Source: Devosia insulae DS-56 (lineage in GTDB: Bacteria; Pseudomonadota; Alphaproteobacteria; Rhizobiales; Devosiaceae). From it: 54,272 nt of DNA. The stretch is taken from positions 1-54,272 of the forward strand of contig NZ_LAJE02000074.1 of assembly GCF_000970465.2 (NCBI RefSeq), given 5' to 3'. Below are positions 1 to 54,272 of this stretch, in pieces. The translations under genes were made by a program, and so were the position numbers. The notes under the pieces were generated by a model. That model saw only the letters and a program-made list of their open reading frames with translations. It searched no databases and was not told where the DNA came from. The stretch's first letter is position 1, and every line of letters starts with the position of its first letter.

Positions 1-335
1 ATTTCGGCCAGTGCTGCTGCGATGGTCAGATAGACACCCTCGGCGTTTTCCATGACCTCGTTGTTCCAGAACCTCAACACGCGATAGCCGCGCCCGGCGA
101 AGTAATCGTCGCGGGTAGCATCGTTGGACTGGGCGAGGTCGGCCGTATGCGTTTCGCCATCGACTTCGATCACTATTGCCGGATGGCGGCAGGCGAAGTC
201 GGCATAGTAGGCGCCGATCTGGGCCTGACGGCGGAAGTTGTAACCCTGGCGTCGCAGCGGGAAGAGGATTGCCCACATACGGCGCTCGGGTTCGGGAGGG
301 TTGCGGCGGAGCTTTCGGGCGAGCTCGGTGCTCAT
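1..335 (-). CDS. DUF559 domain protein (Vsr-like endonuclease fold), partial
   Basis: Translating the minus strand from the ATG at 335 gives an open frame that runs off the window edge, so the C-terminus is missing. The protein begins MSTELARKLRRNPPEPERRM and contains FRRQAQIGAYYADFACR, IVIEVDGETH and RVLRFWNNEVMEN. These are the hallmarks of DUF559, a small PD-(D/E)XK-type domain related to very-short-patch-repair endonucleases; the E-V-D of IVIEVDGE is the likely metal-binding strand. The biological role of DUF559 proteins is not established. A second copy of the family lies at 27469–27921. A G/C-rich hairpin lies about 50 bp upstream of its start, in the gap to pccB. The family call is strong; the function is unknown. 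Confidence 0.85.
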   Translation of the reverse strand, partial: MSTELARKLRRNPPEPERRMWAILFPLRRQGYNFRRQAQIGAYYADFACRHPAIVIEVDGETHTADLAQSNDATRDDYFAGRGYRVLRFWNNEVMENAEGVYLTIAAALAE

Positions 336-382
336 GGGTGCCTTGCCTCTACCGTCGAGGGTGCGGCTCCCCCCACCCTTGA

Positions 383-406
383 TCCCTCCCCGCAACGGGG
401 GAGGGA
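383..406. terminator. G/C-rich hairpin between DUF559 gene and pccB
   Basis: An inverted repeat with arms CCCTCCCC and GGGGAGGG lies downstream of the pccB stop codon and just upstream of the DUF559 start. It could end the pccB transcript, although no T-run follows on the minus strand. It also resembles the dispersed G/C-rich palindromes found elsewhere in the window, so it may be a repeat element rather than a dedicated terminator. Confidence 0.4.
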
Positions 407-444
407 GACGCGAGGGGCGCGGCCGGTGGTTGGCGCTGAACCTC

Positions 445-1977
445 TCACAGCGGGATGTTCCCGTGCTTTTTCAGCGGCACGGCCTGCTTCTTGTTCTTCA
501 GCGTTTCGAACGCCCGTGCCACACGCCGCCTCGTCCCGTTCGGCATGATCACGTCGTCGATGAAGCCGCGTTCGGCGGCGACGAACGGGTTGGCGAAGCG
601 GGCCTCATAGTCGGCGGTACGCTTGGCGATCTTGTCTTTGTCGCTGAGTTCGGACCGGTAGAGAATTTCCGTGGCGCCCTTGGCGCCCATCACGGCGATC
701 TCGGCGGTCGGCCAGGCGTAATTGACGTCGGCGCGGATGTGCTTTGACGCCATCACGTCATAGGCGCCGCCATAGGCCTTGCGGGTGATGACAGTGACCT
801 TGGGGACGGTGACTTCGGCGTAGGCGAAGAGGAGCTTGGCGCCGTGCTTGATGATGCCACCATATTCCTGGGCGACGCCGGGGAGAAAGCCGGGGACATC
901 GACCAGCGTCAGGATGGGGATCGAGAAGGCGTCGCAGAAGCGGATGAACCGCGCGGCCTTTTTCGACGAGTTGATGTCGAGACAGCCGGCGAGAACCAAA
1001 GGCTGGTTGGCGACGACGCCCACGGTGCCGCCGTTGAGGCGGACGAAGCCGACGAGGATGTTGCCGGCGTGGTCCTGCTGGATCTCGAGGAAATCGCCTT
1101 CGTCGGCGATTTTGAGGATCACCTCGCGCATGTCGTAGGGTTTTTGAGCGCTGTCGGGGATCAGCGTATCGAGGCTGGGCTCGGCGCGGTCGATGGTGTC
1201 GTTGACGGCGACGACGGGCGGCTTGTCGGCGGCGTTCAGGGGCAGGAAATCGAACAGGCGGCGGACTTCGAGCAGGGTTTCGATGTCGTTGTCGAAGGCG
1301 GCGTCGGCGACCGACGACACCTTGGTGTGGGTCGAGGCGCCGCCGAGTTCCTCGTGGGTGACGATCTCGGAGGTGACGGTCTTCACCACGTCCGGGCCGG
1401 TCACGTACATGTAGGAGGTGTCCTTCACCATGTAGATGAAGTCGGTCATGGCGGGCGAATAGACTGCGCCGCCGGCAGTGGGGCCCATCACCACCGAGAT
1501 CTGCGGGATGGCGCCGGAAGCCTGGACGTTGCGCCAGAATACTTCGGCATAACCGCCAAGTGCCGCCACACCTTCCTGGATGCGGGCGCCGCCGGAATCG
1601 TTGAGGCCGATGACCGGCGCGCCGTTCTGCACGGCGAGATCCATGATCTTGCAGATCTTCTGGGCGTGCGTCTCGCTGAGCGAGCCGCCGAACACCGTGA
1701 AGTCCTGGCTGAACACATAGGTGAGGCGGCCATTGATGGTGCCCCAGCCGGTGACCACGCCGTCGCCGGGGATGATGTTCTGCTCCATGCCGAAATCCAC
1801 CGCCCGGTGGGTGACGAACATGTCGTATTCCTCGAATGAACCGGGATCGAGCAGCACCTCGAGACGCTCGCGGGCGGTGAGTTTGCCCTTGCCGTGCTGG
1901 GCGTCGATCCGCTTCTGGCCACCGCCGAGACGGGCCTCATCGCGCCGCTGATCGAGTGCGGCGATGATCTTCTGCAT
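445..1977 (-). CDS. pccB: Propionyl-CoA carboxylase beta subunit (carboxyltransferase)
   Basis: A 510-residue protein of the usual length for PccB. It transfers the carboxyl group from carboxybiotin, carried by the alpha subunit, to propionyl-CoA, giving methylmalonyl-CoA in propionate and odd-chain or branched-chain breakdown. The start [18 protein letters not shown] was chosen because it matches family N-termini; an in-frame upstream extension to 2073 runs into the regulatory region. Both carboxyltransferase half-domains are visible, with oxyanion-type motifs [12 protein letters not shown] and [16 protein letters not shown] in the first half and [14 protein letters not shown] in the second. 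It is divergent from a PccR-like regulator, which supports propionyl-CoA over acetyl-CoA as substrate. The biotin-carrying PccA subunit is not in the window. Confidence 0.93.
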
Positions 1978-2059
1978 GGAGTCCCCTGCCCTTGTGCCGA
2001 GGCAAGCATACATGCTTGGCACTCGCCGTGAGAGACAGGAATGTGTGGACCTGCTAATT

Positions 2060-2099
2060 CTGCAAAGTTGCAAACTGTGAAATTGCGAACTTGCGAATG
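2060..2099. promoter_or_regulatory. Putative PccR operator: direct repeats around TTGCAAA/TTGCGAA
   Basis: The divergent pccB–pccR gap holds a run of 8-bp-spaced repeats: TGCAAAGT, TGCAAACT, GTGAAATT, GCGAACTT and GCGAATGG. They end on the pccR start codon. Rhodobacter PccR, the founding member of the ScfR family, is known to bind TTTGCAA-type repeats, so this is the expected operator for autoregulation and for control of pccB. The sequence is seen directly; the binding is inferred. Because the repeats abut the ATG there is no room for a Shine–Dalgarno sequence, so pccR may be translated from a leaderless or nearly leaderless message. Confidence 0.6.
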
Positions 2100-3503
2100 G
2101 CTGACCGTAAGATCTTCGCCGGGGCCCGGGTGCGGGCGGCGCGCACCAAGGTGGGGCTGACGCAGCGCGAGCTGGCGCGGCGGCTCGAAATCTCGGTGTC
2201 GTATCTCAACCAGATCGAGAACAACCAGCGGCCGCTGACGGCTTCGCTGATGCTGACGCTGGCCGAGAATTTCGGGCTCGACCTCGTGGAGCTGACCTCG
2301 GAAGGGGCCGACCGGGTGCTGGCCGATCTGCGCGAGGCGATGGCCGACCCGCTGTTCGGTGAGGCCGCGCCAGGACTGATCGAGCTCAAGTCGGTGGCAG
2401 CGAGCGCGCCCGATACGGCACGGGCGATGCTGCGGCTCTATGAGGCCTATCGCAAGGCGAACGAGCGGCTGATGGGGGCGGACGCGGCGATGGTCGGTGG
2501 CCCGGGACCGCAGACGAGCTACGAAGAAGTGCGCGACTTCTTCCACTACGCCAACAACTACATCGATCCGCTTGATCTCGCTGCCGAGACCTTGGCGGCG
2601 AGTATCGGCTTCGCCCTGCATGGACGGCTCGAGCGGCTGGCCAATCATCTCACGGCACGGCATCGGATTTCGGTGATGTTCGAGGAGCCGAACTCACCGG
2701 ATCAGTTGCGGCGGTTCGATCGGGCCTCGCGCACCATCGTGCTGAACGGACGGCTGGCGCCGGCGACGCAGTATTTCCAGCTCGGCGTGCAGCTGGCGCT
2801 GATCGAGCAGGCGGAACTGATCGACGAGATCGTCGCCGGGGCGGAGTTCAAGACCCGGCAGGCGGCTGATATCTGCCGGCTGGGACTGGCCAACTATTTC
2901 GCCGGGGCATTGCAGATGCCGTATGGGGCGTTCCTCACGGCAGCGGATCGCACTGGCTACGACGTCGAAGAGCTGGCGTTCGAGTTCGGAGCGTCGATGG
3001 AACAAGTCGGGCACCGGCTGTCGACTATGCAGCGGCCCAGGGCGCGCGGCGTGCCGTTCTTTTTTGCGCGGGTGGATGCGGCGGGGACGATCACCAAGCG
3101 GCACTCGGCAACGCCGCTGCAGTTCCCGCGCTTTGGCGGTGCGTGCCCGCTCTGGAACGTGCACTGGGTGTTCGGCGAGCATAACGGGCGGATCGCGCGG
3201 CAACTGGCAGAGACGCCGGACGGCAACCGCTATCTTTGCCTCGCCTGGTCGGAGGAGAAGCACACCGGCGGATTTCGCGGACCGGTGCGGCGCTATGCCT
3301 ACGCGCTGGGCTGCGAGGTGACGCATGCGAGCAAGCTGACCTATGCGGCTGACCTCGACCTGACGCGCGGGTTCGAGCCGATCGGCATCAGTTGCCGGAT
3401 CTGTCCGCGCACCAACTGCATCCAGCGCTCGGTGCCGCCGATGGACGCGCGGCTGGAGATCGATGTCGATCGGCGCGAAGTGGTGCCGTATCGGCTGGGG
3501 TGA
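2097..3503 (+). CDS. pccR: ScfR/PccR-family short-chain acyl-CoA-responsive regulator
   Basis: A 468-residue cytoplasmic transcription factor. An N-terminal XRE helix-turn-helix (about residues 10–65, with [20 protein letters not shown]) is followed by an IrrE/M78-like middle region and a C-terminal DUF2083 part carrying CRICPRTNC. This architecture defines the ScfR family, whose Rhodobacter member PccR activates propionyl-CoA carboxylase genes in response to propionyl-CoA. The divergent position next to pccB makes the same role likely here. The ATG at 2097 is preferred over the TTG at 2091; both lie inside the operator repeats and neither has a clear ribosome binding site. The middle domain shows no HExxH, so protease activity is not expected. 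Confidence 0.85.
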
Positions 3504-3511
3504 GATAGCAA

Positions 3512-3539
3512 GAAGCCCCGGGCTCGGGCCCGGGGCTTC
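3512..3539 (+). terminator. Hairpin terminator after pccR
   Basis: A perfect inverted repeat with arms GAAGCCCCGGGC and the matching GCCCGGGGCTTC around a short TCG loop starts 9 nt after the pccR stop. There is no long T-run after it, so termination efficiency is uncertain, but the stem is strong and the position is right. Confidence 0.65.
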
Positions 3540-3557
3540 CAAACATCGGCGGTGACT

Positions 3558-3667
3558 GGGATCACTACAGTGCCCCTAGAGATGACTGCAAACACAGTCA
3601 CTCGGGGATCATTGCTAGCGCAACGACCCTGGGGGGATCACCGCACGTGCGGTGACCCTGAGATCAC
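3558..3667. repeat. Tandem hairpin array 1 (four 19–25-nt units plus a half unit)
   Basis: Units at 3558–3576, 3579–3603, 3605–3629 and 3634–3658 each form a short hairpin, and a half unit follows at 3660–3667. Three of the four are exactly 25 nt. On the minus strand the outer arms are GGGTCA or GAGTGA on the left and TGATCCC or TCATCTC on the right, with one unpaired T kept before the last three bases. The inner stems differ (CCGC with GCGG, GTTGC with GCAAT, CTG with CAG) yet stay paired. The half unit supplies the stop codon of the 3664–3930 gene. The array fills the gap between two convergent genes. Related arrays flank cobT. Confidence 0.75.
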
Positions 3668-3930
3668 TGGTTGCCGACGTAGTCCTTGAGGATCTTTTCG
3701 TTCTTGGCCTGCTCGAGCTGGCGCACCACATCGCGCGCGTTGCGGTCATCGGTGCGGTATTTGACGAGATTCACCAGGCTCCCCATCAGCAGCACGATGC
3801 CCATGCCCCAATACCCCTTGGTTGACAGGTCGACCGGCGCGAGCCAGAGCGACAGCGAGAGCAGGAACAGCGCGGCGGCGACGCCGGCGGCGTTGAACAT
3901 GATGTAGACTTGGTTGTTGTCGGCGTTCAT
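3664..3930 (-). CDS. YiaA/YiaB-type small inner-membrane protein
   Basis: An 88-residue protein with two predicted membrane helices (about residues 8–30 and 38–58), separated by a short loop with KGYWGMGI, and a charged cytoplasmic tail rich in Asp, Arg and Lys. The two-helix layout and the Y-W-x-M-G-I stretch match the YiaA/YiaB family, which has no settled function. It lies 36 bp downstream of pspA on the same strand and is probably cotranscribed, so a role in membrane stress or organisation is a reasonable inference. Its stop codon lies inside a repeat unit of hairpin array 1. Confidence 0.75.
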   Translation of the reverse strand: MNADNNQVYIMFNAAGVAAALFLLSLSLWLAPVDLSTKGYWGMGIVLLMGSLVNLVKYRTDDRNARDVVRQLEQAKNEKILKDYVGNQ

Positions 3931-3966
3931 TTCGGTGGTTCCCTTTGGTTCGAATGCGGTTGCGGC

Positions 3967-4647
3967 TTAGAGGTTCGTGGACTTGAGGCGGGCGAGCACG
4001 TCGTCGGCGCGGACCTTGGTCTTGTCGCCGAAGCCGGCTTCGCCGAGGCGATCGCGGATGCCCTTCTCGCTGAGGCCAGCATCGATCTCGTCGAGCACCT
4101 CGCTCTCGGCGAACGGATCGGGGCCGTTGACGACGCGGGCGATCAGGTCCTCGGCCTCGCGGATCGAGCTGGTGGCGCCGATCGAGCGGTTGAGCGATTT
4201 CTGCGCCTTGCGCTCGGCATCGGCGGCGCGGGCCGAGATCATGCCCTGCCGCAGGTCGATGATGCGGCGGTTGGCTTTCTCGACCGAGGCCTGGGTGCGG
4301 GCGACGCGGTTGGCGAGTTGATCGAGGGTATCGCGGCGCACAGCCCGCTCGTTCTCCAGATTGGCAATGGCGGTGGCGGTATCGGCGGCCAGGTCCTCAC
4401 GGCCGGCGGCCAGCGCCTGACGCGCCCGGGTCTCGAGATCTGCAATCTGGGTGTCGAGACGGCTCAGGGTCTGGGTCTCGTTGCGCTGCCGGATGATCAG
4501 GGCGGCGAGGGTTGACTTGGCGAGCGACAGCGCCGCCTCGGACTCACGGATCTTCTGCTCGATCAGGTCGATGGCGAAATGATCGATAAGCTGCTCTTCG
4601 GCGCGGGCCGAGGCGCCCCGGAACAGGGTCTTCAGAACGTTCAACAT
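3967..4647 (-). CDS. pspA: PspA/IM30-family membrane-stress protein
   Basis: A 226-residue, almost wholly alpha-helical protein beginning MLNVLKTLFRGASARAEE, with long heptad-rich coiled-coil stretches between about residues 25 and 150. This is the PspA/IM30/Vipp1 fold, an ESCRT-III relative that oligomerises on the inner face of the cytoplasmic membrane and protects it during envelope stress. The usual enterobacterial partners pspBC and pspF are absent. Its neighbours are the yiaA-like gene downstream and a TetR-type regulator upstream. Two copies of a palindrome that also lies before the tetR gene sit in this promoter region, which suggests TetR control rather than PspF and sigma-54 control. 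Confidence 0.85.
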   Translation of the reverse strand: MLNVLKTLFRGASARAEEQLIDHFAIDLIEQKIRESEAALSLAKSTLAALIIRQRNETQTLSRLDTQIADLETRARQALAAGREDLAADTATAIANLENERAVRRDTLDQLANRVARTQASVEKANRRIIDLRQGMISARAADAERKAQKSLNRSIGATSSIREAEDLIARVVNGPDPFAESEVLDEIDAGLSEKGIRDRLGEAGFGDKTKVRADDVLARLKSTNL

Positions 4648-4685
4648 CGCAGTACGTCTCCCTTCGGTTGGTGTCGGCGTTTAAT

Positions 4686-4756
4686 TGGACGCTGTTCACA
4701 ACGACCAACATACCGGGTTTTAAACGGCGTTCAAGAGAAAAATTGAACGCCGTTTA
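4686..4756 (-). promoter_or_regulatory. pspA promoter region with paired TetR-type palindromes
   Basis: Two copies of a 13-bp pseudo-palindrome are seen here: TAAACGGCGTTCA at 4721–4733 and, inverted, TGAACGCCGTTTA at 4744–4756, with centres 23 bp apart. A weaker relative (TGGACGCTGTTCA) lies at 4686–4698. A near-identical site, TAAACGACGTTCA, is just upstream of the tetR gene at 5788–5800. Shared palindromes at a TetR gene and a neighbouring target are the normal sign of one regulator controlling both. The sites are directly visible; the regulator assignment is inferred. Confidence 0.65.
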
Positions 4757-4954
4757 GATTGGAGTTTGGGCTGAATGGATTCAATGGGTTGTGGCCGGCT
4801 TCTGGTGTGGAATCAGCGGGATCGCTGAGTGGGCTTTTGTCTCTGCCTCGACTCGATGTCGTCCCGGCGAGGCGGGATCCGCCCTGATACTTCCGCTACC
4901 CCCAGCGCCTACCGAACCATCGCAGGATGGGCCTGGGTCGCGCCCCCCCCCCGG

Positions 4955-5036
4955 GTCATTCCCGCGAAAGCGGGAACCTCTGTTTTGTCCCTGCTGCACG
5001 ATCGCAAACGGAGTTCCCCGCTTTCGCGGGGATGAC
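4955..5036. repeat. REP-like pair: inverted copies of a GTCATTCCCGCGAAAGCGGG element
   Basis: The element GTCATTCCCGCGAAAGCGGG at 4955–4974 is itself a hairpin and recurs in inverted orientation at 5014–5036 as TTCCCCGCTTTCGCGGGGAT followed by GAC. This is a common intergenic palindromic repeat of proteobacteria. A run of ten C residues directly precedes it (4942–4951) and would be error-prone in sequencing. Apart from this and the pspA operator sites, nothing gene-like is seen between 4757 and 5164; open frames there cross the repeats and look spurious. Confidence 0.75.
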
Positions 5037-5164
5037 ACCGAGTTTGGGGGACTTGTAGAGTCTCGGTTCGCATACCCAGCGTCACGCAGTCTGGTGGCCA
5101 GTTCGCCGATAGGCCCTGCACATAGGCCTTCGCCGAGGTGACGCTGGCATTGGTGCAGTCCTGC

Positions 5165-5770
5165 CTACTTCGCGCGATGGGCGTAGGCGAGGATGTGCAT
5201 GTCGACCAGCTCGTGCACGACCTTGCCGATGTCGCGATCCATGATCAGGTTGAGTCGGCCGGAGCTGTCGAGCGAGACGACGGAGTGGATCGAGGCAAAG
5301 ACCAGTTGGCCGGACTGGCGGGCCACTTTGTCATCGAGGTCGGGGCGAATGTCCTGGAAGCACTGGGCGATGATGCGGATCAGCGAGGCGATGGCCTCGA
5401 TGTACCAGGGCGGCACCAGTTGGTCGGGCTTGCGGCGGAACTCGAACAGGGCGTTCCACAGGTTCCGCTTCAGCGCGATGTAACCCAGGAAGGCATCAGC
5501 GTAGTTGTGCAGCATCTGCCGCGGGTCGCTGGAGGGCGTGGCGTCGGCGAAGGCGCGGGCAAGGCCGACCAGGGTGCGGGTGTTCACCTGGGTGACGATG
5601 TCGTCGAGATCCTTGAAGTGGTGATAGAGCGTGCCGGCGGTGTAGCCGATGGCCCGGCTCAGCGAGCGGGCGGAGAAGGCATCGATCCCCTCCTCGGCAA
5701 TCAGCTCCTCGGCCGTGTTGACGACGAGGCTCGCGAGCTCTTCCTTCGAATGGTCGGCACGACGGGCCAT
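5165..5770 (-). CDS. TetR/AcrR-family transcriptional regulator
   Basis: A 201-residue protein with the typical TetR N-terminal helix-turn-helix (about residues 8–55, containing ARSLSRAIGYTAGTLYHHFK) and an all-helical ligand-binding C-terminal domain. The HTH core GYTAGTLYHHFKDLDD is canonical. Its ligand cannot be told from sequence. A 13-bp palindrome centred about 24 bp before its start codon occurs twice in the pspA promoter, so it probably represses itself and the pspA–yiaA unit. The start ATGGCCCGT was chosen because it places the HTH at the normal distance and follows a GGAGG-like ribosome binding site. Confidence 0.88.
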   Translation of the reverse strand: MARRADHSKEELASLVVNTAEELIAEEGIDAFSARSLSRAIGYTAGTLYHHFKDLDDIVTQVNTRTLVGLARAFADATPSSDPRQMLHNYADAFLGYIALKRNLWNALFEFRRKPDQLVPPWYIEAIASLIRIIAQCFQDIRPDLDDKVARQSGQLVFASIHSVVSLDSSGRLNLIMDRDIGKVVHELVDMHILAYAHRAK

Positions 5771-5787
5771 GGCACAACCTCCAGCAC

Positions 5788-5800
5788 TAAACGACGTTCA
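5788..5800 (-). promoter_or_regulatory. Autoregulatory palindrome upstream of tetR
   Basis: TAAACGACGTTCA is a 13-bp pseudo-palindrome around AACG-A-CGTT, 18 nt before the tetR start codon. It matches the two sites in the pspA promoter at 12 of 13 positions each. It is likely the operator for the adjacent TetR protein. Confidence 0.65.
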
Positions 5801-5975
5801 ATTAGACCGGGGAGTTTGGCTTGTCTATGGCAGGTGACTTTGCGAGGGCGACTGAGGGTTTAGCCGCCCCCTCCACCACCCTAGGGGTGGTCCCCCCGCG
5901 GTGAGGGCCTTGGGCCCTCATCCGCTCGGCCACGCGGGGGAGGATCACTGCGGCACCGTGCTTCGCTGCAAAGAA

Positions 5976-5999
5976 GAACCCGCGCCGTAGCGCGGGTTC
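5976..5999 (-). terminator. Terminator of the OmpA-family gene
   Basis: An inverted repeat with arms GAACCCGCGC and GCGCGGGTTC lies just downstream of the 6028–7887 gene. On the minus strand it is followed by a T-rich stretch (TTCTTT), as expected of an intrinsic terminator. Between it and the tetR start (5801–5975) there is only G/C-rich non-coding sequence with further imperfect palindromes. Confidence 0.75.
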
Positions 6000-6027
6000 C
6001 AAATTTGTCGTCACATCACTGCTTCGA

Positions 6028-7887
6028 TCAGCTCTGGCCGCCGGAGACCAGGGAGGTGATGCGGCGGACGGTGGCGCGGCGGTTGGCGCGTTCGGCGCCG
6101 TCGGTCTCGACCTTGAGGTAGCGCTCGCCATAGCCCTGCGTGGTGAGGTTCTCCGGCGGGATGTCGTAGAACTCGGTCAACAGGTCCGCGATGGTGCCGG
6201 CACGTTCGTCGGAGAGGACGAGATTGGATTCGTCCGAGCCGACCGCGTCGGTGTGACCCTCGATGAGGAAGGTCTCGCCCGGGTTGCGGGCGAGGATCTT
6301 CTTCATCGCCTCGGCCACCTTGCCGAGCGAGCCGACCTGGTCGCGGCCGAGCTGGGCCGAGCCGGTCTCGAAGGTCAGGTCACCGATCTCGACGCGGCGG
6401 ACGGTGTCACGGATACGCGCCGAGCGTTTCACCTCGTCGACGGTATAGACGCGGGCGGCCTTTTCCAGCGGCGGTTCGCTGAGGAAGCGTTCGATGTCGT
6501 CCTCGTCGGAGCGCTCGCTGTAGAGCACATAGTCGTCCACCGGGATCGGCAGGTAGAACGGCGGCAGATCGTCGCCCGGATCGCGCCAGTCATCGTCCCG
6601 ACGATCGTCGGGGGAGAAGACCAGGATGATGCGGGTGCCATCGGGCAGCACCTTCACCCGCCGGATGATTTCGCCGTAGCGGTTCCACACCGTGACCACA
6701 CGCGTGCCGTCCGGCCGGATGACGGTCTGGCGATAGCGGCCGTTGTCGAGCTCTTCATAGTAGACCTCGTCACCGCGGCCGATGCGGTCGCGATCCTTGT
6801 AGGGCGTGAAGATGTTGATCTGGATGCCGATGTTGATGATCAGCCGGTCACCGTCCTTCTTGGCCTCCTGCGCGGCAGGAGGAGCTTCCGGTGCCGGGAG
6901 CTGGTCGACGCGCGTGCCTTCGGTGGCTACCGCTGCCTCGACTTCCTCGGCCGGAGGCGGAGCCTGGGTCTGAGCTTCGGCGTCGGTCGCCGGCGGCGGA
7001 ACCTCGGCGGCAGGCGGCTGGGCCGGAGCAGGCTGTTCGGCGCCCGCACCCTCCGCATCCTTGGCGCTGTCGAGCACCGGGGCGGCCGGGGCGTCAGGCG
7101 TTTCCTGATCGGGGACCACTTCGAGCGGCTGGCCCGACTGGTCGGTCGGCGGAGCTTCACCCGGCTGGGCGGGTTCGGTCGGGGTTGCGGGTTCGGCAGG
7201 TGCAGCCGGAGCCGGGGCACCACCCATCAGCGCCAGGCACTCGTCGAGCGACTGAATGCCGAGACGGTTGCATTCGGAGAGGAAAGCAGCCTCGGCGGCA
7301 GCCTTGGCGTTGGCGTCACCACCGGAACCGGCAGAGACATAGGCCTCGAACGCGGCGATCAGTGCCGGATCGCTGGCCGGGGACGGCTGCTCGGCGGGAG
7401 CCGCAGGCTGCTCGGCCGGAGCCGGCTCTGCGGGCTGTTCGGCAGCGGGGGCCTCCTCAGCTGGCGCGGCGGGTTGCTCGGCAGCGGGGGCCTCCGCAGC
7501 TGGCGCGGCGGGTTGCTCGGCGGGAGCGGCCGGCTGTTCGGCGGGCGGCGCTGGCTCCTCAGCAGGGGGCGCTGGTTCCTCAGCAGGGGGCGCTGGCTCT
7601 TCAGCAGGAGGTGCGGCCTCCTCGGCTGGCGGAGCGGGCGGCTCGACGGTAGCGGCGCCGGTGGCGATGGCGATGCACTGTTGCAGGTCGGGTGTACCAA
7701 GACGCTGGCACTCGGCAAGGAAGGCCGCCTCGGCCGCGGCCTTGGCATCGGGGTCATCGCCGCTCTGGGCTTCGACATAGGCATTGTAGGCCGCCGTCAG
7801 CCCCGCATCCTGCGCCAGGGCAGGTAGAGGGAGCAGCGAGAGGAGGCATAGGCTCGTGGTGGTAAGCAATAAGCGCTTGAGCTGCAT
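6028..7887 (-). CDS. OmpA-family outer-membrane protein with duplicated N-terminal module and Pro/Ala/Glu-rich linker
   Basis: A 619-residue exported protein. The signal peptide (about residues 1–25) ends in LPALAQ. Two copies of a roughly 40-residue module follow, each with AYNAYV or AFEAYV, then AAAEAAFL, then EC and C residues (QCIAIA and ECLALM), separated by a long linker of PAEE and PAEQ repeats. A second low-complexity stretch precedes the C-terminal OmpA domain (about residues 500–610), which contains TFETGSAQLG, IEGHTDAVGSDESN, LSDERA and TTQGYGE. That domain binds peptidoglycan. The linker probably spans the periplasm. The ATG at 7887 is chosen over 7899 because GGAG lies 6 nt upstream of it. 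Homologues occur widely in Hyphomicrobiales; the role of the duplicated module is unknown. Confidence 0.85.
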   Translation of the reverse strand: MQLKRLLLTTTSLCLLSLLPLPALAQDAGLTAAYNAYVEAQSGDDPDAKAAAEAAFLAECQRLGTPDLQQCIAIATGAATVEPPAPPAEEAAPPAEEPAPPAEEPAPPAEEPAPPAEQPAAPAEQPAAPAAEAPAAEQPAAPAEEAPAAEQPAEPAPAEQPAAPAEQPSPASDPALIAAFEAYVSAGSGGDANAKAAAEAAFLSECNRLGIQSLDECLALMGGAPAPAAPAEPATPTEPAQPGEAPPTDQSGQPLEVVPDQETPDAPAAPVLDSAKDAEGAGAEQPAPAQPPAAEVPPPATDAEAQTQAPPPAEEVEAAVATEGTRVDQLPAPEAPPAAQEAKKDGDRLIINIGIQINIFTPYKDRDRIGRGDEVYYEELDNGRYRQTVIRPDGTRVVTVWNRYGEIIRRVKVLPDGTRIILVFSPDDRRDDDWRDPGDDLPPFYLPIPVDDYVLYSERSDEDDIERFLSEPPLEKAARVYTVDEVKRSARIRDTVRRVEIGDLTFETGSAQLGRDQVGSLGKVAEAMKKILARNPGETFLIEGHTDAVGSDESNLVLSDERAGTIADLLTEFYDIPPENLTTQGYGERYLKVETDGAERANRRATVRRITSLVSGGQS

Positions 7888-8063
7888 GGCTTTCTCCATT
7901 CTTCTTGTGATGCAACAGCCAACCCGCCCTGAACTGGCAGGGACCCAACGGGTGCGAGCGCCATTTGTTCCGGATACGGAGATAATGGTGGCGATGCGCG
8001 GCAGCATTGCGTGGGGTGGCTCGGTCGCGTAAACCGCTCGCCGCCAGCACCCGAGCCACAGAT

Positions 8064-8927
8064 ATGCGCGACACCCTTATCGGCGCCCTGCCCCCTGCTC
8101 TCGTCGAGGATGCGGTCCGTCGCACCCTTGCCGAAGACCTGGGCTTGGCAGGCGACCTCACCTCACAGGCGACAATCCCGGCAGAGGCCGTGGCGACGGC
8201 GACGCTGTCGGCACGGGAGGCCGGCGTGATCGCCGGGCTGCCGCTGGCGCTCGAAGTGTTCCGGCAACTGGGTGGCGACGTGTCGTTCGATCCGCGGGTG
8301 GCGGATGGCGCGCCGGTCACCAAGGGCGACATCGTCGCGGTGGTGTCGGGCAATGCGCGGCAGCTCCTCGCCGGCGAACGCACGACACTCAACTTCCTGA
8401 ATCATCTCAGCGGCATCGCCGCACATACGCATAAGTTTGTAGAAGCCGTGGCTGGGACCGGGGCGCGCATCTGCGATACGCGCAAGACCACGCCGGGGCT
8501 CCGGGCATTCGAGAAATATGCGGTGCGCTGCGGCGGCGGCTCGAACCACCGCTACGCATTGAGCGACGCCATCCTGATCAAGGACAACCACATCGCGGTG
8601 GCCGGCGGCGCCGGCAAGGCCTATCGGGCGGCACGCGCCGCGGCAGGGCACCTGGTGGCGATCGAGATCGAGGTCACCAGCCTCGACGAGCTGGCTGAGG
8701 TGCTGGATGCCGGCGCGACGATCGTCATGCTCGACAATATGGACAACCAGCTGCTGCGGGCTGCGGTGAAGCTGAACGACGGGCGGGCCCGGCTCGAGGC
8801 TTCCGGCGGGGTGACGCTGGAGCGGGTGCGCGGCATAGCCGAGACCGGGGTCGACTATATCTCGTCGAGCCAGATTACCATGGGCGCCAGACCGCTCGAC
8901 CTCGGACTGGATGTCGAAATCCAATGA
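8064..8927 (+). CDS. nadC: Nicotinate-nucleotide pyrophosphorylase (quinolinate phosphoribosyltransferase)
   Basis: A 287-residue cytoplasmic enzyme that converts quinolinate and PRPP to nicotinate mononucleotide in de novo NAD synthesis. Typical motifs are seen in order: EDLGLAGDLTSQATIP near the N-terminus, LNFLNHLSGIA, CDTRKTTPGLRAFEKYAVRC, GGGSNHRYALSDAILIKDNH and SGGVTLERVRGIAETGVDYIS at the C-terminus. The Arg, Lys and His residues of RKT and SNHR bind the substrates. The ATG at 8064 gives the family N-terminus. The gene overlaps cysQ by 4 bp (ATGA), so the two are translationally coupled. nadA and nadB are not nearby. Confidence 0.95.
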   Translation: MRDTLIGALPPALVEDAVRRTLAEDLGLAGDLTSQATIPAEAVATATLSAREAGVIAGLPLALEVFRQLGGDVSFDPRVADGAPVTKGDIVAVVSGNARQLLAGERTTLNFLNHLSGIAAHTHKFVEAVAGTGARICDTRKTTPGLRAFEKYAVRCGGGSNHRYALSDAILIKDNHIAVAGGAGKAYRAARAAAGHLVAIEIEVTSLDELAEVLDAGATIVMLDNMDNQLLRAAVKLNDGRARLEASGGVTLERVRGIAETGVDYISSSQITMGARPLDLGLDVEIQ

Positions 8928-9736
8928 GCACGCCGCTTGCCGAAATGATGAACCGCGCCGCGATTGCCGCGGCCGAAGTGATCCTCGAGGTCTATCGACG
9001 CCCGGTGGTGGCGATGGAGAAGGCTGATGGTTCGCCGGTGACGGAGGCTGACCAGCGGGCCGAGACGATCATCCTCGAGTACCTGGCCGAGACCGGCCTG
9101 CCGGTGTTGGCCGAGGAGAGCGTCGCGGCGGGACGGATTCCGGAGCTGGGGGCGCGCTACTTCGTGGTCGACCCGCTCGATGGCACCAAGGAGTTCCTGA
9201 AGCGCAACGGCGAGTTCACCGTGAACATCGCCTATTGCGAGGACGGGCATCCGGTCAGCGGGGTGGTGCTGGCGCCGGCCACCGGCGAGATTTACTGGGG
9301 CGGGCCGGATGGCGCGTTCGCAGGGCGCTTGGCTGGCGACGCCATAGAGGGCGTAGCGCCGCTGCAGGTGGCCGAGGCCGAGCATCCGCTGCGCATCGTC
9401 GCCAGCCGCTCGCATGGGCACGCCGCCCTGGCAGAGCTTTGCGATACGCTCGAGGTGGCAGAGGACGTGTCGGTCGGCTCGTCGCTGAAGTTCTGCCTGC
9501 TCGCCAAGGGCGACGCGCAGCTTTACCCGCGGTTTACCCCAACTTCGGAATGGGACACGGCGGCGGGCCAGGCGGTGCTGCAGGCGGCAGGTGGTGTGGT
9601 ACTGGGAATGGACGGGTTGCCGCTCACCTGCGGACACCGGGACGACAAGTTCCTCAATGCCTGGTTCGTGGCCGCAGCCAGCCAGAAACTGGCCTTGCGA
9701 GCCCTTGCCGAGATGCTGCGGTTCGTCGACGCCTGA
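8924..9736 (+). CDS. cysQ: 3'(2'),5'-bisphosphate nucleotidase CysQ
   Basis: A 270-residue member of the inositol-monophosphatase fold. CysQ removes the 3' phosphate from PAP, the by-product of sulfate assimilation, and so prevents PAP from inhibiting sulfur and RNA metabolism. Key metal-binding motifs are present: EES after GLPVLA, then DPLDGTKEFLKRNGEFTVNI, and near the C-terminus TSEWDTAAGQAVLQAAGG. DGTKEF rather than DGT-xNF favours CysQ over inositol monophosphatase. It is coupled to nadC by an overlapping stop and start. No membrane segment is obvious, although CysQ proteins are often membrane-associated. Confidence 0.92.
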   Translation: MSTPLAEMMNRAAIAAAEVILEVYRRPVVAMEKADGSPVTEADQRAETIILEYLAETGLPVLAEESVAAGRIPELGARYFVVDPLDGTKEFLKRNGEFTVNIAYCEDGHPVSGVVLAPATGEIYWGGPDGAFAGRLAGDAIEGVAPLQVAEAEHPLRIVASRSHGHAALAELCDTLEVAEDVSVGSSLKFCLLAKGDAQLYPRFTPTSEWDTAAGQAVLQAAGGVVLGMDGLPLTCGHRDDKFLNAWFVAAASQKLALRALAEMLRFVDA

Positions 9737-9843
9737 CGGAAACCGTTAGTATTCAAACGGTTGGCCATGAAGAAATTGCATGGCAGCCCCTCCTTCAGCC
9801 CTTGTTGCGCTTTTTTCCGGCTCCATATATAGGCCCGGCATAT

Positions 9844-9864
9844 GCTGGTTCGATATATACCAGC
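9844..9864 (+). promoter_or_regulatory. Putative PadR operator
   Basis: An inverted repeat with 6-bp arms GCTGGT and ACCAGC around an AT-rich centre (ATATAT) lies 14 nt upstream of the padR start. TATATA boxes lie within it and about 30 bp further upstream. PadR-type regulators usually repress their own operons from such a position. The palindrome is seen; its use is inferred. Confidence 0.45.
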
Positions 9865-9878
9865 CGGATAGGAAGCCA

Positions 9879-10427
9879 ATGAACGTCAGAACCATCTGCC
9901 TTGCCATTCTCTATGATGGCGACGCGACTGGATATGAGATCCGAAAGCTCTCCGTTGAAGGGGAGTATTCGTATTTCATCGACGCCAGCTATGGGGCGAT
10001 CTATCCGTCGCTGGCGCGCCTCGAACAGGAAAAGCTGGTTACGGCGCGCGTTGAACAGCAGGATGGCAAGCCGGCCAAGAAGATCTATTCGATCACGCCA
10101 GCCGGTCGCGCTGCGTTCATCCAGTCAATGTTCGAGAAGCTTGGCGAAGACGAGTTCCGCAGCGAGTTTCTGCTGTTCCTGCGCTTCGCCTCGGAACTCC
10201 CGCAATCGCTGGTCGAGCAGCGACTGAACGAGCGAATCGTCGAAATCGACGCGACGCTCGCCGACTTCGACCGGCTCAAACAACAACACAACCACCCCGG
10301 AGACGCCTGGGTCATCGATTATGGGCGGACTTGTATGCAAGCGGCTCGTGACTACATCGAGGCGCACGGGGATGAACTGATAGCGCTGGCCCGTTCCGAC
10401 AGGGACGACGCTGCAGCAGCGGAATAG
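9879..10427 (+). CDS. PadR-family transcriptional regulator of the RND efflux operon
   Basis: A 182-residue regulator. The N-terminal winged helix (about residues 1–75) contains ICLAILYDGDATGYEIRKL, DASYGAIYPSLARLEQEKLV and KKIYSITPAGRAAF, the standard PadR signature. A helical C-terminal dimerisation region follows, as in the longer Vir-type PadR proteins. The ATG at 9879 is favoured by a GGAAG ribosome binding site 8 nt before it; the longer open frame to 9780 runs through the promoter. It lies 11 bp upstream of the adaptor gene and is almost surely cotranscribed with the pump it controls. The inducer is unknown. Confidence 0.88.
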   Translation: MNVRTICLAILYDGDATGYEIRKLSVEGEYSYFIDASYGAIYPSLARLEQEKLVTARVEQQDGKPAKKIYSITPAGRAAFIQSMFEKLGEDEFRSEFLLFLRFASELPQSLVEQRLNERIVEIDATLADFDRLKQQHNHPGDAWVIDYGRTCMQAARDYIEAHGDELIALARSDRDDAAAAE

Positions 10428-10438
10428 AGGGTATCAGA

Positions 10439-11665
10439 ATGCGAGCGATCGTTTCCTACGGCGTTGCCGGCGCCATTGTCATTGCCGGGGCCCTGTGGCT
10501 CGGCAGCGGTGTTTTCGTGGCCGGAGGCAATGGCCCCGGTCATGGCGAAAAACCGATTGTCTCGTTCTTCAGCAAGGACGCCGAGGGCGCCGAGACGACG
10601 CATCACGTCGCCGAGGGCGCAGTCGATCCGGCGCTGACGATCGCCGAGCGCGTAGCCGAGAGCAGCGGTGCCTCGGCGCCGGCCCAGTCGGTGCGTACCG
10701 AAACTTACGCGATGCAGGCCATGCCGGTGGAAGTGCCGCTGCGTGGCCGCACCAAAGCGAAGAACGTAACCACTATCACACCCGAGACTTCGGGTGTGGT
10801 GACGGCGGTCAACGTCACCAAGGGTCAGACGGTAAAAGCCGGCGACATCATCTGCACGCTCGAGGAAGGGACGCGAGCCGCTGCCGTGGCCCAGGCGGAA
10901 GCCGCCCTCGCCCAGGCACAGACCAATGCCGACTCCAATCGCGCGCTGCGTGAAAAGGGTCTCGCCGCCAACAATACGGGCATCGTCGCCGAAGCTGCCC
11001 TGCGGCAGGCGCAGACGGCGTTCGACCAGGCCAAACAGGAATTCGACCGCGCCAAGGTGACCACCAAGGTTGCCGGCGTCGTGCAGGATCCGGTGGCGAC
11101 GGTGGGCAGCGTGCTGAGCCCCGGCCAGCCGTGCGCCACCGTAGTTGAGCTCGACCCGATGTTGTTCGTCGCCAATGTGCCCGAGGCCCGCATCGCGCGT
11201 GCCGAGCTCGGGCTAGCGGCAAGCGTCGAGACGGTGACCGGCCAAAAGGTCGAGGGCAAGGTGAGCTACATCGCCTCGCTCGCCGACGAAGCGACCCGCT
11301 CGTTCCCGGTCGAGATCGAAATTCCGAACGCCAACGGCAAGGTGCTCTCGGGCGTGACGGCGACGGCCACCGTCACTATGGGCACAGTACCGGCGCATTT
11401 GTTGCCGCAGTCGGTGCTGACGCTGAATGACGAGGGCACGCTTGGGGTGCGCTCAGTCAAGGATGGCGTCGTCGAATTCTACCCCGTGACGATCATCTCG
11501 GACTCCCGCGAGGGTGTCTGGGTCACGGGCCTGCCCCCGACGGTCGATGTGATCACGATGGGTCAGGAGTATGTCGTGCCGGGTCAGAAGGTCAACGCGA
11601 CCAACGTTACGGGCAAGCCGGAATCGGTTGAGGCCGAAGCCGCCGCTGAAGGGGTGCACTCATGA
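10439..11665 (+). CDS. RND efflux periplasmic adaptor (membrane fusion protein)
   Basis: A 408-residue HlyD/AcrA-type adaptor with an N-terminal membrane anchor (about residues 5–28). An unusually long, poorly conserved stretch of some 55 residues follows, before the lipoyl half-motif PETSGVVTAVNVTKGQTVKAGD. A coiled-coil hairpin (about residues 140–205, rich in AQAEAALAQAQ) joins a second lipoyl half and a beta-barrel domain. It links the inner-membrane pump to an outer-membrane channel; no TolC-like gene is adjacent. It overlaps the pump gene by 4 bp, so both are made together. Substrate is not predictable from sequence. Confidence 0.9.
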   Translation: MRAIVSYGVAGAIVIAGALWLGSGVFVAGGNGPGHGEKPIVSFFSKDAEGAETTHHVAEGAVDPALTIAERVAESSGASAPAQSVRTETYAMQAMPVEVPLRGRTKAKNVTTITPETSGVVTAVNVTKGQTVKAGDIICTLEEGTRAAAVAQAEAALAQAQTNADSNRALREKGLAANNTGIVAEAALRQAQTAFDQAKQEFDRAKVTTKVAGVVQDPVATVGSVLSPGQPCATVVELDPMLFVANVPEARIARAELGLAASVETVTGQKVEGKVSYIASLADEATRSFPVEIEIPNANGKVLSGVTATATVTMGTVPAHLLPQSVLTLNDEGTLGVRSVKDGVVEFYPVTIISDSREGVWVTGLPPTVDVITMGQEYVVPGQKVNATNVTGKPESVEAEAAAEGVHS

Positions 11666-14600
11666 TGAATTTCCTCGAACGCATCCTGCGCATGCCGCGG
11701 GTTGTGTTGACGGTGATGGCTTTGCTGCTGTTCGCCGGCTTCAGCGCGTATGTGTCGTTGCCGAAGGAAAGCTTCCCGGCGATCGACATCCCGTATTTCT
11801 ACGTCTCGACCAGCCAGACCGGCGTTTCCCCCCGGGACGCGGAGCGGCTGCTGGCCAAGCCGATCGAGGATCGCGTCAAGGATATCGACGGGCTCAAGAA
11901 CTACACCTCGACCGCAACGACCGGTCACGCATCGGTGTTCCTCGAGTTCGACGTGAACGCCGACAGCGACAAGGCGCTGGCCGACATCCGCGCCAAGCTC
12001 GACGGCCTCGCCTCCGAACTTCCCGAGGACGCAACCGAGCCGTCGGTAACGGAAATCTCGTTCACCAACCAGCCTTCGATCTCGGTGGCAATCTACGGCA
12101 ACGTGCCGGAGCGTGCCTTGGTGCAGAGCGCCAAGGACCTGCAGGATCGGCTCGAGGAAATCCCGACCGTGCAGAGCGTGACCATTTCCGGGTCGCGCGA
12201 CGAGATGCTGGCGGTGACCATCGATATGAGCCGGCTCGAGGCCTATAACCTTACGGCCGGCGAACTGCTGGATGCGCTGGCCAAGAACAACATGGTGGTG
12301 CCCGGCGGCACGCTCGACACCGGCCGGGGTTCGTTCAATGTCGAAGTGCCGGGCCTCATCACCAGCGCGCAGGACGTCTACTCGTTGCCGATCAAGGCGG
12401 ATGGCGACAACGTCGTCACTTTCGGCGATGTGGCAACGATTACCCGCACTTTCGAGGATGCGACCCAGTACGCCCATGTCAACGGACAGCCGGCGATCAC
12501 CCTGGGGGTGATCAAGGAGCTCGGGACCAACGTCATCGATGTTTCCGACCAGGTGCGTGCCGTCACGACCGAGTTCGTCAAGGACTGGCCGGCCGGCATC
12601 CAGCACAGCTTCCTGATCGACCAGGCCGACACCACCAAGAACCTGTTCCGCTCGCTCGAAGCCGCGGTGCTGACCGCCGTGGCGCTGGTGATGGTCACCT
12701 GCGTTGCCACCCTCGGCGTCCGTCCTGCCCTGATGATCGGCACTTCGATCCCGATCTCGTTCATGATCGCGTTCCTGATCGTCCAGATGCTCGGCATGAC
12801 CATCAACATGATGATCATGTTCGGCCTGGTGCTGGCGGTGGGTGTGCTCGTCGACGATCCAATCGTGGTGGTGGAGTACGCCGAACGAAAGCTGCAGGAA
12901 GGCGTTTCTAAGAAAGAAGCGTTCATCCTCGCGGCGCGCAAGATGTTCGTGCCGGTGGTTTCGGCCACCTTCACGACGCTGGGGGCGTTCGTGCCGCTGC
13001 TGTTCTGGCCGGGCATCATCGGCAAGTTCATGAGCTACCTGCCGATCATCGTGATCGTGGTGATGTGCGCCTCGCTGCTTTCGGCGCTGGTGTTCATGCC
13101 GGTGATCGGGGCGATCATCGCCTCGACTCATGTCGACCCCAAGGCCAAGGAAGCCGCGGACGTCGTCATGTACCCCGACAAGTTCGACGTGAAGAAGGTC
13201 AAGGGCGCGACGGGCATCTATGTGCGCACGCTGCAGCACCTGATCCGGCATCCGATCCTGTCGCTGCTGGCGGGCTTCACCGTCGTCGGCTTCATGTTCT
13301 ACGCCTACATCGCCAACCCGACCGGCATGGAAGCCTTCCCGGCTTCCGAGGCCGAATTCGGCACGGTCAACGTGATCGCTCGCGGTAACTATTCGCCGGT
13401 CGAGATCCGCGACATGCTGGCCGAGGTGGAGACGCAGATCCTGCAGGTGCAGGGTGTGCAGGACTCGATCATGACCTTCTCAGGTGGTGGCGGCGACGGC
13501 TTCTCGAGCGGCGGTCCACCGGACACCATCGGGCAGTTCAACCTGCAGTTGCAGCCGTGGAACGAGCGCATCAAGGCGACTGAGATCTTCCAGAACATCC
13601 GTGACCGGGTGAAGAACATCTCGGGTCTCGAAGTGCAGATCGCGGCGCAGGAAAACGGCCCGCCGGCCGGCAAGGCGATCAACCTGACGGTCGAAAGCAC
13701 TGTCTATTCCGACCTGACGCCGGTGGTCACCAAGCTGCGCGACTATGTAGAAAACCAGCTCGGCGACACCATCGACGTGGAAGACGGCCGTCCCTCCCCC
13801 GGTATCGACTGGGAGGTGACGATCGACCGCGTGGCCGCGGCCAAGTACGGCATCGGCGTGCGCGAACTGTCGCCCTACGTGCAGCTCGTCACCTCGGGTG
13901 TGAAGCTCGGCTCGTACCGGCCGGATGACGCGGATGACGAACTCGATATCCGCGTCCGCCTGCCGCTCGACGAGCGCAGCTTCGACAGCCTCGACTCGCT
14001 GAGGATCGTCACGGCCCAGGGCCTGGTGCCGGTGTCGAACTTCATCAAGCGCGAAGCCGTGCCGAAGGTTGCCAATATCAGCCGCAAGAACGGCCTCTAC
14101 GTCATGGGCGTGGCGGCGAACCTGGCGCCGGGCGTGGCGGCTGATGCCAAGATCGCCCAGTTGAAGGAATGGGTGGCGACACAGGACATCCCCGCGACGA
14201 CGACGATCGCCTTCGGCGGCGCGGACGAGCAGATCGGCGATACCAATGCCTTCATCATGCAGGCACTGGCGGCCGCCCTGTTCATCATCTTCCTGGTGCT
14301 GCTGCTCGAGTACAACAGCTTCTACCAGGTGCTGGTGACGCTCTCGACCGTGGTCATGTCGCTCGCCGGCGTGATGCTGGGCATGACCATCACCGGGATG
14401 AGCTTCTCGGCGATCATGACCGGTCTCGGCATCGTGGCACTGGCAGGCATCGTGGTGAAGAACGGTATCGTGCTGATCGACACCTACAACCACTACAACC
14501 GTGGCGATGGAGTGGAGCCGACCAAGGCGATGCTGATCACGGCGGCCCAGCGCGTGCGGCCGGTGCTGCTCACCGCAACGGTGACGGCGCTGGGCGTGAT

Positions 14601-15015
14601 CCCGATGGCGGTGAACGTCGAGTTCGACTTCATCCGGCGCGAGATCGTCTGGGGCGGCCTCGCCGGTTCGTGGTTCACCCACCTGTCGGCGGCGCTGGTT
14701 TCGGGCCTGTTCGTCTCCACTGCCCTCACCCTGGTGATGGTGCCGGTGATGATCACCGCTCCGACCGTAATCCGTCACAGCTGGATCGGCCGGCTGTTCG
14801 GTGCCGTGTTCGCGGCGATCGGCAACGCCATCGCATGGCCGTTCCGGGCGATCTTCGGTGGGCGCAAGCACACCGCCGTCACGCCGGAAGGCGAGACCGT
14901 CGAGATCCCGGCCGACATCGACAGCTCGAAGCGGTTCATCAAGACCGAAGGATCGGGCCTCGTCGAAACCGAGCAGGACGGCGTCACGGTGGTGAGCCGC
15001 CAGGCCGCCGAGTAA
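11662..15015 (+). CDS. RND-family multidrug efflux permease (AcrB-like)
   Basis: A 1117-residue proton-driven pump with the twelve-helix RND layout and two large periplasmic loops. The proton-relay residues are present: the Asp pair in GVLVDDPIVVVEYAERKL of helix 4 and the Lys in GIVVKNGIVLIDTYNHY of helix 10. The N-terminus has the usual PKESFPAIDIPYFYVST motif. A C-terminal cytoplasmic extension of roughly 60 residues after the last helix (from RAIFGGRKH onward) makes it longer than AcrB and is of unknown use. It is cotranscribed with the PadR regulator and the adaptor, and an intrinsic terminator follows 22 nt after its stop. Confidence 0.93.
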   Translation: MMNFLERILRMPRVVLTVMALLLFAGFSAYVSLPKESFPAIDIPYFYVSTSQTGVSPRDAERLLAKPIEDRVKDIDGLKNYTSTATTGHASVFLEFDVNADSDKALADIRAKLDGLASELPEDATEPSVTEISFTNQPSISVAIYGNVPERALVQSAKDLQDRLEEIPTVQSVTISGSRDEMLAVTIDMSRLEAYNLTAGELLDALAKNNMVVPGGTLDTGRGSFNVEVPGLITSAQDVYSLPIKADGDNVVTFGDVATITRTFEDATQYAHVNGQPAITLGVIKELGTNVIDVSDQVRAVTTEFVKDWPAGIQHSFLIDQADTTKNLFRSLEAAVLTAVALVMVTCVATLGVRPALMIGTSIPISFMIAFLIVQMLGMTINMMIMFGLVLAVGVLVDDPIVVVEYAERKLQEGVSKKEAFILAARKMFVPVVSATFTTLGAFVPLLFWPGIIGKFMSYLPIIVIVVMCASLLSALVFMPVIGAIIASTHVDPKAKEAADVVMYPDKFDVKKVKGATGIYVRTLQHLIRHPILSLLAGFTVVGFMFYAYIANPTGMEAFPASEAEFGTVNVIARGNYSPVEIRDMLAEVETQILQVQGVQDSIMTFSGGGGDGFSSGGPPDTIGQFNLQLQPWNERIKATEIFQNIRDRVKNISGLEVQIAAQENGPPAGKAINLTVESTVYSDLTPVVTKLRDYVENQLGDTIDVEDGRPSPGIDWEVTIDRVAAAKYGIGVRELSPYVQLVTSGVKLGSYRPDDADDELDIRVRLPLDERSFDSLDSLRIVTAQGLVPVSNFIKREAVPKVANISRKNGLYVMGVAANLAPGVAADAKIAQLKEWVATQDIPATTTIAFGGADEQIGDTNAFIMQALAAALFIIFLVLLLEYNSFYQVLVTLSTVVMSLAGVMLGMTITGMSFSAIMTGLGIVALAGIVVKNGIVLIDTYNHYNRGDGVEPTKAMLITAAQRVRPVLLTATVTALGVIPMAVNVEFDFIRREIVWGGLAGSWFTHLSAALVSGLFVSTALTLVMVPVMITAPTVIRHSWIGRLFGAVFAAIGNAIAWPFRAIFGGRKHTAVTPEGETVEIPADIDSSKRFIKTEGSGLVETEQDGVTVVSRQAAE

Positions 15016-15037
15016 CTGAACTAGAGACAAGCACTGA

Positions 15038-15069
15038 AAGGCCCGGAGCGATCCGGGCCTTTTCGTTTT
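15038..15069 (+). terminator. Intrinsic terminator of the RND operon
   Basis: A stem with arms AAGGCCCGGA and TCCGGGCCTT around a GCGA loop is followed by TTCGTTTTT on the plus strand, the classic stem plus T-run arrangement. Confidence 0.9.
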
Positions 15070-15102
15070 TAGCTGCTTTGGCTATTGCGGCCAAAAGCTA
15101 GA

Positions 15103-15119
15103 GTAGCTATTTTAGCTAC
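15103..15119 (+). promoter_or_regulatory. Operator of the phd–doc toxin–antitoxin operon
   Basis: GTAGCTATTTTAGCTAC is a perfect 17-bp palindrome (7-bp arms, TTT centre) ending 18 nt before the antitoxin start. More AGCTA-like half sites lie just upstream (15071–15100). Phd antitoxins bind such palindromes to repress their own operon, with the toxin modulating binding. An AGGAG ribosome binding site lies between it and the ATG. Confidence 0.75.
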
Positions 15120-15137
15120 CTAACCTAGGAGACCATC

Positions 15138-15377
15138 ATGGCCGAGATGACCGCGACGGATGCCAAGAACAAGTTCGGGCAGGTGCTGGAGATGGCACAG
15201 GCAGAGCCGGTGGCTATCCAGAAGAACGGTCGCGACGTGGCTTATGTCGTGTCGGCCGAGCAGTACCATGCCCTGGTGGAGAGGGGGGCAGCTCCCAAGG
15301 TCCGCCCGGCCATCGAAAGGTTGATGGCCCGCAGCATCGAGCGCCGCCGCTCGCTTTACAAAGCTCTGGCCAAGTAG
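15138..15377 (+). CDS. phd: Phd/YefM-family antitoxin
   Basis: A 79-residue protein with the Phd/YefM DNA-binding fold in its first 50 residues (TATDAKNKFGQVLEMAQAEP and VAIQKNGRDVAYVVSAEQY). Its basic C-terminal tail is expected to fold over the Doc toxin and block it. The toxin gene follows after 6 bp. A perfect palindrome upstream is the likely autoregulatory operator. Confidence 0.9.
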   Translation: MAEMTATDAKNKFGQVLEMAQAEPVAIQKNGRDVAYVVSAEQYHALVERGAAPKVRPAIERLMARSIERRRSLYKALAK

Positions 15378-15383
15378 CGAGCG

Positions 15384-15770
15384 GTGACGCTCTACATCAC
15401 TCTCGATGAAGCTCTGCGCATCCACGAACTCCTCATCAAGGAGTTCGGTGGGGCAGTCGGCGTGCGCGATATGGGGCTTATCGAGTCTGCACTGTTGCGG
15501 CCGCAGACCGGCTACTATGCCGACCTCATCGAAGAAGCGGCGGCGCTGTGGGAAAGCCTGGCAATGAATCACGGCTTTGTCGACGGCAACAAACGCGTCG
15601 CCTATGCCTGCCTCGAAATGTTCCTGCAGCTCCGCGGCGCTGACATATCCGCGACAAACGACGAGCTGGAAACGTTTATCTACAGCAACCTCGAGGCTGG
15701 AACGTTCCGCAAGGATGTGTTGGAAAACTGGCTCAACAAGCACGTCGTGCCATTCGACCCCGAGCTTTAG
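15384..15770 (+). CDS. doc: Doc-family (death-on-curing, Fic-fold) toxin
   Basis: A 128-residue Fic-fold protein. Known Doc enzymes phosphorylate elongation factor EF-Tu and so stop translation. The catalytic motif reads HGFVDGNKRVAYACLEMFL, matching the Doc form H-x-F-x-D-x-N-K-R, and it is intact, with the usual N-terminal LIESALLRPQTG segment. The start is GTG at 15384, 6 bp after the antitoxin stop. The C-terminus overlaps the convergent acyltransferase gene by 4 bp. Whether the toxin is active cannot be judged from sequence, but no residue is obviously missing. Confidence 0.9.
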   Translation: MTLYITLDEALRIHELLIKEFGGAVGVRDMGLIESALLRPQTGYYADLIEEAAALWESLAMNHGFVDGNKRVAYACLEMFLQLRGADISATNDELETFIYSNLEAGTFRKDVLENWLNKHVVPFDPEL

Positions 15771-16753
15771 GCCTGAGAAGCACGCGCAGCTAACAAAGCC
15801 CGCCCTGCCCTCCACGCCACAGCCACGCCCAGGCTGATGCTGAAGCCGAGAGCGATCATCAGGAGCGAGTGACGGCCGAGGCCGAAGTTGGAGGCGAGGA
15901 CTTTCAACACCAGCAGGTGGATCAGGTAGGCGCCGAAGGTGGCCTGGCCGAGGGTCGACCAGATGGGGTTCATCAGTTCGATGCGCATGAACAGGACGGC
16001 GACCGCGAGACCATATCCGAGGGTGGCGAGCGAGTAGTCGTGGCCGAGGGCGTAGCGGCCGACGACGAAGTAACCTTCGGCGAGATGGAGGGACGCGAAG
16101 GTGACCAGTGCAGCGACGATGACCGGGATCGGCCAGTCGGCCAGCGCGCCGCGGTGGCGGCGAAGGACAATGCCGGCGACGAGGAAGACCGGGGCAAAGA
16201 ACAGCCCGTTGCGATCCATCCAGAACGGGAAGCCGTGGCCGAACAGTGGTTTTGAGTAAGCGCCGATAATGGTGCCGATGGCGTAGAGTGCGAGCGCGAT
16301 GGCCAGGGTCCAGCGCAGGCCGGTGAACTTCATCAGGGTCGCGACGACGGCGCTGCCGAGCACCAGGGCAGGCAGGAACCACAGGTGGAACGCTGGACCG
16401 CCGGACCACAACAGCAGCAGCAGACCACCGGGGGTCGGCTCGAAGCCGGGGCGGCCGCCCTCCAGCAGGCGAAGCCCTATGGTAAGGGCGAGGATGATGG
16501 CGAAGGCCGGCATGACCCGCATGGCCACCTTGCCGGCGAGGCGCAGCGGCGCGACGAGGTCGGCGTCCTTCCAGAAATAGGCCGACATCAGGAAGAACAC
16601 CGGCACGGCGAAACGGCTGAGCTCATCCACCACGAAACCGAACGGCTTGTTGTCGGCGAAGCCGCCACCGGCGACGTGCAGCGTCACGATGCCGAACAGG
16701 CTGAGGACGCGCAGGGCGTCGAGCGAGGCGTTGCGTGAGGATTCTGAGGTCAT
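15767..16753 (-). CDS. Acyltransferase-3 family membrane protein
   Basis: A 328-residue integral membrane protein with about ten hydrophobic helices. The N-terminus SLDALRVLSLFGIVTLHVAG and the following FAVPVFFLMSAYFW are typical of acyltransferase-3 (OafA/YrhL-like) proteins, which move acetyl or succinyl groups onto cell-surface glycans. The catalytic His candidate lies in IVTLHVAG. The target glycan is unknown and no polysaccharide genes are adjacent. The ATG at 16753 is the natural family start; an upstream frame extends to 16861. Its stop codon overlaps that of doc on the other strand. Confidence 0.85.
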   Translation of the reverse strand: MTSESSRNASLDALRVLSLFGIVTLHVAGGGFADNKPFGFVVDELSRFAVPVFFLMSAYFWKDADLVAPLRLAGKVAMRVMPAFAIILALTIGLRLLEGGRPGFEPTPGGLLLLLWSGGPAFHLWFLPALVLGSAVVATLMKFTGLRWTLAIALALYAIGTIIGAYSKPLFGHGFPFWMDRNGLFFAPVFLVAGIVLRRHRGALADWPIPVIVAALVTFASLHLAEGYFVVGRYALGHDYSLATLGYGLAVAVLFMRIELMNPIWSTLGQATFGAYLIHLLVLKVLASNFGLGRHSLLMIALGFSISLGVAVAWRAGRALLAARASQA

Positions 16754-16980
16754 TGGCCGACGCTGTTTGGTCGGACGCAACGGATAGGTCAAGGGGTGGG
16801 TTCCGCAACAGCGCCAACGCAAGGCGGTCCCGCCCTGTTGCGTCACGATCCCGGTCCCCACACAACGACCCGCTCAGTTGCCGTCATAGGGCGGAGGAGG
16901 TCTCCAAACCGATAGGAGCCCTCGGTACTGGCAACTTGCCCCTCAGAGCGTAGGTTCTGGCCAGGATAAGGGAGAGCACA

Positions 16981-17382
16981 ATGCGTCATTCAATTTCGGT
17001 ACTGCTGACCGCATCGGTACTTGTGGCAAGCCTGAGCAGTTGGGGCGTTGCGGCGGAGGCAAAATGGACATTGGTCGGCACCTGGAAGATTACCGTGCAG
17101 GGCCAGAACTGCGCGCCGGCCCAGATTGTCCGTATCTCTGCGGCCAGCGCCTCCGTCGTCGACGGCACGACGAATGTCGATGATGGGTACGGCACCATCG
17201 TCGGAGGAAGCTTCGACGGGGTGAACGCCACGTTCACCAACAAGTTCATCTGGGACGGCAGGCGCCAGACGGAGAAGTGGAAGGCGACGCTCAGCCGGAA
17301 CGGCAACTACATCAAGGGCAGCTATAAGAACACCGACCCGAAGATCGCCGGCTGCCGGTTTTCCGGGCCTCGCGCCCGCTGA
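16981..17382 (+). CDS. Small secreted protein of unknown function
   Basis: A 133-residue protein with a clear signal peptide (MRHSISVLLTASVLVASLSS, cleavage probably near VAAEA). The mature part is about 105 residues, beta-rich, with a G-T-W-K-I-T opening, two cysteines (QNCAPAQ and AGCRFSG) that may form a disulfide, and repeated F-x-G-V-N-A-T and G-N-Y-I-K-G-S-Y strands. The pattern suggests a small periplasmic or extracellular beta-sandwich or lipocalin-like domain. I do not recognise the family. A GGGAG ribosome binding site precedes the ATG, and it is divergent from the acyltransferase. Confidence 0.65.
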   Translation: MRHSISVLLTASVLVASLSSWGVAAEAKWTLVGTWKITVQGQNCAPAQIVRISAASASVVDGTTNVDDGYGTIVGGSFDGVNATFTNKFIWDGRRQTEKWKATLSRNGNYIKGSYKNTDPKIAGCRFSGPRAR

Positions 17383-17501
17383 TCGCTCCGGCGCGGGGCA
17401 GGTCCTCAATCTCGGGGGCGCCTTCGATGCTGGAGGTTTGCCGTCTGCCTCCCCCGTGGGGAGGGATCAGGCGTGGGGTGACCACAGCCGCGATCGAGCG
17501 G

Positions 17502-17972
17502 TCACGTATGGAAAGCGTGCACCAGCCAGTCATCGCCATCGAACCTTGTCGGCGACAGCGTTGGCCGGTTGGCGCCTAACGCCCTGCCCCAGAACGCCAG
17601 CGCGGGCTGGTTAGATTGAAGGACCGCCACGTGCCATGACCCGGGATGGCGGGCGATTAGTTGGTGCGCTGTGGCTACGCCGATACCCTGTCGGCGGTAG
17701 GAGCGGAGCACGAAGAACTCGGCCATGAACCAGCAATCGCCGCGGCCGGTGATCGGGCAACCGCGGACGACGAGAGCAAAGCCGGCAAGTTCTCCGCTCG
17801 CATAGATCAGGTACGGGTGCTGCCAGAAGCGATCGAGGAAATCGTAGGCGTAGCGGCCATCGGGCTCGAGCGGCCAGGGATGCTCGGACGCCATGTCGTA
17901 GAGATAGAGCTGGATCAGCCGCTCGATGGTGAGGCGCTCGGTGTCGGCTGCCCTGCGGACCTCGAGCGCCAC
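17502..17972 (-). CDS. GNAT-family N-acetyltransferase
   Basis: A 156-residue single-domain acetyltransferase. The acetyl-CoA-binding motif A is seen as FFVLRSYRRQGIGVATAHQL (R-x-x-G-I-G), and the C-terminal strand–helix region has VAVLQSNQPALAFWGRALG. The acceptor cannot be named. The GTG start at 17972 is chosen because it follows a GGAG ribosome binding site with 7-nt spacing and begins just after the atm1 stop, so it is the last gene of the arsR–atm1–GNAT transcript. Confidence 0.85.
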   Translation of the reverse strand: MALEVRRAADTERLTIERLIQLYLYDMASEHPWPLEPDGRYAYDFLDRFWQHPYLIYASGELAGFALVVRGCPITGRGDCWFMAEFFVLRSYRRQGIGVATAHQLIARHPGSWHVAVLQSNQPALAFWGRALGANRPTLSPTRFDGDDWLVHAFHT

Positions 17973-17976
17973 TCCT

Positions 17977-19875
17977 CTACTCCGCCGCGGGCAGGCCGCG
18001 CTTGACGAAGCCTTCGGGGTCGTTGGCGACGCGCTGCATGCGCTCTTCGGCTTCCGACGCTTCGCGCTGGCGGTTCCACATTTGGGCGTAGAGCCCCTGC
18101 TTGACCAGCAGGCGGTGGTGCGTGCCGCGCTCGGCGATCTGGCCGTCGCGCAACACGATGATCTCATCGGCGTTGACGACGGTCGAGAGCCGGTGAGCGA
18201 TGACCAGCGTGGTGCGGTTGGCCGAGACCACATCGAGGGCGGACTTGATGTCTTCCTCGGTTTTTGAATCGAGCGCCGAGGTCGCCTCGTCGAGGATGAG
18301 GATCGGCGGCCCCTTCAGGATGGTGCGGGCAATGGCGACGCGCTGCTTCTCGCCACCCGAAAGCTTCAGGCCGCGTTCGCCGACCGGGGTGTCGTAACCC
18401 TTGGGCAGGCTCTCGATGAAATGGCCGATCTGCGCCAGTTCGGCCGCCTTCCTTACCTCTTCGTCGGTCGCACCGGGGCGGCCGTAGCGGATGTTGTAGG
18501 CGATGGTGTCGTTGAACAGCACGGTATCCTGCGGAACCATGCCGATGGCGGCGCGCAGGCTCTCCTGCGTGACATCGCGCAGGTCCTGCCCGTCGATGGT
18601 GATCTTGCCCTCGATGACATCGTAGAAGCGATAGAGCAGCCGCGAGATGGTGGATTTGCCGGCGCCCGAGGGGCCGACCACCGCAATGGTCTTGCCGGCC
18701 GGCACTTCGAAGCTGATGCCCTTCAAAATCGGGCGATCGGCGTCGTAGTGGAATTTTACGTCATCGAACTTCACCACCGGGCCGGTGACACTCAGCGGCT
18801 TGGCGCCCGGCTTGTCCTGAATCTCGGGGGCGCGATCGAGCAGCTTGAACATCTCTTCGATGTCGGTAAGACCCTGGCGGATTTCGCGATAGACGAAGCC
18901 GATGAAGTTGAGCGGCCGGTAGATCTGCATCAGGAAGGTGTTGAGCAGCACGAAATCGCCCAGCGTCAGCGTGCGGTTCATCACGCCGAGCACCGCCATG
19001 ATCAGGATGATCACCGTGCCGGCGTAGAAGATCAGCGCCTGGCCGAAGTTGAGGAAGCCGAGCGAGGTCCAGATGCGGACGGCGGAGCGCTCGTACTTTT
19101 CCATCGAGGCATCGAAGCGCTGGGCCTCCATCTTCTCGTTGGCGAAATACTTCACCGTCTCGAAGTTGAGCAGGCTGTCGATGGCCTTGCCGTTGGCGTC
19201 GGTGTCGCTGTCATTCATGTCGCGGCGAATGGCGATGCGCCAGTTCGAGGCCTTGATGGTGAACCACAGGTAGAGCCAGACGGTGACCACCAGCACGCTG
19301 AGATAGCTGACACCGAACATGACGATGAAGATGACGCCGGTGATGATGAACTCGACCAGCGTCGGGGCAGTGTTGAGCATCGTGAAGCGCACGATGGTTT
19401 CGATGCCCTTGGTGCCGCGCTCGATGACCCGGCTCAGACCGCCGGTACGGCGGGCGAGGTGGAAGCGCAATGACAGCCTGTGCAGATGCTCGAAGGTCTG
19501 CAGCGCCAGCTTACGCACGGCGTGCTGGCCGACCGAGGCGAACAGCACGTCGCGCAACTGCTGGAAGCCGGCATCGATGATGTTGCCGACGCCGAACGCA
19601 ATGACCAGCACGATGGGGATGGCAACGCCCATGACCAGCGCCGTATCGGGCGTCGTGCCATCGAGGCTGTCGATGATCCACTTATAGACGAACGGGATCA
19701 GCGTGGTCGCGACCTTCGATACCAGCAGGGCGCCGATGGCGAGGATAACGCGCCATTTCAGGTCGGGACGGCCCTCGGGCCACATGTAGCCCCAGAGGTT
19801 TCGTACGGTGGCAAGCAGGCCACCCTCCTCCGCGCTAACGGTGGGGCGCTTGGTTGCCTCATCGGCGGATGACAT
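17977..19875 (-). CDS. Atm1-type ABC exporter (metal/thiol transporter, fused permease and ATPase)
   Basis: A 632-residue half-transporter with six membrane helices (about residues 40–320) and a C-terminal ATPase domain. It shows Walker A GPSGAGKST, signature LSGGEKQR, Walker B ILILDEATSALD and the switch His in IAHRLST. The N-terminal region with WRVILAIGALLVSKVATTLI and FASVGQHAVRKLALQTFEHL is typical of Atm1/ABCB7/HMT1 proteins, which export glutathione–metal or polysulfide compounds. The gene overlaps the arsR-type regulator by 1 bp, so metal- or thiol-induced expression is likely. It could be a heavy-metal detoxification pump rather than the housekeeping iron–sulfur-linked transporter. 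Confidence 0.88.
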   Translation of the reverse strand: MSSADEATKRPTVSAEEGGLLATVRNLWGYMWPEGRPDLKWRVILAIGALLVSKVATTLIPFVYKWIIDSLDGTTPDTALVMGVAIPIVLVIAFGVGNIIDAGFQQLRDVLFASVGQHAVRKLALQTFEHLHRLSLRFHLARRTGGLSRVIERGTKGIETIVRFTMLNTAPTLVEFIITGVIFIVMFGVSYLSVLVVTVWLYLWFTIKASNWRIAIRRDMNDSDTDANGKAIDSLLNFETVKYFANEKMEAQRFDASMEKYERSAVRIWTSLGFLNFGQALIFYAGTVIILIMAVLGVMNRTLTLGDFVLLNTFLMQIYRPLNFIGFVYREIRQGLTDIEEMFKLLDRAPEIQDKPGAKPLSVTGPVVKFDDVKFHYDADRPILKGISFEVPAGKTIAVVGPSGAGKSTISRLLYRFYDVIEGKITIDGQDLRDVTQESLRAAIGMVPQDTVLFNDTIAYNIRYGRPGATDEEVRKAAELAQIGHFIESLPKGYDTPVGERGLKLSGGEKQRVAIARTILKGPPILILDEATSALDSKTEEDIKSALDVVSANRTTLVIAHRLSTVVNADEIIVLRDGQIAERGTHHRLLVKQGLYAQMWNRQREASEAEERMQRVANDPEGFVKRGLPAAE

Positions 19876-20195
19876 CAGGCGAGCTCTTTGACCGGGTGAT
19901 CGGTTAGGCCGGTGAACAAGCCGGTGCAGGCGATGCCGAAATCAGCGAGGCGATCGGCGCGCAGCGAGTAGCAGTTGCGCGTGCCCTTGGGGTGACGCTC
20001 GACCAGACCAGCGTCCAGCAGCACCTTGATGTGCTGGCTGACGGTGGACTGGGCCAGCGACAGGTTCTGCGTGACATCGGTGCAGCAGCAATCGCCCGCA
20101 CGCTGGGCGGCGAGGATGCGCAGGATGTTGAGCCGGACAGGGTGTCCGAGGGCCCGCATCACATTGGCGATGTCGTCGTCATGCATCGGGTTCAT
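19875..20195 (-). CDS. ArsR/SmtB-family regulator with a triple-cysteine motif
   Basis: A 106-residue winged-helix regulator (HTH with LSLAQSTVSQHIKVLLDAGLV and wing VERHPKGTRNCYSL). The sensor helix carries GDCCCTDVTQ, three adjacent cysteines at the place where ArsR-type sensors of arsenic, cadmium or lead carry their metal ligands. It is therefore probably a thiol-ligated metalloid or soft-metal sensor that derepresses the atm1 gene it overlaps. Start choice is uncertain: MNPMHDDD offers two ATGs and neither has a clear ribosome binding site. Confidence 0.85.
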   Translation of the reverse strand: MNPMHDDDIANVMRALGHPVRLNILRILAAQRAGDCCCTDVTQNLSLAQSTVSQHIKVLLDAGLVERHPKGTRNCYSLRADRLADFGIACTGLFTGLTDHPVKELA

Positions 20196-20209
20196 CGTTA
20201 TTCAGCGAT
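20194..20209 (-). promoter_or_regulatory. Possible ArsR operator at the arsR start
   Basis: ATCGTTATTCAGCGAT, with ATCG and CGAT ends and a TTATTCAG core, reaches into the arsR start codon. ArsR/SmtB operators often contain TATTCA-like half sites. The symmetry is modest, so this is only a candidate. Confidence 0.35.
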
Positions 20210-20298
20210 AAAAGATCGGCCTCGCCAAGGCAAGGCGAAACCACCTGCCTGACTGGGCAGTTGAACGGGATTCGCGGCAATACCCTGTCAGGCTATGG

Positions 20299-22146
20299 TC
20301 AGTCGTCGGTGACCAGGGGCAGATCGAAGATCTGGCCAGGAAAGATCCGCGAGGGGCGACGGATCAGCTCGCGATTGGCATGAAAGATGGTGCGGTAGTG
20401 GATGCCGTGGCCGTAGTAGCGGCGGGCGATGCTCCACAGCGTATCGCCGTGGCGGATGATGGCCTTGCCGACATTGTAGCGGCCCCCGTCCGGATCGCCG
20501 AAGGGCAGCAGGCGGAGCATGGTGATGGGCTGGCCCGGAGGCTGAGGTGGCTCAGGTGAACGCACCTCGAACTCGGCCATCAGTGCCGGCGCGTCGGGCG
20601 TTGGGAGGGTGATCGTCGACGGGTCGGCGCCGCCCGCCTCGACCGGTGGCAGAGTGGTCGGCTGCAAGGTCGAAGGCGCGAGAATTTCGACGGAAGCGGA
20701 CTCTCGCTCAGGGACCACCGTGGCCAGCGGCGGGAGCGGCCCGAACTCGCGCCTCCGTTCGCCCGCAGCAAGCTCGGGCTCCGCGACTGGTTCGGGCCTG
20801 GCGGGCGACGGCTCGATCGCCGGGTCCGGCTGTTCGACGGGCGCGGCGTCCGGAACGGCAGCGGTCACCGGCGGCTCGTTGTCGGCGAGCTCAGGAGCGG
20901 GCGCTCCATTGGCGATGGCCGGCGCGGACTCGGGTTGCGGCGTCGGCGCGACGCCACTGCCAGGCTCGGGCGCTTCCTCCGAGCGCTCGTCAGGTGGGGC
21001 ACCGCCATCCGGCAGTTCGATCTCGACGGTGATGGCGGCAACGCCGAGGAGCTTGCCCGTATCGGGCTCAATGGCTTCGATGCGCAACTCACGGCGGGGA
21101 CTGTCGAGCAGGTTGCTGCCTTCGACGAGCCACCTGCCCTCTTCGACCGGGCTCTCGCCGATCAGCTCGCCATCGGCGTAGAGGCGCATCAGCGCGCCGG
21201 CCGGGCCGGAGCCGGAAACGAAGCTCCTCGTGCCATCGAGCTCGATCGCGTCGATGGTGGGGGCGAGGATGACGGGAGCGGCAACGGTTGGCGCCGGGGG
21301 CTGCGAGGCGGCCGGCTCAGCGTTGGCGACCACGAGAGGCGCCTCTGCGGTGGTCAGGGGAGGCGCTGCCGTTTCAGGCTGAGCAGCAACTGGCGGCGTC
21401 GCCGGTTCGGGCAGCGCGGGCACCACTGGCGGCGGCTCTACCTGAGCCAGGGGCTTGGCGGCCTCAACCGCGGGTTCATCGCTCTGCGGAGGCTCAGCCT
21501 GAGCTGCCGACGTCTCAGCCTCGACCGAACGCTTCTCGGTGTCCTGCGGCTCAGAGGCGACGCTCCAGCTCAAGGCCGTATCGTCGAGCGTGGGCTTGGG
21601 CTCCACTGCGGGAACTTCCGGCGCCAGCGGCTTCGGCTCGGTGGGTTGCAGTTCCGGAGCTGTCGCCACTTTGACAGCCGCAGGAGCGCCGGCAGCAGGT
21701 TGCGGCAGTACGCTCGGAGCAGATTCGGCGGGGGCCGCTGCGACGGGCTGCGGCTCGGCAGGTTTGGCCGCCGGCGCTGGCACCGCCCTGGGTTCGAGAG
21801 AGACGATCGCAGGTTCGACCGCCGGCGCTTCCAGCGGCCCCCCTGCCGCGGCAGGAGCCTCGGGCTCGGCCACGACCGCTACGGGTGGATCTGCAACGTC
21901 GGTGGGCACCGTCTCGGCAACCTGCCCCGGGATGGTGCCGGGGAGATCGAACTTGCGGTCGGCCATGTCGCGGAGGCAGGTGACGATGCCGCGCGGATCG
22001 GTGGAGCAGGCGTTGACTGCCGGCAAGCCGATGACGCCGAGGGCGACAGCCAGCGTCACCCCGGCGGCGCCGAGGGCGAGCAGCAAAGTACGGCGGTCGT
22101 CGGTCCGGCTCAGCGGGGCCTCCGGGAACGAGGGCAACCTGCCCAT
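20299..22146 (-). CDS. LysM-domain envelope protein with N-terminal anchor and long Pro/Ala-rich linker
   Basis: A 615-residue protein with an N-terminal membrane helix (about residues 22–45, LLLALGAAGVTLAVALGVIG), then some 450 residues dominated by Pro, Ala and Glu with scattered Ig-like fragments (for example GSGPAGALMRLYADGELIGE). A C-terminal LysM domain follows (about residues 565–612, with IIRHGDTLWSIARRYYGHG and IFPGQIFDLP). LysM binds peptidoglycan glycan chains. This layout is common in Hyphomicrobiales proteins thought to tether cell-wall processes to the membrane; the precise role is unknown. It starts 14 bp after the cimA stop and ends a long minus-strand gene train. Confidence 0.82.
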   Translation of the reverse strand: MGRLPSFPEAPLSRTDDRRTLLLALGAAGVTLAVALGVIGLPAVNACSTDPRGIVTCLRDMADRKFDLPGTIPGQVAETVPTDVADPPVAVVAEPEAPAAAGGPLEAPAVEPAIVSLEPRAVPAPAAKPAEPQPVAAAPAESAPSVLPQPAAGAPAAVKVATAPELQPTEPKPLAPEVPAVEPKPTLDDTALSWSVASEPQDTEKRSVEAETSAAQAEPPQSDEPAVEAAKPLAQVEPPPVVPALPEPATPPVAAQPETAAPPLTTAEAPLVVANAEPAASQPPAPTVAAPVILAPTIDAIELDGTRSFVSGSGPAGALMRLYADGELIGESPVEEGRWLVEGSNLLDSPRRELRIEAIEPDTGKLLGVAAITVEIELPDGGAPPDERSEEAPEPGSGVAPTPQPESAPAIANGAPAPELADNEPPVTAAVPDAAPVEQPDPAIEPSPARPEPVAEPELAAGERRREFGPLPPLATVVPERESASVEILAPSTLQPTTLPPVEAGGADPSTITLPTPDAPALMAEFEVRSPEPPQPPGQPITMLRLLPFGDPDGGRYNVGKAIIRHGDTLWSIARRYYGHGIHYRTIFHANRELIRRPSRIFPGQIFDLPLVTDD

Positions 22147-22160
22147 ACCGTTCCGGCGTC

Positions 22161-23774
22161 TCAGGCTGCCTCTGATTTCATCAACTTATAGGTAATCGAC
22201 TCGTAAAGCGCCTCAAATGAGGCGTCGATGATGTTGGTGTTGACCCCGATGGTGTACCAGCGCTCGCCGGTCCCGTCGCGGCTTTCGACCAGCACACGGG
22301 TGACCGCGCCCGTGCCGCCGTCGAGGATACGCACCTTGAAGTCCACCAGTTCGAGGTCGGCGATGCGGGTCGAGAACACGCCGAGGTCCTTGCGCATGGC
22401 GAGGTCGAGGGCGTTGACCGGGCCGTTACCTTCGGCGACCGACATCAGCAACTGGTCGCCGATGCGGATCTTCACCACCGCCTCGGTGACGACGACCTGT
22501 TCGCCGCGCGCGTTGTGGCGGCGCTCGACGCTGGTCCGGTAGCTCTCGACGTCGAAGAACTCCGGCAGGGTGCCGAGCACGCCGTGCGCGAGAATAAAGA
22601 ACGAGGCATCGGCCCCATCGTAAGAGTAGCCGCGGGCTTCGCGTTCCTTGACGGTACGCAGCAGCCGCTCGAGACGCGGATCATCCTTGCCGAGCTCGAT
22701 GCCATGGCGTTTCAGCGCCGCGAGCAGGTTGGATTTGCCGGCCTGCTGGCTGACCATGATGTTGCGCTCGTTGCCGACCAGCTCGGGCGGCACGTGCTCA
22801 TAGGTCGAGAAGTCCTTGGCCAGGGCGGAGGCATGAATGCCGGCCTTGGTGGCGAAGGCCGAGGTGCCGACATAGGGCGACTGCCGGGCCGGAGCGCGGT
22901 TGAGGAGGTCGTCGAAAGCGCGCGAGATCGAGGTGAGATCGGCCAGTTGCTCGCTGCTGACGCCGATCTCGAAGCGGTCGGCGAAGCCGGGCTTCAGCGC
23001 CAGCGTCGGGATCAGGGTGATCAGGTTGGCGTTGCCGCAACGCTCGCCGATGCCGTTGAGCGTGCCCTGGATCTGGCGGACGCCGGCGGCGACGGCGGCA
23101 AGCGTATTGGCGACGGCCTGGCCGGTATCGTCATGGGCGTGGATGCCGAGGTGATCGCCGGGGACGACCTTGCTGACCTCGCCGACGATCGCCGCAACTT
23201 CCGACGGCATGGTGCCGCCATTGGTGTCGCAGAGCACGACCCAGCGGGCACCGGCATCAAGCGCGGTGCGAACGAAGCTGAGGGCATAGTCCGGGTCGGA
23301 CTTGTAGCCATCGAAGAAATGCTCGCAATCGACCAGCGCTTCCTTGCCGGCGGCGACGGTGGCCTCCACGGTTTCGCGGAGGTTCTCGAGATTCTCCTCG
23401 AGCGAGATGCCGAGCGCCACCTTTACCTGATGCGACGAGGACTTGCCGACGAAGCAGGCGGCGTCGGACACGGCGTTGAGCGTTGCCTGCACACCCGGAT
23501 CGTTGCCGACCGAGCGCCCTGCCCGCTTGGTCATGCCGAAGGCGGTGAAGACGGCGTCGCGGGTACGGCACTCGGTGAAGAACTGGTCGTCGATGACATT
23601 GGCGCCGGGGTAGCCGCCCTCGACGTAGTCGACGCCGAGGCGCTCGAGCAGCGCGGTGACCGAGATCTTGTCCTCGAGCGAGAATTCGATGCCGGCCGTC
23701 TGCGCGCCGTCACGCAGCGTGGTGTCGAAGAGGTAGAGGCGTTCCTTGGCTTGGGCAGCAGTTTGGGCAGTCAT
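22161..23774 (-). CDS. cimA: (R)-citramalate synthase
   Basis: A 537-residue enzyme of the DRE-TIM metallolyase family. CimA condenses pyruvate with acetyl-CoA to give citramalate, the first step of the threonine-independent route to isoleucine. The DRE-TIM signature LFDTTLRDGAQTAGIEFS is at the N-terminus, with metal ligands in GIHAHDDTGQAVAN and a substrate-binding GTLNGIGERCGNANL. The C-terminal LeuA-type regulatory domain is complete, so feedback inhibition, probably by isoleucine, is expected. Length and the N-terminus favour CimA over 2-isopropylmalate synthase or homocitrate synthase. It begins 11 bp after GFA1. Confidence 0.9.
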   Translation of the reverse strand: MTAQTAAQAKERLYLFDTTLRDGAQTAGIEFSLEDKISVTALLERLGVDYVEGGYPGANVIDDQFFTECRTRDAVFTAFGMTKRAGRSVGNDPGVQATLNAVSDAACFVGKSSSHQVKVALGISLEENLENLRETVEATVAAGKEALVDCEHFFDGYKSDPDYALSFVRTALDAGARWVVLCDTNGGTMPSEVAAIVGEVSKVVPGDHLGIHAHDDTGQAVANTLAAVAAGVRQIQGTLNGIGERCGNANLITLIPTLALKPGFADRFEIGVSSEQLADLTSISRAFDDLLNRAPARQSPYVGTSAFATKAGIHASALAKDFSTYEHVPPELVGNERNIMVSQQAGKSNLLAALKRHGIELGKDDPRLERLLRTVKEREARGYSYDGADASFFILAHGVLGTLPEFFDVESYRTSVERRHNARGEQVVVTEAVVKIRIGDQLLMSVAEGNGPVNALDLAMRKDLGVFSTRIADLELVDFKVRILDGGTGAVTRVLVESRDGTGERWYTIGVNTNIIDASFEALYESITYKLMKSEAA

Positions 23775-23785
23775 TGGCGAAATAC

Positions 23786-24274
23786 TCAGTTACGGGGTGG
23801 CCATTCGGCCGTGTCGTGGTCGGGGTGTTGCCGGTTGGAGCTACTAATTCGCCCGAGGCGGCCCTCCGGATCGACCGAATAGGTCGGCGTGTCGCCGGGC
23901 AACTCGCCGAGATGAGCATACCAGCTGACGCGGCTCTCGTTGCCATATTGCACGACAGGCGGCACGCGGTCGGGCTGGTCAAAGGCGCCGGAGAGCACCC
24001 CGATATCGGGCGCCCACGGATAGTCGAAGATCAGCGGCGTGCCGCACTCGCGGCAGAAGCCGCGATTGGCAAGTTCGGAGCTCTTGAACCAGCTGATCGC
24101 GCCGCGGGTGACGTGGAAGTTTACCTTTTCGACCGGGCAGATCACCGCGAACGGCCCGCCTACCGCCTTCTGGCACATGCGGCAATGGCAGACATGGACG
24201 TTGTCGGGCTGCTGGTCGACCCGGAAACGGACTGCGCCGCACTGGCAACCGCCGGAGAGGTGGACTTCAGACAT
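23786..24274 (-). CDS. GFA-domain (CENP-V/GFA) zinc protein, paralogue 1
   Basis: A 162-residue protein with the full GFA zinc signature: GGCQCGAVRF near residue 8, CHCRMCQK near residue 30 and GFCRECGTPL near residue 73. The founding member catalyses formation of S-hydroxymethylglutathione from formaldehyde and glutathione, but most family members have no proven activity. It ends with an extra tail, [14 protein letters not shown], shared by the other three paralogues. The start at 24274 overlaps GFA2 by 8 bp, indicating translational coupling. Confidence 0.88.
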   Translation of the reverse strand: MSEVHLSGGCQCGAVRFRVDQQPDNVHVCHCRMCQKAVGGPFAVICPVEKVNFHVTRGAISWFKSSELANRGFCRECGTPLIFDYPWAPDIGVLSGAFDQPDRVPPVVQYGNESRVSWYAHLGELPGDTPTYSVDPEGRLGRISSSNRQHPDHDTAEWPPRN

Positions 24275-24747
24275 AGCGCGGAACCCAGTCGGTGGTGTCG
24301 TGGTCGGGGTGCTGATGGTTGGTCGCGCGGATGCGGCGCGCCAGATCGGGGGCGACCTCCTCGATCGGCGGGAGATCGGGCACGTCGGCGAGGGCGCCCA
24401 CATAGTCGAGACGACCGTTCGTGCAAGTCTGCTCGGTGGGGGTCACCGCCTCAGGGTGATCGAGCGAGCCGATGGTGACGCTGACATAGCTGCCGCCGGG
24501 GCGACGGAACGTCAGCGGCGTCCCGCAGGCGGCGCAGAAGCCGCGTTCGACCGTATCGGACGAACGGAAAATGCCGAGGCTCCCCCGGGTGAGCTCGAAG
24601 TTTTGAGCCGGCGCGCCGGCGAAGGCGCCAAACAGCCCACCGGTCGCCTTCTGGCACATGCGGCAATGGCAAAGGCTCACATCGTTGAATGGTGCAGTGA
24701 ATCGGTAGCGGATGGCGCCGCACTGGCAGCCGCCGCTTGCGACTGTG

Positions 24748-24755
<8 letters not shown>
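24267..24755 (-). CDS. GFA-domain zinc protein, paralogue 2
   Basis: A 162-residue paralogue with GGCQCGAIRYRF, CHCRMCQKATGG and GFCAACGTPL, so all predicted zinc cysteines are kept. The middle segment differs enough from paralogue 1 to suggest a different small-molecule partner. The C-terminus carries [16 protein letters not shown], the tail common to this cluster. The ATG at 24755 overlaps paralogue 3 by 8 bp. Substrate unknown. Confidence 0.88.
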
Positions 24756-26693
<1,938 letters not shown>

Positions 26694-26707
<14 letters not shown>

Positions 26708-27077
26708 GACAGACGGCTTCGATATTGTGCCCGTCCGGATCGTAGACGAAGGCGGCGTAGTAGGTGGCGTGATAGTGCGGGCGGAGGCCCGGCGGGCCGT
26801 TATCCTTGCCGCCAGCGGCGATCGCTGCGGCGTAAAACGCATCGACAGCGGCCCGATTTGGAGCGCTGAAGGCGAGATGCACCCGGCCACCTGTGAGCTT
26901 GCCGCCGTCGCCGATCCACAGGAACGGCTGCTCGGAGCCGAGACCGGCGACGTTCCCTTCCTCGCCCTCGAACTTCATGTGCGTCTTGATACCGAGCGGC
27001 GCCAGCGCCTTCTCGTAGAAGGCCAGCGAGGTGGGGTAATCGGCAGTCGAAATGGCTACGTGATCCAAAGCGCTCAT
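26694..27077 (-). CDS. VOC-family (glyoxalase/dioxygenase fold) protein 1
   Basis: A 127-residue protein with two beta-alpha-beta-beta-beta modules. LDHVAISTADYPTSLAFYEK at the N-terminus and YYAAFVYDPDGHNIEAVCH at the C-terminus carry the usual metal-ligand positions (His near 6, His near 68, Glu near 121). VOC proteins include glyoxalase I, fosfomycin thiol transferases and extradiol dioxygenases; this one cannot be placed further. It is very similar to the next gene, so the two look like a tandem duplication. The overlap with it is 4 bp (ATGA). Confidence 0.85.
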
Positions 27078-27472
27078 GGGCGTCCTCCCTGTGGGCCGAC
27101 ATAGACGGCCTCGATATTGTTTCCATCCGGGTCGAGTACAAAGGCGGCGTAGTAATCAGGCGAATAATGCAGGCGAAGGCCCGGCGGGCCGTTGTCGCGG
27201 CCGCCCGCAGCAAGCGCCACGGTGTAGAAAGCCTCGACCGCAGAACGGCTCGAAGCGACGAAGGCGACATGGGTGTCGCCACCGCGCAGCGTCTTGCCGG
27301 TGCCGAGCCAGAAAGTCGGACGATCGATGCCGTAACCGGCCGACTTCACGCCGTCATACTCGAACTCGGCAAGCAGCTTGATGCCGAGGGCGCCGAGCGT
27401 GGCAGTGTAAAAGTCCCGCGACAGGACGAAGTCGGTGACCTTGAGGCCGACATGGTCGATGATGACGGTCAT
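27074..27472 (-). CDS. VOC-family (glyoxalase/dioxygenase fold) protein 2
   Basis: A 132-residue paralogue of VOC protein 1. It begins IIDHVGLKVTDFVLSRDFYT and ends YYAAFVLDPDGNNIEAVY, sharing the stretch GGxDNGPPGLRxHY with it. The predicted metal-ligand positions are intact. It is coupled to the DUF559 gene before it and to VOC protein 1 after it by ATGA overlaps. A thiol-dependent detoxification role next to the GFA proteins is plausible but unproven. Confidence 0.85.
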   Translation of the reverse strand: MTVIIDHVGLKVTDFVLSRDFYTATLGALGIKLLAEFEYDGVKSAGYGIDRPTFWLGTGKTLRGGDTHVAFVASSRSAVEAFYTVALAAGGRDNGPPGLRLHYSPDYYAAFVLDPDGNNIEAVYVGPQGGRP

Positions 27473-27921
27473 GGGTGGTTCTCCCGGCTGAACTGCCCCT
27501 CACCCGCCTCGCTGCGCGAGGCACCTTCTCCCTCAAGGGGAGAGGGAGGGCTGGGGCGAGATCGCGCCACATCGCCCCTCTCCCCTTGAGGGAGAGGGTG
27601 CCCGAAGGGCGGGTGAGGGGCCGGATGCAAGGCATGCCAGATCGCGTCAAGCACGCTAGTACGATCGGTGACGAGCTCGTTGTTCCACACGCGGAGCACG
27701 CGATACCCGCGTGACGTCAGCCATGCGTCACGTATCAAGTCACGCTTGTCCTCGGCGTGCTGACTACCGTCGAGCTCGACGATGAGCATGGCGGACGGGC
27801 AGACGAAATCCACGATGAACCGCCCGATCGGTAACTGCCTGCGAAACTTGAAGCCAAGAAAGCGCCGATCGCGAAGCAGCTTCCACATCTGCGCTTCTGC
27901 CTCAGTGGCATTGGTTCGCAT
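27469..27921 (-). CDS. DUF559 domain protein with repeat-encoded C-terminal tail
   Basis: A 150-residue protein with a complete DUF559 domain: MRTNATEAEAQMWKLLRDR, FRRQLPIGRFIVDFVCPSA, LIVELDGSQHAEDKRD and YRVLRVWNNELVTD. This is the Vsr-like nuclease fold. After about residue 100 the protein is translated from palindromic repeat DNA (HPLPQGERGD, then SPPSPLEGEGASRSEAGEGQ). The same SPLEGEGASRSEAGEGQ peptide is encoded upstream of the domain by the second direct repeat, 495 bp away and in the same frame. The ATG at 27921 is a conservative start; TTG codons a little upstream would add a typical LTPTLRLRAKS segment. The stop overlaps VOC2 (ATGA). Confidence 0.8.
   Translation of the reverse strand: MRTNATEAEAQMWKLLRDRRFLGFKFRRQLPIGRFIVDFVCPSAMLIVELDGSQHAEDKRDLIRDAWLTSRGYRVLRVWNNELVTDRTSVLDAIWHALHPAPHPPFGHPLPQGERGDVARSRPSPPSPLEGEGASRSEAGEGQFSRENHP
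27492..27620. repeat. Head-to-head pair of Hyphomicrobiales-type palindromic repeats
   Basis: The copy at 27492–27558 has a CCCCTCACCCG lead, a small hairpin GCCTCGCTGCGCGAGGC, and then the palindrome CTCCCTCAAGGGGAGAGGG. At 27574–27620 an inverted copy follows, in which the small hairpin is replaced by GCCCGAAGGGC. The element is therefore bipartite, with a conserved frame and an interchangeable inner hairpin. This pair forms the 3' part of the DUF559 gene and is translated. Confidence 0.85.
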
Positions 27922-27986
27922 CGACTTGGCGCGGAGGCGCAACGTGGGTGTCAAGCTGGTGCGCCATTCGTCGTGACGGCGATGGT

Positions 27987-28053
27987 ACTGCCCCTCACCC
28001 GCCTCGCTGCGCGAGGCACCCTCTCCCTCAAGGGGAGAGGGAAGGTTGGGGCG
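27987..28053. repeat. Direct repeat upstream of the DUF559 gene
   Basis: This 67-bp stretch matches 27492–27558 at 64 of 67 positions in the same orientation, exactly 495 bp apart. It lies between the cysS stop and the DUF559 start. The two copies bracket the DUF559 domain like the ends of a small cassette. Confidence 0.85.
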
Positions 28054-28070
28054 TGTGTCACGATCTGCAC

Positions 28071-29471
28071 TCACCTCACCACCTCCCACTTGGTCTGGCG
28101 TTGGCCGGCTTCGTCTTTGTAGTCCATCAGTTGGACACCCTGTGTCAGCAATTCAGCCCGGATGGTGTCAGCCTTTGCGAAATCCTTGGCGTTGAGGGCG
28201 GCGAGACGAGCGGCGACGGCTTGTTCGACGCCTTCGGGGGCGTCGGCGGCAGCAGCGGTCAGCAGACCGTCAGTGGTGAAGCCGAGGAATTCCAGCGTGG
28301 CGGCGAGGCAATTGGCGGCGGTTTCGGTGCCGCGATTGGCCTTGCGGGCGACGACGTCCAGCGCCACCGAGGCGCGGTGGAAGTTGAGGTCATCGGTGAG
28401 TTCGGCGACAACCGAGGGCTCGGGCGGGGTGCCGGGCCTGGGCTTGGCAGCGCGCTGCCAGTCGCGCAGCTTTTGCTCGGCTTCCTCCAGGCGCTTGACT
28501 GAGAAGTCGATCGGCTCGCGGTAATGGGTCATCAGCATGGCGAGGCGCAGCACTTCGCCCGGCCACTTACGGCCGCCGAACGTGTCGGTCTCCAACAGCT
28601 CATGCATGGTGATGAAGTTGCCGAGCGATTTCGACATCTTCTGGCCTTCGACCTGCAGGAAGCCGTTATGCAGCCAGTAGTTGGCCATGACCGGCGTGCC
28701 GTGGGCGCAGCGCGACTGGGCGATCTCGTTCTCGTGGTGCGGGAAGATCAGGTCGAGACCGCCGGCGTGGATGTCGAAGACCTGGCCAAGATAGCGCTCG
28801 CTCATCGCCGAGCACTCGATATGCCAGCCAGGGCGCCCCCTGCCCCACGGACTATCCCAACCGGGTTCCTCGGCGCTGGACTGCTTCCACAGCACGAAAT
28901 CGGCGGGGTTCTTCTTGTGCGCGTCGACCGCGATGCGGGCGCCGGCGAGATTGTCCTCGAGGTTGCGGCCACTGAGCTTGCCGTAGTCGGGCATGGAGCC
29001 GACGTCGAACAAGACTTCGCCGGCGGCCTCATAGGCGTGACGGCTGCCGATCAGGGTTGAGATCAGCGACTGCATCTCGGGGATGAAGTCGGTGGCGCGC
29101 GGCTGATGGTCGGGCTCGAGCGTGCCGAGCGCCGCGACATCCTTGAAGTACTGGTCGGCGGTCTTCTCGGTGACCTTGCGGATCGCCTCGTTGAGCGGCA
29201 GACCGGGGTAATCGCGGACAGCGCGGGCGTTGATCTTGTCATCGACGTCCGTGATGTTGCGGGCATAGGTGACGTGATCGGCGCCGTAGACATGGCGCAG
29301 CAGCCGGTACAGCAGATCGAAGACGATCACCGGGCGGGCGTTGCCGATATGGGCGTAGTCGTAGACCGTCGGCCCGCACACATACATGCGGACATTGTTG
29401 GGATCGATGGGGACAAAGTCCTCCTTCGCCCGGGTCAGCGTGTTGTGGAGCTTCAGTGTGGTTTGGCCCAA
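28071..29471 (-). CDS. cysS: Cysteine–tRNA ligase
   Basis: A 466-residue class I aminoacyl-tRNA synthetase that charges tRNA-Cys. It shows the HIGH-type motif [12 protein letters not shown], the KMSKS motif [11 protein letters not shown] and the zinc ligands in [19 protein letters not shown] and [11 protein letters not shown]. The length is standard. The TTG at 29471, preceded by GGA about 9 nt upstream, is the best start ([19 protein letters not shown]); the longer open frame to 29573 runs through a REP-like repeat. It heads the long minus-strand gene train that leads through DUF559, VOC and GFA genes to cimA. Confidence 0.95.
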
Positions 29472-29535
29472 AGTTACAGTTCCTCGCGCACGATCGGTTC
29501 TTGAATGGTCGCGCTGTCGAGGTGGAAAGGCCTGC

Positions 29536-29560
29536 GATCCCCGCCTTCGCGGGGACAGGC
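29536..29560. repeat. Single REP-like palindrome (relative of the 4955–5036 element)
   Basis: GATCCCCGCCTTCGCGGGGA is a hairpin matching the REP-like element at 5014–5036. It lies just upstream of cysS. Between it and the next gene (29561–29731) I see no supported coding sequence; a minus-strand frame ending at 29613 encodes a short hydrophobic peptide but lacks a start with a ribosome binding site. Confidence 0.6.
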
Positions 29561-29731
29561 TTGTTCCTGACAACGCTCCACGCGCTCGCGGACGGGTTCT
29601 TCGGACTAGAGATCAGAGGATGAAGAAAACCGCGCCGCCAGCAATGCTTAGCGGATAATAATGCAGCCGGTAATGCAGTTCGCGGTGCCGGTTTTCATGG
29701 CGCGCAATGTGACCGCAGCGCCGCCAAAAAG

Positions 29732-29755
29732 CAAGGGGCGCCGCAGCGCCCCTTG
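29732..29755 (-). terminator. Intrinsic terminator of the 29765–30211 gene
   Basis: Arms CAAGGGGCGC and GCGCCCCTTG form a perfect stem 9 nt after the stop codon. On the minus strand CTTTTT follows directly. Confidence 0.9.
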
Positions 29756-29764
29756 ATCGATGGG

Positions 29765-30211
29765 TTATTGCGGCGTTGCCGGAGCCGCGGGATCGGCCGG
29801 CGCCGGTGCTGCCGGATCGGCGGCAGGCGGGGTAACGGCCTGCATGGCGGCGGTGACCTCGGGGCTGGCGAAGCAGGTGGTCAGGCCCTCGCGGGCGAGC
29901 TCAGTGACCTGTTCGTAGCTGCCATGGGCGGTATGAGCTTCGTCGGTGCCTTCGCCCCGGAGGTCGGCGGCGAGAATATCGACATCCTTCTGCGGCATGT
30001 CCTTGAAGGCGCCGGTCAGGCAACCGCAGAGCGGCGTGAGGATCAGCGATGAATCGACCCCCTCAGGCACTTCGCCAAGCAGGAAGGCTTCTGCCGCAAG
30101 GCAGGTCTGGTTGAACCCGGTGAAGTCGGCGGGGGTCTGCGCCTGCACGGCAGGGGTGAGGGAAACAGCGATCAGGCCGGCGAGAGCGGCGAAAGCGATG
30201 CGAACTTGCAA
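29765..30211 (-). CDS. Secreted protein of unknown function with conserved-looking cysteines
   Basis: A 148-residue protein with a signal peptide (LQVRIAFAALAGLIAVSLTP, cleavage near VQAQ). The mature domain has four cysteines (TCLAAE, LCGCLTG and TTCFAS) that could form two disulfides in the periplasm, and a low-complexity tail of Pro, Ala and Asp (PAADPAAPAPADPAAPATPQ). I do not recognise the family. The TTG at 30211 is chosen because a GGAG ribosome binding site lies 7 nt upstream and the signal peptide begins there. Confidence 0.65.
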   Translation of the reverse strand: MQVRIAFAALAGLIAVSLTPAVQAQTPADFTGFNQTCLAAEAFLLGEVPEGVDSSLILTPLCGCLTGAFKDMPQKDVDILAADLRGEGTDEAHTAHGSYEQVTELAREGLTTCFASPEVTAAMQAVTPPAADPAAPAPADPAAPATPQ

Positions 30212-30290
30212 AGTGGTACTCCAGCGACAAGGCGCGATGCTCTGCACCTAAGCACAGAACCTCTGCCCGGCCACTCCAGAAAAGCAGAGA

Positions 30291-30310
30291 AAGGGCCGCG
30301 AACGGCCCTT
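30291..30310 (-). terminator. Intrinsic terminator of the cytochrome c' gene
   Basis: Arms AAGGGCCG and CGGCCCTT around a CGAA loop lie 22 nt past the cytochrome c' stop on the minus strand and are followed there by a T/C-rich tract (TTCTCTGCTTTT). Confidence 0.8.
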
Positions 30311-30332
30311 CTGTCGCCCAATTCGCCGAGAC

Positions 30333-30806
30333 TCAGCTCTTCTGGCGGAACGTCTGGTGACACTGGCCGCAGGTGGCCCCGACCGCCTTGATGGCGTCGG
30401 CATAGGCAGTGGCATCGCCCGCAGTGGCCGCAGTCTTCATGGCAGTGGCGGCGGTAACAGCGGTGACGAGGATGGCCTGGAAGTCGGCGTTCTTCTCCCA
30501 GATGACCGGCAGCGCCCCGGTATCCCCTACCGCCGACCCTTCCGGGAACAGCACGGTCAGGTTGGAGAGGTTGGCGATCAGGTGATCGGCGGCGGTGACC
30601 GCCTCGGCGCCGCTGAGGGCGCCAGCGCCCTTCAGGATGCCCCCATCCTCCTTCATGATAGCCTGGCGCTTGGCCACCATCTCTTCGGGGCTCAGCGCTG
30701 CAAGCGCCGGATCGGTGGTGATGGTGATGTCCTGGGCGAATGAAAGGGTAGTGACGGCAGCCACGACAATCGTCAGCGCGAACGCTGTGAGCCTATTCGA
30801 CGGCAT
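30333..30806 (-). CDS. Cytochrome c' (class II c-type cytochrome)
   Basis: A 157-residue periplasmic haem protein. The signal peptide is about residues 1–24 (ending LSFAQ). A four-helix bundle follows, with the haem-binding C-x-x-C-H motif close to the C-terminus (GATCGQCHQTFRQK), the hallmark of class II cytochromes c. Other class features are the VAKRQAIMKEDGG helix and the central IWEKNADFQA. Cytochromes c' bind NO or CO and may help in nitrosative stress defence; this one is monocistronic, with its own terminator, and gives no further hint. An AGGAG ribosome binding site precedes the start. Confidence 0.9.
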   Translation of the reverse strand: MPSNRLTAFALTIVVAAVTTLSFAQDITITTDPALAALSPEEMVAKRQAIMKEDGGILKGAGALSGAEAVTAADHLIANLSNLTVLFPEGSAVGDTGALPVIWEKNADFQAILVTAVTAATAMKTAATAGDATAYADAIKAVGATCGQCHQTFRQKS

Positions 30807-31084
30807 ATCGGCAACTCCTGGAGGTCCTGGGAACGGGCCTGGTGACGCTGGATTGTGAAGCAGTCACGGCTGCTTGGCAGAATCCACAGAGGAGCCTAGC
30901 TGCGAATTTCGCCATTGACAGCCCGCCGATTTTCACAAACTCCGGCGACCCTGGTCACGGCTGCGTTACCGTCGCAAAGCAACGTTGCGAGGGCGGTCAC
31001 GAGACGTTAACCGGCGCTCGTGCTGTGCTATTGCTAGCTACGAATCTCGCGGCGCTGTCTCGCTTTAGGCGTATTGGCCGAGTA

Positions 31085-31180
31085 GAGCATTTGCCGCTTC
31101 TATGAAGCGCCGAAATGCTCCAAGTCTTTGGGTTTTCGCGCTTTCGAACCGGAAAAGCCTGCAACTTTTCCTGAAAGCGC
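31085..31180. repeat. Composite intergenic palindrome (two nested inverted repeats)
   Basis: Within the 409-bp gap between cytochrome c' and the DUF2865 gene, two inverted repeats lie in a row. The first has arms GAGCATTTGCCGCTTC and GAAGCGCCGAAATGCTC (31085–31120). The second has GCGCTTTC and GGAAAA paired with TTTTCC and GAAAGCGC (31138–31180). The second resembles dispersed palindromes I associate with rhizobial intergenic regions. The rest of the gap shows no gene; a TTGACA hexamer at about 30913 is a weak promoter candidate. Confidence 0.6.
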
Positions 31181-31214
31181 TCTGGCGGAGGGCCACACGA
31201 TCCGGTTCGAACTG

Positions 31215-32375
31215 ATGACCCGCGCCCACTTACGCGCCTCCGCCCTTCTGGTCCGCTTTGCCCTGCTGTTGTTCGTGGCATGGGCGGGCCTCGTGATCGA
31301 TGTGTCGACTGCCTACGCGCAGGCCGACAGCTGCGCGCGCCTGCAGGCGACGCTGCGCTCACTCGACCGGAACTCGGACTTCCAGAATTCGCAAGGCGGC
31401 GCGCTGAAGCGGCTGCAGCGCGAAGTGCAGCGTTCCGAAAGCGCCTATGTGCGCCAGGGCTGCAACGACGATGCCAAGGCCGGCAGGAGACTCACGCCCG
31501 AATGCCGGTCGTTGGCGCGCGACGTGCTGCGCGGCCGCGAGGAAGTGCAGCAGCTGTCGCAGAGCGTCAGCACCGGTGAGGCAGTGGCACAGCAGCGCGA
31601 AGCGATCCTGCAGGAGATGGCGCGCTTCGATTGCGATGGCCGATCCCGTGTGCAGGTGCAGCGCGGCGACCGCGGCAACCTGTTCGAGCGGCTGTTCGGC
31701 GTGTTCACCGATGGCGATGACGGCGCCGGCGGCATCCGGGGCGAAGAGTTCAACCCGTATGGCGATTATCACACGGTACGGACGCTGTGCGTGCGCAAGA
31801 CCGACGGGTTCTGGTGGCCGATCAGCTATTCGACGCTGGTGGATTATGTCGCCAACGACGCGCAGCAATGCCGGGCGATGTGTCCGGGACTGGATGTCGA
31901 TCTCTATTATTACGACAACCCCGGGCAGGAACCGGAGCAGATGATCAACGAGTGGGGCGAGCCCTATTCGTCGCTGCCCAACGCCTTCAAGTTCCGTACC
32001 GAGTTCGACACCACCAACAAATGCACCTCGACGCAGGACCAGGGCGCCATCACGCTGGCGGAGCTTGCCGGTGGCGGGACACGCGCCATGGTGACGTTCC
32101 GTGGCGCGACCTTCCCGCTACCACTACGGGACGGGCGCCGGATTTCTCCTACTGTCGCGACGGTGACCCAGGTGGCCGAGCTGACGCAGTTCGTCGACGT
32201 GCCGCTGCCGCGCCCGCGTCCGGCCGCGCCGGGCGAAACCCCCAAGCCGGTGGTCGCCGTGGTGGCGCCGGCGGCGCCCGACCAGCCCGGGCGGATCGTT
32301 CAGTTCGGCGACAAGCGGGTCAGGGTAGTCGGGCCAGACACTCCGTACGCCCCACAAGTGGCAGCAGGGACTTGA
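31215..32375 (+). CDS. DUF2865 domain exported protein
   Basis: A 386-residue protein with an N-terminal signal or anchor (about residues 8–32, [17 protein letters not shown]). A helical region with many Gln and Arg residues follows (about residues 35–140), then the conserved DUF2865 block with [20 protein letters not shown] and [21 protein letters not shown], and a proline-rich tail. Several cysteines suggest periplasmic disulfides. DUF2865 is characteristic of Hyphomicrobiales and has no known function. The ATG at 31215 is preferred because the frame upstream comes from a repeat element. The last 56 bp overlap the convergent gltX gene. Confidence 0.85.
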
Positions 32376-33645
32376 GTTCGGGCCCCTGCTCCCGGCCGGT
32401 GACGGCCAGGCGCAGCGGGTGGAACAGCGCCCTGCCCTTGCGGCCGGTGGCGGTCTTCACGGCTTCGGTCCATTTCGACCAGGTGGTTTCGTCCCACGGC
32501 TCGGCCGGCAACAGTTCGCGCGCCGCGCGCAGGAAGTCGCGATCCTCGTCGGCGACCACCGGCGTGACCGGGCCGGAAACCAGCGTCGCGAGATCGACGA
32601 TATCGGCGAACACCGCGAGGTTGCCGCGCAGCGCCAGCCACAGCGGCTCGGAGGCGAAGCCGAGCGCTTCGAGGCGCGGTCTCGCCGCGTCGTAGGGCAT
32701 CTGGTGCAGGATGCGGGCGTTGAGGCTCGAGAGCTCCGCCGGATCGAAGCGGGCGGAGCCGTGCGACACGGCTTCGAGCGTGAACACCTGGCCGAGTGCC
32801 GACAAATCCGGATAGGGCTCGAGCGGCAGGCTGGTGCCGGTGAGCACGGCGGCCATGGCGACGGCCATCGGCTCGTAACCGGCCTCGCGCAACTCCTGAA
32901 GTGACAGCGAACCGAGGCGCTTGGAGAGCCCCTCGCCATCAGCCCCGGTCAGCAGGTTATGGTGAGCGAAGTTCGGGACCTGGCCACCCAGGGCCTCGAA
33001 GATCTCGATCTGCGTGCCGGTGTTGCTGACGTGGTCTTCGCCACGGATCACGTGGGTGATGCTGAGCTCAATGTCGTCGACCACCGAGGGCAGCGTGTAG
33101 AGATAGGAGCCATCGGCGCGCACCAGCACCGGATCGGACATCGAGGCGGTATTGACGATCTGCGGGCCCTTGATCAGGTCGTTGAAGGCGACCGGGCGAC
33201 CATCGAGCTTGAAGCGCCAGTGGGGCTTTCTGCCCTCTGCCTCGTACTTCGCCCGCTGCTCGGGCGTGAGCTGCAACGCAGCGCGGTCATAGACCGGCGG
33301 ACGGCCGAGCAGGCGGGCGCGGGCGCGCTTGCTGTCCAGCTCCTCCTCGGTCTCGTAGGCCGGGTAGAGGCGGCCGGCGGCGATCAGCTTGTCGCGCGCC
33401 GCGCCATAGAGCGCAGTGCGGTCGGACTGGCGGACTTTCAGGTCAGGAACGATGCCCAGCCAGCTCAGGTCAGTGTGAATGCCCTCGGCGAAGGCTTCCG
33501 TGGAGCGGGCGGCGTCGGTGTCGTCGAGACGCAGGATGTAGCGGCCGCCGGTCGATTTGGCGAACAGCCAGTTCATCAGCGCCGGGCGGGCATTGCCGAG
33601 GTGCAGGCGGCCGGTAGGGGACGGGGCGTAGCGGACGGTGGTCAT
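32320..33645 (-). CDS. gltX: Glutamate–tRNA ligase (short second-type GluRS)
   Basis: A 441-residue class I synthetase. The HIGH-type motif is [19 protein letters not shown] and the KMSKS-type motif is [12 protein letters not shown]. Tight binding-pocket features [10 protein letters not shown] and [10 protein letters not shown] are present. Alphaproteobacteria commonly carry two GluRS genes; the shorter length and the S-K-R-L-G-S form match the second type, so this enzyme may charge tRNA-Glu, tRNA-Gln or both, feeding the amidotransferase route. Which tRNAs it charges cannot be decided from sequence. Its 3' end overlaps the DUF2865 gene on the other strand by 56 bp. Confidence 0.92.
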
Positions 33646-33661
33646 GGGGTGGCAACACTTT

Positions 33662-33735
33662 CGGCAATCGGCAGTCGGCAATCGGCAGTCGCAACAGCAG
33701 CAAGTTCGACTGCCGACTGCCGATTGCCGACTGCC
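33662..33735. repeat. Long inverted repeat between nadE and gltX built of CGGCAATCGGCAGT units
   Basis: Each arm (33662–33691 and 33707–33735) is itself a tandem of GGCAATCGGCAGTC-like units. The two arms are reverse complements over about 29 bp around a 15-nt spacer. It lies between two co-directional genes, so it could form a strong RNA hairpin that reduces read-through from nadE into gltX. Such GGCAATC/GGCAGTC palindromes are known as dispersed low-complexity repeats in many genomes. Confidence 0.8.
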
Positions 33736-33754
33736 CGAGCGTGTGCTCGACGGC

Positions 33755-35470
33755 TCATTCCAGACCCTTGCTGTCCAGCCGGCCGATCGGTTCGGCGATC
33801 AGGTTCTCGTCGCGATAACCGTTGGTGATCGGGTAGCGGCGGCCCAAGCCAAAAGCCTTGCGGGAGATCTTCACGCCGGGAGCGGACTGACGACGCTTGT
33901 ATTCGGCGATGTTCAGCAGTTTCTCGATGCGCTTGACCAGGGCGCGGTCGAAGCGGCCTTCGCCGCGCTGCACCACTTCGGCGACGCTGAGCTCGAGCTC
34001 GACCAGGCCGACGAGGATTTCGTCGAGGATCGGGTATGGCGGCAGCGAGTCCTGGTCGGTCTGGTTGGGACGGAGTTCCGCCGAAGGCGCCTTGTCGATG
34101 ATGTTCTGGGTGATCACCAACCCATCCGGGCCGAGGCAATCGGCCGGCCGGTGCTTGTTGCGCCAGTCGGCCAGCTCATAGACACGCATCTTCAGCATGT
34201 CCTTGATCGGATTGAAGCCGCCGTTCATGTCGCCATAGATGGTGGCGTAACCAACCGCCATCTCGGACTTGTTGCCGGTGGTGAGCAGGAGCGAGCCGAG
34301 CTTGTTGGAGACCGCCATCAGGTAGACGCCGCGCATGCGCGACTGGATGTTTTCCTCGGTGAGGTCCTCAGGGCGGTTGCCGAAGACTGGCTGCAGCTCG
34401 CTGAGCGCGGCTTCGACCGGATCGCCGATCGACACGACGTCGTAGCGCACGCCAAGCCGCTCGGCGCAGTCGCGCGCGTCGGCGAGGCTCTCCTCGGAGG
34501 TATAGCGATAGGGCAGCATCAGGCAGTGAACGTTGTCGGCGCCGATGGCATCGACCGCCATGGCGGCGACAATGGCGCTGTCGATGCCGCCGGAAAGGCC
34601 GAGCACGACGGACTTGAAGCCGTTCTTCTTGACGTAGTCACGCAGGCCGAGCACGCAGGCGCGCCAGGGCGCTTCGTCGACGCTCGACAGCGGAGTGACG
34701 TGCGGGTCGGTGCAGCGCCAGCCATCCTCGGTGCGGGCCCAGTTCGACATCAGGATTTCGGGCTCGAAGCTCTTGGCCTGGACGACGAGGCGGCCGCCCG
34801 GCTCGATGCCGAAGCTGGCGCCGTCATAGACCAGCTCGTCCTGACCGCCGACCTGGTTGAGATAGAGCAGCGGCACGTTGTCTTCGGCGACGCGATCGGT
34901 GACCAGCTTGTAGCGGGTGGCCTGCTTGTTGCGCCAATAGGGCGAGCCGTTGGGGCAGAGCAGGATGCGTGCCCCGTGATCGACGAGGTGAGCACAGACT
35001 TCCGGATGCCAGATATCCTCGCAGATCGGAATGCCGATCGAGACCCCCTTGATGGTCACCGGCTCCTGCAGGTCGGCGCGCTCGAAATAACGCTTCTCGT
35101 AGAAGATGTCGTCGTTGGGCAGCTCGCGCTTGTAGCGCCGGGCGGTGATGGCGCCGGCTTCGCAGACCACCACGGCGTTGAACAGCTTGCCGCCCTCGCG
35201 CCAGATCGTTGGCATGATGGCGGTGACGCTGGTGCCCGCGGTGGCGCGGGCAAAATCCTCGGCGGCAGCCATCGCGTCGGCGATGAAACGCGGCTTGAAC
35301 AGCAGGTCGTCGGGGAAGTAGCCGGTGAGGAACAGTTCGGAGAACAGCAGGATGTCGGCGCCCTGCCCGGCCGCGTCGGCCAGCGTCGCTTTGGCCAGCG
35401 CCAGATTCTGCGCGATGGCGCCGACCGTCGGATTGAGTTGCGCGAGGGCGATACGGAGACGATCGGTCAC
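33755..35470 (-). CDS. nadE: Glutamine-hydrolysing NAD+ synthase
   Basis: A 571-residue two-domain enzyme that amidates nicotinate adenine dinucleotide to NAD. The N-terminal nitrilase-type glutaminase domain (about residues 1–260) has its catalytic triad in FSELFLTGY (Glu), [10 protein letters not shown] (Lys) and [10 protein letters not shown] (Cys). The C-terminal synthetase domain has the ATP-binding loop [11 protein letters not shown], then [12 protein letters not shown]. Both halves are complete, so ammonia can come from glutamine. The GTG at 35470 fits the family start; a TTG at 35503 is less likely. nadC is elsewhere in the window. Confidence 0.94.
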
Positions 35471-35561
35471 GTGGAAAATCCGAGCCGTTTGAAAACGCGG
35501 CAAGACTTATCCGCTCACCCCGGTCGGGGCAAGCGGACAGCCGGTCATGGAGAATCTGAGA

Positions 35562-36701
35562 TCAGAACCGGTAGGTCAGCTCGGCGAGCAGGCCATAGCG
35601 GAACAGCTGGAAGGGGTTTTCGGTCTGGATGTAGTCGTCCAGCTCCAGGGTGGGCGCCGAATAAAGCGGATCAGCCGGGATCGTGTCCGCTGGATCGTCG
35701 GAATCGGGGTCGTCGACTTCGGGCTGGATTTGCGGTGCCGTCACCAGAGCGCCGGTATAGGTTGCGTCGTAGGTGCCCTGCACATACCAGGCACGGCCGC
35801 CAAGCCTCAGCGTGATGTTCTCGGTCGGATGGAAGCCAGCCATGAGCTCTGCCATGCCGCCGTAGCCCCAGCCGGTGATTTCGGTTGCCGAGGCCTTGAA
35901 GAACAGTGGAGCGCAGGCGTCCGGCGCGAGCACCGGACATCCGGTGTACGGTCCAAGCGTGCCGTCACTGCTTCCGGCGTGGCCACCCAGGACGCCGTTG
36001 ATCGTGGCAAACGGCACAGCAGCGACTTCGGCGCTGATGTCGAAGAAGTCGCTGACTTCCGCCTTGCCGCTCAGACCCAGGCGCAACATGTGCAACTCGA
36101 GCTTGTCGTCGACGCTGTCACCGGGGAGCGACCAGACGCCGGTGTCCTCGCTATAGGCGATGTCGCCTGCACTCGTCGCCGTGGTGTAGTTGGCACGCGA
36201 AGTGCGAGGCGAGTTGTTCCAGTAGTTGTAGCCGACGAAGACGCCGGCGCCGGTCCCCTGACCATCGCTGAAGGCGTTCCAGCCGAAATCCGCACCGCCA
36301 TAGCCGAGCTGGCCATCGGTCACCGGAGCGCTGGAATAGGGATCGGTGAACTCGCCGTTGATGGCCGCGGAATAACCGACCCAGCCCTTGGCGTAGGTAC
36401 TGGTGGAATCTTCCTCGACCCGGATATGGGCTTCGACCGAATGTGCATTGTCGGACTCCGAGAACGTCTCGCCGCCCAGTTCGAAATTCTGGCTGCCCCA
36501 CGAATACCAGTAGCGTAGGCCGGTCTCGATATGGATGCCGTCGCTCTCGTCGCCCATCTCGGTCCAGTCCTTGGGCTCGGTCGAGTAGGCGCCGCGATAG
36601 ACCTCCTCAGGCGACCAGTCCTCCCCCCAATCGGCGGCCAAGGCCGAGCTGCCGATAGCGGCAGCAAGAACGGCGAGACTGGTTGCCAGACGGATGGACA
36701 T
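35562..36701 (-). CDS. Predicted outer-membrane beta-barrel protein
   Basis: A 379-residue exported protein. The signal peptide (MSIRLATSLAVLAAAIGSSA, cleavage near ALAAD) is followed by alternating aromatic and polar strands such as GLRYWYSWGSQNFELGG, ITLRLGGRAWYVQGTY and the C-terminal FRYGLLAELTYRF. The final Phe and strand pattern are typical of BAM-assembled barrels. Acidic inserts (PEVDDPDSDDPADTIPADP) probably form surface loops, and two cysteines (TGCPVLAPDACAP) may close one loop. I do not recognise a named family. It is monocistronic, between nadE and a divergent response regulator. Confidence 0.7.
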   Translation of the reverse strand: MSIRLATSLAVLAAAIGSSALAADWGEDWSPEEVYRGAYSTEPKDWTEMGDESDGIHIETGLRYWYSWGSQNFELGGETFSESDNAHSVEAHIRVEEDSTSTYAKGWVGYSAAINGEFTDPYSSAPVTDGQLGYGGADFGWNAFSDGQGTGAGVFVGYNYWNNSPRTSRANYTTATSAGDIAYSEDTGVWSLPGDSVDDKLELHMLRLGLSGKAEVSDFFDISAEVAAVPFATINGVLGGHAGSSDGTLGPYTGCPVLAPDACAPLFFKASATEITGWGYGGMAELMAGFHPTENITLRLGGRAWYVQGTYDATYTGALVTAPQIQPEVDDPDSDDPADTIPADPLYSAPTLELDDYIQTENPFQLFRYGLLAELTYRF

Positions 36702-36937
36702 CGGATGCTCCGCAACAAACGCGTACGTGAGCTATTCATGCCCGGTTAGGGTTAATGTTCCGCTAAATGAACTGGCAGAATGCAAGCGAGCGCAACACAA
36801 GCTGTTGGACCTGCACGGTTTAGTAAGCATGGCGAGCCTTTCGCCTGCTACAGGGCGGCCATGCGCGGCGAGACTGCAACCATTGCGGCGGCAGATCAGT
36901 TCCGCTGGCCAGAATAGCCACTTTCGGGGCATTACCC

Positions 36938-37366
36938 ATGAGCTGCAAAATCCTCGTGGTGGAAGACGAGATTCTCGTCGCCATCGAGTTCGAGAACCTG
37001 CTGTACGACCTGGGCCACCAGCCGGTCGGCATCGCGGCGGACAGCCGGCAGGCGCTGGCGCTCGCCAATGAGGCAGAAGTGGCGTTCGTCGATCTCAACC
37101 TGGTTGACGGGCCGACGGGGGTGGAACTCGGGCGGGCCCTGGCCGGCCGCGGGGTTACGGTGGTCTACATGACGGCCAATCCGGAGCAGCTCGGCAAGGG
37201 CGTCGCTGGAACCATCGGGGTAATTGCCAAGCCGGCGGACAACACCGAGCTACGCCAGGCGGTCGACTATGCAATCGCCGTGCGTCGCAACGCCGAAGCC
37301 ACGGCGCAGCCGCCGCGCCGGCTGAAGCTGTTCAGCGCGCTGGGCAGGAACCCGGCCGTCGCCTGA
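36938..37366 (+). CDS. Single-domain response regulator (receiver only)
   Basis: A 142-residue protein made of one receiver domain and a short basic tail. The acidic pocket VVEDE, the phospho-acceptor Asp in VAFVDLNLVDG (about residue 53), the switch Thr in VYMTANPEQ and the Lys in VIAKPADN are all present. With no output domain it probably works as a phospho-relay or protein-binding switch, for example in the general stress or motility pathways of Hyphomicrobiales. No kinase is adjacent; the histidine kinase at 49231–50763 is too far away to be assumed a partner. Confidence 0.9.
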   Translation: MSCKILVVEDEILVAIEFENLLYDLGHQPVGIAADSRQALALANEAEVAFVDLNLVDGPTGVELGRALAGRGVTVVYMTANPEQLGKGVAGTIGVIAKPADNTELRQAVDYAIAVRRNAEATAQPPRRLKLFSALGRNPAVA

Positions 37367-37368
37367 CC

Positions 37369-38751
37369 CTACTCGGCGGCGACGATCCGCTCGCGCGCCG
37401 GACGCTGCAGGCGCAGCTCCTCGGCGACGAGGAAGGCAAGCTCCAGCGCCTGGCTGGCGTTGAGCCGCGGGTCGCAATAGGTGTGATAGCGATCCTGCAG
37501 CCCCGCTTCAGTGATCGCGGCGACGCCGCCGCCCGTGCACTCGGTCACGTCGTCGCCGGTCATCTCGATATGGATGCCGCCGGCATAGGTGCCGATGGAG
37601 CGGTGGATCTCGAAGAAGCTCTTCACTTCGCTCAGCACGCGCTCGAACGGCCGGGTCTTGTAGCCATTGGACGCCTTGACGGTGTTGCCGTGCATCGGAT
37701 CGGAGCACCAGACCACCACCTTGCCCTCGGCCTTCACCGCTTCGACGAGGCGCGGCAGGTGATCGGCGATCTTGTCCGAACCGAAGCGGCCGATCAGGGT
37801 GATGCGGCCGGCCTCGTTGGAGGGGTTCAGCTTGTCGATGATGCGCAGCAGGTCATCGGCGACGAGGCTGGGGCCACACTTGACGCCAACCGGGTTGCGG
37901 ATGCCTGAGAAATACTCGACATGCGCCGCATCGGCCTGGCGGGTGCGGTCGCCGATCCACAGCATGTGCCCGGAGGTGGCGTAATAGTCGCCGGTGATCG
38001 AGTCCCGACGGGTCAGCGCTTCCTCGAAGCCGAGCAGCAATGCCTCATGCGAGGTGTAGAACTTGGTCTCGCGCAGCGACGGGGTATTGTCCGGGGTGAG
38101 GCCGAGGGCGCGCATGAAGTCGATGGCGTCGTCGATCTTCTGGGCCAGCTCCTCGAAACGCGGATAGGCGTTCGAGTCCTTCATGAAGCCCATAGTCCAT
38201 TCATGCACGCGGGTCAGGTCGGCATAGCCGCCCGAGGCGAAGGCGCGCAGCAGGTTGAGCGTCGCCGCCGACTGACGGTAGGCCAGCAGCAGGCGTTCCG
38301 GATCGGGGATGCGGGCGACCTCGGTAAAGCCGATATCGTTGATGATATCGCCGCGGTAGCTCGGCAGCGTCACCCCATCGATGGTCTCGGTATCGGACGA
38401 GCGGGGCTTGGCGAACTGGCCGGCGATGCGGCCGACCTTCACGACGGGCTTCGAAGCGCCGTGGGTCAGCACCACCGCCATCTGCAGGAAGACGCGGAAG
38501 AAATCGCGGATGTGGTCGGCGCCATGCTCGGCAAAGCTCTCGGCACAATCGCCGCCCTGCAGCAGGAAGGCCCTGCCCTCGGCGACTTCGGCCAGTTGAT
38601 GCTTCAGGTCACGAGCCTCGCCGGCGAAGACCAGCGGCGGGAACTTGCGCAGTTGCGCTTCGGCCGCTTCCAGCTTCGCCTGATCCGGATAGACCGGCAC
38701 CTGCGAAATCGGCTTCTGTCTCCAGCTCTGCGGCGTCCAAGTCGTCGGCAT
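37369..38751 (-). CDS. 3-deoxy-7-phosphoheptulonate synthase, class II
   Basis: A 460-residue class II (plant-like) DAHP synthase. It condenses phosphoenolpyruvate and erythrose 4-phosphate in the first step of the shikimate pathway. Typical sequences are [19 protein letters not shown], the metal-binding Cys region [45 protein letters not shown] and [19 protein letters not shown]. The length matches class II, not class I (about 350). The ATG at 38751 follows a GGAG ribosome binding site; a GTG lies one codon upstream. It ends 2 bp from the convergent response regulator stop. Confidence 0.95.
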
Positions 38752-38816
38752 CACGCGTATCTCCCAGTCGGCGGGCGGAATAGCAGGGGATTGCGGCGCT
38801 GTGAAGCCGCCGCCCT

Positions 38817-40190
<1,374 letters not shown>

Positions 40191-40210
40191 TTCCTACCCC
40201 GAACGTAAAA

Positions 40211-40234
40211 AGGCCCCGCGCGGTGGCGGGGCCT
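40211..40234 (-). terminator. Intrinsic terminator of the rpiA–DUF2059 unit
   Basis: Arms AGGCCCCGC and GCGGGGCCT, followed on the minus strand by TTTTTAC, lie 23 nt beyond the DUF2059 stop and just before gor. Confidence 0.88.
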
Positions 40235-40257
40235 CAAATCAGATAGGGTGCGAAAGC

Positions 40258-40797
40258 TCAGGTGTCGATACCCTTGGCCTTCAGCTGGGCGCGTACGGCG
40301 GTGAAGAACTCGGTGTTCAGGTTGCCGGAGAAAACGTCCATGATGCGGTTGATGGTGCCGCTCATCGCCGCGTTCGACTTGGCCAGCTTGATGCCGGTCG
40401 GGGTCGAATAGAAATCGACGATCTGCTGCAGCTCTTCCTGGGTAAAGGAGAGCGCATAGACGCGGGCGAACTGGTCGAACAGCTCGCCCTTGCGTCCCTT
40501 GTAGGTGGCGATCACCGTTTCGATCGCCGTGTTCAGCGGCTCGGCGATCTCGGGGTTCTGCGGCAGCAACTGCTTGTAGGTGTTGATGCCCGCCTGCACG
40601 ATGGTGGCCTCGTAGAGGCCGCCGGTGTCGGTCAGGTCGACATATTTACGCGCCAGCGCCAGGTGCTCGGGCGCAATTTCCGAGGCCTGCTGGCTCATCG
40701 CGGGCAGCGCCACGAAGCTCGACAGGACTAGCGACAGCAATGCAGCGACAAGCATTGGTGCGCGTTTGAAGGTGGACGTCATCAGCTTGGTGCCCAT
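40258..40797 (-). CDS. DUF2059 domain exported protein
   Basis: A 179-residue protein with an N-terminal signal (about residues 10–36, LVAALLSLVLSSFVALPAMS). The all-helical DUF2059 domain follows, including the characteristic YALSFTQEELQQIVDFYSTP and GIKLAKSNAAM. The function is unknown. It follows rpiA after 41 bp and ends at an intrinsic terminator, so the two are probably cotranscribed. Its persistence between rpiA and gor suggests a conserved periplasmic role, but none is established. Confidence 0.88.
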   Translation of the reverse strand: MGTKLMTSTFKRAPMLVAALLSLVLSSFVALPAMSQQASEIAPEHLALARKYVDLTDTGGLYEATIVQAGINTYKQLLPQNPEIAEPLNTAIETVIATYKGRKGELFDQFARVYALSFTQEELQQIVDFYSTPTGIKLAKSNAAMSGTINRIMDVFSGNLNTEFFTAVRAQLKAKGIDT

Positions 40798-40838
40798 CTG
40801 GTTCTTGTTTCCCCTATTAGCCTCTATCCGAGCGGCTC

Positions 40839-41531
40839 CTAGCCGTCCAGAACGTCGACACCGGCAGGTCCGGCCACATAGGCCCGCTGGCAGAGCCCGA
40901 TGAACAGGCCGTGCTCGACCACGCCCGGGATGTCGACCAAGGCTTTCGCCAGCGCTTCTGGCTGAGGAATACGGCCAAAAAAAGCGTCGAGGATGGCGTG
41001 CCCGCCATCGGTGACGAAGGGGGTTCCATCGGCCTTCAGGCGGCGACGCAGCTCGCCCTCGGCGTTGAAGTCGGCCATCACGGCGCCGATGGCCGCGGTG
41101 GTGGCGCCGAGCCCAAAATGATTGACCTCGATCGGCAGGGGGTAGCGGCCGAGCACCTCGACCCGCTTGCTCTGGTCGGCGATGACGATCATCCGCTTCG
41201 AGGCCGCTGCGACGATCTTTTCGCGCAGCAGCGCGCCGCCGCCGCCTTTGATCAGCGCCAGGCCGGGGCCGAGTTCATCGGCACCATCTACGGTGAGGTC
41301 GAGTTCGGGTGTCGTTTCAAGATCGGTGAGCGGGATGCCGAGGCCGCGCGCCTGCGCCGCGGTGACTTCCGAAGTCGGAATACAGATCACATCGAGCCCG
41401 TTCTGGACCGCCCGGCCGACAATGTCGACAAAGTGCTTCGCGGTTGAACCGGTCCCCAGTCCCAACCGCATGCCGCTGGTGACTTCGGCCATCGCCGCCT
41501 CGGCAGCCCGGTACTTCTGATCGTCGGTCAT
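40839..41531 (-). CDS. rpiA: Ribose-5-phosphate isomerase A
   Basis: A 230-residue enzyme that interconverts ribose 5-phosphate and ribulose 5-phosphate in the pentose phosphate pathway. Family motifs are all present: [16 protein letters not shown] (phosphate loop), [35 protein letters not shown] (catalytic Glu–Lys region) and [13 protein letters not shown]. Length and start are standard. It heads a two-gene unit with DUF2059. Confidence 0.95.
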
Positions 41532-41760
41532 GGTGCAAGTTCTCCCCGTCCGGCGGACCTAGGAGAGGTGAAGAGACCTGTCAACCTCGCCTTTTCACGC
41601 AGAGGTGAATGGAAATGTCACATCGAGGCAACACATTGTGGCTGTGGTGTTCTGAGTTTGTCCGAATCGTGGCATGGCCGGTTCACTGCTTGCTAGGAAC
41701 AGTTTATCAACCATCCGAAACTGGCTCAGAATCCGGGTCGATTACGTCAAGAGGCGCAGT

Positions 41761-42366
41761 TTGAAGAAAATCTCCAAGACCAAGATAGTGGTCGCCGCTT
41801 TTTTGTCGGCGATCCTGTCGCTGTCACTGGCCGCTCCGGCCGCGGCAGCCAAGCGAGTCTACGATCCTGCCACCGACACCTGGTCGGAAGCGGGCGCGGT
41901 CAAGGCCGGCTCCAGGCGTGGCAGCGCCATTGCCAAGCAGATCGTCGACTACGACAGCAAGTACAAGCCGGGCACGATCATCGTCGAGACGTCGGAGCGG
42001 CGCCTCTACCTGGTGCTCGATGACGGCAAGGCGATGAAGTACGGCATCGGCGTTGGCCGTGACGGCTTCCGCTGGTCGGGCCAGCACCGCATCACCCGAG
42101 TGGCCGAGTGGCCGGGTTGGACGCCGCCGGCACAGATGCGCAAGCGCGTTCCCGATCTGCCGGCTTACATGCCCGGCGGTCCGGACAATCCGCTCGGGGC
42201 TCGTGCGCTCTATATCGGTTCGACGCTCTATCGTATCCACGGGACCTCTGAGCCGTGGACGATCGGCCAGGCGGTTTCTTCGGGTTGCATCCGGCTGACC
42301 AACGAAGACGTCACCGATCTCTACGAACGCGTGCGGGTCGGCGCCCTGGTGGTCGTCCACCAGTAG
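41761..42366 (+). CDS. L,D-transpeptidase (YkuD domain)
   Basis: A 201-residue periplasmic enzyme that makes 3-3 peptidoglycan crosslinks or attaches proteins to the wall. A basic N-terminus and hydrophobic segment ([20 protein letters not shown]) form the signal. The YkuD domain has the catalytic motif [20 protein letters not shown] with His, Ser, Cys and Arg in their usual places. The TTG start at 41761 is supported by an AAGAGG ribosome binding site 7 nt upstream; an ATG at 41674 would put 29 unrelated residues before the signal. Several such enzymes are normal in Hyphomicrobiales, where polar growth relies on L,D-crosslinks. Confidence 0.9.
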
Positions 42367-42391
42367 CGCCTGAGCACTCCAGAATTGGGAA

Positions 42392-42426
42392 GGGCTGGCT
42401 CCACCGAGCCGGCCCTTTCTTGTTTT
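42392..42426 (+). terminator. Intrinsic terminator of the L,D-transpeptidase gene
   Basis: Arms GGGCTGGCTC and GAGCCGGCCC are followed by TTTCTTGTTTT on the plus strand, 25 nt after the stop codon. Confidence 0.9.
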
Positions 42427-42458
42427 GCGGTCCGCGCCAGTGTGCGGTAAAAAGGGGA

Positions 42459-43541
42459 ATGTCCCTGACGCTTCTCGAACAGCCGAACCTCGCTCCCACG
42501 GGCGCGAATCCAGTGCCCTCGGGCGCGAACCCAGTGCTCTCTGGTGCGGCGCGCCCGCTCATCGATCGCTACGGCCGGCGCATCAGCTACCTCAGGGTAT
42601 CGGTGACCGATCGCTGCGACTTCCGCTGCGTCTATTGCATGTCGGAGCACATGACCTTCCTGCCCAAGAAGGACGTGCTGAGCTTCGAAGAGATCGACAC
42701 CATCGTGAACGCCTTCGTCGCCCGCGGGGTCAGGAAGGTACGGCTGACCGGCGGCGAGCCGCTGGTACGCCGTGACATCATGGAGCTGGTGGAGAAGATC
42801 GGGGGTCACATCGGGCACGGGCTCGAGGAGCTGACGCTCACCACCAATGGCAGCCAGTTGCGACGCTACGCCGAGGGCCTCGTCCAATCAGGAGTGAAGC
42901 GGCTCAACGTGTCGCTCGATACGCTCGACGAGCAACGCTTCGCGGAGATCACCCGGCGCGGCCGGATCGCCGATGTGCTCGATGGGATCGACGCGGCAGC
43001 TGATGCCGGGCTGAAGATCAAGATCAACATGGTGGCAATGCGCGGCGTCAACGAGGACGAGATCGAGCCGATGCTGCATTGGGCGCATGGCCGCGGTTTC
43101 GGGCTGACGCTGATCGAGGGCATGCCGCTGGGCGAGGTCGGCATCGACCGGGTCGACACCTACCTGCCGCTCAAGGAGATGCGCGAGCGGCTCAAGGCGA
43201 AATATACCTTGGAGCCGAGCGGGCACCGCACCGGCGGGCCGGCGCGCTACGATTACGTGGCCGAGACCAACGGGCTGGTCGGCTTCATCACGCCGATGAG
43301 CCACAATTTCTGCGAGAGCTGCAACCGAGTCCGGCTCACAGCGACCGGGCAGCTCTACATGTGCCTGGGGCAGGACGACATGGTCGACCTGCGGGCGGCG
43401 ATCCGCGAGGGCGGCCCGGACGCGCTGGATGTGGCGCTGGACCGGGCGATGCTGCTCAAGCCCAAGGGCCACGATTTCGTGCTGGATCGCGATCACACGG
43501 CGCCAGCCTTGAGCCGGCACATGAGTGTGACGGGGGGCTGA
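42459..43541 (+). CDS. moaA: GTP 3',8-cyclase MoaA
   Basis: A 360-residue radical-SAM enzyme that starts molybdenum-cofactor synthesis by cyclising GTP. The SAM-binding iron–sulfur cluster motif is CDFRCVYC and the second cluster uses [19 protein letters not shown]. The protein ends in the Gly-Gly pair needed for catalysis (SVTGG). The ATG at 42459 follows an AAAGGGGA ribosome binding site. About 35 residues precede the core, and within them a 21-bp unit is tandemly repeated ([16 protein letters not shown]), an unusual low-complexity leader. moaC and other moa genes are not adjacent. Confidence 0.94.
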
Positions 43542-43578
43542 CGCCTCCGCTCTCGGAAGTAGTGCCCTACTGATAGAG

Positions 43579-43698
43579 ACGGCCCCCTCCCGGCCTCCCC
43601 CATGAAGGGGGAGGTGAAGAGTCGAGGTCCTGTCTTCGATCGTGCCAAGCACACCGGCAGGCACCTCCCCCTTCATGGGGGAGGATGGGAGGGGGTCG
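43579..43698. repeat. Large inverted repeat of two G/C-rich hairpins (moaA / SDR gap)
   Basis: The hairpin CCTCCCCC-ATGAA-GGGGGAGG at 43594–43614 and its inverse at 43664–43684 are flanked by GGCCCCCTCCC on the left and GGGAGGGGGTCGTC on the right, so the whole 120-bp segment is an inverted repeat around a 49-nt centre. It separates convergent genes and may act as a bidirectional terminator. It resembles the element after cobS at the right end of the window. Confidence 0.8.
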
Positions 43699-43723
43699 TC
43701 TGCTTCAGTCAGTCAGCCCTGCC

Positions 43724-44491
43724 CTACCGAACCGTATACCCGCCATCCACCACCAGCACTTCCCCCGTCACATACCCTGATGCCGGCGAGCACAGGTAGA
43801 GCGCCGCGGCGCCGATATCGATGGCCGAGCCGGGGCGCTTCATCGGGGTCATGTCGCGCCAGACCGGACCCCAGACCGGGTCGGCGAGACCGCCATTGGT
43901 CATGTCAGTGGTGATGTAGCCGGGGGCGATGGCGTTCACGCGGATGCCGTCCTCGGCATAGTCGGAGGCGAGGCTCTTGGTCAGCATGTGCACTGCGGCC
44001 TTCGAGGCGTTGTAGGCGGCCTGTGGCTGCGGGATGTTAGAGATCAGGCCCGAGATCGAGCCGATATTCAGCATCACCCCGCTCTTCTGGGCCCGCATCG
44101 GGCCGAGCGCCGCCTGGCAGGCGCGGAAGACGCTGTCGACGTTGATATCCATCAGCCGCCGATACTGCGCTTCAGGGAAGCTGTGGGTGTCGCCGTGCTG
44201 CGCCACGCCGGCGTTGTTGACGAGGATATCGAGCTTGCCGCCGCCGAGCTTCACTGCTTCGGCGACCAGGCGCGCCGGCACGGCCGGATCCTGCACGTCG
44301 CCCTGCAGGTAGTCGACCTGGCGGCCCAGGTCCTTGAAGTGCTGCACCACCTCTGGTTTAGGCACCCTGGAGGAGAGAATGACATGGGCGCCGGCATCGC
44401 TGAGCGCTTCGACGATGCCGAGGCCGATGCCGCGGGTGGCGCCGGTGACCAGCGCGACTTTGCCGTCCAGACGAAACAGATCGAAGATCAT
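43724..44491 (-). CDS. SDR-family oxidoreductase
   Basis: A 255-residue classical short-chain dehydrogenase. The cofactor motif TGATRGIGLG is near residue 16, NNAG near residue 92, and the catalytic Ser and Y-x-x-x-K pair in NIGSISGL and AAYNASKAAVH. The substrate is not predictable; sequences like this include 2-deoxy-gluconate dehydrogenases and polyol dehydrogenases. It lies 10 bp downstream of a GMC oxidoreductase, so the two probably act in one alcohol or sugar-alcohol oxidation pathway. Confidence 0.9.
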   Translation of the reverse strand: MIFDLFRLDGKVALVTGATRGIGLGIVEALSDAGAHVILSSRVPKPEVVQHFKDLGRQVDYLQGDVQDPAVPARLVAEAVKLGGGKLDILVNNAGVAQHGDTHSFPEAQYRRLMDINVDSVFRACQAALGPMRAQKSGVMLNIGSISGLISNIPQPQAAYNASKAAVHMLTKSLASDYAEDGIRVNAIAPGYITTDMTNGGLADPVWGPVWRDMTPMKRPGSAIDIGAAALYLCSPASGYVTGEVLVVDGGYTVR

Positions 44492-44501
44492 CGTATTTCC
44501 C

Positions 44502-46148
44502 TCAGTTCACTTTGGCAGCGGCCGGCCGATCGAGGCCGAGGATGAAATCGGCACAGCGGTCGCCCAGCATCATGGCGGGCGCCGTGGTATTGCCGGCATT
44601 GATGTTGGGCACCGCCGACATGTCGGAGACCCTGAGGTTATCGACGCCGCGGACGCGCAGGCGCGCGTCAAGCACCGCCATCGGATCGCCGTCGGCCCCC
44701 ATTCTGGCGGTGCTGGCCGGGTGATAGTTGGTCTTGACGAAGCGGCGGCAATGCTCGGCCATGGCCTCGTCGCTGAGATCTGGACCGGGCGGCGCGATGA
44801 CCTTGTCGATGCGCTTACCGAGCGCTCCTGTCAGCAGCACGTCGCGGAAGAAGCGCTGCCCCTCGACCATCATCTGCATGTCGTCGGGGTGCTGCAGCAG
44901 GTGCGGCGAAACCAGCGGCATATCGGCCGGGTTGGCGGAGCGGAGCTCGACGAAGCCCCGCGACTTGGGCTTCACCAGGACGGTGGTGATGGTCACCCCA
45001 TAGGTGTCGTCGAAGACTTTCAGCAGGTCGCGATCAAGATAAACGATCGGCACGCAGAAGGCCTGAATAGAGGGCGGCGCGTCGCGGTCGACCGGGTTGA
45101 TGAAGGCCCCTGCCTCGAAGCCAGCCGAGAGGATCGGGCCGTTGCCGAACAGCTTGAAGTTGAGGCCGTTCTTCAGCATGCGCCAGCCGACGCCCTGCCT
45201 GAAATAGCCGTAAGGGCCGTTGGCGACGGAGATCACCGGGACTTCCGGGTGGTCGATCAGGTTGCGGCCGACGCCGGGCAGATCGACGACCGTTTTGATG
45301 CCGTGGCTGTCGAGTTGCTCGGCGGGACCGAGGCCGGAGAGCATCAGCAGCTTGGGCGTCACCAAAGCGCCGGAGCTCAGCACGATGTCGCCCGATGAAT
45401 GGACGGTGTGCTCCACCCCTCTGCCATCGCGATAGGTGACGCTGACGGCGCGGCCGTTCTCGATGTTGATCTTCTGCACCGCGGCCCGCAGCCGGACGGT
45501 CAGGCGCGGGTCGTTCTTCAGCGGCTCGACATAGGCATAGGCGGCGCTGGAGCGTTTCCCCTTCCGGTTCATGAACTGGTAGAAGCCGACGCCGCGCTGG
45601 GTCACGCCATTGAAATCACTGGTGAACGGCTCTCCTTTCTGCTGCACGCTCTGCACGAACCAGCGCGACACGTCGTCGACATGACCGGGGTCGGAGACCA
45701 GCAGCGGGCCGTCATTACCGTGGAAGTCGTTGCTCAGCCGGTTGTTGCCCTCGATGCGCCGGAAATGCTGCAGCACGGTCGACCAGTCCCAGGCGGCGCC
45801 ATCATTGCTGGTGCGCAGGATCTGGTCCCACTCGTCATAGTCCGAGGGGCGGCCGCGCATGTAGACCTGGGCATTCACCGAGGTGCCGCCGCCCAGTACG
45901 TTACCCTGCGGGATATCGTGGACCCGACCATTCAGGTGCTGCTGCGGCACCGTGTGGTGGTAGGTCATGTATTTCGAGCCGTTGATCAGCTTGAAGATGC
46001 CGGGCGGCATGTCGAGCAGCGGGTGATGATGCGAATAGCCGGCCTCGAGCAGCAGCACCCGCCGGCCGCCATCGGTCACCAGCCGAGCCGCCGCAACGCA
46101 GCCCGACGCTCCGCCTCCGATCACGATGTGATCGAATTCCTCCCGCAT
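44502..46148 (-). CDS. GMC-family oxidoreductase (choline dehydrogenase-like)
   Basis: A 548-residue FAD enzyme. The N-terminal dinucleotide motif HIVIGGGASGCVAAARLV, the GMC signatures NVLGGGTSVNAQVYMRG and SSGALVTPKLLMLSGLGP, and the catalytic His region TNYHPASTARMG are all present. GMC enzymes oxidise choline, other alcohols or sugars; the sequence resembles BetA in general but does not prove choline as substrate, and no betB or betI lies nearby. The ATG at 46148 follows a GGAGGGGG ribosome binding site. It is cotranscribed with the SDR gene. Confidence 0.9.
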   Translation of the reverse strand: MREEFDHIVIGGGASGCVAAARLVTDGGRRVLLLEAGYSHHHPLLDMPPGIFKLINGSKYMTYHHTVPQQHLNGRVHDIPQGNVLGGGTSVNAQVYMRGRPSDYDEWDQILRTSNDGAAWDWSTVLQHFRRIEGNNRLSNDFHGNDGPLLVSDPGHVDDVSRWFVQSVQQKGEPFTSDFNGVTQRGVGFYQFMNRKGKRSSAAYAYVEPLKNDPRLTVRLRAAVQKINIENGRAVSVTYRDGRGVEHTVHSSGDIVLSSGALVTPKLLMLSGLGPAEQLDSHGIKTVVDLPGVGRNLIDHPEVPVISVANGPYGYFRQGVGWRMLKNGLNFKLFGNGPILSAGFEAGAFINPVDRDAPPSIQAFCVPIVYLDRDLLKVFDDTYGVTITTVLVKPKSRGFVELRSANPADMPLVSPHLLQHPDDMQMMVEGQRFFRDVLLTGALGKRIDKVIAPPGPDLSDEAMAEHCRRFVKTNYHPASTARMGADGDPMAVLDARLRVRGVDNLRVSDMSAVPNINAGNTTAPAMMLGDRCADFILGLDRPAAAKVN

Positions 46149-46696
46149 CTCACGCCCCCTCCAGGACCTCGCGCCAACCGGCACCGGATGGACGTTTTCG
46201 CCCTCTCCGAAGCGCACAATAGACGGCGCGCCGGAAAAGTCGAACCATCATGCGCTGAACTGTCTGCGCCCGCCGCCAGCTTCCGGCGCGTCGATACACG
46301 GAAACCGTCGGCCCTGGCGCGCATGTGATCGATTGATCATTGACAGTCGGGCTCAAGTTACATTTTCTGTCGCCGCGCACTGGACTGCCGATTGTGTCCA
46401 GTTACTGCAACTATACATCCAGAGCAGTTTTTGTTCTTTTTGGACCAACATACTGCATCGACTGAGCGGTTTTTGCTCGGCGGCAAAATGTGATTGCGGT
46501 CGGTACTGTCCCAGCCAAATTTTGCCGCATAAGGTGCGAGACGAAGGCATTGGCGTGACTTCAGACGTTGGGGGGCAACAAACCAGCGTTCTGATGTGGG
46601 GGAAATGACAATAATAGATACACAACCAGGCATTACTGGGCATAGCGACTGCGACACGAAGGACCGGACGAATCTACGGCGGGAGGCACCCCGCTC
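46149..46696. other. AT-richer intergenic region with an inverted repeat and weak promoter signals
   Basis: From about 46325 to 46640 the base composition drops visibly below that of its surroundings. It contains an inverted repeat with arms ACTGGAC and GTCCAGT (46379–46403) and TTGACA at 46340. No open frame here looks like a real gene. It may hold the promoters of the divergent GMC–SDR unit and the HTH gene, or be the relic of a transferred segment. Confidence 0.5.
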
Positions 46697-46978
46697 GTGA
46701 ACCAGCATTCGCATGTGCAGCAGGGGCTGACGGAAACCCCGACAGATACGCTGTCCCACGCGCAGATTCGCGCCGCACGCGCCTATCTGGGCTGGACGGC
46801 GCTCGAACTCGCCGAGGAGTCCGGCGTGTCGTTCTCCACCGTGCGCCGCGTCGAAATGCCGGGCCCCCGCGCCGTGCGCGACGAGAATGTCACGGCGATC
46901 CGTGCGGCCTTCACCCGCCACGGCGTCCGCTTCGTCAGCTATGCCGATGGGAGCCTGGGGATCGCCGGACGCGGCTAA
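46697..46978 (+). CDS. Small helix-turn-helix protein
   Basis: A 93-residue protein with one HTH (LSHAQIRAARAYLGWTALEL and then AEESGVSFSTVRRVE) and little else. It resembles XRE-type regulators that lack a sensory domain. The GTG start follows a GGGAGG ribosome binding site about 11 nt upstream. The last 4 bp overlap the convergent hydrolase gene. It lies next to an AT-richer segment, which hints at horizontal origin. Targets are unknown. Confidence 0.75.
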   Translation: MNQHSHVQQGLTETPTDTLSHAQIRAARAYLGWTALELAEESGVSFSTVRRVEMPGPRAVRDENVTAIRAAFTRHGVRFVSYADGSLGIAGRG

Positions 46979-47856
46979 AGATTTGCGGCAAAGAAGCTGA
47001 GGGCGGCTTCGCGCATGCGCGGCGTCTCCTGGTGCTTCACATGAGGTTCCGACACCAGCTGCAACCGACCGGGGTGGTTGGCATAGGCGGCGCTGGTTTC
47101 CCCCCACGCCAGCGCCACGGCGGCGGGCGGGGTCAGGGAATCGGCCTCGCCGATGCAGATGAGCTGCGGCCTGGGTGCCACCAGTGCGCCGATGGCGCCG
47201 GCATCGGCCTCGTTGAGCAAGCCGGGGACGATCAGATAGACGCCGTGGCCGTCATGGTTGCCGAGCTCGATCATCTTGCGCAGGTCGGCGAAGCAGCAGA
47301 GGTGGGCGACCGCCTTGATGCGCTCGTCCATGGCGGCGAGCCAGTAGCTCAGCGTGCAACCCATGGAGATGCCGAAGGCGCCAATGCGGGCCGGATCGAC
47401 GTCCGGGCGCGAGGCGAGATAGGTGAGCGCCGCCGAGTGATCGCCGAGCATCTGGCCGAACAGGCCCTTGCCGTACCAGAGCAACGCCTTGGCCGCCGCG
47501 CTCTCGGTGACGGTGGAGCGCTTGCCGAACACCGGCATGTCGATCGAGAGCGTCACGTAACCGGCGCGGGCGAAGACCGGGCCAAGCGGATCGAGCAGGT
47601 ATTCGCGGCCATCGAGCAGCTCGTCGGCGCCGATATCGTAACGACCGCCATGCGAGTGACCGTAGAGGATGGCGGGCAGCCTGCCCTCGACCTGCAGCGG
47701 CCGGGTGAGAATGCCCCGCACCTCGGTGTCACCGAGCGTCAAGGTCAGGTGCTCGACTTCGTAGCCGTCGCGCTGTTCGATGCGGGCAGCACTGAGCGAC
47801 ACAGCCGGTTCCACCAGCCCGACCAGCTGGCGCAGTCTCTCACGGGTAATGGCCAT
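46975..47856 (-). CDS. Alpha/beta hydrolase (dienelactone hydrolase/acetyl-esterase-like)
   Basis: A 293-residue cytoplasmic hydrolase. YGHSHGGRYDIG provides the oxyanion region, GAFGISMGCTLSYWLAA the nucleophile elbow with Ser, and the catalytic His is expected in EPHVKHQETP. It belongs to the broad family that includes acetyl-xylan esterase-like and dienelactone hydrolase-like enzymes; the substrate cannot be named. The ATG at 47856 lies 1 bp after the stop of the Lrp-type regulator, so it is cotranscribed with, and perhaps controlled by, that regulator. Confidence 0.85.
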   Translation of the reverse strand: MAITRERLRQLVGLVEPAVSLSAARIEQRDGYEVEHLTLTLGDTEVRGILTRPLQVEGRLPAILYGHSHGGRYDIGADELLDGREYLLDPLGPVFARAGYVTLSIDMPVFGKRSTVTESAAAKALLWYGKGLFGQMLGDHSAALTYLASRPDVDPARIGAFGISMGCTLSYWLAAMDERIKAVAHLCCFADLRKMIELGNHDGHGVYLIVPGLLNEADAGAIGALVAPRPQLICIGEADSLTPPAAVALAWGETSAAYANHPGRLQLVSEPHVKHQETPRMREAALSFFAANL

Positions 47857-47857
47857 G

Positions 47858-48337
47858 TTACTTGTCGTCGTCGGAGACGATGGCGAACTCAAGCGGCAGG
47901 GCCGTGGTGTACTTGATCTGCCCCATGGCGAAGGACGAGCTGACGTCGGTCAGATTGATCTTCGAAATCAGCTTCTTGTAGAACGAGTCATAGGCCGCGA
48001 TATCGGGTACGACGACGCGCAGCAGGTAATCCACCTCGCCGCTCATGCGGTAGAACTCGACCACCTCGGTGAAGTCCTCGACCACGCCGGCGAACTTCCG
48101 CATCCACGCGTCATTGTGCTCGTTGGTGCGGATCGACACGAACACCGTGACGCCGGCATTGATCTTGGCGGGGTCGAGCACCGCGACGCGGCCCTTGATG
48201 ATCCCGTCCTCTTCCATCTTCTGGATGCGCCGCCAGCACGGCGTCGTAGACAACCCTACCTTGCGGCCGATTTCGGCAACCGGAGTCGTCGCGTCCTTCT
48301 GCAGGAGCGCCAGAATCTTGCGGTCGATCTTGTCCAA
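47858..48337 (-). CDS. Lrp/AsnC-family transcriptional regulator
   Basis: A 159-residue regulator with an N-terminal winged HTH (DKIDRKILALLQKDATTPVA and GLSTTPCWRRIQKMEEDGII) and a C-terminal RAM domain for ligand binding and octamer assembly (about residues 70–145, with MSGEVDYLLRVVVPD). The ligand is usually an amino acid. The Cys in TTPCWRR is typical of the Lrp subgroup. It is followed directly by the hydrolase gene. Confidence 0.92.
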   Translation of the reverse strand: MDKIDRKILALLQKDATTPVAEIGRKVGLSTTPCWRRIQKMEEDGIIKGRVAVLDPAKINAGVTVFVSIRTNEHNDAWMRKFAGVVEDFTEVVEFYRMSGEVDYLLRVVVPDIAAYDSFYKKLISKINLTDVSSSFAMGQIKYTTALPLEFAIVSDDDK

Positions 48338-48446
48338 AGCTATGGCAGCCCCCTAGAAATCAGATTGCGTGACTGTGAGGAAATCAACGCGATAACGCAA
48401 AGATGGTCGGATAAGGTGGCCATACAACGCAAATATCTTGCGCCTG

Positions 48447-49121
48447 TCAACTGGGCAGAAGGCTCCAGAGCCAGGCGACAAAACGCTCGAAGCGGCTGGG
48501 ATTCCCGGCCTCGGCGACGCCTCCCTCGGCCTCACGCCGGCGCCAGTCGGCCGGCATCTCGAATTGCCCCTGCCACACCCCGCGTTTGGCTCGTCTCGCC
48601 TGACTCTCGGCTCCCAGATAGCCGTCCGTCGCAACGGCGAGCCCGTCGGCGACCAGGGCTTCGGCGATATCGAGCTTGCCGTCGCGGCAGACGGCCAGGA
48701 GCCGGCCATAGCGGTCGTGGCCTTCCGGACGACAGGACAGGGTGCGGTTGCGAGTCAGCTCGCGCATGCGGGTGGCCGCGGCCTTGCCGCAATCCCACGA
48801 GCCGCCAGCGGCCGTCCGGCAGGTCTGGTTCCACTCAGGCGCGTCGATCCCCGGCAGGCGGATGCGCTGGCCGGCGACGTCGATGGTGTCGCCGTCGCTG
48901 ACGCGTTCGACACTCCCGGTGAGCGGTGGGCCGTCGAGCGAAAATGGCGCGTCGGGGAGCCATAGATAGGCGATGATCCCCAACCCCACGAGGATAACCA
49001 GCCAGCTGCGCCAGCGGAACTTGTGGCGGCGCGGCAGCGGGTTGCGACGGCCATTGGCCCAGGCCGGCATGGCCCGGTGCAGGGTCGGCTGCAACTGCTT
49101 CTCGCCACGGGCTTTTCCCAT
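48447..49121 (-). CDS. Thermonuclease-family (SNase-like) nuclease with N-terminal membrane anchor
   Basis: A 224-residue protein. A basic N-terminus leads into one membrane helix (about residues 40–58, SWLVILVGLGIIAYLWL), so the enzyme part is probably periplasmic. The SNase domain has VERVSDGDTIDVAGQRIRLP, GIDAPEWNQTC, DRYGRLLAVC and EALVADGLAVA, which carry the calcium ligands and catalytic Arg and Glu. A C-terminal helix (RFERFVAWLWSLLPS) may also meet the membrane. The ATG at 49121 is chosen over a TTG at 49145 because GAGG lies about 10 nt before it. Confidence 0.87.
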   Translation of the reverse strand: MGKARGEKQLQPTLHRAMPAWANGRRNPLPRRHKFRWRSWLVILVGLGIIAYLWLPDAPFSLDGPPLTGSVERVSDGDTIDVAGQRIRLPGIDAPEWNQTCRTAAGGSWDCGKAAATRMRELTRNRTLSCRPEGHDRYGRLLAVCRDGKLDIAEALVADGLAVATDGYLGAESQARRAKRGVWQGQFEMPADWRRREAEGGVAEAGNPSRFERFVAWLWSLLPS

Positions 49122-49230
49122 TCCGAGGCCTCGCCTTTCACCCAAACTTAACCATGCGAGGCTAAGGGTTTTTGCACAAGCGTAACGAACGCGTTTCCTG
49201 TTCGTAGTGTTTAGTCGAGTACTGCGTAAA

Positions 49231-50763
49231 ATGTCGTTGAAGCCTGCGATGCACGATCAGGACGTGCGCGCCCAGATGGGCCGCGAGCTTCGCCGCAACT
49301 CGCAGCGGACGGTGTTCGACGCGCGCCAGCGCCTCACCTCCAGCTCCGGCACCCGCGCTTCCTTCGATTTCGAACTGCTCGACGAGTATGCCAGCTCGCG
49401 GCTCGGCGGGCTGCTGGCCGTACCGGCGCTGGTGCTGATCCTGGCGCTGTTCTCGAGCCTCTGGGTCTCTCCGCTGGCGGCCGCCGGATGGGCGGCGCTG
49501 GTGATCGTCGCCAACCTGGTGGTGGCCTGGCTGTGCCGCCGCTTGAAGACCGAGGACCCGTCCAAGTTTAACGCCGGGCGCTGGACCGCAACGTTCATCG
49601 GCGCCGAATTGGTCAACGGCATCGCCTGGGCCCTGCTGGCGCTGTTCACGCTGGTAGCCGAGGACAGCATGGCGCTGCTGGTGGCGATGTTCGCCATCAC
49701 GCTGGTGGGGATTGCCGCCAACGCGGTGTCGACGCGTACTTTGCCTGCGGCCACGCTGATGAGCACCCTGCCCGCGGCCGCCACCGTCACCATCACGCTG
49801 CTGCTGGCCGGCGACACGCTCAACTGGGCGCTGGCCGCGGTGGTGGTGGGCGGCGAGATGTTCTTCGTCTACCTCGCCAAGCAACTCTACGCCTCGGAAC
49901 TCGAAACCATCGAGCATCAGGCGGAAAAGGACGCGCTGATCAACGAGCTCGAGGAAGCGCGCGAGATGAGCGACGAGGCGCGGCGGCACGCCGAGCAGGC
50001 GAATATCGCTAAATCGCAGTTCCTCGCCACGATGAGCCATGAGCTGCGTACCCCGCTCAACGCCATTATCGGCTTTTCCGAAGTGCTGCAGTCCGAGCTG
50101 CTCGGGGCGCACAACGTGCCGCAATACAAGGAGTATGCCGGGGACATCCACTCATCCGGCCAGCACCTGCTCAACCTGATCAACGAACTCCTGGATCTCA
50201 GCCGCATCGAGGCGGGCAAATACGACCTCAACGAGGAAGCCATATCGCTGATCGATATCGCCGAGGATTGCCGCCGCATGGTGGAAATCCGCGCCAAGGG
50301 CAAGGGGATCGAGCTCAGCGTCAGCTATGCGCACAACCTGCCCAAGCTCTGGGGCGACGAGCGGGCGATCCGCCAGGTGGTATTGAACCTGCTCTCCAAC
50401 GCCATCAAGTTCACCCCGCAATCGGGCAAGGTGCACCTGATGGTGACCCGCTCTGGCGATGGCGGCCAGTTGCTCAGCGTGCGCGACAACGGCCCGGGCA
50501 TCCCGGAGAACGAAATCGAGACGGTGCTGAGCTCGTTCGGCCAGGGCTCGCTGGCGCAGAAAACCGCGGAACAGGGCGCGGGCCTTGGCCTGCCGATCGT
50601 GCAGAAGATCATGGAGCTGCACCAGGGCCGGTTCGATCTGTTCTCGAAACTCCGCTTCGGCACCGAGGTGATCGCCACCTTCCCGCGAGCCCGCGTCATG
50701 GATGCGCTGGCCCCGGTGGTGGAAAAGAAGCCGCGGCTGCAGATCTACTCCGAGGCGAGCTGA
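49231..50763 (+). CDS. Membrane sensor histidine kinase (PleC/DivJ/PdhS-like catalytic core)
   Basis: A 510-residue kinase with about five or six membrane helices between residues 60 and 215 and a coiled segment after them. The H-box FLATMSHELRTPLNAIIGFSE has the phospho-acceptor His at about residue 270. N-box NLLSNAIKFTPQ, G1 VRDNGPGIPE and G2 GAGLGLPIVQK complete the ATPase. The DHp sequence is close to PleC/DivJ/PdhS kinases that control cell-cycle polarity in alphaproteobacteria, but a transmembrane sensor without PAS domains makes the assignment tentative. The ATG at 49231 is one option; a GTG at 49207 would add eight residues. No cognate response regulator is adjacent. Confidence 0.87.
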   Translation: MSLKPAMHDQDVRAQMGRELRRNSQRTVFDARQRLTSSSGTRASFDFELLDEYASSRLGGLLAVPALVLILALFSSLWVSPLAAAGWAALVIVANLVVAWLCRRLKTEDPSKFNAGRWTATFIGAELVNGIAWALLALFTLVAEDSMALLVAMFAITLVGIAANAVSTRTLPAATLMSTLPAAATVTITLLLAGDTLNWALAAVVVGGEMFFVYLAKQLYASELETIEHQAEKDALINELEEAREMSDEARRHAEQANIAKSQFLATMSHELRTPLNAIIGFSEVLQSELLGAHNVPQYKEYAGDIHSSGQHLLNLINELLDLSRIEAGKYDLNEEAISLIDIAEDCRRMVEIRAKGKGIELSVSYAHNLPKLWGDERAIRQVVLNLLSNAIKFTPQSGKVHLMVTRSGDGGQLLSVRDNGPGIPENEIETVLSSFGQGSLAQKTAEQGAGLGLPIVQKIMELHQGRFDLFSKLRFGTEVIATFPRARVMDALAPVVEKKPRLQIYSEAS

Positions 50764-50818
50764 GGCGCTGATTGCGGCCGCGGTGTCATCCCACGCCCCC
50801 CTTTTGCGAGCTTGCCCG

Positions 50819-51601
50819 TCAGCCGACGACCTCAGCTATCGCCATCTCGACAAAGGCCAGCGCATCCCGCCGCCGCGCGAGCGGATTGCCGTATTTCGAT
50901 GGTTCGCCGCGCCGATAGGCCAGCGCCTCCTCAAGGATCGGCCGCCAACGTGGGTTGAACGCCGTCAGCGCCCACTGGCCTGCCGCCGACTTCGACGCGA
51001 TCGCGCAGGTGGCCTTGGTGTAGGCCAGCCGACTGATGCCGAGGACACCCCACATCGGAGCGGCGCGGCCAAGCATGCCGGGCGAGATGCCTGAGGAGCG
51101 GGATAGCCAGTTGCGCCAGTAGGTGGCCGCATTGTCACCGACCCACCCGGTGAGGCGCTCGGCATCCTGCCACAGCGCTGCGCGATCAAGTGCGCCGATC
51201 AGCGACACGGCGTCCGGCAACGCGTGCCAGGTGACCGGGTTGCGGTTGCCGCGCGCCTCAATAACGAAATCCCCCTGCTGCGAGGTGGGGCCGTCGGCGA
51301 TGGCGTCAGGGCCGGCGCGTAGCTCGGCCTCGGTAAGCCAGATGCCGTCGAGACGCGGCAGGGTCGGATCGGTGCGGTAGCTGCGGTGCACCAGCACCAG
51401 TGCCTCGGCGTCCTCGTCGTCGAGCGGGCGGGACAGCACGGCGACGAAATCGAGATCGCTCATGGCCGGGCGGAAATCGCCGTCGGCGACAGAGCCGATG
51501 AGGTGGAGGCCGGTGATCAGGTCGCCGGTATTGCGCTGCAGCAGGCTGACGCGATGGCCAGTGGCGAGGTCAATGGTTGCCTCTGCACCGGCCGCGATCA
51601 T
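50819..51601 (-). CDS. AadA-like nucleotidyltransferase
   Basis: A 260-residue protein with the nucleotidyltransferase signature LHLIGSVADGDFRPAMSDLD (G-S then D-x-D) near residue 35, and a helical C-terminal half that resembles the adenylyltransferase domain of AadA/ANT(3'') enzymes (about 262 residues). It could modify an aminoglycoside or another small molecule; intrinsic relatives in soil bacteria are not always resistance determinants. Its ribosome binding site AGGGAGG lies directly beside the last half unit of hairpin array 3. It is the third minus-strand gene after SRPBCC and cobT. Confidence 0.75.
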   Translation of the reverse strand: MIAAGAEATIDLATGHRVSLLQRNTGDLITGLHLIGSVADGDFRPAMSDLDFVAVLSRPLDDEDAEALVLVHRSYRTDPTLPRLDGIWLTEAELRAGPDAIADGPTSQQGDFVIEARGNRNPVTWHALPDAVSLIGALDRAALWQDAERLTGWVGDNAATYWRNWLSRSSGISPGMLGRAAPMWGVLGISRLAYTKATCAIASKSAAGQWALTAFNPRWRPILEEALAYRRGEPSKYGNPLARRRDALAFVEMAIAEVVG

Positions 51602-51614
51602 CGCCTGGGCCTCC

Positions 51615-51703
51615 CTGTCGCTGACCCCGGGTCAGCTATTGCCGCTGACCCCCGGGTCAGTTTTTGCCGCTGACCCGCGGGGTCAGTTTTTGTCGCTGAC
51701 CCC
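51615..51703. repeat. Tandem hairpin array 3 (three units plus a half unit) at the 3' end of cobT
   Basis: Units at 51629–51651, 51654–51676 and 51679–51703 each consist of GGGTCAG and CTGACCC arms around an 8–9-nt loop (TATTGCC, TTTTTGCCG or TTTTTGTCG). A half unit follows at 51615–51628. The third unit contains the cobT stop codon and encodes its last residues. The loops differ from those of array 2, but the outer arms are of the same type. Confidence 0.85.
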
Positions 51704-52720
51704 GGCGCTGCCGAAGGTGGCCATGTTGTTGTGGAGGTGGAGCGCCGTCTTGGCAAGCACGGCAGCGAGCGCGGCGCCGCTCCCCTCCCCCAGCCGCATG
51801 CCGAGGTTGAGCAACGGGCGCTTGCCCATCGCCTCGAGGGCCCGGGCATGGGCATGCTCGCCCGAGAGGTGGCCGAAGATGCAATGGTCGATCGCGTCGG
51901 GGTTCACCGCCTGCGCGATGGCCGCAGCGGCGGTGGCGACAAAACCATCGACGATCACCGGGATCTTCTGCTGGCGCGTCGAGATGATGGCGCCGAGCAT
52001 GGCGGCGATCTCGCGGCCGCCGAGGCGGGCGAGGATGGCGAGCGGGTCGCCCAGTGCATCCCTATGCAGCGCCAGCGCACGATCGACGGCATCGGCCTTT
52101 CGGGCGAGCCCGGCGTCGTCGACCCCGGTGCCGCGGCCGACCCAGTCGGCGCCGCTGCCGCCAAACAGCGCAGCGTAGATGGCGGCGGCGACGGTGGTGT
52201 TGCCGATGCCCATCTCGCCGATGGCGAGCAGATCGGGCTTACCGGCCACTGCTTCCATGCCATAGGCGACAGTGGCGGCGCACATGCGATCGTCCATCGC
52301 GGCGGTGCGGGTGATATCGCCGGTGGGTAGCTCCAGCGCCAGTTCGAAGACGCGCAGGTTCAGCTCGTGCAGTGCGCAGATCTGGCTGACGGCGGCGCCG
52401 CCGGCGGTGAAGTTGGCGACCATCTGCGCCGTCACTTCGCGCGGGAAAGCGGAGACGCCCTGGTCGGTGACGCCGTGATTGGCGGCGAAGATCGCGACCA
52501 TCGGGTTATCGAGGGTGGGCTTGGCCTTCCCCTGCCAGCGGCCGAGAAACTCGACCAGGTGCTCAAGTTCGCCGAGCGAGCCGGGCGGCTTGGTGAGCTG
52601 GCGATCGCGCTGGCGGATGGCAGCGACGGCGCTTTCATCTCCGGAGGGCGCGATGTGCAACAGGTCGATGATATCGGCGAAGGGGGACGGCAATTTCGGC
52701 TCCGGCTCAGGGGTCGCCAC
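51683..52720 (-). CDS. cobT: Nicotinate-nucleotide–dimethylbenzimidazole phosphoribosyltransferase
   Basis: A 345-residue enzyme that makes alpha-ribazole phosphate for the lower ligand of cobalamin (also called CobU in some alphaproteobacterial nomenclature). Motifs in order are KPPGSLGELEHLVEFLG, NHGVTDQGVSAFPREVT, AIGEMGIGNTTVAAAI, GRGTGVDDAGLARK, GGREIAAMLGAI and NLGMRLGEGSGAALA, which holds the catalytic Glu. The last residues, GVSDKN, come from repeat array 3, whose unit gives the stop codon. The product of its partner pathway, cobS, lies divergently beyond an SRPBCC gene. No cobalamin riboswitch was seen upstream. Confidence 0.95.
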   Translation of the reverse strand: MATPEPEPKLPSPFADIIDLLHIAPSGDESAVAAIRQRDRQLTKPPGSLGELEHLVEFLGRWQGKAKPTLDNPMVAIFAANHGVTDQGVSAFPREVTAQMVANFTAGGAAVSQICALHELNLRVFELALELPTGDITRTAAMDDRMCAATVAYGMEAVAGKPDLLAIGEMGIGNTTVAAAIYAALFGGSGADWVGRGTGVDDAGLARKADAVDRALALHRDALGDPLAILARLGGREIAAMLGAIISTRQQKIPVIVDGFVATAAAAIAQAVNPDAIDHCIFGHLSGEHAHARALEAMGKRPLLNLGMRLGEGSGAALAAVLAKTALHLHNNMATFGSAGVSDKN

Positions 52721-52757
52721 TCATGGGCGAGTCCGGCCCCAAGAGTCCAGCGCGATC

Positions 52758-52857
52758 GGGGATCAGCAAAGGCTGACCCGGGGATCAGCAAAGGCTGACC
52801 CGGGGGATCAGCAAAGGCTGACCCGGGGATCAGCAAAGGCAGACCCGGGGATCAGCC
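52758..52857. repeat. Tandem hairpin array 2 (four 22-nt units plus a half unit) upstream of cobT
   Basis: Units at 52758–52779, 52780–52801, 52803–52824 and 52825–52846 are identical except for one base in the last. On the minus strand each has arms GGGTCAGC and GCTGATCCCC around CTTT, with one unpaired T. The half unit at 52847–52857 contains the SRPBCC stop codon. The array ends 37 bp before the cobT start. Confidence 0.88.
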
Positions 52858-53316
52858 GATGCCCAGCCGGGCCTTGAGATCGGCCTCGCCCCAGCCCATC
52901 AGGACGTTGTGGTTCCAGGCGAAGGCCGGGCGGAGCAACGGCACCAGGGTTCGCATCCAGGGCTTACCGAGATCGACCCGCCAGTCGTATCGCACTGAAG
53001 TTCCGCTGCCGTCTGGCTCGAGGGTCCAGAGCCCCACGCCGCTGAGCTCGCCACTGGCGTGCCCCTCGATCAGCTGCATCGGCTCGATCCGGGTCGAAAC
53101 CACCTCGAAGGTAATGGTGTAGGGCAGCGCCGTGGCCCAGGTGAGACGGCGGAGCGCCCCGACCCCACCCGCATCGCCGTCGCGAATCCGCTCGACGTTG
53201 CGCACGGCACGCCACCAGGAGGGCCAGGCGTCGACGTCGACGATCTCAGGCCAGACGCGATCCAGCGGTGCGGCGATCCGCCAATGCGACACCAGTTCGA
53301 ACTGCGTGACACTCAT
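52852..53316 (-). CDS. SRPBCC-fold (START/Bet v1-like) protein
   Basis: A 154-residue single-domain protein. The N-terminus FELVSHWRIAAPLDRVWPEI and the following DVDAWPSWWRAVRNVE are typical of polyketide cyclase/dehydrase-like SRPBCC proteins, which enclose a hydrophobic ligand in a helix-grip fold. No catalytic residues can be named. It lies between divergent cob genes, upstream of cobT on the same strand, so a link to cobalamin or lipid ligands is possible but not shown. Its stop codon belongs to hairpin array 2. Confidence 0.8.
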   Translation of the reverse strand: MSVTQFELVSHWRIAAPLDRVWPEIVDVDAWPSWWRAVRNVERIRDGDAGGVGALRRLTWATALPYTITFEVVSTRIEPMQLIEGHASGELSGVGLWTLEPDGSGTSVRYDWRVDLGKPWMRTLVPLLRPAFAWNHNVLMGWGEADLKARLGIG

Positions 53317-53359
53317 CTTGCAATGCCCCCTCGGCTGAAGGACAAGCGAGCATCGACCC

Positions 53360-54232
53360 ATGGCACGGGAACCGCAAGTGAGCGACGACACGCCCCGCAC
53401 GCCTCCGCGGCAGGATAACTTCCGCCCCGGGGCGGAGCCTCAACCGCCGCAGCCCGAGGCGTTTGGCTGGCGCCTGGCGGACGACCTGATCATGGGGCTC
53501 AGGTTCTTCTCGCGGCTGCCCACCGGCGATAGCCCGTTCGAGCAGCCGAACCTCAACCGGATCGCCGTGGGCCTGAGCTTTACCAGCGTCGCCATCGGCT
53601 TCCTGCCGGCCCTGCTGATGATGCTTGCCGCCTGGCTCGGCGTGCCGAGCTATTTCGCGGCAGCGCTGGGTGTCGCCGCGATGCTGGTGGCCACCGGCGC
53701 CATGGCGGATGATGCATTGGCCGACAGCGCCGATGGGTTGATTGGCGGAGCGACGATCGAGCGGCGGCTCGAGATCATGAAGGACAGCCGTCACGGCACC
53801 TATGGGGTGGCAGCGATCGGGCTCTATTTGCTGCTGCGGGTGACGGCGATCGGCGCAGTGGCGGCGTACAACCCGCTGGCCGCCGCGGCGATCTGGCTGG
53901 CCTCGACGGTGATCGGCCGCTCGGCTTCGCTCTGGGTCAGCGTCGCGCTGCCCAATGCCCGTGAAGGCGGCGCCTCGGCCTCGGTCGGACGGGTGTCGCG
54001 GCGGGCGTTCTTCGGCGGCATGGGTTTTGCCGTGCTGCTGGCATTCGTGCTGGCGGCGCCGTTCACCAGTGTGGTGGCAGTGATCCTGTCGCTCGCCGCG
54101 GCGGCGGGCGTCGCGGCGGTGTGGGTGTGGACCTGCCGCAAGCTGATCGGCGGACAGACCGGCGACCTGATCGGAGCGCTGCAGGCGCTGATCGAGGTCG
54201 CCGGGCTGACCGGGCTGCTGGTGGTCGTCTAG
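53360..54232 (+). CDS. cobS: Adenosylcobinamide-GDP ribazoletransferase (cobalamin synthase)
   Basis: A 290-residue integral membrane enzyme that joins adenosylcobinamide-GDP with alpha-ribazole, the last assembly step of cobalamin. The family motif DALADSADGLIGGATIERRL followed by EIMKDSRHGTYG (with metal-binding Asp residues) is intact, and about seven hydrophobic helices follow. A proline-rich cytoplasmic leader of some 35 residues precedes the first membrane-near segment MGLRFFSRLPTGDSP. It is divergent from SRPBCC and cobT. Its stop codon lies inside a long palindrome. Confidence 0.93.
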   Translation: MAREPQVSDDTPRTPPRQDNFRPGAEPQPPQPEAFGWRLADDLIMGLRFFSRLPTGDSPFEQPNLNRIAVGLSFTSVAIGFLPALLMMLAAWLGVPSYFAAALGVAAMLVATGAMADDALADSADGLIGGATIERRLEIMKDSRHGTYGVAAIGLYLLLRVTAIGAVAAYNPLAAAAIWLASTVIGRSASLWVSVALPNAREGGASASVGRVSRRAFFGGMGFAVLLAFVLAAPFTSVVAVILSLAAAAGVAAVWVWTCRKLIGGQTGDLIGALQALIEVAGLTGLLVVV

Positions 54233-54265
54233 CTCCCCTCCCCCTTGAGGGGAGGGGAGCTAGAC
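54227..54265 (+). terminator. Long G/C-rich palindrome overlapping the cobS stop codon
   Basis: Arms of 17–18 bp (left starting GTCTAGCTCCCC, right ending GGGGAGCTAGAC) around a TTGA loop include the TAG stop of cobS. The CCCC-TTGA-GGGG core is the same as in the repeats near the DUF559 gene. It may terminate cobS transcription; only 7 nt remain before the window edge. Confidence 0.7.
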
Positions 54266-54272
54266 GAACACC

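Follow-up and report, generated by a model that had tools for sequence, protein, structure and literature searches.

Three tandem arrays of short hairpins, each opened by a TGA stop on the same strand, lie in the window, that is, in the whole stretch of 54,272 nucleotides analysed here (contig C74 of the source genome G000, a 5.75-Mb draft in 410 contigs; other G-labels denote comparison genomes of the genus or family). The arrays are real and lineage-specific, and close relatives have fewer units or none. At one and the same stop, the unit number varies between close relatives, down to none. The explanation that we consider best, held with slightly less than even confidence, is that these are young tandem hairpins, born by fold-back template switching, multiplied by slippage, and formed mostly in place at stops.

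Array 1 follows a yiaAB-like gene. The features of this region are:

2091-3503, plus strand: ScfR-type regulator, on the other flank of array 1
3512-3539: terminator-like hairpin with perfect 12-bp arms, between convergent genes
3558-3576, minus strand: array 1 unit d, 19 nt, the unit common to G000 and G004
3579-3603, minus strand: array 1 unit c, 25-nt hairpin with GAG/CTC outer arms (from RNA fold and pair count)
3605-3629, minus strand: array 1 unit b, 25-nt hairpin (from folds and unit coordinates)
3634-3658, minus strand: array 1 unit a, 25-nt hairpin (from folds and unit coordinates)
3664-3930, minus strand: yiaAB-like gene, with array 1 opening at its TGA (3664-3666)

The minus-strand order is yiaAB TGA, TCTCA, units a to d, a tail and the perfect 12-bp terminator-like hairpin. 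The original prediction, made from the sequence alone, had placed a tandem hairpin array at 3558-3667, and four minus-strand units are indeed found there, three of exactly 25 nt and a fourth of 19 nt. The pairings that it listed (CCGC/GCGG, GTTGC/GCAAT and CTG/CAG) are borne out, and unit c has GAG/CTC in place of GGG/CCC. Its statement that the inner stems differ completely does not stand: in a gap-free alignment of units a-c, one of the inner pairs 7-10 is identical in all three, two are C-G or T-A and one is C-G or T-G. The units differ at 8 (a-b), 10 (a-c) and 10 (b-c) of the 25 positions. The single T described as unpaired in three units is indeed so when they are folded as DNA, and it stays unpaired in unit c folded as RNA. 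Units a and b, folded as RNA, instead engage this T in a G-U pair and lose their final C from the stem.

The minus strand of array 1 folds at -71.6 kcal/mol versus -48.4 ± 3.8 kcal/mol for shuffled sequences (z -6.1, 0 of 200 shuffles), and the plus strand at z -3.4 (1 of 200 shuffles). Unit d is weak, with z -0.2 when folded as single-stranded DNA and one broken pair in the ten-unit pair count described below. Loops of 4 nt are seen in the folds of units a-d and of the array 3 unit.

The other two arrays lie close to each other, at a cobT-like gene and at the gene immediately upstream of it, and a fourth stop in the window is also of interest:

35558-35564, minus strand: TGATCTC stop of a 379-aa ORF (stop codon 35562-35564), the site of a 26-nt hairpin-forming insertion in G004
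51629-51702, minus strand: array 2, with units 51680-51702, 51654-51676 and 51629-51651
51683-52720, minus strand: cobT-like gene, with its stop inside the first hairpin of array 2
52759-52846, minus strand: array 3, with units 52826-52846, 52804-52824, 52781-52801 and 52759-52779
52852-53400, minus strand: SRPBCC (polyketide cyclase-like) gene, with array 3 opening at its stop

Array 2 begins within the last cobT codons and the stop, and array 3 at the SRPBCC stop. The first hairpin starts 5 nt past the stop at arrays 1 and 3 and overlaps it at array 2, so that a stable hairpin is always found within 15 nt of the stop. Fold z is -5.4 for the array 2 region and -5.6 for the array 3 region, mainly from long nested stems spanning units rather than from separate hairpins. 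At the fourth stop, the 26-nt insertion is present in G004 only, among G000, G003, G004 and G007. All four sites lie within about 50 kb, a clustering that we count as not fitting the explanation favoured here.

An origin of the arrays by chance, or as an assembly artefact in a GC-rich draft genome, is disfavoured and would be very surprising. The 410 contigs of G000 leave room for it, and array 1 as a whole is missed by arm-based detectors, which find arrays 2 and 3 both in the window and in G004. Against it stand the fold z of the three arrays (-6.1, -5.6 and -5.4) and the presence of units at the same sites in the separate genome G004. With no mismatches allowed, the arm-based detectors gave 1 match versus 2 in one shuffle for a 226-kb sample of G000, 6 versus 3 for 420 kb of G004 (two of the six being arrays 2 and 3), 5 versus 3 for 480 kb of G007 and 2 versus 0 for 80 kb of G003. 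The sole match in the G000 sample is a palindrome pair ahead of a LacI-type gene, presumably its operators. Detectors of neighbouring hairpins based on structure only were abandoned, having failed to single out the arrays.

Comparison with relatives shows how unit number changes at each stop. At the yiaAB stop, G000 has four units, G004 has one that resembles unit d, and G007 and G010 have none. In the latter two genomes, an AGTCAC tail identical to that of the unit-bearing genomes comes directly after TAGTCCC or TGATCCC. TGATCCC also follows the yiaAB stop in the more distant G015 and G001. Matches to yiaAB were found in 7 of the 19 genus genomes, and tails were read at 14 of 80 loci; units of the array 1 form are absent in G007, G010, G001, G013 and G015. 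Array 1 could conceivably have been lost, rather than never gained, in G007 and G010. After yiaAB, G001 (L039 / L060) carries TGATCCCTCCCGGTCA at the stop, another TGA/TCA quasi-palindrome in a more distant relative.

At the SRPBCC stop, compared in the four genomes where this gene precedes cobT, the units number four in G000, two in G004, one in G007 and one in G010. They are alike within G000 (one unit has a single difference) and within G004, and unlike between genomes. cobT matches were found in 18 of the 19 genus genomes, and its end was read in 16 of these, G006 and G017 being left out by a filter; units are present in G000, in G004 and, decayed, in G007, and the G003 end is empty. The distance from the cobT stop to the next start is 3 nt in G003, 51 nt in G007, 54 nt in G004 and 81 nt in G000.

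The cobT ends carry a template-switch signature: each unit repeats native codons directly and then GGGTCAG in inverted orientation. The G003 end reads GCC GGGGTCAGCGACAAG GAGGCCTAG, with the 15-mer GGGGTCAGCGACAAG present once. In G004, GCC is followed by GGGGTCAGCGACAAG AACTGACCC twice, then by the 15-mer again and GAGAGCTAG, and the new stop is supplied by the inverted copy of GGGTCAG. Local templates account for most of the unit, two bases (AA) being unaccounted for. In G007 and G010 cobT ends with GGGGTCAGCGACAAGGGCTGA, and in G014 with nearly the same sequence, so that the stop sits in a native quasi-palindrome, TCAGC/GCTGA. TGA/TCA is likewise contained in the empty yiaAB end, TGATCCCAGTCAC. 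At cobT (G003 versus G004) and at yiaAB (G010 versus G004), G004 has an inverted copy flanked by direct copies that its relative lacks.

Our proposal is that, when a quasi-palindrome at a stop codon is replicated, the nascent strand would fold back, copy its own sequence as an inverted arm and return upstream on the template. The product would be a series of direct, inverted and direct copies. Slippage between the direct copies would then add or remove units, and the copying of one arm from the other would contribute to paired changes. Template switching of this kind has been described as able to create and maintain hairpins (PMC8794818, PMC8604942), and a loop length of 4 nt is enriched among sudden compensatory changes (PMC8794818). 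Small inverted triplications of DUP/IN/DUP form have been described, as has their removal through slippage in E. coli (PMC13334657).

Each of these precedents resembles the present case in part. Template-switch RNA hairpins share with the units the production of reverse-complement stems in one event, paired changes copied from arm to arm and a preference for 4-nt loops; however, they were shown for microRNA and rRNA genes, and the word "tandem" does not occur in the main text of that study (PMC8794818). The DUP/IN/DUP triplications have the same direct, inverted and direct order with spacers, and slippage over the hairpin removes them, but their median size is 148/160/148 bp in yeast FEN1 mutants and similar in cancers (PMC13334657), whereas here the arms are of 6-8 nt and are repeated. 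Quasipalindrome-associated template-switch mutagenesis in E. coli perfects imperfect inverted repeats by copying the nascent strand; there the arms of one palindrome are corrected, whereas growth in copy number is an extra step here (PMC7202029).

A broader sign of inverted copying was found by aligning about 563 kb of G007 and 56 kb of G000 to G004. Inverted repeats of at least 8 nt are present in 14 of the 107 insertion rows (4.6 expected) and of at least 12 nt in 3 (0.1 expected); some rows repeat one locus and at least one looks terminator-like. The array 1 and array 3 insertions score no exact inverted repeat or one of only 6 nt, and therefore lie outside this excess. No local source was detectable for the inner stems of array 1 (summed p 0.47). 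It also counts against the favoured explanation that the exact inverted copy of TGATCC is GGATCA, and GGGTCA is present instead at three loci. Given the G-U pair that the T makes in units a and b as RNA, GGGTCA can be viewed as this inverted copy with one A-to-G change. The insertion-row excess and the cobT copies fit fold-back template switching followed by slippage (PMC7202029, PMC8794818, PMC13334657), and the origin is probably a known mutational process in an unusual, repeated and stop-anchored form. In G007 (L314, C6:745532-745580), GGGCAG, CTGCCC and GGGCAG lie between two TGATCCC, a small direct-inverted-direct form where G004 has a 15-nt gap.

Pairing within the units is well kept. 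In units a-c, all 30 stem cells are standard-paired in the register with one unpaired T; in four pairs both partners have changed, and two cells are G-U when read as transcript. Only in the orientation of the yiaAB transcript can the two one-sided stem changes, and likewise the T with its G, form pairs. When the observed number of stem changes was simulated, the ten pairs all remained standard in 1.6%, 0.5% and 0.4% of trials for the three pairwise comparisons of units a-c, which are not independent. Over ten units from arrays 1 and 3 in four genomes, 94.8% of 77 cells are paired, the shorter units aligning poorly and the rows being related. No shuffle out of 500, and no register out of six slid ones, reached the covariation score of these ten related units. 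Broken pairs are present in unit d and in the 52826-52846 unit. Divergence from G000 at fourfold sites is 0.236 for G004 (nine genes), 0.271 for G007 (nine), 0.304 for G010 (five) and 0.331 for G003 (six), and divergence among units a-c is 0.32-0.40. Judged from these sequence distances, units a-c may be about as old as the splits from these relatives, and hypermutability would not be required.

The original prediction took the paired changes as a sign of selection on folded RNA or single-stranded DNA. The changes are real and the one-sided ones fit the transcript, but selection is not needed to explain them, because they lie between related tandem copies and template switching copies arm from arm. 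A role as selected 3' UTR hairpins, in which RNA at the stop codon would slow ribosome release or protect the mRNA end and pair-breaking changes would be compensated, appears to us possible but rather unlikely. It would account for the complete pairing of units a-c with its four doubly altered pairs, for the fit of the one-sided changes and of the G-U to the transcribed strand, and for the covariation score. The divergence of the units is not far above neutral (compare G004 at 0.236 and G003 at 0.331), which would leave time for single compensated steps. This reading is weakened by the relatives without arrays, by the relatedness of the tandem copies compared and by the existence of units with broken pairs.

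The unit had not been recognised as any named repeat in the original prediction, in agreement with zero Rfam matches at gathering score in the window (4227 families). Membership of the REP or BIME class was rejected, since many dispersed copies, GTAG and a Y1 transposase are all lacking. The Y1 transposase family PF01797 has no match in the 19 genus genomes (the control was positive in 5 of 14), and no GTAG-type tetranucleotide lies 5' of the palindrome, units a-d being preceded by CTCA, CCCA, CCCC and TCTA. As described in PMC8266576, PMC12306157 and PMC5082802, REP/BIME and Br-REP elements resemble the units in being short 3' UTR hairpins, some at most 15 nt from the stop, some bulged and some tandem. 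They differ in being dispersed in about 200 to thousands of copies, often with GTAG and a cognate transposase.

Searches for further solitary copies of the unit pattern gave numbers close to chance. The pattern has 6 matches in G000 (arrays 1 and 3 account for 4) and 37 matches in 17 of the 19 genus genomes versus 44.9 expected from word frequencies; a second search found 56 versus 48.9 expected on the same basis, also at chance level. Across 136 family genomes, matches to the tandem junction pattern come from G000 (3), G004 (2) and G110 (1). Two TGATCCC within 14-44 nt gave 55 matches in 16 of 19 genomes versus about 41 expected from the same word frequencies, 9 of the 55 at loci described here. 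A control with the reversed pattern is misleading, since 1.84 Mb contain its rare word CCCTAGT 16 times and TGATCCC 326 times. No excess of T over G bulges was seen in GGTC/GATCC hairpins of at least 7 pairs in 1.9 Mb (T 40, G 40, A 11, C 16). TGA(T)CYC stops number 10 among 586 ORFs from a crude gene caller, in a list without the yiaAB, cobT and SRPBCC stops. A covariance model recovered its own array 1 training units and gave nothing below E 0.061 outside the training locus, in a search that was not exhaustive because 150 of 2,482-5,487 candidates per genome were scored and the array 3 units were missed. The absence of other instances in related genomes, which the original prediction had set as evidence against itself, is largely what was found, with the pattern at chance level and the covariance search null.

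One unit in G010 is an exception. On contig C154 (L015, 1501-1557, minus strand), a 134-aa ORF unrelated to the SRPBCC protein ends with TGATCCC, followed by a hairpin CGGTCGGC/GCCGATCCG and then by GGGTCAGCTCTTGCTGATCCC. The latter differs from the G004 array 3 unit by one base (an indel), so that near-identical units stand at two unlinked stops. By sequence comparison, this suggests copying, movement or repeated origin rather than purely local growth. It also speaks for the view taken in the original prediction, in that the unit is not tied to a single site. The corresponding stop is TAA in G000, TAG in G003, TAA in G004 and TGA in G007, and none of these has the GGGTCAGCTCTTGCTGATCCC unit. 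Each relative carries a different short sequence at this unlinked stop.

A low-copy mobile hairpin unit, inserted or copied into TGATCCC-type stops and then multiplied in tandem, would explain the near-identical unit of G010, which lies next to a second hairpin of other sequence, and the GGGTCA/TGATCCC arms common to the yiaAB, SRPBCC and unlinked G010 loci. It fits poorly with the lack of PF01797, the transposase family covered by the search, in all 19 genus genomes, with the lack of GTAG at the units, with pattern matches elsewhere at chance level and with a cobT array made of native codons. We regard such an element as improbable.

Other repeats are present in the window. At 33661-33735, heptamer repeats and their reverse complement make one long hairpin right after the stop of a nadE-like gene, where G004 has a GGGGGAGG-type repeat instead. 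A 21-nt repeat at 42484-42548 corresponds to insertions in G000 versus G004 and G007. Tandem repeats at 7385-7623 encode a Pro/Ala-rich stretch, of different length in relatives, of an ORF that we take to be OmpA-like.

If active at all, the hairpins would act like stop-proximal REP hairpins. We propose this by analogy, because arrays 1 and 3 have their first hairpin 5 nt past the stop, because the stop of array 2 lies within its first hairpin, and because with the cobT hairpins the next start stands 81 nt away instead of 3 nt. According to PMC12306157, which cites earlier work, ribosomes stall at REP hairpins lying no more than 15 nt from a stop. Since relatives lack the arrays, any function would be dispensable in the genus. 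A further, doubtful scenario combines several of these elements: a low-copy unit would seed TGATCCC-type stops, including unlinked ones, grow in tandem with a fixed G-U or bulged T, and be selected as RNA for termination or for the next gene. In a milder form, the arrays would be a bacterial nursery of unselected covarying hairpins that would pass covariation tests for functional RNA.

Paired changes between tandem copies are by themselves no proof of a functional RNA. At cobT, the prediction is that the array adds strong hairpins to the gene junction and lengthens it from 3 nt (G003) to 54 nt in G004 and 81 nt in G000. Within a single clade, 0, 1, 2 or 4 units at one stop form a natural series in which hairpins can be followed as they arise, multiply and stay paired, and the same series lets one ask when selection takes hold.
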